The translations under genes and the position numbers were made by a program. Source: Geodermatophilus sabuli (GTDB lineage: Bacteria; Actinomycetota; Actinomycetes; Mycobacteriales; Geodermatophilaceae). From it: DNA of 64,000 bases. Every line of letters starts with the position of its first letter. The first letter of the stretch is position 1. Of the stretch, positions 1-64,000 are shown piece after piece. The notes under the pieces are model-generated. The model worked only from the letters and a program-made list of their open reading frames with translations. It was not told where the DNA came from and did no database searches. Location of the stretch: positions 124,001-188,000 of the forward strand of contig NZ_JAAGWF010000007.1 of assembly GCF_010686765.1 (NCBI RefSeq). Reading direction: 5' to 3'.

Positions 1-273
1 TGCACCGTCGTGACCTCGCCCGCCGTCGGCGCGCTCGCCGAGATCCACGACCGGATGCCGCTGGTGCTGCCCCGCGACCGCTGGGCCGAGTGGCTCGACC
101 CCGGGCGTGCGGACGTCGCCGCGCTGACCGGGCCGACGCCGCCGGAGCTGGTCGAGCGGCTGGAGCTGCGCCCGGTGAGCACCGCGGTCAACAACGTCGC
201 CAACAACGGCCCGGAGCTCGCGGCCCGGGTCGAGACGGTCAGCCCGCCGGCCGACCAGCCCGCCCTCTTCTGA
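1..273 (+). CDS. SOS response-associated peptidase (SRAP/YedK family), C-terminal part, cut by window edge
   Basis: Only the last 90 codons are present, read in frame from base 1 to a TGA at 271-273. The residues around EIHDRMPLVLP, followed by a tryptophan-rich WAEWLDP stretch and VNNVANNGPE, are those of the C-terminal half of SRAP proteins. This family (YedK/HMCES) crosslinks to abasic sites in single-stranded DNA through an N-terminal Cys2, which lies outside the window, and the His of the HxRMP motif seen here belongs to the active site. The following gene starts one base after the stop, so the two are probably co-transcribed. The N-terminus cannot be judged. Confidence 0.85.
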   Translation, partial: CTVVTSPAVGALAEIHDRMPLVLPRDRWAEWLDPGRADVAALTGPTPPELVERLELRPVSTAVNNVANNGPELAARVETVSPPADQPALF

Positions 274-274
274 G

Positions 275-1825
275 GTGGCCGGCACCGAGGAGGCCACGCC
301 CGCGGTCGGGCAGGCCCCGCCGTCCGGCGCGCTGCCCGGCTGGGTGGCCGTGGTGGTCACCTTCCTGACGTCCGGCGCGGTGCTGGTCCTGGAGATCGCC
401 GGCCTGCGGCTGATCGCCCCCTACGTCGGCATCACGCTGCAGACCAACACCGCGATCATCGGGTTCGCGCTGGCCGCCATCGCCATCGGCGCGTGGTCGG
501 GCGGCGCGGTCGCCGACCGCACCGACCCGCGGCGGCTGATCGCCCCGCTCATGGTCGCCGGCGGCGCGCTGGTGGTCGCCGTCCTGCCGCTGGTGCGGTT
601 CGCCGGCTCGGTGCTCACCGGCGCCGACGCCGGCAGCGTGCTGCTGCTGGCGGCGATCGCCGTCGTCGTCCCCGCGGCGCTGCTGTCCGCGGTGCCGCCG
701 ATGGTGGTCAAGCTGCAGCTGGCCAGCCTCGAGGAGACCGGCTCGGTGGTCGGCCGGCTCTCGGGCATCGGCACGCTCGGCGGGATCGCGGCGACCTTCC
801 TCACCGGGTTCCTGCTGATCGCGGTGTTCCCCACCAGCGGGATCCTGGTCGGCACCGGGCTGGTCACCGTGCTCGCCGGCGGCGCCGTCGGGGTGCTGCT
901 GCGCCGCCGGTCGTCCGGGGGCACCGGCCGGGTGCCGGTGGGGCTGTTCCTGCTGGCGCTGGTCGGGTCGCTGCTCGCGGCGGTCGCGCCGACCCCCTGC
1001 CAGGCGGAGACCGCCTACCACTGCGCGCGGGTGGTCGCCGACCCCGAGCGGGAGACCGGCCGGGTGCTGCTGCTGGACACCCTCCGGCACTCCTACGTCG
1101 ACCTCGCCGACCCGACCCACCTGGAGTTCGAGTACGTCCGGGCGATCGCCGCCGTCACCGACGCCATGGCACCGGCCGGGCAGCCGCTCTCGGCGCTGCA
1201 CCTGGGCGGGGGAGGGCTGACCCTGCCGCGCTACCTGGCCGAGGTCCGGCCGGGCACCTCCAGCCTGGTGCTCGAGGTGGACCCCGGCGTCGTGGCCATG
1301 GACCGCGAGCAGCTGGCGCTCGAGGAGGGCGATCGGCTGCGGGTGCGGGTGGTCGACGCCCGGGTGGGCCTGGACGACGAGGCGGCGGGGGAGCGCGACC
1401 TGGTCGTCGGGGACGCGTTCGGCGGCCTGTCGGTGCCCTGGCAGCTGACCACCACCGAGGCGCTGCAGCTGGTGGACCGCGCACTCACCGACGACGGCCG
1501 CTACGTCGCCAACCTCATCGACCACCCGCCCATGGGCTTCGTCCGCGCCGAGCTGGCCACCCTGCAGGCGGTGTTCCCGCACGTGGCGCTGCTGGCCCGC
1601 GAGGCCGTGCTGGCCGGGGAGGACGGCGGCAACGTGGTCGCGGTCGCCTCCCGGAGCCCGCTGCCCACCGAGGCGATCGCCGACGCACTGCGGGCCCAGG
1701 ACCTGGGGTGGGAGGTCGCCGAGGGCCAGCGGCTGACGAGGTTCGTCGGGGACGCGCGGGTGCTCACCGACGACGCCGCGCCGGTCGACCAACTGCTCAC
1801 CCCCTACGCCGCCCCCGGCACCTGA
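275..1825 (+). CDS. Fused MFS / spermidine synthase-like protein
   Basis: 516 residues from a GTG one base after the SRAP stop. Residues about 20-240 are a run of hydrophobic helices (roughly eight membrane segments) as in the MFS-like half of actinobacterial fused proteins. From about residue 260 the protein is soluble and resembles the SpeE methyltransferase fold: a glycine-rich SAM-type motif LHLGGGGLTLP near residue 308, an acidic LEVDPGV after the next strand, and VVGDAFGG near 375. Family members are annotated as spermidine synthases, but aminopropyl transfer has rarely been shown for the membrane-fused type, so substrate is unknown. Converges on the next, minus-strand gene. Confidence 0.85.
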   Translation: MAGTEEATPAVGQAPPSGALPGWVAVVVTFLTSGAVLVLEIAGLRLIAPYVGITLQTNTAIIGFALAAIAIGAWSGGAVADRTDPRRLIAPLMVAGGALVVAVLPLVRFAGSVLTGADAGSVLLLAAIAVVVPAALLSAVPPMVVKLQLASLEETGSVVGRLSGIGTLGGIAATFLTGFLLIAVFPTSGILVGTGLVTVLAGGAVGVLLRRRSSGGTGRVPVGLFLLALVGSLLAAVAPTPCQAETAYHCARVVADPERETGRVLLLDTLRHSYVDLADPTHLEFEYVRAIAAVTDAMAPAGQPLSALHLGGGGLTLPRYLAEVRPGTSSLVLEVDPGVVAMDREQLALEEGDRLRVRVVDARVGLDDEAAGERDLVVGDAFGGLSVPWQLTTTEALQLVDRALTDDGRYVANLIDHPPMGFVRAELATLQAVFPHVALLAREAVLAGEDGGNVVAVASRSPLPTEAIADALRAQDLGWEVAEGQRLTRFVGDARVLTDDAAPVDQLLTPYAAPGT

Positions 1826-1831
1826 GCGGGC

Positions 1832-1845
1832 CTCCCCGCGGGGAG
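1832..1845. terminator. Palindrome between convergent genes
   Basis: CTCCCCGCGGGGAG is a perfect 14-bp palindrome just after the fused MFS gene and facing the 3' end of ybaK; a second partial copy (CTCCCCGCGGAG) follows at about 1853. It could end transcription from both sides. There is no T tract, so the assignment is tentative. Confidence 0.35.
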
Positions 1846-1906
1846 TCCCGGCGCTCCCCGCGGAGGGTCCCGGGGGCTCCAGGTGCAGGGCGGGACGAGT
1901 CGGCCG

Positions 1907-2380
1907 TCAGCGGCTGATCGGGGCGGTGCGGGCCCGGGTCAGGCGCACGAGGTCGGCCGGGGCCACCTCCACCTGCAGGCCCCGCCGGCCGGCACTGACC
2001 ATCACCGTGGCGAACCGCAGCGCGGAGTCGTCGACGACCGTGGGCAGGGGCTTGCGCTGACCGAGCGGGCTGATCCCGCCCAGCACGTAGCCCGTCGTCC
2101 GTTCGGCGTCGGCGGGCTCGGCCATCGCGGCCTTGCGCCCGCCCACCGCGGCGGCCAGCGCCTTGAGGTCGAGGCTGCCGCTCACCGGGACGATGGCGAC
2201 GGTGAGCGTCCCGTCGACGCGGGTGACCAGCGTCTTGAACACCTGCCGGGGGTCGGCGCCGAGCGCCGCGACCGCGGCCTCGCCGTGCCCCTGGTCCGAG
2301 GGGTGCTCGGGGTCGTAGGGGTGCAGGGTGTGCGCCACCCCGGCTCGCTCCAGGGCCCGCACCGCGGGGGTCGCCGCCAC
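1907..2380 (-). CDS. ybaK: YbaK/EbsC-type aminoacyl-tRNA deacylase (Cys-tRNA(Pro)-like)
   Basis: 157 residues from GTG at 2380. The protein starts with [19 protein letters not shown] and continues with the YbaK-domain signatures [26 protein letters not shown] and [14 protein letters not shown], ending at the usual YbaK length of about 160. These proteins hydrolyse mischarged tRNA, classically Cys-tRNA(Pro), in the cytoplasm. The open frame runs upstream to 2539, but the extra residues are arginine/proline-rich without family character, so GTG 2380 was chosen; no convincing Shine-Dalgarno is visible. Divergent from sigR. Confidence 0.85.
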
Positions 2381-2461
2381 GGCGGGGCAGCCTATCGGGA
2401 CCACCCGCCCCCAGGCCTCGCCCGCTCGGCACGGGAGCCCGGAGGATGGCGCGGCGGGGCG

Positions 2462-2487
2462 GGAATCGGCGTCCGGTGCCCTCGGTT
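2462..2487 (+). promoter_or_regulatory. SigR-type promoter (GGAAT-N18-GTT) upstream of sigR
   Basis: GGAAT at 2462-2466, exactly 18 bases, then GTT at 2485-2487. This is the published consensus of promoters read by SigR/SigH thiol-stress sigma factors in Streptomyces and Mycobacterium. It implies positive autoregulation of the sigR-rsrA pair. The expected start point near 2494 lies next to in-frame GTG codons at 2491 and 2497. Confidence 0.7.
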
Positions 2488-2575
2488 GGAGTGGCCGTGA
2501 GCAGCACCCTGTCGTCCAGCGCCCGCCAGCGGGCCGCACACCGGCGTCCCCCGGGCCGCCCGGATGCCACGCGGC

Positions 2576-2581
2576 TAGGAT
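2576..2581 (+). promoter_or_regulatory. Possible second, housekeeping -10 box for sigR
   Basis: TAGGAT at 2576-2581 would place a start near 2588 and a leader of about 40 nt to GTG 2629. No good -35 hexamer is visible 17 nt upstream. It would match the two-promoter arrangement known for Streptomyces sigR. Confidence 0.35.
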
Positions 2582-2628
2582 CGACCGAGGCGGTGCCCCG
2601 CGTCCGGGGGCCGCAGAGAGGACGGTCG

Positions 2629-3300
2629 GTGCCTGAGGAGTCCGTGGACCAGACGCCCGTCGAGACCCCCGAGGCGCGCTCGGACGGCAGCCGGACCGGG
2701 ATGGACGAGACCCGCGCGGAACGCGACGCCCGCTTCGAGCGCGACGCCCTGCCGTTCCTCGACCAGCTCTACCCGGCGGCGCTGCGGATGACCCGCAACC
2801 CCGCCGACGCCGAGGACCTCGTCCAGGAGACCTTCGTCAAGGCGTACTCCGCGTTCCACCAGTTCGCCGAGGGCACCAACCTCAAGGCCTGGCTGTACCG
2901 GATCCTGACGAACACCTACATCAACAGCTACCGCAAGAAGCAGCGCCAGCCGCAGCAGTACCCCACCGACCAGGTGCAGGACTGGCAGCTGTACGCCGCT
3001 GAGGAGCACAGCTCCAGCGGCCTGCGGTCGGCCGAGATCGAGGCGCTGGACCACCTGCCGGACTCCGACATCAAGGAGGCCCTCCAGCAGTTGCCGGAGG
3101 ACTTCCGGCTGGCGGTCTACCTCGCCGACGTCGAGGGGTTCGCCTACAAGGAGATCGCCGAGATCATGGGCACGCCCATCGGCACGGTGATGTCCCGCCT
3201 GCACCGCGGCCGCCGCGGACTGCAGAAGCTGCTGGCCGACTACGCACGCGAGCGCGGCTTCGTCCGCGCCGGAGCCGGTGAGGAGGCGAGCCAGTCATGA
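2629..3300 (+). CDS. sigR: ECF sigma factor, SigR/SigH family (thiol-oxidative stress)
   Basis: 223 residues from GTG 2629, preceded by AGAGAGG at a 7-nt spacing. Sigma region 2 covers about residues 42-105 ([34 protein letters not shown]), and region 4 about 150-205 ([17 protein letters not shown] then a helix-turn-helix with [21 protein letters not shown]). The stop overlaps the start of the anti-sigma gene (ATGA), the standard sigR-rsrA arrangement. In this family the sigma factor is released when RsrA is oxidised and then drives thioredoxin, mycothiol and protein-turnover genes. The frame stays open upstream to 2446, so a longer isoform is possible; an ATG at 2701 is another internal start. 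Confidence 0.95.
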
Positions 3301-3638
3301 CCGACGACGTCCACGGCCAGGGCGAGCCGATCGAGATCCACTCCTGCGACGACGTCCTGTCCCACGTGTTCGAGTTCCTCGACCACGAGACCGGGGACGC
3401 GCGACGCGCGCTCATCGCCGAGCACCTCGAGGACTGCTCACCCTGCCTGCGCCAGTTCGGCATCGAGCAGGAGTTCAAGGCGCTGGTCCGCCGGCGCTGC
3501 GGTGGTGACGCACCCCCGGTCGGCCTGCGTGACCGGATCAAGATGCAGCTCACCACCGTCTCCTTCGAGGAGGACGGCACGTCGGTCAGCGTCGAGCGCG
3601 TGACCGTCGAGCGGACGGAGGAGCGCCCCACCGCCTGA
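3297..3638 (+). CDS. rsrA: Zinc-containing redox-sensing anti-sigma factor RsrA
   Basis: 113 residues, starting with ATGA overlap on sigR. It has the ZAS motif H43-x3-C47-x2-C50 ([13 protein letters not shown]) and an upstream cysteine C17, equivalent to Cys11 of Streptomyces RsrA, so all four zinc/redox ligands are present. In the family a disulfide formed between the upstream and a motif cysteine expels zinc and frees the sigma factor. The C-terminal 40 residues are acidic and variable. The stop codon is the loop of a perfect terminator hairpin. Confidence 0.95.
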
Positions 3639-3651
3639 GGCGGTGGGGCGC
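3623..3651 (+). terminator. Terminator hairpin whose loop is the rsrA stop codon
   Basis: GCGCCCCACCGCC at 3623-3635 pairs perfectly with 3639-3651; the three-base loop is the TGA stop of rsrA. The 13-bp GC stem should end the sigR-rsrA transcript, though no U tract follows. Confidence 0.7.
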
Positions 3652-3659
3652 CGCCCCGC

Positions 3660-3703
3660 GGCCCCCTGCAGGCCCCGCCGCGGGTGGCGGGGGCAGGGGG
3701 GCC
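3660..3703. repeat. Copy of dispersed intergenic inverted repeat (copy 1)
   Basis: An imperfect hairpin with arms GGCCCCCTGCAGGCCCCGCC and GGCGGGGGCAGGGGGGCC around GCGGGT. It is the shortest member of a family also found at 5647, 9501, 13688 and 61892. It lies between the convergent rsrA and bL37 genes. Confidence 0.5.
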
Positions 3704-3707
3704 TCGT

Positions 3708-3782
3708 TCAGGCGTTGGGCCGCTTGCCGTGGTTGGCCTTGTTCCCCTTGCGGGAGCGCCGCTTGCGTCCACGCTTGGACAT
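3708..3782 (-). CDS. Ribosomal protein bL37 (AURKAIP1/COX24 domain), 24 residues
   Basis: A 24-codon gene from ATG 3782 to TGA. The product starts MSKRGRKRRSRKGNKANH and is nearly all basic residues, as in the tiny large-subunit protein bL37 described in mycobacterial ribosomes and conserved in Actinobacteria, where it is often overlooked in annotation. An AGGAGG Shine-Dalgarno lies 6-7 nt before the ATG. It binds 23S rRNA. Its position near sigR/rsrA is inferred to be conserved in relatives. Confidence 0.9.
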   Translation of the reverse strand: MSKRGRKRRSRKGNKANHGKRPNA

Positions 3783-3986
3783 CGCTGCCCTCCTCTCCTC
3801 GTCGTGACTGGCGAGCCGCTGGCCCCTGGTCGTCGCTGCCCGTGACCCACGGGCTCCGTGGCTCCAGCTTCTCACGACCGCCGGCGGCGCCGTCCCCCTG
3901 TGGCGGGAGGGCAGGGCGGCGGGTGAGGCTGGGGGACGGCCGTCCGGGTGGGCAGCCCTGCGTGCGGGATCAGGAGGGGCGGCACG

Positions 3987-5033
3987 GTGGCAGACCTCGG
4001 GATCGAGAGCGTGCTCGTGGCGGGACGCGGACCCGCGGCGTGCGCGGTGGTGGCGGCGTGCTCCCGGCTGGAGGTCAAGGCCGTCGCCGTCCACTCCGAG
4101 GCCGACCGGTCCGCCCGTCACGTGCGGCTGGCCGACGACGCGGTGCTGCTCGGCCCGGCGCCGGCCGCGGAGTCCTACCTGGCCGTCGACCGGATCGTGG
4201 AGGCGGCGCGGCGCAGCGGGGTGGCCGCCGTCCTGCCGGTACCGCCGGCCCTGGCCGGCAACGCACGCCTGGCCGGCGCGGTCGTCGCCGCCGGGCTGAC
4301 CTGGGTCGGGCCACCGGCCGCGGTGCTGGAGCGGCTCGGCGGCGACGGGGTGGAGCCGGCGAGCGAGCGCGGGTTCCTGGCGTGGGTCACCGAGTCGGGG
4401 CTGCGGTACACGACGTCGGTCTCCCGCGACCGCGCGGCGGGGATCGCCCGGGTCTCCTGGACCCCCGACGAGCCGGTGGAACTCCCCCCGGCGGCCGAGC
4501 GGCTGCCGGAGGTCGGCTGGCGCGGCCTGGTGACCGTCGGCATCGCCCCGGACGGCGCGCTGGCCGAGGTGGCCGCCGGCTTCTCCCTGGACATGGCCGT
4601 CCTGGAGCGGGCCCACGGGGTGGACGCCGTCGAACTCGCGCTGCGCAGTGCCTCCGGACGCCGGGGTGCGACCGACGTGTCACCGGGACGCGCCGCCCGG
4701 AAGGCGGTCGCGGTCCAGCTGCGGTCGACCCTGCCACCGGGGGAGGCCGGTCGTGTCACCGGCCGGCTGCCCGAGCCCGGACGCCTACCGGCCCTGTCGC
4801 CCGACGTCGACCTCGTGGCGGTGAGCGGCTACGACCCGGGCGACCGTCTCGACGGCTGGTACGACGCCCTGCTGGCCACCGTGAGCGCGAGCGCCCCCGA
4901 CACCGCGACCGCGGCGCGCGCCGCTGCCGGCGTCCTCGCCGGGCTGCCGCACACGGGCGTGCCGCACGACGCCGCGGAGATCCGCCCGGTGCTCGACCGG
5001 CTGGCCGCCGGCACCCGCGCACCCGCGCGCTGA
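3987..5033 (+). CDS. Degenerate biotin carboxylase-like protein (probable pseudoenzyme)
   Basis: 348 residues from GTG 3987, with AGGAGG at 3972-3977. Residues 7-118 match the N-terminal domain of biotin carboxylases (SVLVAGRGPAACAVV, VKAVAVHSEADRSARHVRLA, DDAVLLGPAPAAESYLAVD, AAGLTWVGPPA). The central ATP-grasp part is short and degenerate: no glycine-rich GGGGRGM loop, and where active enzymes have EMN-R-QVEH this one has LAEVAAGFSLDMAVLERAHG (about 192-211). Residues 240-340 resemble the C-terminal subdomain (GYDPGDRLDGWYDALLATV). Active biotin carboxylases are about 450 residues, so catalysis is unlikely. A stand-alone biotin carrier gene follows 73 nt downstream, which suggests a binding or regulatory role for biotinylated carrier; that is inference. 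Confidence 0.75.
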   Translation: MADLGIESVLVAGRGPAACAVVAACSRLEVKAVAVHSEADRSARHVRLADDAVLLGPAPAAESYLAVDRIVEAARRSGVAAVLPVPPALAGNARLAGAVVAAGLTWVGPPAAVLERLGGDGVEPASERGFLAWVTESGLRYTTSVSRDRAAGIARVSWTPDEPVELPPAAERLPEVGWRGLVTVGIAPDGALAEVAAGFSLDMAVLERAHGVDAVELALRSASGRRGATDVSPGRAARKAVAVQLRSTLPPGEAGRVTGRLPEPGRLPALSPDVDLVAVSGYDPGDRLDGWYDALLATVSASAPDTATAARAAAGVLAGLPHTGVPHDAAEIRPVLDRLAAGTRAPAR

Positions 5034-5106
5034 TCGGCTCGCCGGCCCTGCCGGACCGCCGTCGCCGCGTGCTTGGATCGACCGCAGGTCAGCGAGGGAG
5101 GTGCCG

Positions 5107-5328
5107 GTGGCGGTCGAGGAGATCCAGGCGGAGATGGTGTCCAGCGTCTGGAAGGTGCTCGTGCAGCCGGGCAGCCAGGTGGCGGCCGGCGACACGCTGG
5201 TGATCCTGGAGTCGATGAAGATGGAGATCCCGGTCCTCACCGAGCGCGCCGGCACCGTCCGGGAGCTGCACGTCGTCGAGGGCGAGGTGCTGCAGGAGGG
5301 CGACCTGATCGCCACGGTCGACGGCTGA
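5107..5328 (+). CDS. Stand-alone biotin/lipoyl carrier protein (BCCP-like)
   Basis: 73 residues from GTG 5107 (GTG 5101 is in frame but would overlap the GAGGGAG Shine-Dalgarno at 5093-5099). The whole protein is a single biotinyl domain with the target motif ESMKMEIPV, where the central Lys is biotinylated by BirA. It corresponds to mycobacterial TB7.3 (Rv3221c), which also sits beside the PdtaS kinase, WhiB1 and the SigH system, so this neighbourhood is old. No carboxyltransferase gene is nearby. Function in any organism is unclear. Confidence 0.9.
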   Translation: MAVEEIQAEMVSSVWKVLVQPGSQVAAGDTLVILESMKMEIPVLTERAGTVRELHVVEGEVLQEGDLIATVDG

Positions 5329-5331
5329 CGG

Positions 5332-5350
5332 CCCCGGGAGCAGCCCGGGG
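5332..5350 (+). terminator. Hairpin after the biotin carrier gene
   Basis: CCCCGGG (5332-5338), five-base loop, CCCGGGG (5344-5350), four bases after the carrier stop. It also lies just past the point where the GNAT remnant on the other strand loses similarity. Confidence 0.5.
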
Positions 5351-5354
5351 TCCT

Positions 5355-5630
5355 CCGGAACGCAGCCTCCTCGTCCGACTGCGTCACCTCGCCGAAGTCG
5401 CCCGACAGCACGAGCGCCACGCTGCCCACGACCAGCCCGCGGGCGTCCCGGGCGGCCAGCAGCTGGGCCCGCCCGGCCCGCCCCGCGACGTCACCCAGCT
5501 GGGTCGCGTAGTCCGGTGAGGCCAGGCCGCCGGCCGGGTAGACCGCGACGGTCAGGTCGGCGATCCGGGGGGAGTCCGCCGGTCCGGCCGTCTCGACGGA
5601 CAGGGGCGACGCATCGGCGGGGGAGACCAC
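5355..5630 (-). pseudogene. Truncated GNAT acetyltransferase remnant
   Basis: From GTG 5630 about 92 codons read as the N-terminal half of a GNAT protein: an N-terminal strand/helix (SPRIADLTVAVYP), then AQLLAARDARGLVVGSVALVL and a linker ending in DEEAAFR. At the point where the acetyl-CoA-binding motif A (RxxGxG/A) should follow, the frame turns into unrelated arginine/serine-rich residues and the terminator hairpin of the neighbouring gene. The second half of the domain is therefore missing. I read it as a deletion remnant; a short functional product seems unlikely. Confidence 0.6.
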
Positions 5631-5646
5631 GTCCGCCAGCCTGAGT

Positions 5647-5702
5647 GGCCCTCCTCCGGTGTCCCGCCGCGATCCGGCGAGCGGTGGGGGGCAGGAGGGG
5701 CC
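5647..5702. repeat. Copy of dispersed intergenic inverted repeat (copy 2)
   Basis: Outer arms GGCCCTCCT and AGGAGGGGCC enclose the family core CCGCCGCGA...GCGAGCGGTGGGG. It lies between the GNAT remnant and pdtaS, 22 bases before the pdtaS start, so here it is upstream of a gene and not between two 3' ends. Confidence 0.6.
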
Positions 5703-5723
5703 CTTCTCTACCCTCGAAGCACC

Positions 5724-7208
5724 ATGAACAGCCTCTCCGAACGCCTGACCCGCGGCGCGGCCTCCGCCCCCGCGCAGGTCGACCACGCCCGCCGGCTGGT
5801 GGCCGACTGGCAACTGCTGGCCGACCTGTCCTTCGCCGACCTGACCCTCTGGGTCCCGTTGGCGGGCGGGTCGTGGTGGTGTGTGGCGCAGGTGCGCCCG
5901 CTGACCGCGCCGACCAGCCAGCCCGACGACCTGGTCGGCTCCGAGGTGGCCGGGCCCACGTCCGAGCCGTTCGACGTGGCGCACCGCGAGGGCCGCCCGG
6001 TCACCGAGGGCGAGCCGGACTGGTCGGGCACCACCCCACGGCGCCGTGAGGTGATCCCGGTGCGGCACGACGGTGTGGTCGTCGCCGTCCTGGCCCGCGA
6101 CACCAACCTCGCGGTGACCCGGTCGCCGTCCACGCTGGAGCTGACCTACCTCGACATCGCCGCCGACCTCTGCCTGATGGTGTCGGCCGGCACCTTCCCG
6201 CCGCAGAAGCCGCTGGACGCCGAGATCAGCCCCCGGGTGGGCGACGGCCTGGTGCGCCTCGACGGCGACGGCTGCGCCGTCTACGCCAGTCCCAACGCGC
6301 TGTCGGCCTACCGGCGCATGGGCGCGACCGGGGACGTCGTGGGCGCGGACCTGGCGGGCCTGACGCGGGACGCCGCGGCCGACCGGGTGGCCGGGGAGGC
6401 GGTGGCGGCCGGCATCCGGGCCGCGGTCGCCGGCCGCTTCCCCGACCCGACCGACGTCGAGGGCGCAGCGGCCATCCTCCTCGTGCGGGCGCTGCCGCTG
6501 CAGGCGCCCGGTGGGGAGGCCGGCGCGCTGGTCCTGGTCCGTGACGTCACCGACGTCCGCCGGCGCGACCGGGCGCTGCTCACCAAGGACGCCACCATCC
6601 GCGAGATCCACCACCGGGTGAAGAACAACCTGCAGACCGTCGCCGCGCTGCTGCGGCTCCAGGCCCGGCGGATGACCGAGCCCGCGGCGCGCGAGGCCCT
6701 GGAGGAGTCGGTGCGGCGGGTCTCCTCGATCGCCGTGGTGCACGAGACGCTGGCCGGCAGCCGCGAGGACGTCGTCGACGTCGACGACGTCCTCGACCGG
6801 GTGCTGCCGATGCTGGGCGACCTGACGTCGGTCGGCCCGGCCGCACGGGTCCGCCGGGTCGGCCACGTCGGGGAGCTGCCGGCGGAGGCCGCCACGCCGC
6901 TGGTGCTGGCGGTGACCGAGCTGCTGCACAACGCCGCCGAGCACGCCTTCCCCGACGGCAGCCCGGGCGCCATCGAGCTGGTGGCCGAGCGGGACGGCGA
7001 CGACCTCGTCGTCCGGGTCTGCGACGACGGCCGCGGGCTACCGGAGGGCTTCGACCCCGCGGTCAGCGAGGGACTGGGCCTGCAGATCGTGCGGACCCTG
7101 GTCACCAGCGAGCTCGGGGGCAGCCTCCGCATGGGCCGGCCCGGCGGCGACCGGTCGGGCACCGAGGTGGTGCTCACCCTCCCCGGAGCCGCCCGGCTGC
7201 GCCGGTGA
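5724..7208 (+). CDS. pdtaS: Sensor histidine kinase PdtaS homologue (HisKA_2, HWE/HK group)
   Basis: 494 residues. N-terminal residues about 10-155 form a GAF-like domain, residues about 180-275 a PAS-like domain, then the dimerisation/phosphotransfer helix EIHHRVKNNLQTVAALLRLQ with the phosphorylatable His at 296 or 297, and a C-terminal HATPase with TELLHNAAEHAF, VCDDGRGLP and GLGLQIV. There is no membrane segment. Mycobacterial PdtaS is a cytosolic kinase that phosphorylates the RNA-binding antiterminator PdtaR; no pdtaR gene is in this window. It sits between the biotin carrier and whiB1 as in mycobacteria. A long terminator hairpin follows. Confidence 0.93.
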   Translation: MNSLSERLTRGAASAPAQVDHARRLVADWQLLADLSFADLTLWVPLAGGSWWCVAQVRPLTAPTSQPDDLVGSEVAGPTSEPFDVAHREGRPVTEGEPDWSGTTPRRREVIPVRHDGVVVAVLARDTNLAVTRSPSTLELTYLDIAADLCLMVSAGTFPPQKPLDAEISPRVGDGLVRLDGDGCAVYASPNALSAYRRMGATGDVVGADLAGLTRDAAADRVAGEAVAAGIRAAVAGRFPDPTDVEGAAAILLVRALPLQAPGGEAGALVLVRDVTDVRRRDRALLTKDATIREIHHRVKNNLQTVAALLRLQARRMTEPAAREALEESVRRVSSIAVVHETLAGSREDVVDVDDVLDRVLPMLGDLTSVGPAARVRRVGHVGELPAEAATPLVLAVTELLHNAAEHAFPDGSPGAIELVAERDGDDLVVRVCDDGRGLPEGFDPAVSEGLGLQIVRTLVTSELGGSLRMGRPGGDRSGTEVVLTLPGAARLRR

Positions 7209-7218
7209 GCCCCGACGC

Positions 7219-7256
7219 CGCGAGGCCGGTCCCGGGTCCGGGACCGGCCTCGCGGT
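7219..7256. terminator. Perfect 18-bp hairpin between convergent pdtaS and whiB1
   Basis: CCGCGAGGCCGGTCCCGG at 7219-7236 pairs with 7239-7256 across only two central bases. It can act for both converging genes. It shares the CCGCGAG end with the dispersed repeat family but is otherwise distinct. Confidence 0.75.
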
Positions 7257-7309
7257 CGGTGCTGCAGGGTGGCGCCGGACCGGGGTCCGGACGCCGGGGG
7301 TGCGACCCC

Positions 7310-7561
7310 TCAGGCGGTGCGCACCCGAGTACGAGACTGGCGCCGCTTCAGCGCGCGCCGCTCGTCCTCGGACAGCCCACCCCAGACGCCGGAGTCCTGA
7401 CCCGAGCGCAGGGCCCAGTCCAGACACGACTCGACGACGGGGCAGCGCCGGCACACACCCTTGGCCTGCTCGATCTGCACGGTCGCCGGGCCGGTCGTCC
7501 CGATGGGGAAGAACAGCTCCGGGTCCTCGTCGCGGCAGAGCGCGCGGTGGCGCCAGTCCAT
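7310..7561 (-). CDS. whiB1: WhiB-family iron-sulfur transcription factor, WhiB1-like
   Basis: 83 residues from ATG 7561. The four cluster-binding cysteines are C9, C37, C40 and C46 (GVCRRCPVVESCLDWA), followed by the GVWGG turn and a basic C-terminal tail (RRALKRRQSRTRVR) used for DNA contact. Length and position beside pdtaS and the biotin carrier identify it as WhiB1, an essential NO-responsive protein with a 4Fe-4S cluster that binds the housekeeping sigma factor. Upstream are a TTGACA promoter and a CRP-type palindrome, matching the known CRP control of mycobacterial whiB1. Confidence 0.95.
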   Translation of the reverse strand: MDWRHRALCRDEDPELFFPIGTTGPATVQIEQAKGVCRRCPVVESCLDWALRSGQDSGVWGGLSEDERRALKRRQSRTRVRTA

Positions 7562-7704
7562 GGTGGGGTTCTCCTCGGTGTCGTCTACGGTCTCGTGCGT
7601 CAGTCGCCGGCCTCGGACCGTTCCGCAGGCCGGCACCGGGGTGACCAGCGCCATGGCACAGCGACGTCGTGCATTTGTTACCGACAGGTTGCTTTCCTCT
7701 CGCG

Positions 7705-7732
7705 ATGTTTTCACGGCGAGGACGCCTGTCAA
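7705..7732 (-). promoter_or_regulatory. Probable whiB1 promoter
   Basis: On the minus strand a perfect TTGACA (7732-7727) is followed after 16 nt by AAACAT (7710-7705), a weak -10. A start near 7698 would give a leader of about 137 nt before whiB1. The surrounding 335-bp gap (7562-7896) is clearly less GC-rich than the coding DNA and holds no gene. Confidence 0.5.
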
Positions 7733-7760
7733 GCAGAACGAGGGCTTCGGTCGACCCCTC

Positions 7761-7774
7761 GTGAGCAACCTCAC
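7761..7774. promoter_or_regulatory. CRP-type palindrome upstream of whiB1
   Basis: GTGAGCAACCTCAC is GTGA-N6-TCAC, the core of the CRP/Rv3676 consensus. Its centre is about 70 bp upstream of the predicted whiB1 start, an activating distance for CRP. CRP control of whiB1 is established in Mycobacterium tuberculosis; here it is inferred from sequence and position. Confidence 0.55.
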
Positions 7775-7875
7775 CACGCCCGTGCTAGGCCTGCCACTCG
7801 ACCTGTCCCCGGATGCGCGCGGGACCTTGACAACGGCGGCCATCCGTGGAAATGCGCAGGTGAGAGCCGTGTTAC

Positions 7876-7892
7876 GAGAACGTCCGGTTCTC
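7876..7892 (-). terminator. Short hairpin after the lipid kinase gene
   Basis: GAGAAC, five bases, GTTCTC, lying four bases beyond the lipid kinase stop codon. A weak terminator at best. Confidence 0.35.
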
Positions 7893-7896
7893 CCGC

Positions 7897-8919
7897 TCAG
7901 GCGACGACGCGGAGGGCGGCGGGCACGTGGGTCACCCGCAGGCCGGTCGCCGTCCCCAGGTGGTCGCCGTCGACCTGCCAGCCCTGCGGACGGGACGCGG
8001 TCAGGGTGAGTTCGTGCAGGTCGTGCAGCCGGTGGACGCCGCGGCCCCGGGCGTCCGGGCGGGCGGCGAACACCTGCCGCACGTGGTGCAGCATGCGGAA
8101 GACCCCCACCCGGCCCATGGCGAACACGTCCAGGCCGGTGTCGAAGGACGCCTCCGGGCTCGGGTTGACCGGCCGCGGCCCCAGGTAGGTCCACGGGGCC
8201 ACGTTGGAGACCAGGCAGAGGAACAGCCCGTCCAGCGGGGGCTGCCCGGCCACCTCCAGCGTCATCGCCGGGTTCCGGCGCTCGTGCCCGAGCACGAACG
8301 CGCGGGTGGCCTCCCGGACGTAGAGCACCCCGGTCGAGCGCCGGCCGCGGGCGCGGTGGGCCTCCACCCGGCCGATGACGTCGGCGTCGAACCCGAGCCC
8401 GGCGGAGAAGGCGAACCAACGCGGCTCGCTCCACTCCGGGTGTGCGGCGGCGGCGCCGTCGGCGGCCTGCTGCGCACCGGCGGGATCGGGCACGGTGGCC
8501 GGGGTCCGGGGGGCGCCTCGCGCGCTCGCCGTCCCCAGCGACACCCGGCGGGTCCGCCCGGCCTGCACCGCGGCGAGGACCTCCCGGGTCGCCCTGAGCG
8601 GGTCGCGCGAGCGGCCCAGCGCCCGCGAGAAGACGTTCGTGGAGCCGCCCGGGACGACCGCCAGCAGCGGGAGGCCGGGCCGCGGCCCGTGGTGGAGGAG
8701 GCCGTTGACCACCTCGTTGACCGTGCCGTCGCCGCCCAGGGCCACGACCACGTCGACACCGTCCGCGCAGGCCTGGGCGGCGAGGTCGCTGCCGTGGCCG
8801 CGGTGGCCGGTCTCGGCGAGGTCGACCTTGAGCTCGCCGGCCAGGGCGGCGAGCACCTCGTCCCGCGTCGCCCGGGTCGTCGTCGTCGCCGCGGGGTTGG
8901 CCACCACGAGCGCACGCAT
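7897..8919 (-). CDS. Diacylglycerol/lipid kinase family protein (DAGK catalytic domain)
   Basis: 340 residues from ATG 8919. It opens with ALVVANPAATTTT, has the nucleotide-binding GGDGTVNEVVNGLL near residue 61, PGGSTNVFSRALG near 90, and a C-terminal beta domain with DTGLDVFAMGR and WQVDGDHLG. This is the DgkB/YegS/LCB5 superfamily, which phosphorylates diacylglycerol or another lipid alcohol at the membrane face. An insertion of about 40 alanine/proline-rich residues around 130-155 is not typical. Substrate cannot be told from sequence. Confidence 0.88.
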   Translation of the reverse strand: MRALVVANPAATTTTRATRDEVLAALAGELKVDLAETGHRGHGSDLAAQACADGVDVVVALGGDGTVNEVVNGLLHHGPRPGLPLLAVVPGGSTNVFSRALGRSRDPLRATREVLAAVQAGRTRRVSLGTASARGAPRTPATVPDPAGAQQAADGAAAAHPEWSEPRWFAFSAGLGFDADVIGRVEAHRARGRRSTGVLYVREATRAFVLGHERRNPAMTLEVAGQPPLDGLFLCLVSNVAPWTYLGPRPVNPSPEASFDTGLDVFAMGRVGVFRMLHHVRQVFAARPDARGRGVHRLHDLHELTLTASRPQGWQVDGDHLGTATGLRVTHVPAALRVVA

Positions 8920-9005
8920 GTCGCCAGGCTAGCCAGCGTCGTCGCCGGAGCCGGGCAGGTGCGGGCGGACGCGAACGGAGACCCGGACCACCCGGGCGCG
9001 GCGCG

Positions 9006-9011
9006 TACCCT
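9006..9011 (+). promoter_or_regulatory. -10 box of a probable leaderless gene
   Basis: TACCCT ends 7 nt before the GTG at 9019, so transcription should begin at or next to the start codon. No Shine-Dalgarno is present. Confidence 0.45.
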
Positions 9012-9018
9012 CGCGGCC

Positions 9019-9501
9019 GTGACGGAGGAGCCCGGGGGGCGGCCGGCGAGCGGCCGCCGGCGCGTCGACCGGCTGCTCGGGGGAGCGGCGGAGCCGACGG
9101 CGCCGCGGCGGGGACGTCACCGCCCGGAGGCGCCGCCCGCCGTCCGCCGGGCCGCCCTCGTCGTCGCCGTCGAGTCCGCGGGCCTGGCCGTCCTCGCCTT
9201 CGTGCTGCTGTACCTGACCATCACCTCGACCCCCGACAGCGTCAGCCGGGCCGTGGCCGAGGTCGTCTACGTGGGCTTCTTCGCAGCCCTGCTCGCCGCG
9301 GCGGCGGTCGGCCTGTGGCGGGTGTCGGGCTGGGCCCGCGGCCCGGTGATCGTCCTGCAGGTGCTGCTGGGCCTGTTCGGCTACACGTCCGCGTTCGAGG
9401 CCGACCGCCCGCTGATCGGCGTCCCGATCCTCGTCCTGGTCGCCGTGGAGCTCTACCAGCTGGCCACGCCCGAGGCCCGGCTGGCGTTCTCCGGCCGCTG
9501 A
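9019..9501 (+). CDS. Small integral membrane protein of unknown function
   Basis: 160 residues from GTG 9019. The first 42 are basic and proline/arginine-rich (cytoplasmic tail), followed by four predicted membrane helices at about 43-68, 80-98, 104-122 and 128-145. No family was recognised. The start is supported by a TACCCT box 7 nt upstream, so it is probably leaderless. It converges on a HAD-family gene and ends directly at a dispersed repeat. Confidence 0.7.
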   Translation: MTEEPGGRPASGRRRVDRLLGGAAEPTAPRRGRHRPEAPPAVRRAALVVAVESAGLAVLAFVLLYLTITSTPDSVSRAVAEVVYVGFFAALLAAAAVGLWRVSGWARGPVIVLQVLLGLFGYTSAFEADRPLIGVPILVLVAVELYQLATPEARLAFSGR

Positions 9502-9552
9502 GGACCCCCCGCGTCCCGCCGCGAGCGTGCGAGCGGTGGGGCAGGGGGCCCT
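9501..9552. repeat. Copy of dispersed intergenic inverted repeat (copy 3)
   Basis: AGGACCCCCC and CAGGGGGCCCT arms enclose CCGCCGCGAGCGTGCGAG and CGGTGGGG. It fills the gap between convergent genes and overlaps the stop codon of the HAD gene. Confidence 0.65.
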
Positions 9553-10333
9553 AGACCAGGTCGACGACGTCGGCGATCGAGTCGAGGACGCGGCCGGGGC
9601 GGAACGGGAAGCGCGACACGTCGGAGGCCCGGGTCGAGCCGGTGAGCACCAGGATCGTGTCGAGCCCGGCCTCGATGCCCGCGACGACGTCGGTGTCCAT
9701 GCGGTCGCCGATCATGACGGTCGACTCCGAGTGCGCGGAGATCCGGTTCATCGCGCTGCGGAACATCATCGGGTTGGGCTTGCCGACGAAGTACGGCTCC
9801 GCGCCGGTCGCCTTGGTGATCATCGCCGCGACGGACCCGGTGGCCGGCAGCGGGCCCTCGGGGGAGGGGCCGGTCACGTCGGGGTTGGTCGCGATGAAGC
9901 GGGCCCCCAGCCCGACGAGCCGGATGGCCCGGGTGATCGCCTCGAACGAGTACGTGCGGGTCTCCCCGAGCACCACGTAGTCCGGATCGGTGTCGGTCAG
10001 GGTGTAGCCGGCCTCGTAGAGCGCCGTGGTCAGCCCCGCCTCGCCGATGACGTAGGCCGAGCCGCCGGGCAGCTGTCCCGAGAGGAAGTCCGCCGTCGCG
10101 AGCGCGGAGGTCCAGATCGACTCCTCCGGCACGGCCAGACCGGACCGGGCCAGCCGGGCGGCGAGGTCGCGGGGGGTGAAGATCGAGTTGTTGGTCAGCA
10201 CCAGGAAGCGCCGTCCCTGCTCCTGCAGGCGGGCGAGGAAGTCCGCCGCGCCGGGCAGGGCGTTCCCCTCGTGCACCAGGACGCCGTCCATGTCGGTGAG
10301 CCAGCACTCGGCCGGCCGCCGCTCGAGGCTCAC
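9551..10333 (-). CDS. HAD-superfamily IIA hydrolase (NagD-like)
   Basis: 260 residues from GTG 10333, which overlaps the upstream GNAT stop (GTGA). Motif I is LTDMDGVLVHEG with nucleophile D14 and acid/base D16, motif II LTNNSI, motif III GKPNPMMF, and motif IV MIGDRMDTDV. The C2 cap and length match NagD/pyridoxal-phosphatase-like IIA enzymes that dephosphorylate small metabolites. It is last in a psd-pssA-GNAT-HAD transcription unit. Confidence 0.9.
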   Translation of the reverse strand: MSLERRPAECWLTDMDGVLVHEGNALPGAADFLARLQEQGRRFLVLTNNSIFTPRDLAARLARSGLAVPEESIWTSALATADFLSGQLPGGSAYVIGEAGLTTALYEAGYTLTDTDPDYVVLGETRTYSFEAITRAIRLVGLGARFIATNPDVTGPSPEGPLPATGSVAAMITKATGAEPYFVGKPNPMMFRSAMNRISAHSESTVMIGDRMDTDVVAGIEAGLDTILVLTGSTRASDVSRFPFRPGRVLDSIADVVDLV

Positions 10334-10815
10334 GGCACGCGCCGGTCGGCGGCGAAGCCGGAGAGTGCCTCGTCGGTGAGCCGGAAGACCGTCCAGTCCT
10401 CCATCGGCACCGCCCCGGCCGCCGCGTAGAACGCGATCGACGGCGTGTTCCAGTCCAGCACCGACCACTCCAGCCGGTCGTAGCCCCGGTCCGTGCACAC
10501 CTGGGCCAGGGTGCGCAGCAGCTCCCGGCCCAGGCCGCTGCCGCGGTGCCCGGGCTGGACGTAGAGGTCCTCCAGGTAGATGCCGTGGGTGCCCCGCCAG
10601 GTGCTGAAGTTGAGGAACCACAGGGCCATCCCGACGACCTCGCCACCGGCCTCGGCGACGTGCCCGAAGAGCGCGGCGGACTCCCCGAACAGCGCCGCGG
10701 TCAGCTGCTCCTCGGTGAGCCGGACCTCGTGCGCGGCGCGCTCGTACTCGGCCAGCTCCCGGACGAGCCCGACCACGGCGGGGACGTCGTCGGGGCGGAT
10801 CGCCCGCACCGTCAT
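10330..10815 (-). CDS. GNAT family N-acetyltransferase
   Basis: 161 residues; ATG 10815 overlaps the pssA stop (ATGA). Complete GNAT fold: TVRAIRPDDVPAVVGLVREL at the start, IYLEDLYVQPGHRGSGLGRELL (motif A with RGSGLG acetyl-CoA loop) and WNTPSIAFYAAAGAV (motif B). The LEDLYV and WNTPSIAFY pattern resembles spermidine/thialysine-type acetyltransferases, so a small amine substrate is possible. Confidence 0.9.
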   Translation of the reverse strand: MTVRAIRPDDVPAVVGLVRELAEYERAAHEVRLTEEQLTAALFGESAALFGHVAEAGGEVVGMALWFLNFSTWRGTHGIYLEDLYVQPGHRGSGLGRELLRTLAQVCTDRGYDRLEWSVLDWNTPSIAFYAAAGAVPMEDWTVFRLTDEALSGFAADRRVP

Positions 10816-11612
10816 GTGAGCAGCTCCTTGAGGCGGTCGGGCACCAGCCGGGCGAGCGGGGACACCACCGGGATGAGGACGGGCGCCAGCAGGTAGCCGT
10901 AGGCCAGGACGATGCCCGTGACCACGGGGGCCAGCGAGAAGCCGACGACCATGGCGAGGGCCGCGGCGATGATGCCGTAGGGCTTGCCGCTCCTGGGGCT
11001 GACCAGGGAGCGGAACGAGCGGAACCGGATGTTGCTCACCATGAGCAGCGCCGGGACGGCGACGATCAGCAGCACCCACAGCCGGTCCCGGCCCTGCATC
11101 TGGTCCCCGAAGGCGAACACCGACGCGAGCACCACCCCGGCCGCGCCCGGGCTGGGCATGCCGATGAAGTACCGCTTGTCGGCCGTCGGGTCGATGGTGG
11201 TGTTGAAGCGGGCGAGCCGGATCGCGGCGCAGGCCACCCACAGGAAGCAGACGACCCAGCCCAGGGGGTCCCACTCGTCCCGCCCCTCGCTGAACAGCGT
11301 GAAGGCGAGCACCGCCGGCGAGATCCCGAAGGAGACCAGGTCGGCCAGCGAGTCGAACTGGAGACCGAAGGGGGTCACCGCGCCGACCAGCCGGGCCACC
11401 GCGCCGTCGGTGATGTCGAAGACGATCGACAACCCGACCAGCACCGCGGCCAGGGTGTACTGGCCGCGGATGGAGACCAGGATCGCGGCGAAGCCGCACA
11501 TCATGTTGGCGAGGGTGAACAGGCTGGGCAGCGTGGCCAGCGCCCGTCTGCGGGTGCCGCGGACCGAGCCGCGCACGAACTCGACGGTGGCCGTTCGCCG
11601 GGTCGGCGGCAT
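10812..11612 (-). CDS. pssA: CDP-diacylglycerol-serine O-phosphatidyltransferase
   Basis: 266 residues from ATG 11612. It carries the CDP-alcohol phosphatidyltransferase signature DG-x2-AR-x8-G-x3-D-x3-D (DGAVAR, then G, LQFD, SLAD) in the second membrane segment, with about seven hydrophobic helices overall. The enzyme makes phosphatidylserine from CDP-diacylglycerol and serine. It lies 13 bp downstream of psd, whose product decarboxylates phosphatidylserine, so the pair makes phosphatidylethanolamine. Confidence 0.95.
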   Translation of the reverse strand: MPPTRRTATVEFVRGSVRGTRRRALATLPSLFTLANMMCGFAAILVSIRGQYTLAAVLVGLSIVFDITDGAVARLVGAVTPFGLQFDSLADLVSFGISPAVLAFTLFSEGRDEWDPLGWVVCFLWVACAAIRLARFNTTIDPTADKRYFIGMPSPGAAGVVLASVFAFGDQMQGRDRLWVLLIVAVPALLMVSNIRFRSFRSLVSPRSGKPYGIIAAALAMVVGFSLAPVVTGIVLAYGYLLAPVLIPVVSPLARLVPDRLKELLT

Positions 11613-11625
11613 CGGCGGCGACCTC

Positions 11626-12291
11626 TCAGCCGGAGTGGGGGAAGCGGGCGATGACCGTCTCGCCGCCCCGCACCCGCTGACCGGTGCGGACGGTGAGTGT
11701 GCACTGCGGCGGGACGAAGACGTCCATGCGGGAGCCGAACTTCATCAGGCCCATCCGTTCGCCGGTCGCCAGCTGCTGGCCGACGCCGGTGCGGGTCACG
11801 ATGCGGCGGGCGAGCACGCCGACGACCTGCCGGAACACCACGGTCCGGTCGCCGTCGCGCAGCCACAGCTCGCTGCGCTCGTTGCGGTGCGCGGACTCCT
11901 TGCGGTAGGCCGCGAGGAAGCTGCCCGGGCGGTAGGAGCTCTCGACGACCTCGCCGCGGTACGGGGAGCGGTTGACGTGCACGTCGACGACCGACAGGAA
12001 GACGCTCACCTGCTGCCACTCGCCGTCGGGCGCCACCCCCTCCTGCGGCTCGCCGGCGACCATGACCACGCCGTCGGCGGGGGAGACCACGTCGTCGGGG
12101 GCGGGGGGCTCGGCGTCGCAGCGGCGGTCGGGGTCCCGGAAGAACAGCGCCATGTAGGCGGCGAGGGCGACGAAGGGCCAGGCCGCGAGCCGCAGGCCGC
12201 GCCGGCCGGTGGCCCGCGCGGTGGCGGCGAGGAGGGCGGCGGGGGCCAGGGGCCCGGTGAGGAAGGGCCACCCGGCCGGGTCGATGCGCAT
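11626..12291 (-). CDS. psd: Phosphatidylserine decarboxylase
   Basis: 221 residues from ATG 12291, the short form of the enzyme. It has VVSPADGVV, the conserved FLSVVDVHVNRSPYRG block and a C-terminal FGSRMDVFVP in which the Gly-Ser bond is the self-cleavage site that creates the pyruvoyl cofactor. Two N-terminal hydrophobic segments anchor it to the membrane. It is first in the unit with pssA. The frame is open further upstream but ATG 12291 gives the usual N-terminus. Confidence 0.95.
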   Translation of the reverse strand: MRIDPAGWPFLTGPLAPAALLAATARATGRRGLRLAAWPFVALAAYMALFFRDPDRRCDAEPPAPDDVVSPADGVVMVAGEPQEGVAPDGEWQQVSVFLSVVDVHVNRSPYRGEVVESSYRPGSFLAAYRKESAHRNERSELWLRDGDRTVVFRQVVGVLARRIVTRTGVGQQLATGERMGLMKFGSRMDVFVPPQCTLTVRTGQRVRGGETVIARFPHSG

Positions 12292-12323
12292 CGGGGTCAG
12301 ACGGTACCGGGACGCATCCGGCG

Positions 12324-13583
12324 TCACCCGGGGACGGCAGGCGGCGAGACCCGGTCGGGATCGGCGCCGTGCTCGGTCCTCCGGCCACGCGGCGGGCCGC
12401 CGTACCAGTCCAGGCAGACCATCGTGGCGTCGTCCCGCAGGTCTCCCCCCGTGGCGTGCATCACGGCCGCGCCGAGTGCGTGGACGACCTCCCGCGGGTG
12501 CAGGTCCGAACTCTCCGCCAGTGCCGCGGCGACGTCGAGGGAGGCCGCGTTCCGCTCCTCCATGCCGTCGGTGAGGAAGACGATCCGGTCGCCCGGTTCG
12601 AGCGGGAGGCGCTGCGGCGTGTAGGTCCGACCCCGCACGACCCCGAACGGGGGCTCGATGTCCAGCGCGATCTCGCTCACCCGCCCGTCGCGCAGCCGCA
12701 GCGGCCAGGGGTGGCCGGCGTTGACGATCTCCGCCGTCCCGGTGTGCAGGTCCAGCCGCACCAGCTGCCCGGTGACGAACTGGCCCGACTCGGCGTGCGC
12801 GACGAGGGCGTCGTTGGCGTGGCCGGCCTGCGCGGTGAGGTCGAGGCCCTGGCGGCGGCCGTTGCGGAGGCTGCCCACCAGCAGCGTGGCGAGCAGGGCG
12901 GCCGCCACCTGGTGGCCGACGGCGTCGGTGATGGAGACCTGCAGGGAGTCGCGGTCCAGGGTGTAGTCGAAGGTGTCGCCGCCCACCGAGCTGGCCGGCT
13001 CCAGCCAGCCGGCGAGGGTGAACTGCCCGGCCTCGCAGGTGTAGGCGGCCGGGAGGAGCCGTCGCTGGATCTCCGCGGCCAACGCGAAGGGCGTGGAGCG
13101 CTGGCCCCACTCGAACACGTCGGTGTGCCGCCGGGCGGCGATGACCACGTAGGCCAGGGCGTGCGCGGCGTTCCCGATCTCGGCGATGTCGTGAGCCGAG
13201 GGGCTCCGGGGCAGCTCGAGCTCCAGCAGGCCGATGGCATCCCCCCGGTCAGTGACCGGGACGATCGCCCGGGCGCCGTCGCCCTCGGGCTGCACGTCGG
13301 GCTGCTGCGTCCGCAGCACCCGCTCGTACACGGTGCCGGTGAGCGGCAGGGTCTCCGCCTGCTCGATCCCCCGGTTCCGGGCTCCCTCGACGCCGGGCGC
13401 GGCGGAGGTGAGGCGGACGACGGCCCGGCCGCTGAAGTCGGCGACGAGCAGGGTCGCCGACCGGGCCTCGACCATCTCGGCCAGGGCGGCCGCGACGGCG
13501 GGCACGGCGTCGAGGGGGGCCGCGGCCTCCACCTTCTCGAGGAGTGCGCCGACGTCGATCACGAGATCCTCCGAGCCGCGCAT
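12324..13583 (-). CDS. GAF/PP2C-type SpoIIE family serine phosphatase
   Basis: 419 residues from ATG 13583. Residues about 10-160 form a GAF-like sensor domain; a linker helix (EIQRRLLPA) leads to the SpoIIE phosphatase domain with SSVGGDTFDY, VSITDAVGHQVAAALLATL, VNAGHPWPL, LEPGDRIVFLTDGMEER and GDLRDDATMVCL, which supply the metal-binding aspartates. Such proteins act as RsbU-like regulators that dephosphorylate anti-anti-sigma factors. No partner kinase or STAS protein is adjacent. It lies between sodN and psd on the same strand but with a 162-bp gap from sodN. Confidence 0.9.
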   Translation of the reverse strand: MRGSEDLVIDVGALLEKVEAAAPLDAVPAVAAALAEMVEARSATLLVADFSGRAVVRLTSAAPGVEGARNRGIEQAETLPLTGTVYERVLRTQQPDVQPEGDGARAIVPVTDRGDAIGLLELELPRSPSAHDIAEIGNAAHALAYVVIAARRHTDVFEWGQRSTPFALAAEIQRRLLPAAYTCEAGQFTLAGWLEPASSVGGDTFDYTLDRDSLQVSITDAVGHQVAAALLATLLVGSLRNGRRQGLDLTAQAGHANDALVAHAESGQFVTGQLVRLDLHTGTAEIVNAGHPWPLRLRDGRVSEIALDIEPPFGVVRGRTYTPQRLPLEPGDRIVFLTDGMEERNAASLDVAAALAESSDLHPREVVHALGAAVMHATGGDLRDDATMVCLDWYGGPPRGRRTEHGADPDRVSPPAVPG

Positions 13584-13687
13584 GGGCCGACCCTAGGCGC
13601 GGGCGCGAGCCGGGCCTGGACCGGTGCAGTGGAACATGCCCACGACGACGCTGCCGGGCCGTCCGGAAGGACGACCCGGCAGCCTCG

Positions 13688-13741
13688 GCCCCGCTGCAGG
13701 GCCCCGCCGCGAGCTCGCGAGCGGTGGGGGCAGCGGGGTCC
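13688..13741. repeat. Copy of dispersed intergenic inverted repeat (copy 4)
   Basis: Arms CCCCGCTGCAGGGCCCCGCC and the matching GGTGGGGGCAGCGGGG flank the palindromic core GCGAGCTCGCGAGC. It follows the sodN stop by 4 bp in the direction of sodN transcription and probably ends that transcript. Confidence 0.65.
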
Positions 13742-13745
13742 TCTT

Positions 13746-14147
13746 TCAGGCGGCGGCCTTCGTCTCCCAGAAGATCTTGTCGATCTCGGCGATGTAGTCG
13801 AGCAGCTTCTGACCCTCGGCGGGGTCCATGCTGCCCTTGCCGCCGGACGCGCCGGCCTGCTTGGTGGCCTTGTTGAACAGCTCGTGCAGCTGCGGGTACT
13901 TCTCGAAGTGCGGGGGCTTGAAGTAGTCGGTCCAGAGCACCCACAGGTGGTGCTTGGCCAGGTCGGACCGCTGCTCCTTGATCAGGACGGCGCGCATCCG
14001 GAAGACCGGGTCCTCGTTGGCCTGGTACTTCTCCTGGATGGCCTTGACGGACTCCGCCTCGATGCGGGCCTGGGCCGGGTCGTACACGCCGCAGGGGAGG
14101 TCGCAGTGAGCGGTGGCCTCCACGGCGGAGAACATGCGGAAACGCAT
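13746..14147 (-). CDS. sodN: Nickel superoxide dismutase
   Basis: 133 residues from ATG 14147, with GGAGG 7 nt upstream. A 13-residue leader precedes HCDLPCGVY, the nickel hook; after cleavage His1, Cys2 and Cys6 bind nickel. The rest is the four-helix SodN fold (KEQRSDLAKHHLWVLWTDYF, FEKYPQLHELFNKATK). The enzyme dismutates superoxide as a cytoplasmic hexamer. The divergent neighbour is its maturation protease. Confidence 0.97.
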   Translation of the reverse strand: MRFRMFSAVEATAHCDLPCGVYDPAQARIEAESVKAIQEKYQANEDPVFRMRAVLIKEQRSDLAKHHLWVLWTDYFKPPHFEKYPQLHELFNKATKQAGASGGKGSMDPAEGQKLLDYIAEIDKIFWETKAAA

Positions 14148-14185
14148 GGACGTGCCTCCGGATCTCGTCGGTTGTGTCGTCTGCG

Positions 14186-14214
14186 ACCCTACTCGCGGTG
14201 AGTGGCGGAGACAC
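14186..14214 (-). promoter_or_regulatory. Probable sodN promoter, inside the 5' end of sodX
   Basis: On the minus strand GTGTCT (14214-14209), 17 nt, TAGGGT (14191-14186). A start near 14179 gives a leader of about 32 nt. The promoter overlaps the first codons of the divergent sodX, so transcription of the two could interfere. No clear Nur-box was found. Confidence 0.5.
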
Positions 14215-14587
14215 GTCCGAGCGCGGGACCTCCGGAGAGGTCCCGCCGCTGGTCACGCCCTGGGTCCTGGCGCGGGTGGCCGGCCCCTCGATGTCCCCGA
14301 CGGTGCGGCACGGCGACCGGCTGCTCGTGCGACGGGCCGACGCCGGGGTCGCCGTCGGGACGGGCGACGTCGTCCTCGCCCGGTTCCCGTCGCGGCCCGA
14401 CCTGCTCGTGGTGAAACGGGTCGCCCGGGTGGTACCCGGCGGCCACTGGGTCGAGGGGGACAACCCGCTCGTCGCCGACGACAGCCGGGCCTTCGGGCCG
14501 GCCGTGGTCGTCGGCCGGGTGGTGGGCCGGCTGTGGCCGCGGCCCGGGCGGCTGGGGGCGCGGCCGGGGTCAGCGCCGGGCGCGTAG
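14198..14587 (+). CDS. sodX: Nickel-type superoxide dismutase maturation protease
   Basis: 129 residues from GTG 14198 (GTG 14174 is in frame and would add eight residues; neither has a Shine-Dalgarno). It is a signal-peptidase-like S24/S26 serine protease without membrane segments: catalytic Ser in AGPSMSPTVRHGD and Lys in VVKRVARV, then DNPLVADDSRAFGPA. In the family it removes the SodN leader so that the nickel hook can form. Divergent from sodN by about 50 bp and overlapping rfbC at its 3' end by 18 bp. Confidence 0.9.
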   Translation: MSGGDTSERGTSGEVPPLVTPWVLARVAGPSMSPTVRHGDRLLVRRADAGVAVGTGDVVLARFPSRPDLLVVKRVARVVPGGHWVEGDNPLVADDSRAFGPAVVVGRVVGRLWPRPGRLGARPGSAPGA

Positions 14588-15175
14588 CTCGGCGTAGCGC
14601 GCCGAGCACTGCTCCATCGTCGGCAGCAGGCCCTGCTCCTGCGCCTGCGCGAGGGTGGGGGCCGCGCGGTCTTTCGCCGAGAGCTCGAACTCGACGTCGG
14701 CGGGCCACGGCAGCCCGAGCGCCGGGTCCAGCGGGTCGATGCCGACCTCCCGCTCGGGGTCGTAGCCGCTGGACACCAGGTAGGTGACCGAGCTGCCGTC
14801 GGCGAGGGAGACGAAGGCGTGGCCCAGGCCCTCGGCGAGGTGCACCGCGCGGGGTTGCTCGCTGTCGAGGACGACCGCGTCGGAGCCGCCGAAGGTGGGG
14901 GAGCCGACCCGGACGTCGACGACGACGTCGAGCACCCGCCCGGCCGGGCAGTAGACGTACTTGGCCTGGCCCGGGGGCACCAGCGCGAAGTGCACGCCGC
15001 GCAGCACCCCGCGCGCGGACACGCTGTGGTTGGCCTGGGCCAGCGGCAGGCCGTACCCGGTCGCCGACGACAGCACGTCCGCCCGGTACCACTCGGTGAA
15101 CCGGCCGCGGGCGTCCCCGTGGGGGACGAGGTCGAGGACGTAGGCGTCGCGCACGGCGAGTTCCCGGATCTGCAC
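14570..15175 (-). CDS. rfbC: dTDP-4-dehydrorhamnose 3,5-epimerase family protein
   Basis: 201 residues from GTG 15175. RmlC features: DARGRFTEWYR, QANHSVSARGVLRGVHF (catalytic His region), QAKYVYCPAGRVLDVVVDVR, GLGHAFVSLADGSSVTYLVS with the conserved Tyr, and DPLDPALGLPWP. The enzyme epimerises dTDP-4-keto-6-deoxyhexoses for rhamnose or related sugars. No other dTDP-sugar gene is nearby, so the exact product is open. Converges with sodX. Confidence 0.9.
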   Translation of the reverse strand: MQIRELAVRDAYVLDLVPHGDARGRFTEWYRADVLSSATGYGLPLAQANHSVSARGVLRGVHFALVPPGQAKYVYCPAGRVLDVVVDVRVGSPTFGGSDAVVLDSEQPRAVHLAEGLGHAFVSLADGSSVTYLVSSGYDPEREVGIDPLDPALGLPWPADVEFELSAKDRAAPTLAQAQEQGLLPTMEQCSARYAELRARR

Positions 15176-15217
15176 GCAGCGACCGTATCGAGCCCGCGCC
15201 GCTACGCTGCGGTGTCC

Positions 15218-16426
15218 ATGGGCGGAACCCCTTCCTCCGAGCAGTCCCCGCCTCCGGTGGGGAGCCCCGACCGCTTCGCCGCCGACCCGGCGTTCGCGGT
15301 GCACGAGGGCGGGAAGCTGGTGGTACGGCCCACCCGGCCGATCGCGACGGTGGCCGATCTGGCCCTCACCTACACCCCCGGCGTCGCGCGGGTGTCCAGC
15401 GCCATCGCCGCCGAGCCCGAGCTGGCGCACCGGTTCACCTGGGCGCCGCGGGCGGTCGCCGTGGTGTCCGACGGCACGGCCGTGCTCGGCCTGGGCGACA
15501 TCGGCCCGGTCGCCGCGTTGCCGGTGATGGAGGGCAAGGCCTGCCTGTTCAGCGAGTTCGCCGGGCTGTCGGCGGTGCCGGTCGTCCTCGCCACCACCGA
15601 CGTCGACACGATCGTCGAGACGGTGGCGGCGATCGCGCCGTCCTTCGGCGGCATCAACCTCGAGGACATCAGTGCGCCCCGGTGCTTCGAGGTGGAGGAG
15701 CGGCTGCGTGCCCGCCTGCCCATCCCGGTGATGCACGACGACCAGCACGGGACGGCGATCGTCGTCCTCGCCGCGCTGCGCAACGCCGCGCGGGTGGTCG
15801 GGCGCGAGCTCGGGGACCTGCGGGTCGTCGTCTCCGGCGCCGGGGCCGCCGGCGTGGCCTGCACCAAGATCCTGCTGGAGGCCGGCGTCGGCGACATCGC
15901 CGTGGCCGACTCGCGCGGGATCCTCCACACCGGCCGTGCCGACCTGCCCCCGGTCAAGCGGTGGCTCGCCGAGCACACCAACCGCGGCGGTGCCGCGGGC
16001 TCGATGGTCGCCGCGCTCGAGGGCGCCGACGTGTACCTGGGGGTCTCGGGCGGCTCGGTGCCCGAGGCGGCGATCGCCGGGATGGCGCCGGGGTGCATCG
16101 TGTTCTCGCTGGCCAACCCGATCCCCGAGGTCGACCCGGAGATGGCGGCCCGCCACGCCGCGGTGGTGGCCACGGGGCGCAGCGGGGAGCCCAACCAGAT
16201 CAACAACGTGCTCGCCTTCCCCGGTGTCTTCCGGGGTGCGATCGACGCCGGGGCCACGCGCATCACCGAGGAGATGAAGCTGGCCGCCGCCACGGCGATC
16301 GCCGGGGTGGTGGGCGACGACGTCCGCGCCGACCACGTCGTGCCCAGCCCGCTGGACCGCCGGGTGGCCGAGGCCGTGGCGTCCGCCGTGGCCACCTGCG
16401 CGCGGGAGCAGGGCGTCACCCGCTGA
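15218..16426 (+). CDS. NAD(P)-dependent malic enzyme
   Basis: 402 residues from ATG 15218, with a TACGCT box at 15203-15208 so that the transcript has almost no leader. Malic-enzyme signatures: [10 protein letters not shown] with the catalytic Tyr, [18 protein letters not shown] with the catalytic Lys, [14 protein letters not shown] (metal site), [16 protein letters not shown], and the Rossmann motif [15 protein letters not shown]. It decarboxylates malate to pyruvate and yields NAD(P)H. Length is that of the short bacterial form without a phosphotransacetylase domain. Its 3' end overlaps the next minus-strand gene by 11 bp. Confidence 0.93.
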
Positions 16427-16868
16427 GGGTGGCGGCCAGCTCGTCGAGGGTCGAGCGCCACAGCCGCGGGAAGGCGATCGGGCCGACGAGCCGCTGCGTC
16501 AGGAGGATCGCGCGGCCGCGCAGGCCCCGGGGGGCGCGGTGGTCGATCGAGGTGCGCACCCGGCTGCCGCCGTCCGGCGCCGGGGTGACCACGACCTCGC
16601 CGCGGCCACGGTCGCAGTGGTCGCTGTCCAGCAGCGTCCAGCGGATCGTGTCCGGCTCGGGCCACTCGTAGCGCAGCAGCACCCAGATGCGCGTGCCGCG
16701 GCTGCCCTCCTTGACGACGGCCCAGTCGTCGCCGGTCTCGCGCACCTCGTACTTCGCCGGGTCCAGCGTGCGTCGCCACACCTGCAGGCGGCGGTCGCTG
16801 ACGTCGGTGAACGCCTCCCGGACCTGCGCGGGCGTGGCCCGGGTGTCGAAGGTGAAGCGGAGCAGCAT
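16416..16868 (-). CDS. SRPBCC/START-like (polyketide cyclase/dehydrase family) protein
   Basis: 150 residues from ATG 16868. The order of a beta strand ([22 protein letters not shown]), two helices, an antiparallel sheet ([21 protein letters not shown]) and a long C-terminal helix with LDELAATL is the helix-grip fold. Such proteins bind small hydrophobic ligands; no catalytic residue can be assigned. It lies 128 bp downstream of the PLP-lyase gene on the same strand and may be read with it. Confidence 0.75.
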
Positions 16869-16996
16869 CGGCGTCTCCTCCCGCCGGGCGGCCTGCCCGG
16901 GGCGGGGCAGTGGGACCAGCGTCCTCGCGCGGCCGGTCGCCGTCCAGCACCGTGCGCGCAGCCGGTCCGCTCCCGCAGGTGGGCCCGGGAGACCGC

Positions 16997-18439
16997 TCAG
17001 CGCGGCACGGCGGCGGGCCGGTAGACCAGGTCGAGCACGCCGGCCAGCAGCCGTTCGGCCACCGGGCGGGGGAGCGCCGCGACCAGCGCGTGCACCGGCG
17101 CCATCCGCTCGGGGAGCCGGCCTCCGCCGACCCCGGCCAGCTCCAGCAGCCCGTCGACCTCGGCGACCGTGAGCGCGGCCGGGTCGATGCCCGCCGCCGC
17201 GGCGACCAGCTCCGGGTCGGCGACCGGCCGGGGCAGCGCCGCCGCGTCGCGGGCGGCGTCGGCGAGGTCGGCCAGCAGCGCGTCGACCCGCCCCGCGGTC
17301 GCCCCGGTGACCGTCAGGTGCAGGGTGGCCGGGAGGTCGCCGCCGGACTGCGCGAACGGTGGCTGGGGTTGCAGCAGCCACCCGCGGGCGGTCATCTCGT
17401 CGGCGAGGTTCAGCACGTCGACGCCGTCCGGCCCGTCCTGGGCCAGGGCGACGAGCGTCGTCACCGGCGTCCCGACGACCCGCAGGCCGGCGAGGGCGCC
17501 GGCGCCCGCGGCCAGGGCGAGCGTCGCCGCCCGGGTGTCACGCGCCAGCTGCCGGTAGCCCGGGGCCCCGAGCAGCCGGTGCACCGCCCAGGCGGCGGCC
17601 ATCGGGCCGGCCGGGCGGGTGCCGGCCAGGGTCGGGTTCACCACCGGGTAGCCCGGCCAGCCGGCGGTGGCGAACCAGTGCGCCTGCCGCAGCTCGGGGT
17701 CGGCGGTCAGCAGCACGGAGACGCCCTTGGGGGCGTAGCCGTACTTGTGCAGGTCGACCGACAGCGAGGTCACCCCGGGCACGGACAGGTCGAAGGGCTC
17801 GGGGACGTCGTCGAGGAAGGGCAGCACCCAGCCGCCGATGCAGGCGTCGACGTGGCAGCCGGCGCCGGCCGCGGCGGCCAGCCCGGCGATCTCCCCGACC
17901 GGGTCCAGGACGCCGTGCGGGTAGGACGGCGCGCTGATCACCACCAGCGCGCACCGGTCGTCGAGCGCGGTCCGCACCGCGGCCGGGTCGGCGCGGCAGC
18001 TGACCGGGTCCACCGGGACGTCGACGACCTCGAGGTCGAACAGGTGCGCGGCCTTGCGGAAGGCGGCGTGCGCGGTGACCGGCAGCAGCAGCCGCGCGCG
18101 GCCCGGGCCGCCGGCGGCACGCCACCGCTCCCGCGCGGCGAGGACCGCCAGCAGGCAGCTCTCCGTGCCGCCGCTGGTCAGCGTGCCCACGGTCCCCGGT
18201 CCGCCGCCGAGCAGCGCGGCGGCCACGCCGACCAGGTCGTTCTCGATGCGGGCGACGCTCGGGAAGGCGGTCGGGTCCAGGGCGTTGGTCCACTGGAACG
18301 ACGCCTGGGCGGCCGCGGCGAGCTCGTCGACGTCCGCCCGCCCGGAGTCGTAGACGTAGGCCATCGTCGCGCCGCCGTGGGTGGGCACGTCCCCCGCCTG
18401 CAGCGCGGTGAGCTCGGCCAGCACGTCGTCCGGGGTCAC
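16997..18439 (-). CDS. Sphingosine-1-phosphate lyase-like PLP-dependent enzyme
   Basis: 480 residues; GTG 18439 overlaps the transporter stop (GTGA). The fold-type I PLP signatures follow the order of S1P lyases: [91 protein letters not shown] (PLP ring Asp) and [21 protein letters not shown] with the Schiff-base Lys after His. It lacks the N-terminal membrane helix of the eukaryotic enzyme, like known soluble bacterial homologues. Substrate could be a phosphorylated long-chain base or a smaller beta-hydroxyamine phosphate; a related amino-acid decarboxylase role is the alternative. Confidence 0.82.
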
Positions 18440-19767
18440 GGGGTCTCCTGCGGGTCGAGGCGGTAGCGGGCGAGGACCGGGAGGCTGGCCAGCACCAGCA
18501 GCGCCGGGACGACGCTGAAGCCCAGCCGGACGGCCGTCACCGCGGTGCCGGGCTGGGCGACCACGTCGTCGCCGGTGGTCGAGACGTACCCGGCCAGGGC
18601 GAGCAGGCCACCGAGCAGGCCGGGCCCCACGGCCAGGCCGAGGGTCTCGGCCGCCGTCCAGACGCCGGTGAAGACACCGGCCCGGCGCTGCCCGGACGCG
18701 GCCTCGTCGGCGGCGATGACGTCGGGCAGCATCGCCAGCGGGAACATCTGCATCCCCGCGTAGCCGATCCCCACCAGGACGACCAGCGCGAGCACGAGAC
18801 CGGTGCCCCCCGCGTCGCCGACGGCCAGTCCCGTCGCGCCGACGACGAACAGCGCCGAGGCCAGCAGCAGCCCCGACCGCTTGCCCAGCCGGCGGCTGAC
18901 CCGCAGCCACAGCGGCATGACCAGGATCGCCGGGCCGACCAGCGCGCCGAACAGCAGCGATCCGGCCGCCGGGTCGCCCAGGACCTGCCGCGAGTAGTAC
19001 GGCACGCCGGCCAGCATCACCCCGATCCCCAGGGCCTGGACGACGAAGCCGGTCAGCAGCACCCGGAACGGCCGGGCCCGCCACGCCACCGCCACGGTGG
19101 CGCTCAGCCGGCCCTCGCTGCGCACTCGGCTCAGGGTCGGTGCGGCCCGGGTGCCGGCGACGGCGCCGAGCATCCCCAGGGCCAGCAGCAGGGCGACGAA
19201 CACCGCCATGGCCAGGTGCCCGCCCCGCCCGCCGCCGAAGGCGTCCACGACGGCAGGGGCCCCCGCGCCGGCCACCAGGATGCCCAGCGCCAGGACCGCC
19301 ACCCGCCAGGACATGAGGGTGGCCCGCTCGCCCGGGTCGTCGGTGATCTCGGCCGGCTGCGCCACGTAGGGCACCTGGAAGCAGCCGTAGGCGGTGGCGG
19401 CGAGCAGGAAGGTCACCGCCACCCACGCCGCCGCCGCCCCGGGCGGCGCCCCGGGGCCGGCGAAGACCAGCACGAACAGCGGCGGCAGGGCCAGCCCGCC
19501 GGCCAGCATCCACGGCCGGCGCGGGCCCCATCGGCTCGCCGTCCGGTCGGAGCGGCTGCCGATCCAGGGGTTGAGCAGCACGTCCCACGCCTTGGGGGCG
19601 AACACCACCAGTCCGGCGATGCCGGCGGCCACGCCGAGGACGTCGGTCAGGTAGAAGAGCAGCAGCAGGCCGGGCACCGTGCCGAACGCCGCCGTCCCGA
19701 CCGAGCCGAGCGCGTAGCCGACGTGGACCCCGCGGCCCAGCCGCGTGGGGGAGGGGACGGCGGTCAC
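18436..19767 (-). CDS. MFS transporter, glycoside-pentoside-hexuronide:cation symporter (MelB) type
   Basis: 443 residues from GTG 19767, about twelve membrane helices. GPH hallmarks are present: VGYALGSVGTAAFG at the start, FYLTDVLGV, APKAWDVLLNPWIGSRSDRT (the family D-P-G-D region in modified form) and RWGPRRPWMLAGG in loop 2-3. The family moves sugars or sugar-like solutes with Na+ or H+. Being coupled to an S1P-lyase-like gene, it may import that enzyme's substrate; this is inference. The upstream acyltransferase gene ends 22 bp before. Confidence 0.88.
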   Translation of the reverse strand: MTAVPSPTRLGRGVHVGYALGSVGTAAFGTVPGLLLLFYLTDVLGVAAGIAGLVVFAPKAWDVLLNPWIGSRSDRTASRWGPRRPWMLAGGLALPPLFVLVFAGPGAPPGAAAAWVAVTFLLAATAYGCFQVPYVAQPAEITDDPGERATLMSWRVAVLALGILVAGAGAPAVVDAFGGGRGGHLAMAVFVALLLALGMLGAVAGTRAAPTLSRVRSEGRLSATVAVAWRARPFRVLLTGFVVQALGIGVMLAGVPYYSRQVLGDPAAGSLLFGALVGPAILVMPLWLRVSRRLGKRSGLLLASALFVVGATGLAVGDAGGTGLVLALVVLVGIGYAGMQMFPLAMLPDVIAADEAASGQRRAGVFTGVWTAAETLGLAVGPGLLGGLLALAGYVSTTGDDVVAQPGTAVTAVRLGFSVVPALLVLASLPVLARYRLDPQETP

Positions 19768-19789
19768 GGTCGCCGACCGTAGTGCCTGG

Positions 19790-20806
19790 TCAGCGGTGCG
19801 GCGCGGTCCGCCGGGTGGCCGCCAGGGTGGCGACCAGGACGCCGGCGCACAGCGCGGCCCAGCCCGCCCGGTGCAGCAGCCAACCCCACCCGGCCGGGGC
19901 GTCGTGCAGGCCGGGCACCGGCGCCAGCGGGAGGGTGCCCAGCCACAGCGCGACGAGGAGGGGCTGGTGGGCGAGGAAGACCGGCAGGGCGGCGCGGTCG
20001 ACGGCGGCGACCGCCCGGGTCCGGCCCAGTCGCCGCAGCCCGGGCAGGGCGATCCCCACCGCGCCGGTCTGGGCGAGGGCGAGGGCGAGGGTGGCGGCCG
20101 ACGGCGGGTCGAGGTTGGAGGCGCGGGCGCCGGGGACGCCGACGGCGGTGTCCGGCAGGCCACCGGGGCCGACCAGGAGCGCCACGGCCAGCACCCCGCC
20201 CAGCAGCAGCGCCCACGACGCCCGCGGCGGGAGCGGCCGGCGGGCCATGGCGACGCCGAGCTGCCACGGGGTCCACCAGGCGAGCGGCGCGGCGACCGCG
20301 ACCGGCACCGGACCGGCCAGCGGCAGCAGCAGGGTGAGCAGCACCGGGACGGCGGCGGCCCGCGCGCCCCACCGCCGGTCCAGCCGGAGGAGCGCGGGCG
20401 TGGCGGCCAGCAGCACCAGGTACACGGCGAGGAACCACAGCGGGCGGAGGGGGAGCAGCACCGCCGTCCGGACGACGCCCTGCGGTGCGCCGGTCCACGC
20501 CAGCGCCGCGGCGGCCACCCCGACGACCGCGACCAGCGTGGTGACGGCGGACAGCAGCCGGCGGACGCGTGGCCACCAGCCGCCGCCGCTCCGGGCGGCG
20601 GCGAAGCCCGCGGCCAGGAAGAACAGCCCGAGCGTCTGCAGCAGCCAGCTCGCCGGTGCCAGACCCGGGACGCCGCGCAGTGGGCTGTCGGCGCGCACGG
20701 CACCGTCGACCAGCACCGGGGCGGTGACCAGCCAGTGGCCCAGCACGACCCCGCCGACGGCGAGGGCCCGCACCGCGTCGACCGCCGGCTCGCGCGGCCC
20801 GGTCAC
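19790..20806 (-). CDS. Acyltransferase family 3 membrane protein
   Basis: 338 residues from GTG 20806, overlapping the hydrolase stop (GTGA). About ten hydrophobic helices. The N-terminal AVDAVRALAVGGVVLGHWLV carries the conserved His of the OafA/acyltransferase-3 family, and the RPLWFLAVYLVLLAATPALL and PVFLAHQPLLVALWL segments fit as well. These enzymes O-acylate sugars, lipids or antibiotics at the membrane. Its acceptor is unknown. Confidence 0.82.
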   Translation of the reverse strand: MTGPREPAVDAVRALAVGGVVLGHWLVTAPVLVDGAVRADSPLRGVPGLAPASWLLQTLGLFFLAAGFAAARSGGGWWPRVRRLLSAVTTLVAVVGVAAAALAWTGAPQGVVRTAVLLPLRPLWFLAVYLVLLAATPALLRLDRRWGARAAAVPVLLTLLLPLAGPVPVAVAAPLAWWTPWQLGVAMARRPLPPRASWALLLGGVLAVALLVGPGGLPDTAVGVPGARASNLDPPSAATLALALAQTGAVGIALPGLRRLGRTRAVAAVDRAALPVFLAHQPLLVALWLGTLPLAPVPGLHDAPAGWGWLLHRAGWAALCAGVLVATLAATRRTAPHR

Positions 20807-21624
20807 GCCCGCGCTCCCCGCCCGAGCGCGACGTCGGCCACGGCGGCGAGGGTGGCCGAGCCGGGGCGGAAGTACCCGGCGTGACCGGCTCCACCACCCG
20901 TGGGGAGCAGGCGGGCGCCGAACGCCGGGTCCGTGGGATCGGTGCCGTGCCCGAGGTCGCCGAGGCGCAGGTGCGGCACCCGGCCGATCCAGTCGCCGGG
21001 GGCGCGGGCCGCCCACACCCGGGCCCGCGTCCCGAGCTCGGCCGCGGACCCGGCCCGGGCGCCCGGGCTGGCCAGCAGGACGAGGTCGTCGGCGGCCAGG
21101 TCCGGTCCGGCGAGGGCGGCGACGACGGCTCCGTAGCTGTGCCCGACCACCGTGACCCGGCCCAGGGCGTCCAGCTCGTCGACGAAGCGGACCAGGGCGA
21201 CCGCCCCCGCGCGGGCCAGCCGGCCGGTCGCCGCGTCCAGCCCCAGCCCCTGCGGCGTCCGGTACCCCACCCACAGCACGACGGCGAGGTCCGGGCCCCC
21301 GGCGTCGGCCAGTGCGCGGGCCCAGCCGAACGGCCGGCGCTCCGGGAGCAGGTCGTCGGCCAGCCGGGCGAGGTCGGTGTCCGCGCCGGGGACCAGGACG
21401 GCGACGGCGGCGGCGGTGGCGGGGTCGCCCAGCGCGAGGACCGCCAGCCCGCGCCCGCGCGGGTCGCAGCCGAGCACCCGGACCGGGCCGAGCCGGTCGG
21501 CGAGCGCCGCGGCGCAGTCCGCGTGCACCCCCGGGCGCGGCGGGACCGGCGCGTCGGCGGGACCGGACACGACCGCCCACACCGCGCTGAGCAGGAGGAA
21601 CAGGGAGAGGATCCGGCGCGTCAC
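20803..21624 (-). CDS. Secreted alpha/beta hydrolase (DUF1023-type)
   Basis: 273 residues from GTG 21624. A signal peptide (RRILSLFLLLSAVWAVVSG) precedes the hydrolase core: VLVPGADTDLARLADDLL, VVLWVGYRTPQGLG, then VTVVGHSYGAVVAALAG with nucleophile Ser, and GHGTDPTDPAFGARLL with a late His. The closest pattern is the DUF1023 group of actinobacterial secreted hydrolases. It is probably exported and acts on an ester at the cell surface. First gene of the hydrolase-acyltransferase-transporter-lyase run. Confidence 0.8.
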   Translation of the reverse strand: MTRRILSLFLLLSAVWAVVSGPADAPVPPRPGVHADCAAALADRLGPVRVLGCDPRGRGLAVLALGDPATAAAVAVLVPGADTDLARLADDLLPERRPFGWARALADAGGPDLAVVLWVGYRTPQGLGLDAATGRLARAGAVALVRFVDELDALGRVTVVGHSYGAVVAALAGPDLAADDLVLLASPGARAGSAAELGTRARVWAARAPGDWIGRVPHLRLGDLGHGTDPTDPAFGARLLPTGGGAGHAGYFRPGSATLAAVADVALGRGARA

Positions 21625-21698
21625 GCCACCTGACGCTAGGCACGGACGGCGACCGGGTCGTCACACCGCAGTGCCGTCCTGCGGTGCTACCGGGGTGG

Positions 21699-22388
21699 TC
21701 AGGCGCCCGGCGCGACCAGCCCAGTCTCGTACGCCAGTACCACCGCCTGCGCCCGGTCGCGCAGCCCGAGCTTGGTGAACACCCGGCTCACGTGGGTCTT
21801 CACCGTCTGCTCGGCGAGGACGAGGCTGCCGGCGATCTCGGCGTTGGACAGCCCCCGGGCGACCAGCGCGAGCACCTCCGTCTCCCGCTCGGTGAGCGAG
21901 CCGAGCCGGTCGGGCCGGCCCACGCGGTCGGTCGGGCGCGGGCGGGCGGCGACGAAGTCGGCGATCAGCCGCCGGGTGACGGCCGGCGCCAGCAGCGCGT
22001 CGCCGGCCGCCACCACGCGGACCGCCTGCAGCAGCTCGGCGGCCGGAGCGTGCTTGAGCAGGAACCCGCTGGCCCCGGCGTGCAGCGCGTCGTAGACGTA
22101 GTCGTCAAGGTCGAAGGTGGTCAGGACGACGACCCGCGGCGCCGGCCCGTCCGCGGCCCCGCCGAGCAGGGTCCGCGTGGCCGCCAGCCCGTCCATGACC
22201 GGCATCCGGACGTCCATGAGGACGACGTCGGGGCCGTGCCCGGCGGCGGCCAGGCGCGTGCAGGCCGCGACCGCGGCGGCGCCGTCGCCCGCGGTGCCCA
22301 CCACGTCGATGTCCGGCTGGGCGGACAGCAGGGCCGCAAAGCCCTCCCGGACCATCTCCTGGTCGTCGGCGAGCAGCACCCGGATCAC
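21699..22388 (-). CDS. NarL/LuxR-family response regulator
   Basis: 229 residues; GTG 22388 overlaps the kinase stop (GTGA). Receiver domain at 1-120 with acidic pocket DDQ, phospho-acceptor VVLMDVRMPVMDG, Thr in VVVLTTFDLDDYV and Lys in GFLLKHAP. The C-terminal GerE helix-turn-helix is LTERETEVLALVARGLSNAEIAGSLVLAEQT. All phosphotransfer residues are present. Paired with the kinase just upstream; possible control of the adjacent hydrolase-lyase run 74 bp downstream is inference. Confidence 0.95.
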   Translation of the reverse strand: MIRVLLADDQEMVREGFAALLSAQPDIDVVGTAGDGAAAVAACTRLAAAGHGPDVVLMDVRMPVMDGLAATRTLLGGAADGPAPRVVVLTTFDLDDYVYDALHAGASGFLLKHAPAAELLQAVRVVAAGDALLAPAVTRRLIADFVAARPRPTDRVGRPDRLGSLTERETEVLALVARGLSNAEIAGSLVLAEQTVKTHVSRVFTKLGLRDRAQAVVLAYETGLVAPGA

Positions 22389-23668
22389 CGCGTCTCCTCC
22401 CCGTGCGCCGCAGCGACCGGGCCCGCCAGGAGCAGCTCGGCGCAGACCCGGAACCCGCCGTCCGCCGTCCGCTCCGCGTCCAGCCGGCCGCCGTGCACGG
22501 CCACCCGCTCCCGCATGCCGACCAGGCCCTGCCCGGCGCCCGGTGTGCCCGGCCGTACCCCCGGCCCGTTGACCACCTCGACCCGGACCGCGGGGCCCGA
22601 CCGGGTCACCGCGACGCGCACCGGGGCGCCCGGGGCGTGCTGGGCGGCGTTGGCCAGGGCCTGCTGGACCACCCGGTACACGGTCAGGCCCAGGGTGTCC
22701 GGCAGCGCCAGGTCGTCGAGGTGCGCCTCGAGGTCCGTGCCCGCCGCCCGCACGTCGTCGAGGAGGCGGGGGAGGGCGGCGGCGCCCGGCTGCGGCGCCC
22801 GCTCGGCCTGCTGGTCCTCCGTGCGCAGGACGCCGAGCAGCCGCTGGAGGTCCTGCAGCGCCTGCCGCGCCGTCTCGGCGACCTCCGCCAGCTCCGCGGC
22901 CGCGCGGTCCTCCAGCGGGGCGAGGCGGTAGGGCGCGGTCTCGCAGCGCACGGCCACCAGGGACAGGTGGTGGGCGACCACGTCGTGCATCTCGCGGGCG
23001 ATCCGCGCTCGCTCGGCCAGCGCCCCCCGCGCCGCCTGGGCCTCCGCCGTCCGGGCCTGCTCGGCCGCGAGCGCGCGGCGGGCGTCCCAGCGGGAGCCGA
23101 GCGCGGCACCGAGCGCCAGCGGCAGGAGCAGCAGGGCCAGCGGCACGACCAGGCTGCCCGGCTGCTGCGGCCAGAAGTGCTGGAGACCGACGAGGCCCAG
23201 TGCGAGCAGCGAGACGACGGCGACGGCGACGGTCACCAGCCGGCTCGACGTCCAGGCGACAGCGAGCAGCACCGGGACCCACAGGCACCACTCCCAGGGC
23301 TCCAGCGGGGGCAGAGCGGCGTCCGACTTCGGCAGGACGAACTGGACGAGGACCAGCCACACCGTGACCGTGCGCCAGCCGTCCAGCGGCCGGTGCGCGG
23401 CCACGGCGACCCCGGCGACCGCAGGCAGTTCCAGCAGGAAGAACAGCCCGCCGGTCATGCGCCCGGAGTCGTTGACCAGGCTGGACGCGGCGATGGCCAC
23501 GACGAGTGCGTAGAGCGCCGCGGCGACCGGGACCGCGCGCCGGAGCCACCGGGGACCGGCCAGCCACGGCGGCCGGGCGGCGTCGGTCGACCAGAGGACC
23601 GACAGCAGCTCCCGGCCGGGGGTGGGCCGCGCCGCTCCCGGTGCCCGCGTCGGTCGCTCAGGTGGCAT
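22385..23668 (-). CDS. Sensor histidine kinase, HisKA_3 (NarL-partner) type
   Basis: 427 residues from ATG 23668. Five or six hydrophobic segments at about 45-195, then the H-box ERARIAREMHDVVAHHLSLV and a compact HATPase with NAAQHAPGAPVRV and GQGLVGMRERVAVHGG. A coiled stretch (ALAAEQARTAEAQAARGALA) joins the membrane part to the H-box. No periplasmic sensor domain of size is visible, so it probably senses a membrane signal as in DesK-like kinases. Coupled to its regulator by a 4-bp overlap. Confidence 0.94.
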   Translation of the reverse strand: MPPERPTRAPGAARPTPGRELLSVLWSTDAARPPWLAGPRWLRRAVPVAAALYALVVAIAASSLVNDSGRMTGGLFFLLELPAVAGVAVAAHRPLDGWRTVTVWLVLVQFVLPKSDAALPPLEPWEWCLWVPVLLAVAWTSSRLVTVAVAVVSLLALGLVGLQHFWPQQPGSLVVPLALLLLPLALGAALGSRWDARRALAAEQARTAEAQAARGALAERARIAREMHDVVAHHLSLVAVRCETAPYRLAPLEDRAAAELAEVAETARQALQDLQRLLGVLRTEDQQAERAPQPGAAALPRLLDDVRAAGTDLEAHLDDLALPDTLGLTVYRVVQQALANAAQHAPGAPVRVAVTRSGPAVRVEVVNGPGVRPGTPGAGQGLVGMRERVAVHGGRLDAERTADGGFRVCAELLLAGPVAAAHGEETR

Positions 23669-23709
23669 CGGCGAGCACCCTAGGCCCTGCCCGGGGATCG
23701 CCGGGGAGC

Positions 23710-24423
23710 TCAGCCCAGGCTCTGCAGGTCCTGGATCAGCGGCTCGAGGACGGCCCGCACGCCGGTGTTGGCGTACACGAACCACAGCGTCGCCCCGACG
23801 AAGAGGGGGACGAGCACGCCCTTCTCCAGGGCGGCTCCGGTGCGCAGCGGGGTGAGCACCAGCCGGCAGCGCTTGAGCAGCCAGACCAGCGGGACCGGCA
23901 CGCCCTGCTTGGTGATGGCGTCACCGGCGATGTGGGTGAGGACCCCGGCGGCGACCGCCCAGGGCAGCCAGGCAGGTGGCGGCATCGAGTCCAGGAACAG
24001 CCAGGCCCCGCCCCAGGAGAGCGCCAGGTTGCCGACGACGGTGTTCTCCGCCCGCCCCGGGATGACGAAGTGCAGCGCGCGCAGCGCCAGTCCGATGGCC
24101 AGCGCCATCAGCAGCATGCTGGACCAGAACGCGTTGGCCGCGGCGAGGGCCAGGGCACCGAAGGCGAGCGGGGCCAGGACGGCGTCGTGGGTGCCCCAGC
24201 GGTGCCCCTGCGCCAGCCGGCCGATCGCACCGGACGGGACGTCGGTGACCGGCCCCCACATGTCCGAGACGGTCGAGCCACTGGAGTCGAGGTCGGGCAG
24301 CATGGCGAAGCCACCGACGGCGGCGATCCAGGCCGCCTGCGCCACCGTGCCCTCGACCGGGGCCCAGGGCAGCGTCGCGGCGCCCACGGCGAGCCCGGAG
24401 AGGGCATGGGAGTGACCGAGCAT
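23710..24423 (-). CDS. Metal-dependent membrane hydrolase, YdjM/LexA-binding-inner-membrane type (DUF457)
   Basis: 237 residues from ATG 24423. It begins MLGHSHALSGLAVGAATLP with the conserved GHSH metal-ligand region, followed by GGFAMLPDLDSSGSTVSD, HRWGTHDAVLAPLAFGALAL and GVLTHIAGDAITKQGVPVP. Four to five hydrophobic helices. This pattern defines YdjM-type integral-membrane hydrolases of unknown substrate; in Escherichia coli ydjM is in the SOS regulon. No LexA box was seen here. Confidence 0.85.
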   Translation of the reverse strand: MLGHSHALSGLAVGAATLPWAPVEGTVAQAAWIAAVGGFAMLPDLDSSGSTVSDMWGPVTDVPSGAIGRLAQGHRWGTHDAVLAPLAFGALALAAANAFWSSMLLMALAIGLALRALHFVIPGRAENTVVGNLALSWGGAWLFLDSMPPPAWLPWAVAAGVLTHIAGDAITKQGVPVPLVWLLKRCRLVLTPLRTGAALEKGVLVPLFVGATLWFVYANTGVRAVLEPLIQDLQSLG

Positions 24424-24488
24424 GCACGAAGCGTCCCGCCGTCGTGCGGGGGAGCGGGGGAGGCCGTCCGGCGTGTCCCCGCAGCCGG

Positions 24489-25895
24489 TCAGTCGGCGCC
24501 GACGGCCTGTCGCTCCCGGTCGGGCAGGGCGGCCGCGGCGAGCAGCCCCAGCGACGTCGACCCCAGCATCACCAGCGCCATCGGCAGCAGGTCGCCCGCC
24601 GCGCCCAGCCCGCCCAGCGGCGCGATCAGCGCGCCCAGGCCGAACTGGACCACGCCGAGCAGCGCGGAGGCGGTCCCCGCCTTGCGGCCGGCCTCTGCCA
24701 TGCCCAGCGCGGTGGCGTTGGGCATGACCAGCCCCGTGGACGTCGTCACGACGAACATCGCCGGGAGGACGACCCAGAGGGACCACCCGCCGAGGGCGGC
24801 GGCGGCGAGGACGGCGCCCCCGACGGCCTGCCCGGCCAGCCCGGCCCGCAGGAGGGTCCGCAGTCGCACCCGGCCGGCCAGCACCCGGGAGAACTGGCCG
24901 GCCAGCACGATCCCGACGCCGTTCGCCCCGAAGACCAGCGAGAACTGCTGCGCGGACAGGCCGTAGCCGTCCTGCAGGACGAAGGCGGAGTGGGAGATGT
25001 AGGTGAACAGCGCGCCGAAACCCAGCCCCATGGCCAGGACGGGGGTGAGGAAGCTCCGGCGGCCGAGCAGCTCCCGGCCGTTGGCCAGCGTCGTCGCGAG
25101 CCCGCCGGGGACCCGGTGGTCGCGGGGCAGGGTCTCGGGCAGTCGCCAGAGGAGCGCACCCACCACGCACAGCCCGATGACGAAGAGGGCGGCGAAGATC
25201 CCGCGCCAGTCGGTGAGGCTCAGCAGCAGGCCGCCGGCCAGCGGTGCCAGGACGGGCGCCGCGGCCATGATGGAGGCCAGCACCGCGAACGCCCGTGCCG
25301 CGGCGACGCCGTCGAGCCGGTCCCGCACGATCGCCCGGGCGAGCACGATCCCGGCCGCACCGCCGACACCCTGCAGGAGGCGGATCGCGACGAGGGTCCA
25401 CACGTCCGGAGCGACCGCGCACAGCGCCGACGCCACGGCCCACGCCCCCACACCGATGAGGACCGGCCCGCGCCGTCCGTACCGGTCCGACAGCGGCCCG
25501 ACGAGCAACTGCCCGAGGGCGAGGCCGATCGCCGCGGCCGAGACGGTCAGCTGGACCGCGGACTGGCCCGCGCCGAACTCGTCCTCGACCGAGGGCAGGG
25601 CCGGCAGGTACAGGTCCATCGACAGCGGCCCGAAGGCGGAGAGCACGCCGAGCAGGGCCAGCAGGTCCCACGGGAGGCGATGACTCGGTCGTCCTCCGGA
25701 CTCCGACCGCGGCCCGGTGCCGTCCCCCGGTGCGATGAGCCGGTCCGGCGATCCCGTCGGGGAGCCTCCGGCCCCCGCGCCGGGATCACCCCTGCTCACC
25801 GACCGCGGCCCGGTGCCGTCCCCCGGTGCGATGAGCCGGTCCGGCGATCCCGTCGGGGAGCCTCCGGCCCCCGCGCCGGGATCACCCCTGCTCAC
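24489..25895 (-). CDS. Bcr/CflA-type multidrug MFS transporter with duplicated N-terminal leader
   Basis: 468 residues from GTG 25895, which overlaps the DUF6104 stop (GTGA). After 64 hydrophilic residues come twelve membrane helices with family motifs GPLSMDLYLPALP (helix 1), GQLLVGPLSDRYGRRGPVLIG (loop 2-3 signature) and RLLQGVGGAAGIVLARAIVRDR (helix 4-5). Such proteins export drugs or small metabolites by proton antiport. The hydrophilic leader is two identical 32-residue blocks encoded by an exact 96-bp tandem duplication; a second GTG at 25799 would start the protein without the first block. Confidence 0.88.
   Translation of the reverse strand: MSRGDPGAGAGGSPTGSPDRLIAPGDGTGPRSVSRGDPGAGAGGSPTGSPDRLIAPGDGTGPRSESGGRPSHRLPWDLLALLGVLSAFGPLSMDLYLPALPSVEDEFGAGQSAVQLTVSAAAIGLALGQLLVGPLSDRYGRRGPVLIGVGAWAVASALCAVAPDVWTLVAIRLLQGVGGAAGIVLARAIVRDRLDGVAAARAFAVLASIMAAAPVLAPLAGGLLLSLTDWRGIFAALFVIGLCVVGALLWRLPETLPRDHRVPGGLATTLANGRELLGRRSFLTPVLAMGLGFGALFTYISHSAFVLQDGYGLSAQQFSLVFGANGVGIVLAGQFSRVLAGRVRLRTLLRAGLAGQAVGGAVLAAAALGGWSLWVVLPAMFVVTTSTGLVMPNATALGMAEAGRKAGTASALLGVVQFGLGALIAPLGGLGAAGDLLPMALVMLGSTSLGLLAAAALPDRERQAVGAD
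25704..25895. repeat. Exact 96-bp tandem duplication in the MFS gene 5' end
   Basis: Bases 25704-25799 and 25800-25895 are identical throughout. The period is 32 codons, so the frame is kept. Each copy ends (on the minus strand begins) with the same GTGAGCAGGGG start context. Confidence 0.95.
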
Positions 25896-26077
25896 TCGTC
25901 GTCGTCGTCGCCGGTGCCGCCGCGGGCCAGCCAGGTGGCCAGCCGCTCGACGGGCACCTCGAAGTCCGGGTGCTGGTCGACGAACGCCTGGAGCTGGTCG
26001 GCCAGCCAGGCGAGGGTCACCTGCTCCTCGCCCCGCCGGTCGACCAGCTCTTCCAGGCCGCGGTCGGTGAAGTACAC
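25892..26077 (-). CDS. DUF6104 family small protein
   Basis: 61 residues from GTG 26077. The sequence YFTDRGLEELVDRRGEEQV and later FEVPVERLATWLARG, with a DDDDE tail, is the short protein found beside the oxoglutarate dehydrogenase gene in many Actinobacteria. It begins 11 bp after the kgd stop. Function is unknown; linkage to kgd suggests a role around the 2-oxoglutarate complex. The open frame extends further upstream inside kgd but only this part has family character. Confidence 0.8.
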   Translation of the reverse strand: MYFTDRGLEELVDRRGEEQVTLAWLADQLQAFVDQHPDFEVPVERLATWLARGGTGDDDDE

Positions 26078-26088
26078 GCGGCGGCCGG

Positions 26089-29000
26089 TCAGTCGGCGAA
26101 GGCCTGGGCGACCAGGGCCTTCTGCTCGACCTCGTGCACCTTGGCCGAGCCGACGGCCGGGCTGGCCGAGGCGCGACGGCTGACCGGGCGCAGCCGGCGG
26201 CCCGAGGGCAGGTGCTCCGGCAGGTTGACCGCCATGAACTGCCAGGCGCCCATGTTGGCCGGCTCCTCCTGCACCCAGACGACGTCGGAGGCGTTCGGGT
26301 AGCGCTCCAGCGCCTGCTGGATCTGCTCCGCCGGCAGCGGGTACAGCTGCTCGACGCGCACCACGGCGACGTCCGCGGTGCCCTCGGACTCCCGCTGGGC
26401 GAGCAGGTCGTAGGCGACCTTCCCGCTGCACAGGAGCACCCGCCGCACCGCCCCGTCGTCCAGCGGCTCGCCACCCACGCCCGGGTCGGGCAGCACCGGC
26501 CGGAAGTCCACGTCGGTGAAGTCCGACACCGCGCTGACCGCGGCCTTGGCCCGCAGCAGCGACTTCGGCGTGAACACGACCAGGGGCCGGTGCACGTCCG
26601 ACAGCGCCTGCCGGCGCAGCAGGTGGAAGTAGTTGCCCGGCGTCGAGCAGTTGGCGACGGTCATGTTGTTCTCCGCCGACAGCTGCAGGAACCGCTCGAT
26701 CCGGCCGCTGGAGTGGTCGGGACCCTGGCCCTCGAGGCCGTGCGGCAGGAGCATCACCACACCCGAGCGCTGGCCCCACTTGGCCTCGCCGGAGCTGATG
26801 AACTCGTCGATGACCATCTGCGCGCCGTTGATGAAGTCGCCGAACTGCGCCTCCCAGAGCACCAGCGCCTTGGGGTTGGCCACCGAGTACCCGTACTCGA
26901 AGCCCAGCGCCGCGTACTCCGACAGCAGCGAGTCGTAGACGAAGAACTTGGCCTGGTCGTCCGAGAGGTGGGCCAGGGGCGTGTACTCCGCGGCGTTCTG
27001 CCGGTCGATGAGCACGGAGTGGCGCTGCACGAAGGTGCCGCGACGGGAGTCCTGGCCGGCCAGCCGGACCGGGACGCCCTGCATGAGCAGCGACCCGAAC
27101 GCCAGCAGCTCGCCCATCGCCCAGTCGATGCCGCCCTCGCTGACCATCGCCGCGCGCCGCTCGAGCATCCGCTGGAGCTTGGGGTGGGCGGTGAAGTGCT
27201 CGGGCAGCGAGACGTGCGCGTCGCCGATCGCCTTGAGCACCTCGGTGCTGATCGCCGTCGCCACGGTGGACTCCTGCGCCGTCCGCGGGTCCATGACCGG
27301 CTCGGGCTTGGAGGAGTCCTGCGCGTCGTGGGTCTCGGCGAAGGCCCGTTCCAGCTGCCCGCGGTAGTCCTTGAGCGCCTCCTCGGCCTCGGCCAGGGTG
27401 ATGTCCCCGCGGCCGATGAGGGCCTCGGTGTACAGCTTCCGGACCGAGCGCTTGCGGTCGATGATGTCGTACATCAGCGGCTGGGTCATCGAGGGGTCGT
27501 CGCCCTCGTTGTGCCCGCGGCGGCGGTAGCAGACCAGGTCGATGACGACGTCCTTCTTGAACGCCTGCCGGTACTCCACGGCCAGCCGCGCCACCCGCAC
27601 GCAGGCTTCGGGGTCGTCGCCGTTCACGTGGAAGACCGGCGCGCCGATCATCCGCGCGACGTCGGTCGAGTACAGGCTCGACCGGGACTGCGCCGGGCTG
27701 GTGGTGAAGCCGACCTGGTTGTTGATGACGACGTGCACCGTGCCGCCGGTCCGGTAGCCGCGGAGCTGGGACAGGTTCAGGGTCTCCTGCACCACGCCCT
27801 GGCCGGCGAAGGCGGCGTCCCCGTGCAGGAGGACCGGCAGGACGGTGAAGCCCTGCTCGCCCTTGTCGATCATGTCCTGCTTGGCCCGGGCGATGCCCTC
27901 GAGGACCGGGTTGACCGTCTCCAGGTGGGACGGGTTGCTGGCCAGCGAGACGGCGATCGACTTGTCGTCGAACGGGTTCTTGAACGTGCCCTCCGCGCCC
28001 AGGTGGTACTTGACGTCACCCGAGCCCTGGACCGTGCCGGGGTCGATGTTGCCCTCGAACTCACCGAAGATCTTGGCGTAGCTCTTGCCGAGCACGTTCG
28101 CCAGCACGTTGAGCCGGCCGCGGTGCGCCATGCCGATCGCGACCTCGTCGAGGTCGTGGTCGGTGCCGGCGATCAGCACCTCGTCCAGCAGCGGGATGAC
28201 CGACTCGCCGCCCTCGAGGCTGAACCGCTTCTGCCCCACGTACTTGGTCTGCAGGAAGGTCTCGAACGCCTCGGCGGCGTTCAGCCGGCCCAGCACGTGC
28301 TTCTGCTTGTCCCGGTCGGGCTGCTCGGCCTTGAGCTCGACCCGCTGCTGGATCCACTCCCGCTCTTCGGGGTCGGTGATGTGCATGTACTCCACGCCGA
28401 CGGTGCGGCAGTAGGAGTTGCGCAGCACCCCGAGGATGTCCCGCAGCGGCATCATGCGCTCGCCGGCGAAGCCACCGACCGGGAACTTGCGGTCGAGGTC
28501 CCAGAGCGTCAGGCCGTGCTGGAGGATGTCGAGGTCCGGGTGGGTGCGGACCTTGAACTCGAGCGGGTCGGTGTCGGCCATCAGGTGGCCGTTGCGCCGG
28601 TAGGCCTCGATGACCTCGATGACCCGGGCTTCCTTGTCGATCTGCCCCTCGCGGCTGACGCGCACGTCGGGCATCCAGCGCACCGGCGCGTACGGGATGC
28701 GCAGCGACCGGAAGACGCCGTCGTAGAAGCCGTCCTCGCCCAGCAGCAGCTGGTGCAGCCGGCGCAGGAAGTCGCCGGACTGGGCGCCCTGGATGATCCG
28801 GTGGTCGTACGTGGAGGTCAGCGTGATGATCTTGCTGACCGCCATGTCGGTGAGCGCCTCGGGGCTCATCCCCTGGAACTCCGCCGGGTACTCCATCGCG
28901 CCGACGCCGACGATCGTCCCCTGGCCGGCGGTCAGCCGGGGCACCGAGTGGTTGGTGCCCAGGGTGCCGGGGTTGGTGAGGCTGATCGTGGTGCCGGAGT

Positions 29001-29913
29001 AGTCCTCGAGGGTCAGCTTGCCGGCCCGGGCACGGCGGATGACGTCCTCGTAGGCGCCCCAGAACTGGGCGAAGTCCATCTCCTCGGCGCCCTTGATCGA
29101 GGCGACGACGAGCGAGCGCGAACCGTCGGCCTTGGGCAGGTCGATGGCCAGGCCGAAGTTGACGTGCTCGGGCCGCACGAGGGTCGGCTTGCCGTCCACC
29201 TCCGCGAACGCGGCGTTCATCTCCGGGAAGTCGTCCAGCGCCCGGACCAGCGCGTAGCCGATCAGGTGGGTGAAGGAGACCTTCCCGCCGCGGGCGCGGG
29301 CGAGGTGGTTGTTGATGACGATGCGGTTGTCGGCCAGCAGCTTGGCCGGCACCGCGCGCACGCTGGTCGCCGTCGGGACGGTCAGCGAGGCGTTCATGTT
29401 CTTGACGATGCTGGCCGCAGCGCCGCGCAGCGTCGTCCGCCCCGGACCGGCAGCCGCCTTGGCAGCCGGCTTGGCGGCCGGCTTCGGCGCGGGCGCCGCC
29501 TTCTGCTGGGCGGCCGTGGTGTCCGCGGCGCGGTGGACGACGGTGGCCTCGGTCTTCGCCTCGACCGCCGTCGCGCGGGAGGCCGCCCCGTCGTCCGCCG
29601 CAGCGGTCTGCTCGCGGGCGGGGGCCTGCTGCTCCGTCACGGGGGGGTCCTCCTGCTGGGCCGGCGGGGGCGCCGGGGACGCCGACGGCTGCGGCGCGGC
29701 GGGAGCGCTCGCCTGCTCACGGTCGTCGCTGGCGGCGACGGGGCTCCCGGGTCGGTAGTCGGCGAAGAACTCGTGCCAGGCCTGGTCCACGCTGGAGGGA
29801 TCGGCGAGGTACTGCTGGTACATCTCCTCGACCAGCCACTCGTTGGTGCCGAAGCCCGCCACCGCGGAGGAGGAGGGGGTGGCGGAGGGCCGGGATGAGT
29901 TCACGCTTGACAC
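26089..29913 (-). CDS. kgd: Multifunctional 2-oxoglutarate metabolism enzyme Kgd (E1o with fused E2-like domain)
   Basis: 1274 residues from GTG 29913. N-terminal E1 arm ([20 protein letters not shown]), an Ala/Pro-rich linker to about 165, then an E2-type acyltransferase domain with [20 protein letters not shown], and the thiamine-diphosphate E1 with [15 protein letters not shown], the [16 protein letters not shown] cofactor motif, NNQVGFTT and [16 protein letters not shown]. No lipoyl domain is present, as in mycobacterial Kgd and corynebacterial OdhA. It oxidatively decarboxylates 2-oxoglutarate for succinyl-CoA and is inhibited by GarA/OdhI in relatives. DUF6104 follows 11 bp downstream. 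Confidence 0.97.
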
Positions 29914-29964
29914 GGGGTCGAGTGCCTTCTTCGTCGTCGGGGGACGTGTCTGGACCGGTGGTGG

Positions 29965-29970
29965 AGTCTA
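29965..29970 (-). promoter_or_regulatory. Probable -10 box of kgd
   Basis: TAGACT on the minus strand (29970-29965), giving a leader of about 45 nt before GTG 29913. No clear -35 is seen. Confidence 0.4.
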
Positions 29971-30060
29971 CGCCGGTCCCCTCGGGCCGACCGGGTGCGA
30001 AACAGGCCCGTCCCAGGCCACGGACGCGACGCCGCGGGGTCCGGGCGGGCGGGTGCTCGT

Positions 30061-30870
30061 TCAGGCGGTGGCGCCGCGGGCCACCAGGAGGTCGGCCAGC
30101 GCGTCGAGGGCGGTCGCCAGACCCGCGTCCGCGCGCCGGCTCCGGGCCGCGGCCACCCGGCTGATGTCCAGGGCGCTGGCGCCGTCGCTGGTCGTGGCGT
30201 CGACGTCGGCGCCGGCGTCGAGCAGCACCCGCACCACCTCGGGCGCGTCGCCCCCGGCCCCGGCGGCCACGGCGGCGTGCAGAGGGTGCCGGCCGGTGTC
30301 GGGATCCCGCCGGTTGACGTCCGCCCCGGCCGCCAGCAGCAGCCGGACCACCTCCAGCCGTGCCCTGCCGGCCGCCGCGTGCAGGGCCCCGCCGTCGGGA
30401 TCGGCCCCCCGATCGAGCAGCGTCCGGGCCGTGCCCGCCGCCCCGCCCGCGGCGGCCCAGGTCAGCAGGTCCACACCGGTCACCGGGTCGGCCAGCGGCG
30501 CCCCGCCGTCGAGCGCGGCGGTCAGCTGGTCGACGTCGTCGAGGTAGGCCGCGCTCGGGGCGTCCACCGGGGCGCCCAGCTCGCGGAGCACGACGACCAG
30601 GTGCGGGGCCGACTCCAGCGCGGTGTGCAGCGGGGTCCGGTCGTGGTCGGTGCGCGCGGCGAGGTCGGCGCCGGCGTCCACCAGCAGCCGGACGACGTCG
30701 GTGCGCCCCTCGGCGACCGCCAGGTGCAGCGGCGTCCAGCCGCCGTCGCCGCCGCGCTCCACGGTGGACGTCAGCAGCCGCGGTGAGGCCTGGACGGCGG
30801 CGCGGACGGCCTCGACGTCGCCCTCGGCGATCAGCCGGCCCAGCCGCTGCGCGGTCATGCGGATGGTCAT
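30061..30870 (-). CDS. Ankyrin repeat protein
   Basis: 269 residues from ATG 30870 (a second ATG lies at 30858). About six ankyrin repeats are visible: GWTPLHLAVAEGRTDVVRLL, RTPLHTALESAPHLVVVLRE, a degenerate repeat near 110-140 (VDLLTWAAAGGAAGTARTLL), DGGALHAAAGRARLEVVRLL, RHPLHAAVAAGAGGDAPEVVR and a final SALDISRVAAARS cap. Cytoplasmic; a protein-binding scaffold of unknown partner. It ends about 150 bp upstream of kgd on the same strand. Confidence 0.9.
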   Translation of the reverse strand: MTIRMTAQRLGRLIAEGDVEAVRAAVQASPRLLTSTVERGGDGGWTPLHLAVAEGRTDVVRLLVDAGADLAARTDHDRTPLHTALESAPHLVVVLRELGAPVDAPSAAYLDDVDQLTAALDGGAPLADPVTGVDLLTWAAAGGAAGTARTLLDRGADPDGGALHAAAGRARLEVVRLLLAAGADVNRRDPDTGRHPLHAAVAAGAGGDAPEVVRVLLDAGADVDATTSDGASALDISRVAAARSRRADAGLATALDALADLLVARGATA

Positions 30871-30913
30871 GGGAGATCTCGTTCCGGGTCGGGGTGTCCG
30901 CGGGCGTCCTTCG

Positions 30914-31669
30914 TCAGACGACGTCCCGCCGGACGGCCAGCAGGGTGCCCAGCAGAGCCGCCACCAGACCGTAACCGAGCAACAGCACACCGCCTTGCCA
31001 GGGCTCGAGCAGGTCCGGTCCCTCGAAGGTCGCCGTGAGCGCTTCCAGGGCGCCGCCGGGCATCCACTTGTAGGCCCCCGCCGTCGCGGGGATCGACCGG
31101 ATGATCGGCTCGATGACGAACAGGTAGACCAGCCCGCCGACGATCGCGCCGACCTGGTTGCGCAGCAACGCCCCCAGGCCCACCCCGATGAGCGCGTAGA
31201 TGACCAGGGCCAGGCCGCTGCTGGCCAGGATCCGCAGGTTGTCCCCGGTCAGCGACGGAGCGGCTCCCCGGGCGCCGGCGTGGATCCACACCACCAGGAC
31301 GTTCACGGCCAGGACGACGAGGGCGAACGGGACCGCCGCCAGCGCGTACCCGATCAGCTTGGCGATGACCACCCGGCCCCGCTTGGGCGTGGTGAGGAAC
31401 GTCGGCGTGGCGGTGCGGTGCCGGTACTCCTGGGTCATCCCGATGATGCCGAGGATCAGGAACAGCACCGTGACGTTCGCCGCGGTCGCGAAGGCGAGCT
31501 CCTCGTACTGCTCCGTCCCCACCGCCGGCAGGCCGCTCTGCGCGTTCCCGGCGAACGAGGTGAACAGGATGGCGAAGCCGGCCACCATCACGCACGACCC
31601 CAGCAGCAGGCCGATCCACACCCGCGTGGTGAACAGCTTGGTCCACTCGGCGCGGACGAGCGCGGTCAT
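30914..31669 (-). CDS. ABC transporter permease (ABC-2 type)
   Basis: 251 residues; ATG 31669 overlaps the ATPase stop (ATGA). Six membrane helices, with the N-terminal VRAEWTKLFTTRVWIGLLLG and the cytoplasmic QEYRHRTATPTFLTTPKRGRV typical of ABC-2 export permeases. With the adjacent ATPase it forms an exporter of drug or lipid type; substrate unknown. Confidence 0.9.
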   Translation of the reverse strand: MTALVRAEWTKLFTTRVWIGLLLGSCVMVAGFAILFTSFAGNAQSGLPAVGTEQYEELAFATAANVTVLFLILGIIGMTQEYRHRTATPTFLTTPKRGRVVIAKLIGYALAAVPFALVVLAVNVLVVWIHAGARGAAPSLTGDNLRILASSGLALVIYALIGVGLGALLRNQVGAIVGGLVYLFVIEPIIRSIPATAGAYKWMPGGALEALTATFEGPDLLEPWQGGVLLLGYGLVAALLGTLLAVRRDVV

Positions 31670-32607
31670 CGGGCAGCTCCCTCGGTCGTCGTCGGGGTCG
31701 GGCCGGCCGCGAACTGCTCCTGCCCGGCGGTCAGCCGGAAGTAGAGGGCCTCCAGGCCGCTGGTCTCGGCCCGCAGCTCGTGCAGCTCCACCTGCGCCGC
31801 GAAGGCCCGCGCCCCGACGGCGGCCGGCGTCGTGTCCGTCACGGTGACCAGGCCGTCCTCGCTGCGGGTGGCGGCCAGGCCGGCTGACGTGAGCACCGCG
31901 GACAGCCGGTCGGCCTCCGGGCTGCGGACGAGCACGGTGCCCGCGCCCTGGGCGCCGGACCGGAGCTCGGCGATCGACCCCTCGCGGACCAACCGGCCGG
32001 CGCCGACGATCACGACCCGGTCGGCGGTGTGCTCCATCTCCGACAGCAGGTGGCTGGACACGAGGACGGTGCGGCCCTCGTCGTGGGCGAGGTGGCGGAT
32101 GAAGCCGCGCAGCCACTGGATGCCCTCGGGGTCCAGGCCGTTGGCCGGCTCGTCGAGCACGAGCACGGCCGGGTCCCCGAGCAGCGCCGTGGCCAGGGCC
32201 AGCCGCTGCCGCATGCCGAGCGAGTAGCCGCCCGCGCGGCGCCCGCCGGCGTCGGCGAGGCCGACCTGGCGGAGGGTCTCGTCGGCGCGCGAGAGCGGCA
32301 GGCCGGCGGCGCGGCAGTACACCCGCAGGTGGTTGCGGCCCGAGCGCGCGGGGTGGAACGCCGTCTCCAGGACCGCGCCGACGGTGCGCACGGGCGCCGG
32401 CAGGGTGGCGTAGGCGGCCCCGTTGAACGTCGCCGTGCCGGAGTCCGGCTCCTCCAGGCCGAGCACCATGCGCATGGTCGTGGTCTTCCCGGCCCCGTTG
32501 GGCCCCAGGAAGCCGGTGACCGAGCCGGGTTCGACGGTGAAGGTGAGGTCGTCGACGGCGCGGACGGCGCCGAAGGTCTTGGTGAGGCCGCGGACCTCGA
32601 CCCGCAC
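31666..32607 (-). CDS. ABC transporter ATP-binding protein
   Basis: 313 residues from GTG 32607. Walker A GPNGAGKTTTMRMV, Q-loop region, signature YSLGMRQRLALA, Walker B VLVLDEPANGLDPEG and switch His in VLVSSHLLSEM. The C-terminal 100 residues are the extension common in drug-export ATPases. No ATG is available and GTG 32607 lacks a Shine-Dalgarno; a good GAGGGAG lies about 55 nt upstream, so the true start is uncertain. Coupled to the permease by ATGA. Confidence 0.92.
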   Translation of the reverse strand: MRVEVRGLTKTFGAVRAVDDLTFTVEPGSVTGFLGPNGAGKTTTMRMVLGLEEPDSGTATFNGAAYATLPAPVRTVGAVLETAFHPARSGRNHLRVYCRAAGLPLSRADETLRQVGLADAGGRRAGGYSLGMRQRLALATALLGDPAVLVLDEPANGLDPEGIQWLRGFIRHLAHDEGRTVLVSSHLLSEMEHTADRVVIVGAGRLVREGSIAELRSGAQGAGTVLVRSPEADRLSAVLTSAGLAATRSEDGLVTVTDTTPAAVGARAFAAQVELHELRAETSGLEALYFRLTAGQEQFAAGPTPTTTEGAAR

Positions 32608-32783
32608 GGGGTCGCGGTGGGCGGTGCTGCCGGGTTGGATGGCGGTCTCCCTCGTCGTCGGCCGTCCGTCCCACCCATCCAAGCGCACCCGGACGACGTC
32701 CCGGGAGTCCGTCGTGGGCGCGTCGCAGCGCCGCCGGAGGGCCGTGGGTGACCCCGCGCACAGCCGAGCTCCGGCCTCCCCGG

Positions 32784-32789
32784 TAGGTT
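32784..32789 (+). promoter_or_regulatory. -10 box of leaderless universal stress protein gene
   Basis: TAGGTT ends 8 nt before GTG 32798; no Shine-Dalgarno is present. Confidence 0.45.
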
Positions 32790-32797
32790 GCCCGCCC

Positions 32798-33256
32798 GTG
32801 AGCGCGTATCGCACGGTGGTCGTCGGGACCGATGGGTCGGATTCCTCTCTGCGCGCGGTGCGCCGGGCCGGTGCGCTGGCCGGTGCCTGCGCCGCCCGGC
32901 TGGTCATCGTCTGCGCCTACCAGCCGCCGCGGGCCGACGACCGGGAGGTCCGCCGCGCCCAGGAGGTCCTCGGCGACGACGCCTACCAGGTGATCGGGTC
33001 GGGTCCGGCCGAGGAGACCCTGCGCACCGCCGCCGACAAGGCGCGGGAGGCCGGCGCGACCGAGGTGTACCCCTTCGCCGTGGTCGGGGAGCCGGTCGAC
33101 GCGCTGCTGGACGTGGTGGCGCGCGAGCAGGCCGACCTGCTGGTCGTGGGCAACCGCGGACTCAACAGCATCAAGGGCCGGCTGCTGGGCTCGGTCCCCT
33201 CCGACATCGCCCGCCGCTCGTCGGTCGACGTGCTCGTCGTGCACACCACGGGGTGA
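32798..33256 (+). CDS. Universal stress protein (UspA family)
   Basis: 152 residues from GTG 32798. It begins YRTVVVGTDGSDSSLRAVRRA and ends with the ATP-binding VVGNRGLNSIKGRLLGSVPSDIARRSSVDVLVVHT, where G-2x-G-9x-G-S is intact. A single ATP-binding USP domain. In Actinobacteria these are induced by hypoxia or starvation. A cyclase gene follows within a few bases, which invites a cAMP link since some USPs bind cAMP; that is speculation. Confidence 0.93.
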   Translation: MSAYRTVVVGTDGSDSSLRAVRRAGALAGACAARLVIVCAYQPPRADDREVRRAQEVLGDDAYQVIGSGPAEETLRTAADKAREAGATEVYPFAVVGEPVDALLDVVAREQADLLVVGNRGLNSIKGRLLGSVPSDIARRSSVDVLVVHTTG

Positions 33257-33259
33257 CCG

Positions 33260-34336
33260 CTGCCGGACACCGGAACGGGGGACGTCCCCGGCGCTCCTGA
33301 CCCCGGGGACGCACTGGAGCGGCTGCTGCTGGGCGGGCCGCGGCGTTACACGCGCCTGCAGGTCGGCCAGCTCGCCGGCATGCCGCCGCACCGCACCCAG
33401 CGGTTGTGGCGGGCCCTCGGCTTCCCCGACGCGGCGGACGACGACCTCGTCTTCACCGACGCCGACGTCCAGGCGCTGGGCCTGCTCTCGGCGCTCATCG
33501 ACACCGGCTTCGTCGACGAGGACGCCGAGGCCTCGATCGCCCGCGCGATGGCGCAGTCGCTCTCGCGGCTGGCGGACTGGCAGACGGACATGCTCGCCGA
33601 CGTCCTCTCCCGTGGGGCCGGTCCGGAGGCGCCGATCGACCCCGAGCGCGCGGTCGAGAGCACCCGCCGGCTGCTGCCGCTGCTCCGGGCCGTGCAGGAC
33701 TACGTGTGGCGGCGGCACCTGGCCGCCAACGCCGAGCGGCTGCTGGCCGCGGCCGGGCGCGGGGACCGCCGCGACCTCGCCGTCGGCTTCGCCGATCTCG
33801 TCGGCTACACGACCCGCAGCCAGGGCATGGACGGGCGGGAGCTCGGCGCGATGGTGGAGGACTTCGAGAGCATCGCCACCGAGGTCATCGCCCGGCACCA
33901 CGGGCGGGTGGTGAAGACCGTCGGCGACGGCGTCCTGTTCACCACCGTGTCCGCCGTCGACGCCGTCGAGATCGGCCTCGAGCTGCCGCGGGTCTGGCAG
34001 GCCGCGGACCGCCCGCCGCTGCGCGTGGGCGCGGCGTACGGGACGGTGCTCACCCACCTGGGCGACGTCTACTCCCCGGTGGTCAACCTGGCCAGCCGGC
34101 TGACCTCGATCGCCCGGCCGGAGACGCTGCTCGTCGACCGCGCCCTCGCCGGGCACCTGCGTGGCCTGCCCCGCTACCGCGTCCGCCCGCTGAACCGGGT
34201 GTCGGTGCGCGGGTACGACCGGCTGCAGCCGTGGCTGGTGCGCCGGCGTCCGCCGGGGGAGCAGGACAGCTCGCTCGAGGCGATGCTCGACGAGATGGCC
34301 GACGACGTCCTGGGCCCCGGCGGCGCGGAGGACTGA
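33260..34336 (+). CDS. Class III adenylate/guanylate cyclase with N-terminal helical domain
   Basis: Read here as 358 residues from CTG 33260, because residues encoded upstream of the first canonical start (ATG 33380) are family-like: LERLLLGGPRRYTRLQV. There is no ATG, GTG or TTG in frame between the previous stop (33254-33256) and 33380. The helical N-terminal part resembles the regulatory region of Rv1264-type cyclases. The catalytic domain has metal aspartates in VGFADLVGYT and KTVGDGVLF, the substrate Lys in VVKTVG, and NLASR supplying the transition-state Asn and Arg. All catalytic residues are present, so cAMP synthesis as a homodimer is expected. Confidence 0.85.
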   Translation: MPDTGTGDVPGAPDPGDALERLLLGGPRRYTRLQVGQLAGMPPHRTQRLWRALGFPDAADDDLVFTDADVQALGLLSALIDTGFVDEDAEASIARAMAQSLSRLADWQTDMLADVLSRGAGPEAPIDPERAVESTRRLLPLLRAVQDYVWRRHLAANAERLLAAAGRGDRRDLAVGFADLVGYTTRSQGMDGRELGAMVEDFESIATEVIARHHGRVVKTVGDGVLFTTVSAVDAVEIGLELPRVWQAADRPPLRVGAAYGTVLTHLGDVYSPVVNLASRLTSIARPETLLVDRALAGHLRGLPRYRVRPLNRVSVRGYDRLQPWLVRRRPPGEQDSSLEAMLDEMADDVLGPGGAED

Positions 34337-34362
34337 CCGGGGCGGGTGGGAGGCTGTCGGTC

Positions 34363-35986
<1,624 letters not shown>

Positions 35987-36000
<14 letters not shown>

Positions 36001-36688
36001 GCGCCGGCGCCTCGAGGACGGCGGCCACCGCGTACTCCGCCAGCGTGGCCAGCTCCGCCGGCGTGGCACCGGACGGGGTCAGCGCGGGCAGCAGGTGCAC
36101 CTCGACGACGACGCCCGGCCTGCTGCCGAGCCAGCGCAGCGCCGCCACCGCCGAGCGGCCGGCCGGCGGCGGGTCGCCGGCACCCCGGTAGCGGAGCGCG
36201 ACCGGGCAGACGGGGGAGCCGGTCTCGGTGGCGGCGGCGAACAGCGTGGGGGAGAAGCGGCCCAGCCCGGTCCGTCCCGGGACCGGCTGCTCCGGGCGGA
36301 CGGTGACCGACGTCCCCCGTCGCAGCGCGGCGGCCACCGGTCCGGACACCGGCGGGACGGCGGGCACGGGGACGCCGGCGATCCGGTCGGGAGCCGCCTG
36401 GGCGGTGCCGGGCAGCGCGGTCAGCAGCACCAGCGGGTCCAGGGCCGAGACGGAGTTGGCCACCACGAGCAGTGCGCGACCGGGGGTGCGCGGCCAGGCC
36501 GTCGACGGTGCGCGCACCTCCACCCGGACGCCGAGGCCGGTCAGCAGCCGCGCCGCGCCGCAGACGGCCCGGCGCCGCGGGCTGCCGAGGGGAGGGCGGA
36601 ACCGTTCGGCGGCGTAGGCGGCGCCGACCCTGAGCCAGCGCGGGTGGGCGGCCGGGGCCGGCCGGAGCGGTGCGGACGGTGCGGCCAC
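35987..36688 (-). CDS. 1-acylglycerol-3-phosphate acyltransferase-like protein lacking the catalytic His
   Basis: 233 residues from GTG 36688, with GGAGG 5 nt upstream. The PlsC fold is visible: an N-terminal helix, RALLVVANSVSALDPLVLLT at motif I, SVTVRPEQPVPGR, RFSPTLFAAATETGSPVCPVALRY at motif III/IV. Motif I of active enzymes is NHxxxxD; here residue 79 is Ser (ANSVSALD), while the Asp at 84 remains. Without the His base, acyl transfer is doubtful. It may be a lipid-binding derivative. Confidence 0.75.
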
Positions 36689-36932
36689 GGGGACCTCCCG
36701 GCGGTCGGGGCCCGGGCGGGCCCGCCTGCCGCCGAGCCTGGCCGGTCGAGGTGACCGGCCGGTGACGCCCGGGAGGCGGGGTCGGGACGTTCTCCCTGCC
36801 CCGGACCCGCCACGGGGTGACCGGGGACACGGGCCGCCGCCCCCGCGCACCGATGAGAAACGGGATCGGACATCGTCTCCCGTACGACACCCACACCGGC
36901 GGAGCACCGCCCGCACAGCTGAGGAGCACGCA

Positions 36933-37496
36933 TTGGGCGCGATCAAGGTCCACGAGTTCACCACCGTCGACGGGGTGGTCGACGCACCCATGTGGACGGT
37001 CGACTACGGGTTCCCCGACGACCTGGCCGCGTCCATCGGCGCACTCACGGGCTCCTCGTCGGGCATCCTGCTCGGCCGCAACACCTTCGAGATGTTCGCG
37101 CCGGCCTGGTCCACCCGGACCGTGGAGGACGACGAGGGAGCCCCCTTCTTCAACGAGACGCGCAAGTACGTGGTCTCGTCCACCCTCTCCGACGCCGAGG
37201 GGGTGTGGTCGAACTCGACCGTGGTCGGGGGGTACGACGCCGGCCGCCTGCGGGCGCTCAAGCAGGAGGTCGACGGTGACCTCTACGTGAGCGGCAGCGT
37301 CACCCTGGTGCGGGCCCTGCTCGCCGACGGCCTGGTCGACGAGCTGCACCTGTACGTGTACCCGCTGGCGGTCGGGACGGGCATCCGGATGTTCCCGGAC
37401 GGCGCGCCGCGGACACCGCTGTCCCTGCTCGGTGCCGAGAGCCTCAGCAACGGGGTGGCGCACCTGACCTACGGCCCGGCGCCCGCCGCCGGCTGA
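36933..37496 (+). CDS. RibD_C / dihydrofolate reductase family protein
   Basis: 187 residues from TTG 36933, with GAGGAG 7 nt upstream. It starts GAIKVHEFTTVDGVVDAP, followed by GILLGRNTFEMFAPAWS, FFNETRKYVVSSTLSD, DLYVSGSVTLVRALLADGLVDELHLYVYP and a C-terminal strand. This is the NADPH-binding RibD C-terminal/DHFR-like fold of the YwjB/YyaP group; activity unknown. The 244-bp upstream gap (36689-36932) holds an inverted repeat GGCCGGTC-N5-GACCGGCC at 36740-36760. A long terminator follows. Confidence 0.88.
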   Translation: MGAIKVHEFTTVDGVVDAPMWTVDYGFPDDLAASIGALTGSSSGILLGRNTFEMFAPAWSTRTVEDDEGAPFFNETRKYVVSSTLSDAEGVWSNSTVVGGYDAGRLRALKQEVDGDLYVSGSVTLVRALLADGLVDELHLYVYPLAVGTGIRMFPDGAPRTPLSLLGAESLSNGVAHLTYGPAPAAG

Positions 37497-37511
37497 CCTG
37501 CCGGCCGCTCA

Positions 37512-37553
37512 CCTGACCCACGGCGCGCGTCCGTGCGCGGGCCGTGGGTCAGG
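37512..37553. terminator. Bidirectional terminator overlapping the HNH stop codon
   Basis: CCTGACCCACGGC (37512-37524) pairs perfectly with 37541-37553. The stem includes the stop codon of the convergent HNH pseudogene. Confidence 0.75.
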
Positions 37554-38759
37554 CGGCGAGCCGGTTGGGGTGGGTCTGGATCTGGGTGCCGTCGGGGCGC
37601 CAGGTGCGCCATCGGCCGTCGGGTCGTCGTTCGATCCGGTACCCGTGGTGGACCTGGGTGTGGTGCCTTTCGCACAGCAGCGCGGAGTTCTCCAGGCTGG
37701 TGGCGCCGCCGTTGATCCACTCCAGCAGGTGGTGCACGTCGCACCAGTGGGTGGGGGCGGAGCAGCCGGTGAACACGCAGTGCCGGTCGCGGTGCTCGAC
37801 GGCGCGGCGCAGGTGGGGTGGGACGACGCGGGCGGTGCGGCCGACGTCCAGCGGCAGCCCGTCGGGGTCCAGGACCAGCCGGGTGAGGGTGGCGTCGCAG
37901 GCCAGCCAGCGGGCGCGGGCGGCGGACAGGTGGCCCCGAACCCGGTCTCGGCCACCCCCGGCCCCGCCGTGGGGTCGGCCAGGTCGATGAGCGGAAGGGT
38001 GAGGATGACGTGCGGTTTGACGGTGCGCAGCACCGGCAGCCGGCCGGAGGCCAGCGCGGTGTCGGCGAGTTGGACGAGGGCGTCGCCGAGGGTCTGGGCG
38101 CGGGTCCGCCGGTCCCCGGCGCACCGCCCGGCGGCGGCGATGGCCTCCAGTGCGGCGGCCAGTTTCTCCCCACCCACGCAGTCCAGCTCCCCGCGCACCG
38201 ACAGCGACCCGTCGGGATGGCGGGCCAGGGTCAGAGCGCGCCCCTCGGTCGGGTCGGGCTCCACGCCGTCGGGGTCCAGGCGGGTCAGGTAGTGCCCGAC
38301 CACCCGGGCCAACCGCACCGGCTGCCGACTGGTGGCGGTGTCGGCGAGCACCGCGTCCACCTCGGCCAGGTCCACGCCCTGCTGCGCGGCGGCGGCGGCC
38401 AGCCGCTCGGGGGTGGTCACCGGCACGACCACGGTGACCTGCTCGGCGGTGATGGTGCCGGCGGCGAAGGCGGCCGCCACCGCGGGCAGCACCGCCAGCG
38501 CCCGCCCGGCGCGGAGGATCCGGCCGGCCTCGGCGGCGGAGAGCCGGGCGTGCCCGCGCAGCCAGGACTGCATCGTCCTCAGCCCGTCGTGCTCACTGGC
38601 CTGCCGGGTATCGGCGGCCCGGACGGTGCGGGTCAGTTCGGCGTCGAGCCGGTTGCGCACGGCGACCAGGGCCGCGGTCCGCTCCAGCAGGGCACCGTCG
38701 GACAAGCAGTGCAGATCGTGACCGGCCAGGGCGTCCAGCGCCGCGTGCAGCTCGTCCAC
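37549..38759 (-). pseudogene. DUF222/HNH endonuclease gene with a frameshift
   Basis: Start GTG 38759 has GGGAGG 4 nt upstream (GTG 38783 is an alternative, with a TAGGCT box close by). The N-terminal DUF222 part (DELHAALDALAGHDLHCLSD, TRQASEHDGLRTMQSWLRG) is in one frame to about 37935. The rest, LSAARARWLACDATLTRLVL and the HNH domain with CVFTGCSAPTHWCDVHHLLE and ALLCERHHTQVHHGY, is in the next frame. One base missing from the run of four Gs at 37934-37937 explains it. The reading in the first frame runs on as arginine/proline-rich noise. Either a recent mutation or a sequencing error. Confidence 0.85.
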
Positions 38760-38958
38760 GACACCTCCCACCGGCTCGATCACCTGTTCGAAGCCTACCG
38801 GAACGGAGGCGCGTTCAAGCGGTGGATCCCCAGCCCACGGGGCTGTCCCGAGATGCGCGACGGCCCTTGCCGCACGCACCCGGGCGTGCTCCACCAGCAC
38901 CTCTTCGTGCCGTCGCGGGCCGTCGCCGTCACCGGAGCGGGCCGGGCCGGTGACGCGG

Positions 38959-39510
38959 TCAGCTCAGGTCGTCGCCGAGGGCGTCGGTGAGGCCGACGGC
39001 GTCCATCCCGGCCCAGGTGTCGCGGACGTGGTGGGCCAGCACCATCAGGTCGCGCAGCCGGCCCTCGCGGTCGCGGATGTGGTCGACCAGCAGTGCCTCG
39101 CCGGTGAACCCGAGCTCGGTGAACAGCGAGAGCGCCGCGCCCTGCTCGGCGACCACCTCCACCACGACCTTGGTCAGGCCCGCCTCCACCGCCTGCACGA
39201 GTGCGTGCCGGGCCAGCTCACGGCCCAGCCCCGTACCGCGCGCCGACGGCGCGACGACCAGGCGGACCTCCCCTACGTGGTCGGACCAGCCGGGCAGTCG
39301 CAGCACGGCGACGTAGCCGGTGACGGCCGAGCCCGGCCCGGTGCTCACCCAGCGCCGGGTGCCCGGCGTCCCGCCGCCCGCCCAGCCGCGGACCACGTCG
39401 GGGTCGGTGACGTCCTCGCGGATGAACGTGCGGTCACCGGCCGGCAGGTCGGCGAAGAAGCGCAGCAGCGCGTCGCAGTGGGTGTCGCTCAGCTCGACCA
39501 CGTCGGTCAC
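38959..39510 (-). CDS. GNAT family N-acetyltransferase
   Basis: 183 residues from GTG 39510, one base after the phaC stop. GNAT motif A VGEVRLVVAPSARGTGLGRELARHAL is complete, followed by the GAALSLFTELGFTGEALLVDH motif B region. The early HCDALLRFFADLPAGDRTFIRED is typical of the group that includes protein acetyltransferase-like GNATs. Coupling to phaC suggests co-transcription, but no functional link is known. Confidence 0.9.
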   Translation of the reverse strand: MTDVVELSDTHCDALLRFFADLPAGDRTFIREDVTDPDVVRGWAGGGTPGTRRWVSTGPGSAVTGYVAVLRLPGWSDHVGEVRLVVAPSARGTGLGRELARHALVQAVEAGLTKVVVEVVAEQGAALSLFTELGFTGEALLVDHIRDREGRLRDLMVLAHHVRDTWAGMDAVGLTDALGDDLS

Positions 39511-39511
39511 G

Positions 39512-40630
39512 TCAAGCCCCCTGGGCGGCGCCGGCCACGGGCTCGCTGCGGCGGCGGAGGAAGTCGATGATCTGCGGCACCGTCGTCTTCGCCGCCGTCC
39601 GTCCCACCACCAGGCCCATGTGCCCGGCCGGCAGGCGCAGTTCGTGCTTGTCCGGCGAGCCGACCAGGTCGATCAGCGGCGCCGTCGCGTCGGGCGGGAC
39701 GATGTGGTCCCGGTCGGCCCTGACGGTCAGGAACGGCACCTGCACGTCGGCCAGGTGCACCCGGTCGCCGCCGACCGCGAGGCGGTCGGTGACCATGCCG
39801 TTGTCGCGCACCAGCATCCGCACCGTCTCCTCCGCTGCGGCTCCCGGGAAGGGCACGTGGTCGTCCGACCAGCCGGTCATCGCCTGGTAGCCGGCCACGT
39901 ACTCGTCGTTCCAGAGCCGCTCCCACAGCGTCACGTAGCGGGTCACCTCCGCGGTGGGGGTCAGCGCCCGGAAGCCCTGGACGACGATCCGGGGCGGCAC
40001 GTTGCCGTCGGCGTCCAGCACCGAGGAGACCTCCAGCCCCCCGACGCGGAAGACGTCGGCCAGCGGCCCCATGTGCCGGAAGTCGACGGGGGTGGCGAGC
40101 ACGGTGAGACTGCGCAGCGGCGCGTCGGGGTGGTGGGCGGCGTGCAGCAGGGTCAGGTCGCCGCCGAAGCAGTAGCCGAACAGGTTGACCTCGTCGGCGC
40201 CGGACACCTCGAGCACGCGGTCGATCGCGGCGGGGATGTAGTCGTCGACGTAGTCCTCGAGGGTGTTGGCCGCGTCCCGCTCGTCCGGCTCGCCCCAGTC
40301 GAGCAGGTAGACGTCGAACCCGGCGGCCAGCAGCTGCTCGACGAAGCTGTTGCCGGGCGTGAGGTCGAGGATGTAGCTCCGGCTGACCAGGCTGAACACG
40401 ATGAGCAGCGGCGGGGAGTGCCGCACCCCGCCGTGCGTGTCCGGGTCGTTGCGGTAGTGCCACAGCTGGCTGCGGCCGCGGCGCCAGACGACGTCCTTGG
40501 GCGTCTGGCCGACGCCGGGGCGGTCGACCCCGCTGACCAGCTTCAGGCCGTTACGCGCCCGGAGGGCGTTGCGCTCGACGTCGCGCCGGACCCGGTCGAG
40601 GACGGTCTGCGGGCTCGGGATGCTCGGCAT
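39512..40630 (-). CDS. phaC: Class III poly(3-hydroxyalkanoate) synthase subunit PhaC
   Basis: 372 residues from ATG 40630, with GAGGAG 5 nt upstream. The lipase-like box is LFGYCFGG with the catalytic Cys154; Asp is in VRADRDHIVPP and His in PAGHMGLVVG. LIVFSLVSRSYILDLTPGNSF and GFDVYLLDWGEPD are diagnostic of PhaC. The length fits class III (about 355-370), which needs a PhaE partner; a small gene upstream overlaps this one by 80 bp and may encode it. The enzyme polymerises hydroxyacyl-CoA into storage granules. Confidence 0.95.
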   Translation of the reverse strand: MPSIPSPQTVLDRVRRDVERNALRARNGLKLVSGVDRPGVGQTPKDVVWRRGRSQLWHYRNDPDTHGGVRHSPPLLIVFSLVSRSYILDLTPGNSFVEQLLAAGFDVYLLDWGEPDERDAANTLEDYVDDYIPAAIDRVLEVSGADEVNLFGYCFGGDLTLLHAAHHPDAPLRSLTVLATPVDFRHMGPLADVFRVGGLEVSSVLDADGNVPPRIVVQGFRALTPTAEVTRYVTLWERLWNDEYVAGYQAMTGWSDDHVPFPGAAAEETVRMLVRDNGMVTDRLAVGGDRVHLADVQVPFLTVRADRDHIVPPDATAPLIDLVGSPDKHELRLPAGHMGLVVGRTAAKTTVPQIIDFLRRRSEPVAGAAQGA

Positions 40631-40946
40631 GGGGCTCCTCGGGGGTCGGCGGGGCGGCCCGGTGGCGCTCGGCCTCCAGTTGCAGGGTCAGCCGGCGGAC
40701 CTCCCGGTCCAGCGCGCCGACCTGCGCCCGCAGCCGGCTGACGTCGGTGCCGGCGGGCAGGTCGATCAGGTGCCAGAAGCGGGTGGTGACGCCGCGGGCG
40801 GAGTCGCGCGCCACGGTCGTCGCGCGGCGGAGCAGCGCGACCCCGACGGCGAAGGTGTCCGAGCGGGCGAACTCCTCCGCGCGAGGGGTGACGCGCTTCT
40901 CGGCGGCGTCGAACGCCTGCCGCCACAGGGGCGGGGGCTGGGTCAT
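40551..40946 (-). CDS. Small coiled-coil protein, candidate PhaE/PhaR-like partner of PhaC
   Basis: 131 residues from ATG 40946. It has an amphipathic first half (PLWRQAFDAAEKRVTPRAEE) and a heptad stretch at about 70-95 (VSRLRAQVGALDREVRRLTL), then a Pro/Arg tail. Similar short leucine-heptad proteins precede class III phaC genes. The last 26 codons overlap phaC in another frame. Position and coiled coil suggest a granule or synthase-partner role; sequence similarity alone would not show it. Confidence 0.65.
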   Translation of the reverse strand: MTQPPPLWRQAFDAAEKRVTPRAEEFARSDTFAVGVALLRRATTVARDSARGVTTRFWHLIDLPAGTDVSRLRAQVGALDREVRRLTLQLEAERHRAAPPTPEEPHAEHPEPADRPRPGPARRRAQRPPGA

Positions 40947-40964
40947 GCGGTCCTCCCGGGCTCG

Positions 40965-41002
40965 CGGCGGGACGGCGGGACGGCGGGACGGCGGGACGGC
41001 GG
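40965..41002. repeat. Octanucleotide tandem repeat
   Basis: CGGCGGGA is repeated four times (40965-40996) and followed by CGGCGG. It lies in the 75-bp gap between the acyl-CoA dehydrogenase stop and the PhaE-like start. Confidence 0.9.
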
Positions 41003-41021
41003 CCGGCGGCCCGCCGCCGGC

Positions 41022-42221
41022 TCAGGTGAAGGCGCTGACCCCGGTGATGTCCCGGCCCACGATCAGCGTCTGCACCGTCTCGGTCCCCTCGAAGGTGTGG
41101 ATCGCCTCGATGTCGGCCATGTGCCGGATGACGTGGTTCTGCAGCAGGATCCCGTTGCCGCCCAGCAGGTCGCGGGCCTCGGCGAGGATCTCCCGGGCGG
41201 TACGGGTGTTGTGCATCTTGGCCAGCCCGGCGACGGTGGGGGACAGCCGCCCGGCCTCGGCCAGCCGGCCGATCTGCATGCAGTACAGCTGCATCCCGGT
41301 GAGCGCCGCGAGCATCTTGACCAGCCGCTCCTGCACGATCTGGAAGCTGACCAGCGGCTTGCCGAACTGGGTGCGCTCCCGGGCATAGGCCAGCGCCGTC
41401 TCGTAGCCGGCAGTCGCGTGGCCCAGGGCCATCCAGGCGCAGGCGCCGCGGGTGGTGGCCAGCACCCGGCCGGTGTCGGCGAAGCTGTGCGCCTCCTGCA
41501 GCCGGTCGGCCTCGGGGACCCGCACGCCGCGCAGCTCGATCTCGGCCTGCCACACCGAGCGCAGCGACACCTTGCCGGTGATGACCGTGGCCTCGTACCC
41601 CTCGGCCGGCCGCTCGACGACGAAGCCCTTGACCTTGCCGTCGGCGACGTCCCGCGCCCAGACCACGACCAGGTCGGCCAGGGTGCCGTTGCCGATCCAG
41701 CGTTTGGAGCCGTCGAGGACCCAGGTGTCGCCGTCCCGGCGGGCGGTGGTCTCGAGCGCGACGGAGTCCGACCCGTGCTGCGGCTCGGTGAGCGCGAACG
41801 CGCCGAGCTTCTCCAGCCGGGCCATCTGCGGGAGCCAGCGCGCCTTCTGCTCCTCGGAGCCGCACATGTCGATCGACTGCATGGCCAGGCCGGCGTGCAC
41901 GCCGATGAAGGTGCCGAGGCTGCCGTCGCCGCGGTGCAGTTCCATCTGCACGAGACCGGCCGCCATCGGGCTCAGCCCCGCCGACCCGTGCCCGCTGATG
42001 GTCCCGCCGACGATGCCCAGCTCCGGCAGCCGGCGGATCAGCGGCCACGCCACCTCCGCGCGCTCCCAGTAGTCGCCCACCACCGGGAGGACCTCGCGGT
42101 CGACGAACCGCCGGACGGCCAGGAACTTCTCCCACTGCTCCTCGGTGAACTGGTCGCGGACCGAGAAGAAGTCGGTGCCCAGGGCCTCGCCCAGGTGGCT
42201 GGTGTCCAGTTGCGTCGTCAC
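41022..42221 (-). CDS. Acyl-CoA dehydrogenase (glutaryl-CoA dehydrogenase-like)
   Basis: 399 residues; GTG 42221 overlaps the acyl-CoA ligase stop (GTGA). ACAD domains in order: N-terminal helices, [12 protein letters not shown] (FAD/substrate loop), [20 protein letters not shown] (middle domain), then [22 protein letters not shown]. Catalytic Glu lies in [20 protein letters not shown], the position seen in glutaryl-CoA and short-chain enzymes. It oxidises an acyl-CoA with FAD. Coupled to the ligase, it may act on the same substrate. Confidence 0.93.
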
Positions 42222-43720
42222 CGTGCGACCCCCGCGGGGACCTCGACCGCGCGGCGGAGGATCTTGCCCGTCGGGCCCTTGGGCAGCGCCTCGACCAGCC
42301 AGAGGTGCCGCGGGTACTTGTAGGCCGCGACCCGCTCCTTGACCCACGCCTTCAGCTCGTCGACGTCGGCCTCCGCCCCCGGCTTGAGGGCGACGGCGGC
42401 CGCCACCTCCTCACCGAGGTCGGGGTGCGCGACGCCGACACAGGCGGCCTCGGCGACCGCCGGGTGCTCGTAGAGCGCCTCCTCGATCTCCCGCGGGTAC
42501 ACGTTGTAGCCGCCGCGGATGATCATCTCCTTCTTCCGGTCGACGATCGCGTAGTAGCCGTCGGCGTCCCGGCGGGCGAGGTCGCCGGTGCGGAACCAGC
42601 CGTCGGGGATGGCCTTCGCGGTCTCCTCGGGGCGCTGCCAGTAGCCCTTCATGACGTTCTCGCCGCGGATCGCGATCTCCCCGACGTCGCCCTCTCCGAC
42701 GTCGCGACCGTCGTCGTCGAGCAGGCGCATCTCGACGCCGCGGATGGGCGTGCCGATCGTGCCCGGCTTGCGCTCGGCGTGCGGGTGGTTGAAGGAGGCG
42801 ACCGGCGAGGTCTCGCTGAGCCCGTAGCCCTCCAGGACGATGCAGTCGAAGGCCTCCTCGAAGCCGCGCATCACCTCGACGGGCATGGCCGAGCCACCGG
42901 AGACGCACAGCCGCAGGCTGGACACGTCGGACCGGTCGCGGTCGGGCGAGTGCAACATGGCGGCGAACATCGTCGGCACGCCCTCGAACACGGTCACGGC
43001 GTCCCGCTCGATGACCTCCAGGGCCTTCGCGCCGTCGAAGCGGGGGAGCAGCGTCAGGCAGGCCCCGGCGAGCACGCCGGCGTTCAGCGCGCAGGTCAGG
43101 CCGAAGACGTGGAACAGGGGCAGGCAGCCCATGATCACGTCCTCGGGCGTGCCCTCGAGCAGGGTCTCCTGCGTCGTCCGCGCGTTGCCGCGCAGGTTGG
43201 CGTGGGTCAGCTCGGCGCCCTTCGGCGGCCCGGTCGTCCCGGAGGTGTAGAGGATGACCGCCGCCTCGTCGTCGGAGCGCTCCACGATCCCGGCGTCCCC
43301 GGCCGGCCCGCCCAGCGCCTCCCCGGGGTCCACGGGCCCGACGGTCACCGCCTCCACGCCCACCGCGGCGGCGGCCTCCTCGGCCGCCGCCGCCACGGAG
43401 TCCAGCGCCACGACCAGCCGCGCGCCGGAGTCGCGCAGGTAGTACTCGACCTCGCGGGCCTTGAGCAGCGGGTTCATCGGGACGACGGCCGCCCCCGCCA
43501 TCAGGGCGCCGTAGAAGACGACCGGGAAGCTGACCACGTTGGGCAGGACCATCCCCACCCGGTCGCCGGGTGCGATCCCGCGGGCCCGGAGACCGGCGGC
43601 CACACCCGCGGCGGCGTCGCGGAACCCCGCGTAGGTGAGGACGGCGTCGTCCATCCGCAGTGCCGGCCGGTCGCCGTGCTCGTCGGCGGAGTCGAGCAGG
43701 TGCTGGGCGAGGTTGGCCAT
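42218..43720 (-). CDS. Long-chain fatty-acid-CoA ligase (acyl-CoA synthetase)
   Basis: 500 residues from ATG 43720 with GGAG 8 nt upstream. Adenylate-forming signatures: [20 protein letters not shown] (P-loop), [40 protein letters not shown] and the catalytic Lys in [11 protein letters not shown]. Activates a carboxylic acid with ATP and CoA. The dehydrogenase gene is translationally coupled downstream, and a palindrome lies in the divergent region to the SDR gene. Confidence 0.95.
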
Positions 43721-43772
43721 GGCAGTGCTCCCTCTGCTGGGGGCTGGACCGTGGCCCCCTACCCGGGCCGGC

Positions 43773-43788
43773 TGTGGTCTACCCCACA
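43773..43788. promoter_or_regulatory. Palindromic operator candidate between divergent fatty-acid genes
   Basis: TGTGGTCTACCCCACA is TGTGG-N6-CCACA, a perfect 5-6-5 inverted repeat in the 172-bp gap between the acyl-CoA ligase and the SDR gene. The geometry fits a dimeric regulator (CRP- or TetR-like). The binding protein is unknown. Confidence 0.45.
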
Positions 43789-43892
43789 TCGGGACCGGCT
43801 CCGGTCGCTCCCCTGCGGGAGCTCGCGGTGGCGCCGTCGGATGCCGGGGGACAGGCTCGCGGGGACCACCGACATCGACGACGGGAGCGACC

Positions 43893-44663
43893 GTGGCCGG
43901 CAGGACGATCCTCGACATGTTCCGGCTGGACGGCCGGGTGGCGATCGTGACGGGGGCGTCCTCGGGCCTCGGGGCGGTGTTCGCCCGCGCGCTGGCCGAG
44001 GCCGGCTGCGACGTGGCCCTCGGCGCGCGCCGCGAGGACCGGCTGGCCGGCACCCGGGAGGCGGTCGAGCAGGCCGGGCGGCGGGCGGTCACCGTGCGCA
44101 CCGACGTCTCCCGGCCCGAGGACTGTCAGGCACTGGTGGACGCCGCGATGTCGGAGTTCGGCCGGGTCGACGTGCTGGTGAACAACGCCGGCGTCGGCAC
44201 CGCCGTCCCCGCCACCCGGGAGACGCCGGAGCAGTTCCGCTCGGTCATCGACGTCAACCTCAACGGCTGCTACTGGATGGCCCAGGCCTGCGCGCGGGTC
44301 ATGCAGCCGGGCAGCTCCATCGTCAACATCTCCAGCATCCTGGGGCTGACCACGGCCGGGCTGCCCCAGGCCGCGTACGCGGCGAGCAAGTCCGGGCTGA
44401 TCGGGCTGACCCGTGACCTGGCGCAGCAGTGGACCGGGCGCAAGGGCATCCGGGTCAACGCGCTCGCGCCGGGGTTCTTCGCCTCCGAGATGACCGACCA
44501 GTACCCCGAGGGCTACATCGAGTCCCAGCTCGCGAGGGTGCTGGTGGGCCGGCCCGGCGATCCCGACGAGCTGGCCGCGGCGCTGGTGTTCCTGGTCAGC
44601 GACGCCGGCGGCTACGTCACCGGGACGACGCTGCCGGTCGAGGGCGGGCTGCTGACCAGCTGA
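43893..44663 (+). CDS. SDR family oxidoreductase
   Basis: 256 residues from GTG 43893, with GGGAG 7 nt upstream. Classical short-chain dehydrogenase: cofactor motif [29 protein letters not shown], catalytic Ser in [28 protein letters not shown] with Tyr and Lys, and a C-terminal [12 protein letters not shown]. The Arg after the third strand (GARREDR) favours NADP(H). Divergent from the ligase; probably a hydroxyacyl or keto-acyl reductase in the same pathway, but the substrate is unproven. Confidence 0.92.
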
Positions 44664-44683
44664 GGAACGTCGGTGGCCGCCCC

Positions 44684-44689
44684 TACGCT
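44684..44689 (+). promoter_or_regulatory. -10 box of leaderless GH16 gene
   Basis: TACGCT ends 7 nt before GTG 44697; no Shine-Dalgarno is present. Confidence 0.45.
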
Positions 44690-44696
44690 GCGGTCC

Positions 44697-45473
44697 GTGC
44701 GCGACGAGTTGGACGAGCGGTTCGCCGGCGAGGACCTCGACACCGACGTCTGGTCCCCGTACTACCTGCCGCACTGGAGCTCCCGGGCCGGCTCCGCGGC
44801 CACGTACGAGGTGCGGGACGGCGAGCTCCGGCTGAGCATCCCCGCCGACCAGCCGCTGTGGTGCCCTGACCTGCACGCGGAGCCGCTGCGCGTCTCCTGC
44901 CTGCAGACCGGCAGCTCGGCCGGCCCGCTGGGCAGCACGGTCGGGCAGCAGCCCTTCGCGGACGGCCTGGTCGTGCGGGAGGAGCAGCCGACCTTCTGGG
45001 GCTACACGCCGCACCACGGGCACGTGGAGGTGACGCTGCGGGCGACGCTCACCGAGCGCTCGATGTTCTCCCTCTGGTTGTCCGGGATCGAGGACGTGCC
45101 CGAGCGGTCCGGGGAGATCTGCGTGGTCGAGGTCTTCGGCGACACGGTCCGCGACGGGACGGCGGCCGTGGGGATGGGCCTGCACCGCTTCCGCGACCCG
45201 GCGCTGACCGAGGACTTCACCGCCGAGCGGTACCCGCTGGACGTCGCCGCGTTCCACACCTACGCCGTGGACTGGGCGCCGGGGTCACTGGTCTTCACGA
45301 TCGACGGCGAGGTCGTCCGCCGGCTCGACCAGGCCCCGGACTACCCCGTGCAGCTCATGCTCGGCCTGTTCGACTTCCCCGCACGCGCGGCACCCGGCCG
45401 GACGGAGGTGCCGGTCCCCGAGCTGGTCGTGACCTCCGTGCGGGGACGGCCGCGCGTCCCCGCCCAGCGGTGA
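44697..45473 (+). CDS. Glycoside hydrolase family 16-like protein
   Basis: 258 residues from GTG 44697. A concanavalin-like sandwich is suggested by FWGYTPHHGHVEVTLRATLTE, FSLWLSGIEDVPERSGEICVVEVFGD and AAFHTYAVDWAPGSLVFTIDGEVVRRL. The GH16 catalytic motif ExDxxE is represented by EICVVEVFGD: the two glutamates are kept in similar places but the central Asp is Val, so hydrolysis is uncertain. No signal peptide, unusual for GH16 proteins. May bind rather than cut glucans. Confidence 0.7.
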   Translation: MRDELDERFAGEDLDTDVWSPYYLPHWSSRAGSAATYEVRDGELRLSIPADQPLWCPDLHAEPLRVSCLQTGSSAGPLGSTVGQQPFADGLVVREEQPTFWGYTPHHGHVEVTLRATLTERSMFSLWLSGIEDVPERSGEICVVEVFGDTVRDGTAAVGMGLHRFRDPALTEDFTAERYPLDVAAFHTYAVDWAPGSLVFTIDGEVVRRLDQAPDYPVQLMLGLFDFPARAAPGRTEVPVPELVVTSVRGRPRVPAQR

Positions 45474-45475
45474 GG

Positions 45476-46372
45476 TCAGCGGGCCGTCGCCTCGGTTCCC
45501 TCGACCAGGGCCACGATGCGGTCGGTCAGCTCCGGCCACACCGCCCGCGGCAGGTCGTGGCCCATGCCCTCGACGACGTGCAGGTCCGCGCCCGGGATGG
45601 CCGCCGCCGTCGCCCGGCCGCCGCTGACCTGCACCAACGGGTCCTGCGCCCCGTGCACGACGAGCGTGGGGACGGCGACCGAGCCGAGGTCGGCCGTGCG
45701 GTCGGACGTGGTGAGGATCGCGGCGAGCTGCCGCGCCACCCCGGCCGGGTTGTGCCGGCGGTCGAACGACAGTCCGGCGCGGTCGCGCACCGAGGCCTCG
45801 TCGAACTCGAATCCGGGCGAGCCGATGACGCGGTAGGTGTCCACCGCCCGCTGGACGGCGCCGTCCCGGTCGACCGCCGGCGGGGCGAGGAGGACACCCA
45901 TCGCGGCCTCGGCCGGCGTGCCGACCGCGGGGTCGCCGGTGGTCGACATGATCGAGGTGAGGCTCCGGACCCGGGCGGGATGCCGGATCGCCAGGAGCTG
46001 GGCGATCATCCCGCCCATCGAGGCGCCGACCACGTGCGCGCTGTCGAGCCCGAGGGCGTCGAGCAGGCCGGCCGTGTCGTCGGCCATGTCGGCCAGGGCG
46101 TAGGGCGCGCTCCCCGAACCGGTCAGCAGCGCGCCCATGTCGGGCGCGCCGGCGTCGTCGAGGTGGGTGGACAGCCCGATGTCGCGGTTGTCGAACCGGA
46201 CGACGAACAGGCCCCGGTCGGCCAGCCCGCGGCAGAACTCGTCCGGCCAGCCGATCATCTGCGTCGCCAGCCCCATGACCAGCAGCAGCGGCGGGTCCTC
46301 CGCCGAGCCGAAGGTCTCGTACGCGATCTCGATGTCGCCGACGCGGGCGCGCTGAACCTCGATGCTCTCCAC
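45476..46372 (-). CDS. Alpha/beta hydrolase
   Basis: 298 residues from GTG 46372. Fold markers: DPPLLLVMGLATQMIGWPDEF (oxyanion region), VVRFDNRDIGLSTHL, nucleophile Ser in HVVGASMGGMIAQLLAIRHP, acid Asp in VVHGAQDPLVQVSGG and His in VVEGMGHDLPRAVW. The NRDIGLST motif is typical of the esterase/aclacinomycin-methylesterase-like group. Cytoplasmic; substrate unknown. Converges on the GH16-like gene with a 2-bp gap. Confidence 0.93.
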   Translation of the reverse strand: MESIEVQRARVGDIEIAYETFGSAEDPPLLLVMGLATQMIGWPDEFCRGLADRGLFVVRFDNRDIGLSTHLDDAGAPDMGALLTGSGSAPYALADMADDTAGLLDALGLDSAHVVGASMGGMIAQLLAIRHPARVRSLTSIMSTTGDPAVGTPAEAAMGVLLAPPAVDRDGAVQRAVDTYRVIGSPGFEFDEASVRDRAGLSFDRRHNPAGVARQLAAILTTSDRTADLGSVAVPTLVVHGAQDPLVQVSGGRATAAAIPGADLHVVEGMGHDLPRAVWPELTDRIVALVEGTEATAR

Positions 46373-46429
46373 GGACGCCGACGCTAGCCGGGCCCGTCGC
46401 CGGCCGAGCGAGGGCCGCCCGGGCCGGCG

Positions 46430-46882
46430 TCAGTGGGTCCGGGCCACGGCGTCCACGGGGTCGGCGAGACCGACGACCGCGGCGAAGGACGGCGCCATCG
46501 CGTACAGCTCGACCGGGAACCGGTCGGGCGCCCGCAGGTTCAGGTGGTGTCCGGCGTCGGTGGCGGTCACCGGGGAGTGCGGCACGCCGAGCTCGTCGAG
46601 ACGGCGTTCCCACGCCCGCAGGTCCGCTTCGCCGGGGACGGCGAGGGCGAGGTGGTCCAGGCCGGTCCGGCGTTCGTCGAAGGGGTGGGTCACCGCCCCG
46701 GCGTGGTCGGTCAGGACCACGCCGAGGCGGGCTCCGCGGTGGATCAGGAACCGGACCGACTCGGCCGGCTCCAGCGGCTCGAAGCCCAGCACGGTCGTCC
46801 AGAACCGGGCGGCGGCGTCCAGGTCGACGACGCTGAGCGCGAGGTGCGACAGCCCGAGCAGTCGCGGCGAGGGGGCCGTCAC
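46430..46882 (-). CDS. VOC family (glyoxalase/dioxygenase-fold) protein
   Basis: 150 residues; GTG 46882 overlaps the stop of the small upstream gene (GTGA). Two beta-alpha-beta-beta-beta modules: LSHLALSVVDLDAAARFWTTVLGF and LDHLALAVPGEADLRAWERRLDEL, with metal-ligand His in each and Glu in FPVELYAM. Possibly a metal-dependent lyase or dioxygenase; substrate unknown. Confidence 0.88.
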   Translation of the reverse strand: MTAPSPRLLGLSHLALSVVDLDAAARFWTTVLGFEPLEPAESVRFLIHRGARLGVVLTDHAGAVTHPFDERRTGLDHLALAVPGEADLRAWERRLDELGVPHSPVTATDAGHHLNLRAPDRFPVELYAMAPSFAAVVGLADPVDAVARTH

Positions 46883-47058
46883 CGCGAGCCGCCCAGCTGC
46901 TCGCGGCGGGAGGCCCGGAGTGCGACGACGTCCCGGGGCCGGACGGGCGCCCCGCAGGCCATCGCGACGAGGGCCAGGTCGGGTCCCAGCAGGTGGGCCA
47001 GACGGAGGAGGGGGGAGGGGCCGGTCGGTGGCCGGTCCGCCAGGGGAGAGGTGGTCAT
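46879..47058 (-). CDS. Small hypothetical protein upstream of the VOC gene
   Basis: 59 residues from ATG 47058, with GAGG 7 nt upstream and a 4-bp overlap with the VOC gene. One hydrophobic segment (LLRLAHLLGPDLALVAMACG) and a basic tail. No family recognised. The coupled overlap and ribosome-binding site argue that it is translated. Confidence 0.55.
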   Translation of the reverse strand: MTTSPLADRPPTGPSPLLRLAHLLGPDLALVAMACGAPVRPRDVVALRASRREQLGGSR

Positions 47059-47127
47059 GCCGCCAGCCTCGGGACGGCGGGCACTCCCTCGCGTCGGGCA
47101 GATCCCCCATCCCCACCCGGGGCCGCG

Positions 47128-47133
47128 TACCTT
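47128..47133 (+). promoter_or_regulatory. -10 box of leaderless LuxR-regulator gene
   Basis: TACCTT ends 8 nt before GTG 47142; no Shine-Dalgarno is present. Confidence 0.45.
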
Positions 47134-47141
47134 CCTCTTCC

Positions 47142-49892
47142 GTGCTCGTGGGCCGCGGGTCCGAGGTGGCCGCGATCGCGGCGACCCTCGACGCTGCCCG
47201 ACGCGGTCACTCCGCCACGCTCGTGCTCGAGGGCGAGCCCGGCGTCGGGAAGACGACGCTGCTGGCCGCGGCCGCCGACCTGGCCACCGGTTTCCGCTGT
47301 CTGCGCGGGGCCGGGGTGCCCGCCGAGCTGGCGGTCGGCCACGCGGTCCTGCTGCAGCTGCTGTCCCCGCTGCGACCGGACCTGCCCCGGGTGCCCGGCC
47401 GGCAGCAGGCGGCGCTGGCCGCCGCGCTCGGCTGGTCCGACGCCACGTCCCCGGGCGATCGGTTCCTGGTGTCCGCCGGGACCATGTCGCTGCTCGGTGC
47501 CGCGGCCGAGCGGGAGCCACTGCTGGTCCTGGTGGACGACCTGCACTGGGTCGACCAGGAGTCGGTCGGGGCGGTGGCCTTCGCCGCGCGCCGCCTGCAG
47601 CACGACCGGGTCGCCGTCGTCCTCACCCGTCGTCCGCAGTCCGGTCCGGGGACCGACGACCTGGCCGACCTGACGCGTCGCCCCGTGCCCGGCCTGGACG
47701 CCGCGGCGGTCGGGCGGCTCCTGGCCGGCCGGGTGGCCGACTCCCTCGTGCCGGCGCTGGTCGAGGCCACGGGCGGGAACCCGCTCGCGCTCGAGGAGGT
47801 CGTCCGGTCACTGACGCCGGAGGAACGCCGTGGCTCGGCTCCGCTGCCGGCCGCCCTCCCCGTGGGCGAGCGGCTGACGGAGGGCTTCGGCCGGCCCCTG
47901 CAGCGCCTGTCGGCCGGCGCCCGGCGGGCGCTGCTGCTCGCCGCGTTGAGCTCCGACCCCGGCGCGGGGCCGGTGGTCGCCGCGCTCCGGGCCGAGGGCG
48001 TCGACCCCGACGACGCCCTCGCCGAGGCCGAGGAGCTGGGTGTCGTCACCGTCCGGGCCGGGACGGTGGCCTTCCCCCACCCGCTGCTCCGGGCGGCGGT
48101 GCTCCGGTCGTCGTCGCCCGCCGAGCGCCGGGCGGGGCACGCGGCCCTGGCCGACGCGCTCGCCGGTGACCCGGACCGCCGCACCCGCCACCGCTCGCAG
48201 GCCGCGGTCGGCTCCGACGACGACCTCGCCGCGGACCTGGAGGAGCTGGCCGCCCGCGAACGGGCGCGCCGCGGACTCGCGGCGGCCGCGGAGCTGCAGG
48301 AGGGGGCCGCGCGGCTCTACCGGTCAGCGGAGCGGGCGGCGACCGCCCGTGCCCTCGGCGTCGAGGACGCCCTGCTGTCGGGGGACGCCCGCCGGGTCCG
48401 CGCCCTCGCGGGGGACGTGCTGGGCGGTACCGCGCCGGCGCCCGCCCGCGCGCGGGCGCTGTTCTGCCTGGGCGTCCTCGAGCACCACGCCGGATCGGTC
48501 CCGGCCGCCCCGGCGCTGCTCCGCGAGGCGGTCGCGGCCGGCGAGGGCGCGCTCCGGCTGCAGGCGCTGCAGGAGCTGGCCGTGGTGGGGTACCGACTGG
48601 GCTCACCGGCCACGGTGGCCGACGTCGCCGCCGAGACCCGGGCGCTGGCCGATCCGGCCGATGCGGTGCAGGCGATGCTGGCCGACTACACCGAGGCGTC
48701 GGCCCTGGCCTTCGGTGGGCGGTGGGCCGAGGCGCGCGCGCCCGCGCTGCGGGCGCTGGACCGGCTGGAGAGCGACCCGGTGATGCGGGAGGACCCCCGG
48801 TTCCTCCACCTCGCCCTGCTGGCGCCGGGATGGGCGGGCGAACTGCACCTGGCCCGCGGCTTCGTCGACCGCAGGCTGGCCGCCGCCCGCGCCGCTGGAG
48901 CGCTCGGTGTCCTGCCGCTCGCGCTCAGCCTGGTCGCCGCGGGAGCCCTGGCCATGGCCGAACACCGGGTCGCCTACGCCGCGGCCGGGGAGGTCGTGGA
49001 ACTGGGCACCGAACTGGGCTACGTCGCCGACGTCGCCACGGCACAGGAGCTGCTGGCCTTCGAGGAGGCCGCGCGGGGGCGGCACGAGCAGGCCGCGGCG
49101 GCGCTGTCGGCGGCGCGCCACCTCGCCGCCCGGGCCGGGGTGGCGGACGGCGCGGTGCAGATCCACCTCGTCGACGCGTTCACCGCCCTGTGCCGCGGGG
49201 ACCTCGCCCGGGTCGCCGCCGTCCTCGAACAGCGGATCGTCGCCGACGGCGGCCGGCTGCCACGCGGGGAGTACGAGCTGGCCGTCGCCCCCGACCTCGT
49301 CGAGGCCTACCTGGGGCTCGGACGGCGGGCCGACGCCGTCGCGCTGGCCGGTCGGCACGCGGCGCTGCACCGCGGGACCGCGGATCCCGACGTCCGTGCC
49401 CACGTCGAGCGGCTGGCCGGACTGCTCGCCGACGACGAGGCCGGGTCCGACGCCGCCTTCGCCCGCGCGCACGAGGCCCACGGGGCCGGTGCCGACCCCT
49501 TCGGCGCCGCCCGCACGCGCCTGCTGCACGGCAGCCGGCTGCGCCGCGCGGGCCGGCGCGTCGACGCCCGTCGCCAGCTGCAGCTCGCCGCGGACGCGTT
49601 CGACGCCATGGGCCTGGACGGGTGGACCGCCCGCGCCGCCGCCGAGCTCGCCGCGACCGGGCAGCGGGCGCGGCGCCGGCCCGGCCCCTCGGACCAGCTG
49701 ACCTCCCAGGAGACGCGGGTCGCCCTGCTGGTCGCCCGCGGGATGTCCAACCGCGAGATCGCCACGGCGCTGTTCCTGAGCCCGAGGACCGTCGAGCACC
49801 ACCTGACGGCGGTCCTCCGCAAGCGCGGCGTCCGCTCCCGGTCGGCGGTCGCGGCGGCGTTCGCGGCGGACGCCGGTCCGCAGCCGCACTGA
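47142..49892 (+). CDS. Large ATP-binding LuxR family regulator (LAL/MalT-like)
   Basis: 916 residues from GTG 47142. N-terminal AAA/STAND ATPase with Walker A LEGEPGVGKTTLLAAA and Walker B LLVLVDDLHWVDQES, a long alpha-helical middle with TPR-like pairs (about 340-830), and a C-terminal GerE domain LTSQETRVALLVARGMSNREIATALFLS followed by RTVEHHLTAVLRKRGV. These sense a small inducer in the helical region and activate nearby genes. The divergent VOC pair and the downstream membrane gene are candidate targets. Confidence 0.93.
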   Translation: MLVGRGSEVAAIAATLDAARRGHSATLVLEGEPGVGKTTLLAAAADLATGFRCLRGAGVPAELAVGHAVLLQLLSPLRPDLPRVPGRQQAALAAALGWSDATSPGDRFLVSAGTMSLLGAAAEREPLLVLVDDLHWVDQESVGAVAFAARRLQHDRVAVVLTRRPQSGPGTDDLADLTRRPVPGLDAAAVGRLLAGRVADSLVPALVEATGGNPLALEEVVRSLTPEERRGSAPLPAALPVGERLTEGFGRPLQRLSAGARRALLLAALSSDPGAGPVVAALRAEGVDPDDALAEAEELGVVTVRAGTVAFPHPLLRAAVLRSSSPAERRAGHAALADALAGDPDRRTRHRSQAAVGSDDDLAADLEELAARERARRGLAAAAELQEGAARLYRSAERAATARALGVEDALLSGDARRVRALAGDVLGGTAPAPARARALFCLGVLEHHAGSVPAAPALLREAVAAGEGALRLQALQELAVVGYRLGSPATVADVAAETRALADPADAVQAMLADYTEASALAFGGRWAEARAPALRALDRLESDPVMREDPRFLHLALLAPGWAGELHLARGFVDRRLAAARAAGALGVLPLALSLVAAGALAMAEHRVAYAAAGEVVELGTELGYVADVATAQELLAFEEAARGRHEQAAAALSAARHLAARAGVADGAVQIHLVDAFTALCRGDLARVAAVLEQRIVADGGRLPRGEYELAVAPDLVEAYLGLGRRADAVALAGRHAALHRGTADPDVRAHVERLAGLLADDEAGSDAAFARAHEAHGAGADPFGAARTRLLHGSRLRRAGRRVDARRQLQLAADAFDAMGLDGWTARAAAELAATGQRARRRPGPSDQLTSQETRVALLVARGMSNREIATALFLSPRTVEHHLTAVLRKRGVRSRSAVAAAFAADAGPQPH

Positions 49893-50010
49893 GCCCGGCC
49901 GGCGCCGCATCGGGGCCTCGGTCCCTGGACACCCCGCGACGTGGGCTGTCACGGTCGACTGCGCCGCCGGCCCGCGGGGTCCGGTCGGGGCGCCGGCGGG
50001 AGGAGGCGGG

Positions 50011-50598
50011 GTGGACCTGAGGCGAGCCGCCCCCTGGGCCCGCGCGGCCGGGGTCGCGGGGATGTCCGCGAACGTCCTGCTCGTGGCCTTCTACGCGGTC
50101 GAGGCGGGACGGCGCCGGGTCCTGCCCGTGTCCCTCGGATCGGCCAACGACGTCGTCGGCTCGGTCGGCACGGCGCTGATGGTCCCGGTGGTGCTGGCGG
50201 TCAGCCCGGGCCGGTGGACCCGCCGGCTGGGACTGACGGCGACGGGCGTCCTCACCGTCGCCGGACCGGCCCTCGTGCTCGGCCTGGTGCCCTTCGCCGT
50301 GCAGATGCCGGTCGCGATCGGCGCGTTCGAGGCGCTCGCCGGCTGGCTCGTGCTGAGCAGCCGCGGCCGCCGGGGGGCCCTGCCCGCCGAGGTGACCAGG
50401 CTGGGCCTCCTGTCCGGTGGCGGGGTGCTCGCCGGCGGCGCCGCAGTCGGCGTCGGGCTGCTCCTGCCGAAGGGGTCGGTCCCGCGGCGGGCCGCCCTCG
50501 CGGTCGGCGGCGTGCCCGGCGGTGCGGGCTGGCTCGCGATGCCGTGGTGGTTCCTGCGCCTGGCCCGGGCGCTGACCCCCGGCGGGGTCGGCGGCTGA
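50011..50598 (+). CDS. Hypothetical integral membrane protein
   Basis: 195 residues from GTG 50011, with GGGAGGAGG just upstream. Four to six membrane helices (for example VGTALMVPVVLAVSPG and LTVAGPALVLGLVPFAVQMP). No family recognised. It follows the LuxR regulator by 118 bp on the same strand. Confidence 0.75.
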   Translation: MDLRRAAPWARAAGVAGMSANVLLVAFYAVEAGRRRVLPVSLGSANDVVGSVGTALMVPVVLAVSPGRWTRRLGLTATGVLTVAGPALVLGLVPFAVQMPVAIGAFEALAGWLVLSSRGRRGALPAEVTRLGLLSGGGVLAGGAAVGVGLLLPKGSVPRRAALAVGGVPGGAGWLAMPWWFLRLARALTPGGVGG

Positions 50599-50621
50599 GG
50601 GTCACCCGGCCGCGGTCGCCC

Positions 50622-50831
50622 TCATGCCCACGTCCGGGCCACGGCCGCCCAGCGGGCGACGGACGACGAGGGGCGCACCGCCCCCGGGGCCCGGACGAAC
50701 TCACCGGCCGTCAGGCCGCAGCCCCCAGGACAGTCGGTCCGGACCGGCATCCCGTCGCGCCAGCCCACGGCTGCGGCCCGACCGCATCCGGGGCAGGTCT
50801 CCCAGGTGACCCGCTCACTGCTGCTGCTCAT
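50622..50831 (-). CDS. Small zinc-ribbon-like protein
   Basis: 69 residues from ATG 50831, with GGGGAGG 7 nt upstream. It has C-x2-C (ETCPGCGRAAAVGW) and C-x3-C (TDCPGGCGLTAGEF), a probable structural zinc site. No family recognised. Between it and the tRNA is a gap (50832-51143) of 312 bp in which I see no supported gene. Confidence 0.65.
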   Translation of the reverse strand: MSSSSERVTWETCPGCGRAAAVGWRDGMPVRTDCPGGCGLTAGEFVRAPGAVRPSSSVARWAAVARTWA

Positions 50832-51143
50832 GCTGGATCCTCCCCGGCCCGCGGAGGTCCGCGCGACCGGCATCGGGGAGCCGAGGCCCGGTGAGCTCGA
50901 GTCCAGTGGGGCTCCCGTGATCCGTCCCGGCGTACCCACTCCGCCGCGGGCGCAACCGGGCGACCGTCGCCGCAGGAGACCCAGGAGTCCGGCCCTCGCC
51001 CACCTGCTGTCCCGGTGTGCGACGGAGCATCGCCCCACCACTCGGCGTCACTCGGCGGCGTGCTGGGCTGGTGGTCGCTGTTCGACCTGCCGCGCCACGT
51101 GCCGCCCGACGACCGGCGCCGGTCGCTGACCGGCACGTCCCTG

Positions 51144-51218
51144 TGGTGCCCCCGGCAGGATTCGAACCTGCGCACCCGCCTCCGGAGGGCGGTGCTCTAT
51201 CCCCTGAGCTACGGGGGC
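51144..51218 (-). tRNA. tRNA-Arg (anticodon CCG)
   Basis: On the minus strand the acceptor GCCCCCG pairs with CGGGGGC, followed by discriminator A and an encoded CCA (51146-51144). D arm GCTC...GAGC, anticodon stem CCGCC/GGCGG with loop CTCCGGA (anticodon CCG, reading CGG) and T arm GCAGG-TTCGAAT-CCTGC are all intact. It is 72 nt without CCA. A TAGTTT box at 51245-51240 could be its promoter. CGG is a common Arg codon at this GC content. Confidence 0.97.
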
Positions 51219-51276
51219 TCTGCGGTGGGGCGAGGAAGAAACTACCAGCCCCGGCGGCCGTCCCGGACGGCGGCTC

Positions 51277-51942
51277 TCAGGGAGCCGGCAGCGGGGTCCC
51301 GCCGCGAGCGGTGAGCATCCGGGCCATCGTCGTGGTCTCGGCGGCCTGGGTCTCGGCGATCGTCCCGGCCAGCGTCGCGACCGCGGGCTGCGTCGCGTGC
51401 TCGGCGGCGTACTCGGCCATCTCCCGGCCGCCCTGGTGGTGGCGGATCATCAGCCGGAGGAACTCGACGTCGAACGCCGTGCCGGTCAGCTCCCGCAGGC
51501 GCGCCAGCTCCTCGCCGGTCGCCATCCCGGGCATGAGGTCCCCGGACGTCCCCGCCGTCTCGTGCGCGGAGTGCCCCGAGCCCATCCACGCCATGGTCTC
51601 CCCGCCGGTGGGGGGCAGCCCCCACAACGACAGCCAGCCCTGCATCCGGCCGGTCTGGTTGGTCTGGGTGGCCGAGATGTCGAAGGCGAGCTGGCGGACC
51701 TCGGCGTCCTCGCTCCGGTCGAGCGCGAGGTTGGCCATCTCCACCCCCTGGAGGTGGTGGCGCGACATGTCGCGGGCGAAGCCGGCGTCCACCGAGGCGG
51801 CTCCGGGCGCCGCCTCCCCGCGGCCGATGCCCAGCGCCACCGCCGCGCCGCCGCCCAGCAGGACCAGCCCGACGGCGATCACCGCCAGCAGTGCCGTCCG
51901 GAGACCGCGAGCGCCGGTCAGGGAGTCGCCGGCGGAGGTCAC
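51277..51942 (-). CDS. DUF305 family membrane-anchored protein
   Basis: 221 residues; GTG 51942 overlaps the DUF3105 stop (GTGA). One N-terminal membrane helix (LRTALLAVIAVGLVLLGGGA), then the DUF305 core with FARDMSRHHLQGVEMANLAL and FLRLMIRHHQGGREMAEYA, the two HH motifs of the ferritin-like fold that bind metal in related proteins. It is expected outside the membrane. DUF305 is often found near copper genes, not seen here. Confidence 0.9.
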   Translation of the reverse strand: MTSAGDSLTGARGLRTALLAVIAVGLVLLGGGAAVALGIGRGEAAPGAASVDAGFARDMSRHHLQGVEMANLALDRSEDAEVRQLAFDISATQTNQTGRMQGWLSLWGLPPTGGETMAWMGSGHSAHETAGTSGDLMPGMATGEELARLRELTGTAFDVEFLRLMIRHHQGGREMAEYAAEHATQPAVATLAGTIAETQAAETTTMARMLTARGGTPLPAP

Positions 51943-52733
51943 GGCGTCCCGGTCTCGGCCCCGGCCTCGGGAGTGGTCGGGGCGTCGGTGGTCGTCGACG
52001 CGCTGCCGCGGCTGCCGTCGTCCACGGTCAGCGGCTCGGCGGCGAACTGCGGGTTCTCGCAGCTGGCACCGGGCTCGGGGAAGAAGTCCTGGTTGTAGGT
52101 GAGGAAGTCGGCGAACTGGGCCAGCCGCTCGTCGGTGGCGGAGTCCACCTCCAGCTGGTGGTTCCACGACTGGATGCTGATCGGGGAGTCCTGGTCGGCG
52201 TAGGGGGACAGCATCCGGCCGGACTCGTCCACCAGCCCGGCGAGGACGTCGATGTCGTCGGCGGAGACCGCGTCGGGGTCGTAGGTGATCCAGACCGCGC
52301 CGTGCTCGAGGCTGTGGACGGCGTTCTCGTGCCGGATGTCGACGTCGTAGACCGTGCCCGTGCAGTCGGCCCACTCGCCGTCGTGCGGACCGCCCACCGG
52401 CGGGGACTGGTCGTACTGCACGGGGGTGGTCACGTGGTCCTGCCCGGCGGCGTAGTCGAAGGTCTCCACGCCGGCGATCTCGTCCACCGACTCGACCCGG
52501 CCGGCCTCGGACTCGTTGACCTGCACCACCGCGTACGCGATGACGGCGACGGCGAACACCACGACGGCGATCGCCGCGGCGATCAGGCCCCACGGTCGCT
52601 GGGGGCTCACCACGTTGGCGGCCGGGGGCCGGGTGCGGCCACCCTTGGCACCCGTGGCCGGCCGGCTCCCGGAGCCCGACCTGCTGGACCCGCCGCGCGC
52701 GCGGCCGTCCTGGGGCTTGGGGTCCTTGGCCAC
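51939..52733 (-). CDS. DUF3105 family membrane-anchored protein
   Basis: 264 residues from GTG 52733, with GAGGAG 6 nt upstream. A basic cytoplasmic N-terminus (residues 1-47), one membrane helix ([21 protein letters not shown]), then the DUF3105 domain with [39 protein letters not shown] and [20 protein letters not shown]. Conserved His residues suggest metal binding. Its co-occurrence with DUF305 is common in Actinobacteria; function unknown. Confidence 0.9.
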
Positions 52734-52906
52734 GGCCTGCTCCTCGTGCTCGTCTGGCTCCGCTCGCGGACCGCGCACGTGCGCCGGCCCCGGGGAGAGG
52801 CCGGTGCCCCTCACCGGGAGACCACTGTAGGGCGGTCGCCTGGGAGCCCCCGGCAACCGCGGCCCCGCGGCGGGGGCGGCCGGCGGGGGTCGGCTGCGTC
52901 GCTGCG

Positions 52907-52912
52907 TACGAT
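52907..52912 (+). promoter_or_regulatory. -10 box of leaderless argS transcript
   Basis: TACGAT ends 6 nt before GTG 52919, so the argS-lysA-hom-thrC-thrB transcript probably starts at its first codon. Confidence 0.5.
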
Positions 52913-52918
52913 CACGCG

Positions 52919-54580
52919 GTGACACCGGAGCAGTTGGGCGACGTCGTCCGGAGCGCCGTGGCCGCCGCCGTCGACCGCGGCGTGCTGCCCGTCGCGGTCC
53001 CCGATGCGGTCGTCATCGAGCGCCCGAAGAACCCCGAGCACGGTGACTACGCGACCAACGTCGCGCTGCGGCTGGCCAAGCCGGCGGGGCGCCCACCGCG
53101 CGCGGTCGCGGAGGTGCTCGCCGAGGAGCTCGCGGCGCACCCGGGCATCGCCGCGGTGGACGTCGCGGGTCCCGGCTTCCTCAACATCACCCTCGCGCAG
53201 GGCGCGCTGGGCCGGATCGCGGTGGACGCGGTCACGGCGGGGGCGGGCTACGGCCGCACCGGCACCCTGGCCGGCCAGCGGCTGAACCTGGAGTTCGTCT
53301 CGGCCAACCCGACCGGCCCGGTGACCCTCGGATCCACCCGCTGGGCCGCCGTCGGCGACGCCCTCGGCCGGCTGCTGGAGGCCAGCGGCGCGCAGGTGAG
53401 CCGCGAGTACTACGTCAACGACGCCGGTGCGCAGATCGAGCGGTTCGGCCGCAGCCTGCAGGCCGTCGCGCTGGGCCGGCCGGTGCCGGAGGACGGCTAC
53501 CAGGGCGACTACGTCGAGACCGTCGCCCGGCAGCTGGTCGCCGACGTCCCGGGTCTCCTGGAGCGGCCCGAGGACGAGCAGCTCGCCGTGTTCGCCGAGC
53601 GCGGGGTGGCCGCCATGGTCGCCGACATCCGGGCCACCCTCGACGGCTTCGGCGTGCACTTCGACACGTTCTTCTCCGAGCGGACCCTGCACGAGTCCGG
53701 AGCCCTGGAGAAGGCCGTCGCCACGCTGCGCGACCAGGGCCACGTCTACGAGGCCGACGGTGCGGTCTGGCTCCGGACGACGGACTTCGGCGACGACAAG
53801 GACCGGGTCCTGGTCAAGGCCGGCGGTGAGCCCACCTACTTCGCGGCGGACTGCGCCTACTACCTGGACAAGCGCGCCCGCGGCTTCGACCGCGTCGTGA
53901 TCATGCTGGGGGCCGACCACTCCGGGTACGTCGGCAGGTACAAGGCGCTGGTGGCCGCGGCCGGTGACGACCCGGCCACGCACCTGGAGATCCTCATCGG
54001 CCAGCTGGTCAACCTGGTGCGCAACGGTGAGCCGGTCCGGATGAGCAAGCGCAAGGGCAACTTCGTGCTGCTCACCGACCTGGTGGACGCCGTCGGGATC
54101 GACGCCGCCCGCTACGCCCTGGCCCGGGCGTCGGTCGACCAGCAGATCGACATCGACGCCGACCTGTGGAGCCGGCAGACCAACGACAACCCGGTCTTCT
54201 ACGTGCAGTACGCGCACGCCCGGATCTCCTCGGTGCTGCGCAACGCGGCCGACCTGGGGCTGTCCCTCGGCGAGGCCGGCGCCGTCGACGCCGCCCAGCT
54301 GACCCACGAGCGGGAGAACGACCTCCTGCGGGCGATCGGCGAGTTCCCGCGGGTGGTCACCTCCGCCGCCGAGTTCCGGGCCCCGCACCGGGTCGCCCGC
54401 TACCTGGAGGAGCTGGCCGGCACCTACCACCGGTTCTACGACTCCTGCCGGGTGCTGCCCCGGGGCGACGAGGAGGCCACTCCGCTCACCACCGCCCGGC
54501 TGTGGCTGTGCGCGGCCACCGCGGTCGTGCTCCGCAACGGTCTCGGCGTCCTGGGCGTCCGCGCCCCGGAGCGGATGTGA
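52919..54580 (+). CDS. argS: Arginine-tRNA ligase
   Basis: 553 residues from GTG 52919. N-terminal additional domain ([20 protein letters not shown]), then the class I catalytic core and a C-terminal DALR anticodon domain ([30 protein letters not shown]). The second signature is [10 protein letters not shown] (KMSKS class). The HIGH motif is altered: NPTGP at 130-134 is followed by V-T-L-G-S, so both histidines are replaced (T136, S139). The stop overlaps lysA by GTGA. It charges tRNA-Arg, one of which lies 1.7 kb upstream. Confidence 0.95.
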
Positions 54581-56103
54581 GGGCGCACCCCGCGGGGCCG
54601 CTGCACGCGGGCATCGCCCCGCCGCCGGCCGCCGGCGCGCCCCCGGCCGACCTCGGCGTCCTCGACCCGCACGTGTGGCCCCGTTCGGCCCAGCGGGTAG
54701 ACGGCGAACTGCGGCTGGGCGGCCGGCCGGTCACCGAGCTGGCCCGCGCCCACGGGACGCCGCTGTTCGTCCTCGACGAGGCCGACTTCCGTGGCCGGGC
54801 CGCCGACTTCGCGGCCGCCTTCGACGGCGCGGACGTGCACTACGCCTCCAAGGCCTTCCTCTGCGGGCAGGTGGCCCGGTGGATCGCCGACGACGGCCTG
54901 CACCTGGACGCCTGCTCCGGCAACGAGCTGGCCGTCGCGCTGGCCGCCGGCTTCCCGGCCGGGCGGATCGCGCTGCACGGCAACAACAAGAGCCTGGTCG
55001 AGCTGCAGCTGGCCGTCGACGCCGGCATCGGGCACGTCGTGCTCGACTCCTTCGACGAGATCGACCGGCTGCTGCCGCTGGCCGGCGCCCGGGTGGCCGC
55101 CGGGGGCGCCCCGGTGCCGGTGCTGATCCGCACGACCGTGGGCATCGAGGCGCACACCCACGAGTTCATCGCCACCGCCCACGAGGACCAGAAGTTCGGC
55201 TTCTCGCTCGCCACCGGCGACGCGCTGGCCGCGGCCCGCCGGGTGGTCGCCGAGCCGGCGCTGCGGCTGACCGGCCTGCACAGCCACATCGGCTCGCAGA
55301 TCTTCGACACCGCCGGTTTCGAGGCCGCCGCCCACCGCGTGGTCGGCCTGCTCGGTGCGGTCCGGGACGCGACCGGCGAGGTGCTGCCCGAGCTGAACCT
55401 CGGGGGCGGCTTCGGCATCGCCTACCTGCCCGAGGACGACCCGGTCAGCCCGGACGACGTGGCGTCGCGGCTGCGGGCCGTGGTGGCCCGCGAGTGCGCC
55501 GAGCTGGACCTGCCGATGCCGCGGCTGGCCGTCGAGCCGGGCCGGGCGATCGCGGCGCCGGGCACCGTCACCCTGTACGAGATCGGCACCATCAAGCCGG
55601 TGCAGCTGGGGGCCAGCGGTGCCCCGGGGACGCCGCTGGTGCGCAACTACGTCTCGGTGGACGGCGGGATGAGCGACAACATCCGCACCGCCCTCTACGA
55701 CGCCGCCTACACCTGCGTGCTGGCCAACCGCACCTCCGACGCCGCGCCCGCGCTGTGCCGGGTGGTCGGCAAGCACTGCGAGAGCGGCGACATCCTGGTC
55801 CGCGACCTCTGGCTGCCCTCGGACGTGCAGCCCGGCGACCTGCTCGCCGTCGCCGCCACCGGCGCCTACTGCTGGTCGATGGCCAGCAACTACAACTACC
55901 TGCTGAAGCCGCCGGTGGTCGCGGTGCGGGAGGGCGTCGCCACCGAGATCGTGCGGCGTCAGACACTGTCGGACGTGTTCGCCCTCGACGCCGTCCTCGC
56001 CGACCTGCCCGCGCCCTCCCCGGCCATCGACCAGCCCGCGCCGGAGCACGCCGCGGGGGTCCGCTCGACGAGCTCGCGGGTCGACGTGGAGGTGCAGTCG
56101 TGA
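54577..56103 (+). CDS. lysA: Diaminopimelate decarboxylase
   Basis: 508 residues from GTG 54577 (overlap with argS). PLP Lys is in [53 protein letters not shown] and [19 protein letters not shown] follow in the order of the alanine-racemase-fold decarboxylases, and the second active-site part is [17 protein letters not shown]. It makes lysine from meso-diaminopimelate. The tail of about 35 residues after DVFALD is low in complexity. Confidence 0.97.
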
Positions 56104-57407
56104 GCGCTCCGCTCAAGGTGGCCCTGCTGGGCTGCGGCACCGTCGGCGGGGCGGTGCTCCGGCTGCTCGACCAGCAGGCCGAGGACCTCGCCGCCCGCAT
56201 CGGCCGGCCGGTGGAGGTGGCCGGCGTCGCCGTCCGCCGTCCCGACCGGCACCCCGAGGTGCCGGCGCACCTGCTCACCACCGACGCCCACGGCCTGGTG
56301 ACCCGGCCCGACGTCGACCTCGTCGTCGAGGTCATCGGCGGCATCGAGCCGGTGCGCTCGCTGCTGCTGGCCGCCTTCGAGGCGGGCAAGTCGGTGGTCA
56401 GCGCGAACAAGGCGCTGCTGGCCGACGACGGCTCCGCGCTGCACCACGCCGCCGCCAAGGCCGGCGTGGACCTCTACTACGAGGCGTCGGTCGCCGGGGC
56501 GATCCCGCTGCTGCGCCCCCTGCGGGAGTCGCTGGCCGGCGACCAGCTGCGCCGGGTGGTGGGCATCGTCAACGGGACGACCAACTACATCCTCTCCCGC
56601 ATGGCCGAGACCGGGGCCGGCTTCACCGAGGCGCTGGCCGAGGCGACCGAGCTCGGCTACGCCGAGGCCGACCCGACCGCCGACGTCGACGGCTTCGACG
56701 CCGCCGCCAAGGCCGCGATCCTCGCCTCGCTGGCGTTCCACACCGAGGTCACCGCCGCGGACGTCTACCGCGAGGGCATCTCCGCGGTCACCGCCACCGA
56801 CGTGGCCCGGGCCGCCGAGATCGGCTGCACGGTGAAGCTGCTGGCCATCTGCGAGCGGGTCGCGCCGGCGGGCGAGGACGCCGAGGGCGGGGACTCCGTC
56901 GCCGTCCGCGTGCACCCGGCGATGATCCCGACGACGCACCCGCTGGCCGCCGTCGGCGGGGCGTTCAACGCCGTCTTCGTCGAGGCCGAGGCCGCCGGCC
57001 AGCTGATGTTCTACGGCCAGGGCGCGGGTGGGGAGCCCACCGCCAGCGCCGTCCTCGGCGACCTCGTCGCCGTCGCGCGCAACCGGGCGGCCGGCGTCGC
57101 CGGCCCCGGCGTCACGACCTACGCGGGGTTGCCCGCGCGGCCGATCGCCGAGACCCCGACGCGGTACCACGTCAGCCTCGACGTCGCGGACAAGCCCGGT
57201 GTGCTCGCCACGGTCGCGCAGGAGTTCGCGCGCAACGGGGTGAGCATCGCCACCGTCCGTCAGGACGGGCACGGCGACGCCGCCACGCTGGTGATCGTCA
57301 CCCACAGCGCTCCCGACGCCGCCCTGTCGCGAACCGTCACCGCGCTCCGGGAGATGCCCGCCGTGCGCGCTGTGACCAGCATCCTGCGGGTGGAGGGACT
57401 CTCATGA
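56100..57407 (+). CDS. hom: Homoserine dehydrogenase with ACT domain
   Basis: 435 residues; GTG 56100 overlaps lysA. NAD(P) motif [12 protein letters not shown], catalytic region [12 protein letters not shown] and [17 protein letters not shown], then [11 protein letters not shown] and [20 protein letters not shown] with the catalytic Lys. A C-terminal ACT domain ([20 protein letters not shown]) should confer threonine feedback. It reduces aspartate semialdehyde to homoserine for threonine and methionine. An insertion near residue 258 ([11 protein letters not shown]) is variable. Confidence 0.97.
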
Positions 57408-58489
57408 CCACGGAGCTGCCGGTGCGGCGCACGGCCTCGCCGTACTGGCCAGGGCTGATCGAGGCCTACCGCGACCGGCTGCCGGTGAGCGACAGCACGC
57501 CGGTGGTCACCCTCCAGGAGGGTGCGACGCCGCTGGTGCCGGCGCCGGAGCTGTCCCGCCGCACGGGCTGCGACGTGTACCTCAAGGTCGAGGGCGCCAA
57601 CCCGACCGGGTCGTTCAAGGACCGCGGGATGACGATGGCCATCACCAAGGCCGTCGAGGAGGGCGCGCAGGCGGTCATCTGCGCCTCCACCGGCAACACC
57701 AGCGCCAGCGCCGCGGCCTACGCCGCCCGTGCCGGCCTGGTCTGCGCCGTCCTCGTGCCGCAGGGCAAGATCGCTCTGGGGAAGCTCGCCCAGGCGCTGG
57801 TGCACGGGGCCAAGCTGCTGCAGGTCGACGGCAACTTCGACGACTGCCTCGCGCTCGCCAGCAAGCTCTCGATCGACTACCCGGTCAGCCTGGTCAACAG
57901 CGTGAACCAGTACCGCATCGAGGGCCAGAAGACGGCGTCCTTCGAGATCGTCGACGTCCTCGGCGACGCCCCCGACATCCACTGCCTGCCGGTCGGCAAC
58001 GCCGGCAACATCACCGCCTACTGGCAGGGGTACCGCGAGTACGCCGCCGACGGCACCGCGACCCGGACGCCGCGGATGTGGGGCTTCCAGGCCGCCGGCG
58101 CGGCGCCGATCGTCAGCGGGCAGGTCGTCGAGCAGCCGCAGACCATCGCCACCGCGATCCGGATCGGCAACCCGGCCTCCTGGACCAAGGCGCTGGCCGC
58201 CCGCGACGAGTCCGGCGGGCGGATCGACGCGGTCACCGACCGCGCTATCCTGGCCGCCTACCGGCTGCTGGCCCGCAGCGAGGCGGTGTTCGTCGAGCCC
58301 GCGTCGGCGGCCTCGGTCGCGGGGTTGCTGCAGGTCGCGGAGGCCGGGGAGCTCGAGCCGGGCCAGCGGGTCGTCTGCACGGTCACCGGGAACGGCCTCA
58401 AGGACCCCGACTGGGCCATCTCCGGAGCGCCCGCGCCGGTGACCGTCCCCGTCGACGCCGGCGTGGCCGCCGCCCAGCTGGGCCTGTGA
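57404..58489 (+). CDS. thrC: Threonine synthase
   Basis: 361 residues, ATGA overlap with hom. PLP-binding Lys in [56 protein letters not shown] (phosphate loop) and [11 protein letters not shown]. The length is that of the short class used by Actinobacteria. Makes threonine from O-phosphohomoserine. Confidence 0.97.
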
Positions 58490-59400
58490 GCCCGACCGTC
58501 CGCGTCCGCGTGCCGGCCACCAGCGCCAACCTGGGGCCCGCGTTCGACTGCGCCGGGCTGGCGCTGACCTGCCACGACGTCCTGGAGTTCACGGTCGCAC
58601 CGGCCGGGCTGGCCGTGGAGGTGACCGGCGTCGGCGCCGGCGAGCTGCCCACCGACGAGACGCACCTCGTCGTCCGGGCCTTCCGGGCGGCCTGCGCCGA
58701 CCTCGGCTGGAGTCCGACGGGGCTGCGCGTGGTCGCCGAGAACGGCATCCCGCAGGGGCGGGGGATGGGCTCCTCGGCCGCCGCCGTGGTCGCCGGGGTG
58801 CTGGGCGCCTGGGGGCTGTGCCCCGACGTCGAGACCATCGACCTCGACGAGGTGCTGCGGCTGGCCACGGAGCTCGAGGGCCATCCCGACAACGTGGCCG
58901 CCTGCCTGCTGGGAGGGGCGACCCTGTCGTGGATGACCGCCGACGGTGCGCGCGCCGACCGGCTCACGGTGCACCCGGACGTCGTGCCGGTGCTGCTGGT
59001 CCCCGACGCGACGCTGTCGACGCACCTGGCCCGCGGCCTGCTGCCCGACGTCGTCCCGCACGGTGACGCCGCCTTCACCGCCGGGCGGGCCGCGCTGCTG
59101 GTGCACGCACTGACCACCGAGCCGGCCCTGCTGCTCGAGGCCACCGAGGACCGGCTCCACCAGCGGCAGCGCGCCGAGGCGATGCCGGCCTCGCTGGCGC
59201 TCGTGGACCGGCTGCGCGCGGCAGGGCACGCCGCGGTCGTGTCCGGCGCCGGACCGACGGTCCTGACGCTCGCGCAGGGCCCCGCGGCGGCGCAGGAGGT
59301 CGCGGGACTCACCCCTCCGGGGTGGACCGTCCTCCCCGTGGAGGTGGACACCTCGGGGGCCCGCGTGCTCGCCGGGCGACCTCAGGTATCGTCTCGGTAA
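58486..59400 (+). CDS. thrB: Homoserine kinase
   Basis: 304 residues; GTG 58486 overlaps thrC. GHMP kinase: [20 protein letters not shown] at the start, ATP loop [34 protein letters not shown], and C-terminal [12 protein letters not shown]. It phosphorylates homoserine. Last gene of the argS-lysA-hom-thrC-thrB run. Confidence 0.96.
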
Positions 59401-59427
59401 CGAGGAACACACCGGTACCGACCAGTG

Positions 59428-59456
59428 TTGTCGTGGCCGTGAGCTGCTACTAGGCT
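59428..59456 (+). promoter_or_regulatory. Probable rho promoter
   Basis: TTGTCG (59428-59433), 17 nt, TAGGCT (59451-59456). A start near 59463 would give a leader of about 182 nt before the rho GTG. The -10 overlaps the hairpin at 59436-59462. Confidence 0.6.
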
Positions 59457-59462
59457 CACGGC
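59436..59462. repeat. Inverted repeat over the rho promoter
   Basis: GCCGTGAGC, nine bases, GCTCACGGC. It follows thrB by 35 bp and spans the spacer and -10 of the rho promoter, so it may be a thrB terminator or an operator. The half-site contains GTGAG/CTCAC. Confidence 0.5.
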
Positions 59463-59529
59463 GTAGCCGCCCAGTCGGGCGAGCCTCGCGCGGGACGTTG
59501 CAGACGATCCATTCCGTCGCCGCAGATCC

Positions 59530-59573
59530 GCCTCGCACCCACTCGATCTCGTTCTCCCCTCTGTCCCGCTCCC
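59530..59573 (+). promoter_or_regulatory. C-rich, G-poor tract in the rho leader (rut-like)
   Basis: This stretch, including CTCGATCTCGTTCTCCCCTC and TGTCCCGCTCC, is far poorer in G than surrounding DNA and rich in YC dinucleotides, the features of Rho utilisation sites. It lies in the untranslated rho leader, so Rho could terminate its own transcript early. Confidence 0.4.
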
Positions 59574-59601
59574 GGGGCCGGACGGGAGGGCCAGGTCACC
59601 C

Positions 59602-59621
59602 CCTGCGCTGGTAGGCGCAGG
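59602..59621 (+). promoter_or_regulatory. Hairpin just before the rho Shine-Dalgarno
   Basis: CCTGCGC, six bases, GCGCAGG, ending nine bases before GGAAGG (59631-59636), the rho ribosome-binding site. It could affect translation initiation. Confidence 0.4.
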
Positions 59622-59644
59622 TCACCGCAGGGAAGGACCTGTAC

Positions 59645-61888
59645 GTGAGTGACACCACCGACCTCGTCGCGGACGCCCCTCAGGGCGCTGGCACGGACGA
59701 GGCACCTGCCGCTCCTGGGACGGCAGGCCGCACCCGCCGCCGCGGCAGCGGGCTGTCCGGCATGCTGCTGCCCGAGCTGCAGCGGCTGGCGGCCGAGCTC
59801 GGCATCCCTGGCACCGGCCGGATGCGCAAGGGCGACCTGGTCGCCGCCATCTCCGAGCGCCAGGTGGGCGAGCCCGCTCCCGCCGCGCCGGTCAACGGCA
59901 CGCCGTCCGGCGGCCCAGTGGCCGACGTCCCCGACGCCGCCGGCGCCGGGACCCCCGCCGCCGAGCCCGCCCCGGCTCCGCCCATCGAGGCCCCGGTCAG
60001 CGGCGGCGCCAACGGCACGCCGGTGACCCCCACCAGCGACACCATGCCGGAGGCGGCGCCCCGTCGCCGCCGCGCCGCGAGCCGGCCTGCCGGAGCACCG
60101 GGGGCAGACGCCTCCGCCCCCGCGCCCGCCGCCGAGGCCCCCTCCACCACCCCCGAGCCGCGCACCGAGGCGCCCGCCGCCGACAGCACCGCGCCGGCGC
60201 CCGCGCCCGCGCGCACCGAGGACGAGCGCCCCGAGGGCGAGCGGCCGCAGCGGAGCCGGGACCGCGGCGAGCGCGGTACCCGCACCCGCGGCGACCGGGA
60301 CGGCGCCGGCCGGGACAGTCGCGACAACGGCGACCGTGCCGAGCGCGGCCCCCGCGACAACGGCGACCGCACCCGGGACACCCGCGACGGCGCCGACCGG
60401 CCCGAGCGCGGTCTCCGTGACAACGGCGACCGCACGCGCGACAACGCCGCCCGGGACAACGCCCCTCGGGACAACGCGAACCGCGACGGCGGCAACCGTG
60501 ACAACGCCAACCGCGAGGGCGCCGGCCGCGGCCCGGACCGGAACGAGCGTGCCGGCCGGCCGGACACCCGCGACAACGCCAGCCGCAACGACCGCACCGA
60601 CCGGGGCGGCAACGACCGCCCGGACGAGGACGACGACGACTTCGAGGGTGGGCGCGGCCGTCGCGGGCGCCGCTACCGCGACCGCAACCGCCGCGGGACC
60701 ACCACCGGCCGGGAGCGCTTCGAGCCCACCGAGCCCACGGTCAGCGACGACGACGTCCTGCTGCCCGTCGCCGGCATCCTCGACGTCCTGGACAACTACG
60801 CGTTCGTCCGCACGTCGGGCTACCTGACCGGGCCGAACGACGTCTACGTCTCGCTGTCACAGGTGCGCCGGCACGGCCTGCGCCGCGGTGACGCGATCAC
60901 CGGCGCCGTCCGCCAGCCGCGCGAGGGCGAGCGCAAGGACAAGTACAACGCGCTGGTCCGGCTCGACACCGTCAACGGCCTGGACCCCGAGCAGGCCCGC
61001 CAGCGGCCGGACTTCACCAAGCTGACCCCGCTCTACCCGCAGGAGCGCCTGCGGCTGGAGACCGAGCCGCACCTGCTGACCACCCGCGTCATGGACCTGG
61101 TCATGCCGATCGGCAAGGGGCAGCGGGCACTGATCGTGAGCCCGCCCAAGGCCGGCAAGACGATGGTGCTGCAGTCGATCGCCAACGCGATCACGACGAA
61201 CAACCCCGAGTGCCACCTCATGGTCGTCCTCGTCGACGAGCGGCCCGAGGAGGTCACCGACATGCAGCGCTCGGTGAAGGGCGAGGTCATCGCCTCGACC
61301 TTCGACCGGCCGCCGTCGGACCACACCACGGTCGCGGAGCTGTCCATCGAGCGGGCCAAGCGCCTGGTCGAGATGGGCCACGACGTCGTCGTCCTGCTGG
61401 ACTCGATCACCCGGCTGGGTCGCGCCTACAACCTGGCGGCCCCGGCCAGCGGGCGCATCCTGTCCGGTGGTGTGGACTCCACGGCGCTGTACCCGCCGAA
61501 GCGCTTCCTCGGCGCCGCCCGCAACATCGAGAACGGCGGCTCGCTGACCATCATCGCCTCGGCGCTGGTGGAGACGGGCTCCACGATGGACACGGTCATC
61601 TTCGAGGAGTTCAAGGGCACCGGTAACGCGGAGATCAAGCTCGACCGCCGGCTGGCGGACAAGCGGGTCTTCCCGGCCGTCGACGTCAACGCGTCGGGCA
61701 CGCGCAAGGAGGAGATCCTCATGTCGCCCGACGAGCTCGCCATCGTCATCAAGCTGCGCCGGGTGCTCGCCGCGCTCGAGCCGCAGCAGGCGCTGGAGCT
61801 GCTGCTCGACAAGCTGAAGAAGACCCGCAACAACATCGAGTTCCTCATGCAGATCCAGAAGACGACGCTCGGCCCCGGCAACGACTGA
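59645..61888 (+). CDS. rho: Transcription termination factor Rho with long Arg/Asp/Asn-rich insertion
   Basis: 747 residues from GTG 59645, against about 420 in Escherichia coli. Rho_N helical domain at about 37-72 ([19 protein letters not shown]), then about 285 residues of low complexity: first Ala/Pro/Thr, then Arg/Asp/Asn repeats ([15 protein letters not shown]) ending in a basic [15 protein letters not shown] patch. The RNA-binding cold-shock domain starts near 373 ([20 protein letters not shown]). The ATPase has [13 protein letters not shown] (P-loop), [11 protein letters not shown] and [11 protein letters not shown]. The hexamer terminates transcription; the insertion adds RNA contact in actinobacterial Rho. 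Confidence 0.97.
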
Positions 61889-61891
61889 ACG

Positions 61892-61945
61892 AGGACCCCG
61901 GGGCCCCACCGCTCGCGAGCTCGCGTGGGGCCCCGCAGCGGGGCC
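61892..61945. repeat. Copy of dispersed intergenic inverted repeat (copy 5, inverted)
   Basis: AGGACCCCGGGGCCCCACCG and CGTGGGGCCCCGCAGCGG surround CTCGCGAGCTCGCG. Its reverse complement aligns with the copy at 13688. It lies just after the rho stop and probably serves as its terminator. Confidence 0.65.
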
Positions 61946-62066
61946 GTCACCGGCGGGTGTGGGCCGTCGGGGATACTGGGCGATCGAGCCCCGCGGCGTG
62001 GCCGGAATGACCGGCCGGCCGCCGGCGTTCCACCACTCGAACGACACAGACTTCGGAAGAGGCGAG

Positions 62067-62297
62067 ATGAAGCAGGGAATCCACCCCGACTACCACACCA
62101 CCACGGTGACCTGTGGCTGCGGGAACACGTTCACCACCCGCAGCACGGCGCCCGGCGGCACGCTGACCGTCGAGACCTGCTCCGCTTGCCACCCCTTCTA
62201 CACGGGCAAGCAGCGGATCCTGGACACCGGCGGCCGCGTCGCCCGCTTCGAGAAGCGGTTCGGCAAGCGCAACGCCGGCACCGGCGCCGAGAAGTAG
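62067..62297 (+). CDS. rpmE: 50S ribosomal protein L31 (zinc-binding C+ form)
   Basis: 76 residues from ATG 62067. It starts [20 protein letters not shown] and carries C16-x-C18 and [15 protein letters not shown], the four-cysteine zinc site of the C+ form, which is replaced by the C- form under zinc limitation. RFEKRFGKR forms the C-terminal basic part. Single gene with its own terminator. Confidence 0.97.
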
Positions 62298-62305
62298 CAC
62301 ACCCG

Positions 62306-62345
62306 ACGGCGCCCGCCCCACCCTCGACGGTGGGGCGGGCGCCGT
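62306..62345 (+). terminator. Terminator after rpmE
   Basis: A 17-bp perfect stem: ACGGCGCCCGCCCCACC (62306-62322), loop CTCGAC, and its complement at 62329-62345. It lies 8 bp after the rpmE stop. Confidence 0.75.
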
Positions 62346-62396
62346 TGCCATGTCCGGACCCCGTTCGCATGACCGCACGTCCCGAGAGGTGCCCCC

Positions 62397-63488
62397 ATGA
62401 GCAGCAGCACCGTGGCCGGGCCGACCGGCCAGCCCGACCTGCTGAGCGGGCTGCTGGCCGAGCACGCCGCGCTGGAGAGCGAGCTGGCCGACCCGGCCGT
62501 GCACGCCGACCAGGCGCGCGCCCGGCGCCTGGGGCGCCGGTACGCACAGCTCGCGCCGCTCGTCGAGACCGCCCGCGCCCTCGACGAGGCGCGTGGCGAC
62601 CTCGGCACCGCCCGCGAGCTGGCCGCCGAGGACCCGACCTTCGCCACCGAGGCCGCCGGGCTCGAGCTGCGGATCGACGAGCTGACCGGCCGGTTGCGCG
62701 AGCTCCTGCTGCCCAAGGACCCCGACGACGACAAGGACGTCATCCTCGAGATCAAGGCGGGGGAGGGCGGCGCGGAGTCGGCCCTGTTCGCCGGCGACCT
62801 GCTGCGCATGTACCTGCGCTACGCCGAGCGGCGGGGCTGGTCGGCCGAGGTCATCGACGCGGTCGAGGCCGACCTGGGCGGGTACAAGGACGTCTCGGTC
62901 GCGGTGAAGTCACGCGGGGACGAGGGCATCTGGTCGCGGCTGAAGTTCGAGGGCGGCGTGCACCGCGTCCAGCGGGTGCCGGTCACCGAGTCGCAGGGCC
63001 GCATCCACACCTCGGCTGCCGGTGTCCTGGTCCTCCCCGAGGCGGAGGAGGTCGACGTCACCGTCGACCCGAACGACCTCCGCATCGACGTCTTCCGGTC
63101 CTCGGGGCCGGGCGGGCAGAGCGTGAACACGACCGACTCCGCCGTCCGCATCACGCACCTGCCCAGCGGCATCGTGGTCAGCTGCCAGAACGAGAAGAGC
63201 CAGCTGCAGAACAGGGAGTCCGCCCTGCGGATCCTGCGCTCGCGGCTGCTGGCGGCCGCCCGTGAGGAGGCCGCCGCCGTGGCCAGCGACCAGCGCCGCA
63301 GCCAGGTGCGGACGATGGACCGCAGCGAGCGGGTGCGCACCTACAACTTCCCGGAGAACCGGATCGCCGACCACCGGGTCGGCTTCAAGGCGCACAACCT
63401 CGACCAGGTCCTCGACGGCGAGCTCGACGCGGTCATCGACGCGCTGACCCGCGCGCACACCGCCGAGCTCATGGCGGCGGGCTCCTGA
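62397..63488 (+). CDS. prfA: Peptide chain release factor 1
   Basis: 363 residues from ATG 62397 with GAGAGGTG upstream. RF1 identity is set by the codon-recognition tripeptide PVT in [16 protein letters not shown] (RF2 would have SPF). The peptidyl-tRNA hydrolysis motif is [18 protein letters not shown], with the GGQ that PrmC methylates. It recognises UAA and UAG. Followed by prmC with a 4-bp overlap. Confidence 0.97.
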
Positions 63489-64000
63489 ACACCCGTCCGC
63501 TGCTCGCCGACGCCGCGCGGCAGCTGGCCGACGCCGGCGTCGAGTCCCCGCGGGTGGACGCCGAACTGCTGCTCGCCCACGTGCTGGCCGTTCCCCGGAC
63601 CCGGCTGCTGACCCTCGACGACGTCCCCGCCGACGCCGCCGCGCGGTTCGAGGCGCTCGTCGGGCAGCGGGCGGACCGGGTGCCGCTGCAGCACCTCACC
63701 GGGCGGGCACCGTTCCGCTTCCTGGAGCTCGCCGTCGGCCCCGGCGTCTTCGTGCCGCGGCCGGAGACCGAGCTCCTGGCCGGCTGGGCGCTGGAGCGGC
63801 TGGCCGGCACCGACGGACCGATCGTCGTCGACCTGGGCAGTGGCTCCGGCGCGCTGGCGCTGTCCATCGCGCACGAGCACCCCGGTGCCCGGGTGACCGC
63901 GGTCGAGCGCGACCCCGGCGCCATCGCCTGGACCCGGCACAACGCCCTGACCCGCGTGGGGGCTGGGGACACCCCCGTGGGGGTCGTCGAGGGCGACATG
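63485..64000 (+). CDS. prmC: Release factor glutamine methyltransferase PrmC, cut by window edge, probable CTG start
   Basis: 172 codons are present before the window ends. From CTG 63485 the product reads [20 protein letters not shown] then [20 protein letters not shown], the normal PrmC N-terminal helices; [20 protein letters not shown] and the SAM-binding [16 protein letters not shown] follow. The NPPY motif lies beyond the edge. No ATG, GTG or TTG fits: upstream the frame has none near, and the first GTG (63555) would remove conserved helices. The CTG forms a CTGA overlap with the prfA stop, just like the ATGA/GTGA overlaps elsewhere in the window. Confidence 0.88.

What the first reader, a model, noticed from the sequence alone, without database searches (positions are those of the whole stretch)
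3987..5328. Catalytically dead biotin carboxylase homologue paired with an orphan biotin carrier
The 348-residue protein keeps the N-terminal and C-terminal subdomains of a biotin carboxylase but lacks the glycine-rich ATP loop and the EMN-R-QVEH catalytic segment. The next gene is a lone 73-residue biotinyl domain with ESMKM. The mycobacterial carrier TB7.3 has no known carboxylase and sits in the same sigH-pdtaS-whiB1 neighbourhood. A pseudo-carboxylase that binds the biotinylated carrier would be a new type of partner, perhaps a sensor of biotin state linked to thiol stress or PdtaS/WhiB1.
Basis: partly seen in the sequence, partly recalled or inferred. Interest (0 to 1): 0.7.

Follow-up and report, generated by a model that had tools for sequence, protein, structure and literature searches.

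The report
Dead biotin carboxylase beside its carrier
Soil actinobacteria of one family keep, next to a small biotin-carrying protein, the remains of an enzyme that probably once loaded it: the remnant has lost its active site but is still preserved by selection, so it probably now does some other job.

Summary
Window 3987-5033 encodes a 348-aa biotin carboxylase (BC) homologue with a good N-domain, an eroded C-domain, no ATP-grasp lid and almost no catalytic residues. A 73-aa carrier of the PRK05889 family (TB7.3 type, by recall) starts 73 nt downstream.

The pair is conserved. In the window's family (Geodermatophilaceae), 97 of 112 genomes match at full length. Of the other 15, 8 have diverged pseudo-BCs in the same slot, 5 have partial copies at contig ends, 2 could not be judged. 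dN/dS is 0.09-0.37, and most former active-site positions are fixed for new residues.

Related families have an intact BC between rsrA and the carrier, in one genome fused to it. So this carrier type probably once had its own BC, degenerate now in at least three families and not found in 51 of 60 loci from other families.

Best reading: a BC pseudoenzyme that still engages the carrier as dock or regulator. Origin is well supported; function is inferred. Two genomes of another family keep a degenerate BC without a carrier in view, which weakens obligatory pairing. A thiol-stress or PdtaS/WhiB1 sensor has no support. No structure could be predicted.

The parts
3987..5033 (+). Pseudo-biotin carboxylase (PBC), 348 aa: BC N-domain, ATP-grasp lid lost, eroded C-terminal region
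   Evidence: conserved in family; purifying selection
5107..5328 (+). Single-domain biotin carrier, 73 aa, ESMKM lysine; NCBIfam NF004547 (PRK05889)
4002..4328 (+). Biotin_carb_N domain of PBC (aa 6-114)
4347..4457 (+). Site of the ATP-grasp deletion: about 37 residues (aa 121-157) stand where intact BCs have about 125; boundaries approximate
4560..4607 (+). Former catalytic segment: FLEMNTRLQVEHPVTE of relatives reads LAEVAAGFSLDMAVLE (aa 192-207)
4827..4886 (+). Conserved C-terminal patch GYDPGDRLDGWYDALLATVS (aa 281-300), the counterpart of GYxxGDxVTPxYDPLLAKL in intact BCs
2701..3300 (+). SigR-type ECF sigma factor (TIGR02947); start approximate
3297..3638 (+). RsrA-type anti-sigma factor (TIGR03988)
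3708..3782 (-). 24-aa basic ORF between rsrA and PBC; ribosomal protein bL37 by recall
   Evidence: also matched in several family loci; name recalled
5724..7208 (+). PdtaS-type histidine kinase (PF12282)
7310..7561 (-). WhiB-family protein (PF02467), WhiB1-like
   Evidence: coordinates from the ORF

Best explanation
PBC is a biotin carboxylase pseudoenzyme. Shown by sequence: it is homologous to the stand-alone BCs that sit between rsrA and a single-domain biotin carrier in related families; it has lost the ATP-grasp lid and nearly all catalytic residues; and it is kept under purifying selection together with the carrier. Inferred: the ancestral BC carboxylated this carrier. PBC should not be able to use ATP or bicarbonate, but through its retained N-domain and part of the C-domain it still engages the carrier or another BC, acting as a dock, assembly factor or brake. 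The carrier, if carboxylated at all, must then be loaded by another BC of the cell. My odds: origin and loss of catalysis about 0.95; binding to the carrier or to a carboxylase about 0.45.
For: Homology and loss of the site. Intact BC between rsrA and carrier, both flanks seen: f9 2 of 2 loci fetched, f3 1 of 5, f10 1 of 6 (other genes between; in a second f10 locus rsrA is out of view). In-frame BC-carrier fusion of 537 aa in the one f7 genome. BC trees: the f1 and f12 pseudo-BCs, with three further lidless proteins, form a clade (support 84, 80) inside the group that holds the slot BCs and also some non-slot BCs. Retention: 97 of 112 family genomes, plus 8 diverged and 5 partial copies among the other 15. 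dN/dS 0.087-0.373 in 25 within-genus pairs and 0.193-0.345 in 9 pairs of two diverged genera. Of 25 former active-site or neighbouring positions that I chose, 20 carry a replaced residue, and 18 of these 20 are at least 95% fixed in 120 sequences, against 188 of 343 positions overall. PBC lies 16-109 nt upstream of the carrier on the same strand in 26 of 26 family loci measured. By my reading the window carrier is the only biotin-type carrier of the genome without a live BC of its own.
Against: No structure, binding or activity data. In family f10 two genomes keep a degenerate BC while no carrier was found in the stretch read (L253, L256), and their best carrier matches anywhere in the genome are weak (G089 2.7e-9, G053 8.8e-12), so pairing is not obligatory there. 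In f12 the pseudo-BC lies 848 and 948 nt from the carrier. In 51 of 60 loci from other families the carrier has no BC-like ORF in the slot (10 of the 51 have no rsrA in view). The C-terminal third is less constrained (median dN/dS 0.325 against 0.147 for the N-domain). BC dimer-interface arginines (recalled from E. coli) are replaced in the window's copy. The 120 sequences are close relatives, so part of the fixation is relatedness.
Confidence: 0.5

Rival explanations
1. PBC has moved to an unrelated job: its Rossmann-like N-domain binds a small ligand (free biotin, a nucleotide or an acyl-CoA) or another protein, and the carrier next door is a historical neighbour.
For: The N-domain is the most constrained part. 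In f10 a degenerate BC persists without a carrier in the stretch read, once as little more than an N-domain of about 122 aa before an enoyl-CoA hydratase-like gene. Former active-site positions carry new fixed residues.
Against: Tight, co-directional pairing with the carrier in 26 of 26 family loci measured.
Confidence: 0.25
2. A slowly decaying relic with no function, on its way to the absence seen in other families.
For: Graded series of shortening across lineages; no BC-like ORF in the slot in 51 of 60 loci of other families.
Against: dN/dS well below 1 in the crown genera and in two diverged genera; full-length or diverged open copies in 105 of 112 family genomes; fixed new residues.
Confidence: 0.1
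3. PBC heterodimerises with an active BC of the cell and tunes it, with the carrier only co-expressed.
For: Intact BCs are homodimers (recalled); the own genome has five other places matching the protein.
Against: Dimer-interface residues recalled from E. coli are replaced in the window's copy; no direct data.
Confidence: 0.12
4. Sensor of biotinylation state acting in the SigR thiol-stress or PdtaS/WhiB1 circuits.
For: Neighbourhood only.
Against: No SigR-type site upstream; BC-carrier units in f9, f7, f12 and f10 have no WhiB1 match and no adjacent PdtaS in the stretches held.
Confidence: 0.03

Closest known systems
Stand-alone biotin carboxylase (AccC type; matched solved structures include 1BNC, 2C00, 8HZ4)
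   Same: Homologous over most of its length; N-domain 39-58% identical to the best matches listed from other families
   Different: ATP-grasp lid and nearly all catalytic residues gone; 348 instead of about 448 aa
PRK05889 single-domain biotin carriers; mycobacterial TB7.3 belongs here by recall
   Same: Carrier above the curated cut-off; same gene neighbourhood in relatives
   Different: In the f4, f8 and f15 loci fetched no BC-like ORF stands in the slot; the passages seen of PMC3048393 list Rv3221c only as a putative BCCP subunit
B. subtilis BLAP (YngHB; passages of PMC4016012; best solved match 1z6h, identity of that entry with YngHB recalled)
   Same: Lone single-domain carrier encoded next to carboxylase subunits
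   Different: Its neighbours are described there as carboxylase subunits, perhaps of methylcrotonyl-CoA carboxylase; here the neighbouring BC is dead
BADC proteins of plant plastid acetyl-CoA carboxylase (passages of PMC11926652)
   Same: A non-catalytic relative of a carboxylase subunit kept as assembly factor or regulator
   Different: BADC is a pseudo-carrier without the biotin lysine; here the carrier is intact and the BC is the pseudo-subunit

Membership tests
Functional biotin carboxylase | Biotin_carb_N domain (PF00289) | tested here: met
   97.4 bits, cut-off 25.5
Functional biotin carboxylase | ATP-grasp domain (PF02786) with glycine-rich loop | tested here: not met
   No PF02786 match at E<=1; loop absent. 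Less reduced lidless relatives (P0123, P0125, P0147) still match the second half of PF02786
Functional biotin carboxylase | Catalytic EMNxRxQVEH, QRRHQK and the HAIExR arginine | tested here: not met
   Only the first glutamate kept; roles of residues recalled
Functional biotin carboxylase | Biotin_carb_C domain (PF02785) | tested here: inconclusive
   16.7 bits, cut-off 32.4; region aligned by hhalign
Pseudoenzyme (of BC) | Homologous to an enzyme but lacking catalytic residues, retained by selection | tested here: met
Pseudoenzyme (of BC) | No catalysis and a demonstrated non-catalytic role | not testable with these tools
   Needs biochemistry
PRK05889 biotin carrier | NF004547 score above cut-off and MKM biotinylation site | tested here: met
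   112.9 bits against 75; ESMKM
PRK05889 biotin carrier | Biotinylated in the cell | not testable with these tools
   Needs an avidin blot
SigR regulon gene | GGAAT-N18/19-GTT promoter upstream | tested here: not met
   Two exact sites in the window, 2462 and 62004, neither before PBC; consensus recalled, no mismatches allowed

The most novel reading that the evidence does not exclude
In the window's order the dedicated biotin carboxylase of TB7.3-type carriers has been turned repeatedly into a lidless, non-catalytic protein that still docks the biotinylated carrier: a recurrent pseudo-carboxylase class that makes the orphan carrier part of a regulatory or assembly module rather than a carboxylation cycle.
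Probability: 0.25. Interest if true: 0.8.

Novelty: new variant of a known kind. Interest (0 to 1): 0.58.

Why it matters
An orphan carrier family, of which mycobacterial TB7.3 is recalled to be a member, gains a probable ancestral partner: intact BCs in the same gene slot, one fused to the carrier, give ready material to test what the carrier is loaded by. The degenerate copies are natural experiments in how a carboxylase subunit outlives its catalysis. Bacterial pseudo-BCs did not turn up in the literature searches made (listings, only 12 of 33 papers).

Tried and rejected
Considered and rejected: intact enzyme with an unusual ATP site (the whole lid is missing); frameshift or assembly error (open copies in 97 of 112 genomes); chance pairing; SigR regulon member; a pseudo-BC restricted to this genus.

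The locus tree does not group f1 with f12 (support 63 and 70 near the base), against the BC trees; long branches may mislead the BC trees, so one loss or several is unresolved. The fusion protein P0327 reads the same as the f7 genome's locus and is counted once; a lost stop codon or assembly fault there is not excluded. Rows dropped: of six further f10 stretches fetched, L254 and L255 showed a BC N-domain but no sigR, rsrA, ECH-like gene or carrier, and L257 an intact BC away from the slot; they are not counted as slot BCs. Structure prediction was never accepted, so no fold search was made. Literature: listings, and passages only of PMC3048393, PMC11126594, PMC13043089, PMC4016012 and PMC11926652; no whole paper was read.

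Full report
What is there. Between an rsrA-type anti-sigma gene (3297-3638) and a pdtaS-type kinase gene (5724-7208) lie two co-directional genes. The first, 3987-5033, encodes 348 aa with a good biotin carboxylase N-domain (E 9.1e-28), a C-domain match below the curated cut-off and no ATP-grasp match. The second, 5107-5328, encodes a 73-aa single-domain biotin carrier with ESMKM, above the cut-off of NCBIfam NF004547. A 24-aa basic ORF, bL37 by recall, lies on the other strand between rsrA and the first gene.

Loss of the active site. Aligned with intact relatives, the first protein follows BC over most of its length but has about 37 residues where BCs have about 125. The missing stretch is the ATP-grasp lid with the glycine-rich loop and the QRRHQK region. 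EMNTRLQVEH reads EVAAGFSLDM, HPGYGF reads LPVPPA, and the arginine of HAIExR is glutamine. The first glutamate of EMN is kept. Roles of these residues are recalled from E. coli BC. Lidless relatives outside the family (P0123, P0125, P0147) are less reduced: they still match part of the ATP-grasp model and the C-domain above cut-off, so the forms make a graded series.

Conservation. In a sample of 150 genomes of the order, all 18 of the window's family have a full-length match, and none of the other 132 reaches E below 1e-31. Across the family, a match at E<=1e-60 is found in 97 of 112 genomes, 91 of 96 good ones. Named relatives include Geodermatophilus, Blastococcus and Trujillonella. The other 15 genomes were followed up. 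Eight, from three genera, carry strongly diverged pseudo-BCs of 272-352 aa in the same slot (lengths). Five show part of the gene at a contig end. One contig ends before it (G181). One genome gave no carrier match at the threshold (G212). In 26 of 26 family loci measured, the gene is 16-109 nt upstream of the carrier on the same strand.

Selection. dN/dS (Nei-Gojobori) is 0.087-0.373 in 25 within-genus pairs of 18 loci, median 0.205 from the listed values. The N-domain is the most constrained (median 0.147), the C-terminal third the least (0.325). The carrier gives 0.020-0.222 in 23 pairs and no nonsynonymous change in two. In two diverged genera PBC gives 0.193-0.255 (6 pairs) and 0.299-0.345 (3 pairs). 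I chose 25 former active-site or neighbouring positions: 23 of 25 are at least 95% fixed in 120 sequences; 20 of the 25 carry a replaced residue and 18 of those are fixed, against 188 of 343 positions overall. These sequences are the 119 best homologues (75-88% identical) and the window's own, so part of the fixation is simple relatedness.

Origin. I fetched 60 loci around the best carrier match in genomes of 13 other families of the order; families are numbered, not named. Of these, 14 of 14 f4, 5 of 5 f3, 7 of 8 f8 (the eighth cut by a contig end) and 3 of 3 f15 loci show sigR, rsrA, carrier, pdtaS and whiB1 together. BC-like genes upstream of the carrier: intact in f9 (2 of 2), f3 (1 of 5) and f10 (2 of 6; rsrA in view in one); fused in frame to the carrier in f7 (1 of 1); degenerate in f12 (2 of 2) and in one more f10 genome; none found in the remaining 51, of which 10 have no rsrA in view. 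In f9 the BC stands directly between rsrA and the carrier; in f3 and f10 other sequence or genes lie in between.

A closer look at f10. Of 24 genomes, three have a slot-type BC 86-91% identical to an f10 query, one of them truncated. Degenerate forms were seen in four: G009, G248 (cut by a contig end), G053 (about 240 aa) and G089 (about 122 aa). Three more fetched with their carriers showed no BC-like ORF in the 3.3-5 kb held upstream. The remaining 14 were not examined for the slot. Where the stretch allows, the BC is followed by an enoyl-CoA hydratase-like and a peptidase-like gene (labels by eye), then the carrier in L076 and L117, or one further ORF and the carrier in L085. In G053 and G089 no carrier was found in the stretch read.

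Trees. BC trees place the f1 and f12 pseudo-BCs, with P0125, P0126 and P0147, in one clade (support 84 and 80) within a group that holds the slot BCs and also non-slot BCs such as those of Micromonospora, Actinoplanes and Actinomadura. The locus tree does not join f1 and f12. The degenerate N-domain of G009 is closest by BLAST to intact f10 BCs, which favours separate decay there, but the tree puts it with f1 forms. The number of losses is open.

Own genome. Besides the window gene, five places match the protein, with five carboxyltransferase matches and twelve biotin/lipoyl matches, several of them probably lipoyl domains. By position, each other BC match has a carrier domain in the same frame or close by; the window carrier is the one without a live BC. 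This pairing is my reading of coordinates.

How it may work. I think the ancestral BC loaded this carrier, and the remnant still meets the carrier or a carboxylase, as dock, assembly factor or brake. The nearest analogy in the passages read is the plant BADC proteins, non-catalytic carrier relatives reported to help assemble a BC-carrier complex, though others read them as inhibitors (PMC11926652). Against docking stand the two f10 genomes with a degenerate BC but no carrier in the stretch read and only weak carrier matches genome-wide, and the 51 loci where the carrier lives on without a BC in the slot. The N-domain may therefore have its own ligand. No structure prediction could be run.

The only exact GGAAT-N18/19-GTT sites in the window are before sigR (2462) and at 62004, so no SigR-type promoter was found for the pair. 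Linkage to PdtaS or WhiB1 rests on neighbourhood alone, and that varies between families.

Known or new. TB7.3 (Rv3221c) appears in the passages read as a putative carrier subunit (PMC3048393), a biotinylated protein (PMC11126594) and a T-cell antigen (PMC13043089), with no partner named there. Searches for 'biotin carboxylase' with 'pseudoenzyme' (one unrelated paper), with 'catalytically inactive' or BADC (12 of 33 listed), with sigR and rsrA (none), and for inactive or BC-like proteins (two unrelated papers) showed no such protein in the listings. I rate it a new variant of a known kind: a pseudoenzyme, of a carboxylase subunit not seen as one in these searches.

Noticed in passing
window 5370-5612 (-): Weak remnant (84 residues, E 0.001) of an acetyltransferase that is near full-length at the same place, between carrier and pdtaS, in 11 of 15 family loci compared.
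   Followed up: partly
window 2462-2487 (+): SigR-type promoter pattern upstream of sigR; 0.11 matches expected by chance in the whole window, two found.
   Followed up: no
L076, L085, L117, L253, L256 (family f10): BC (intact or degenerate) followed by an enoyl-CoA hydratase-like and a peptidase-like gene; an unexplained unit, labels by eye.
   Followed up: partly
P0199 (391 aa, metagenome): BC with the lid missing but QRRHQK and most of EMNTRLQVEH kept; groups with a non-slot BC. Could be an early stage or an assembly fault.
   Followed up: no
L134, L135: Micromonospora and Actinoplanes clusters that look like methylcrotonyl-CoA carboxylase operons by eye, with a BC of about 445 aa and no carrier domain; which carrier serves them is unclear.
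   Followed up: no
L081, L104 (family f3): Between rsrA and carrier stands another ORF of 334-337 aa instead of a BC; monooxygenase-like by eye.
   Followed up: no
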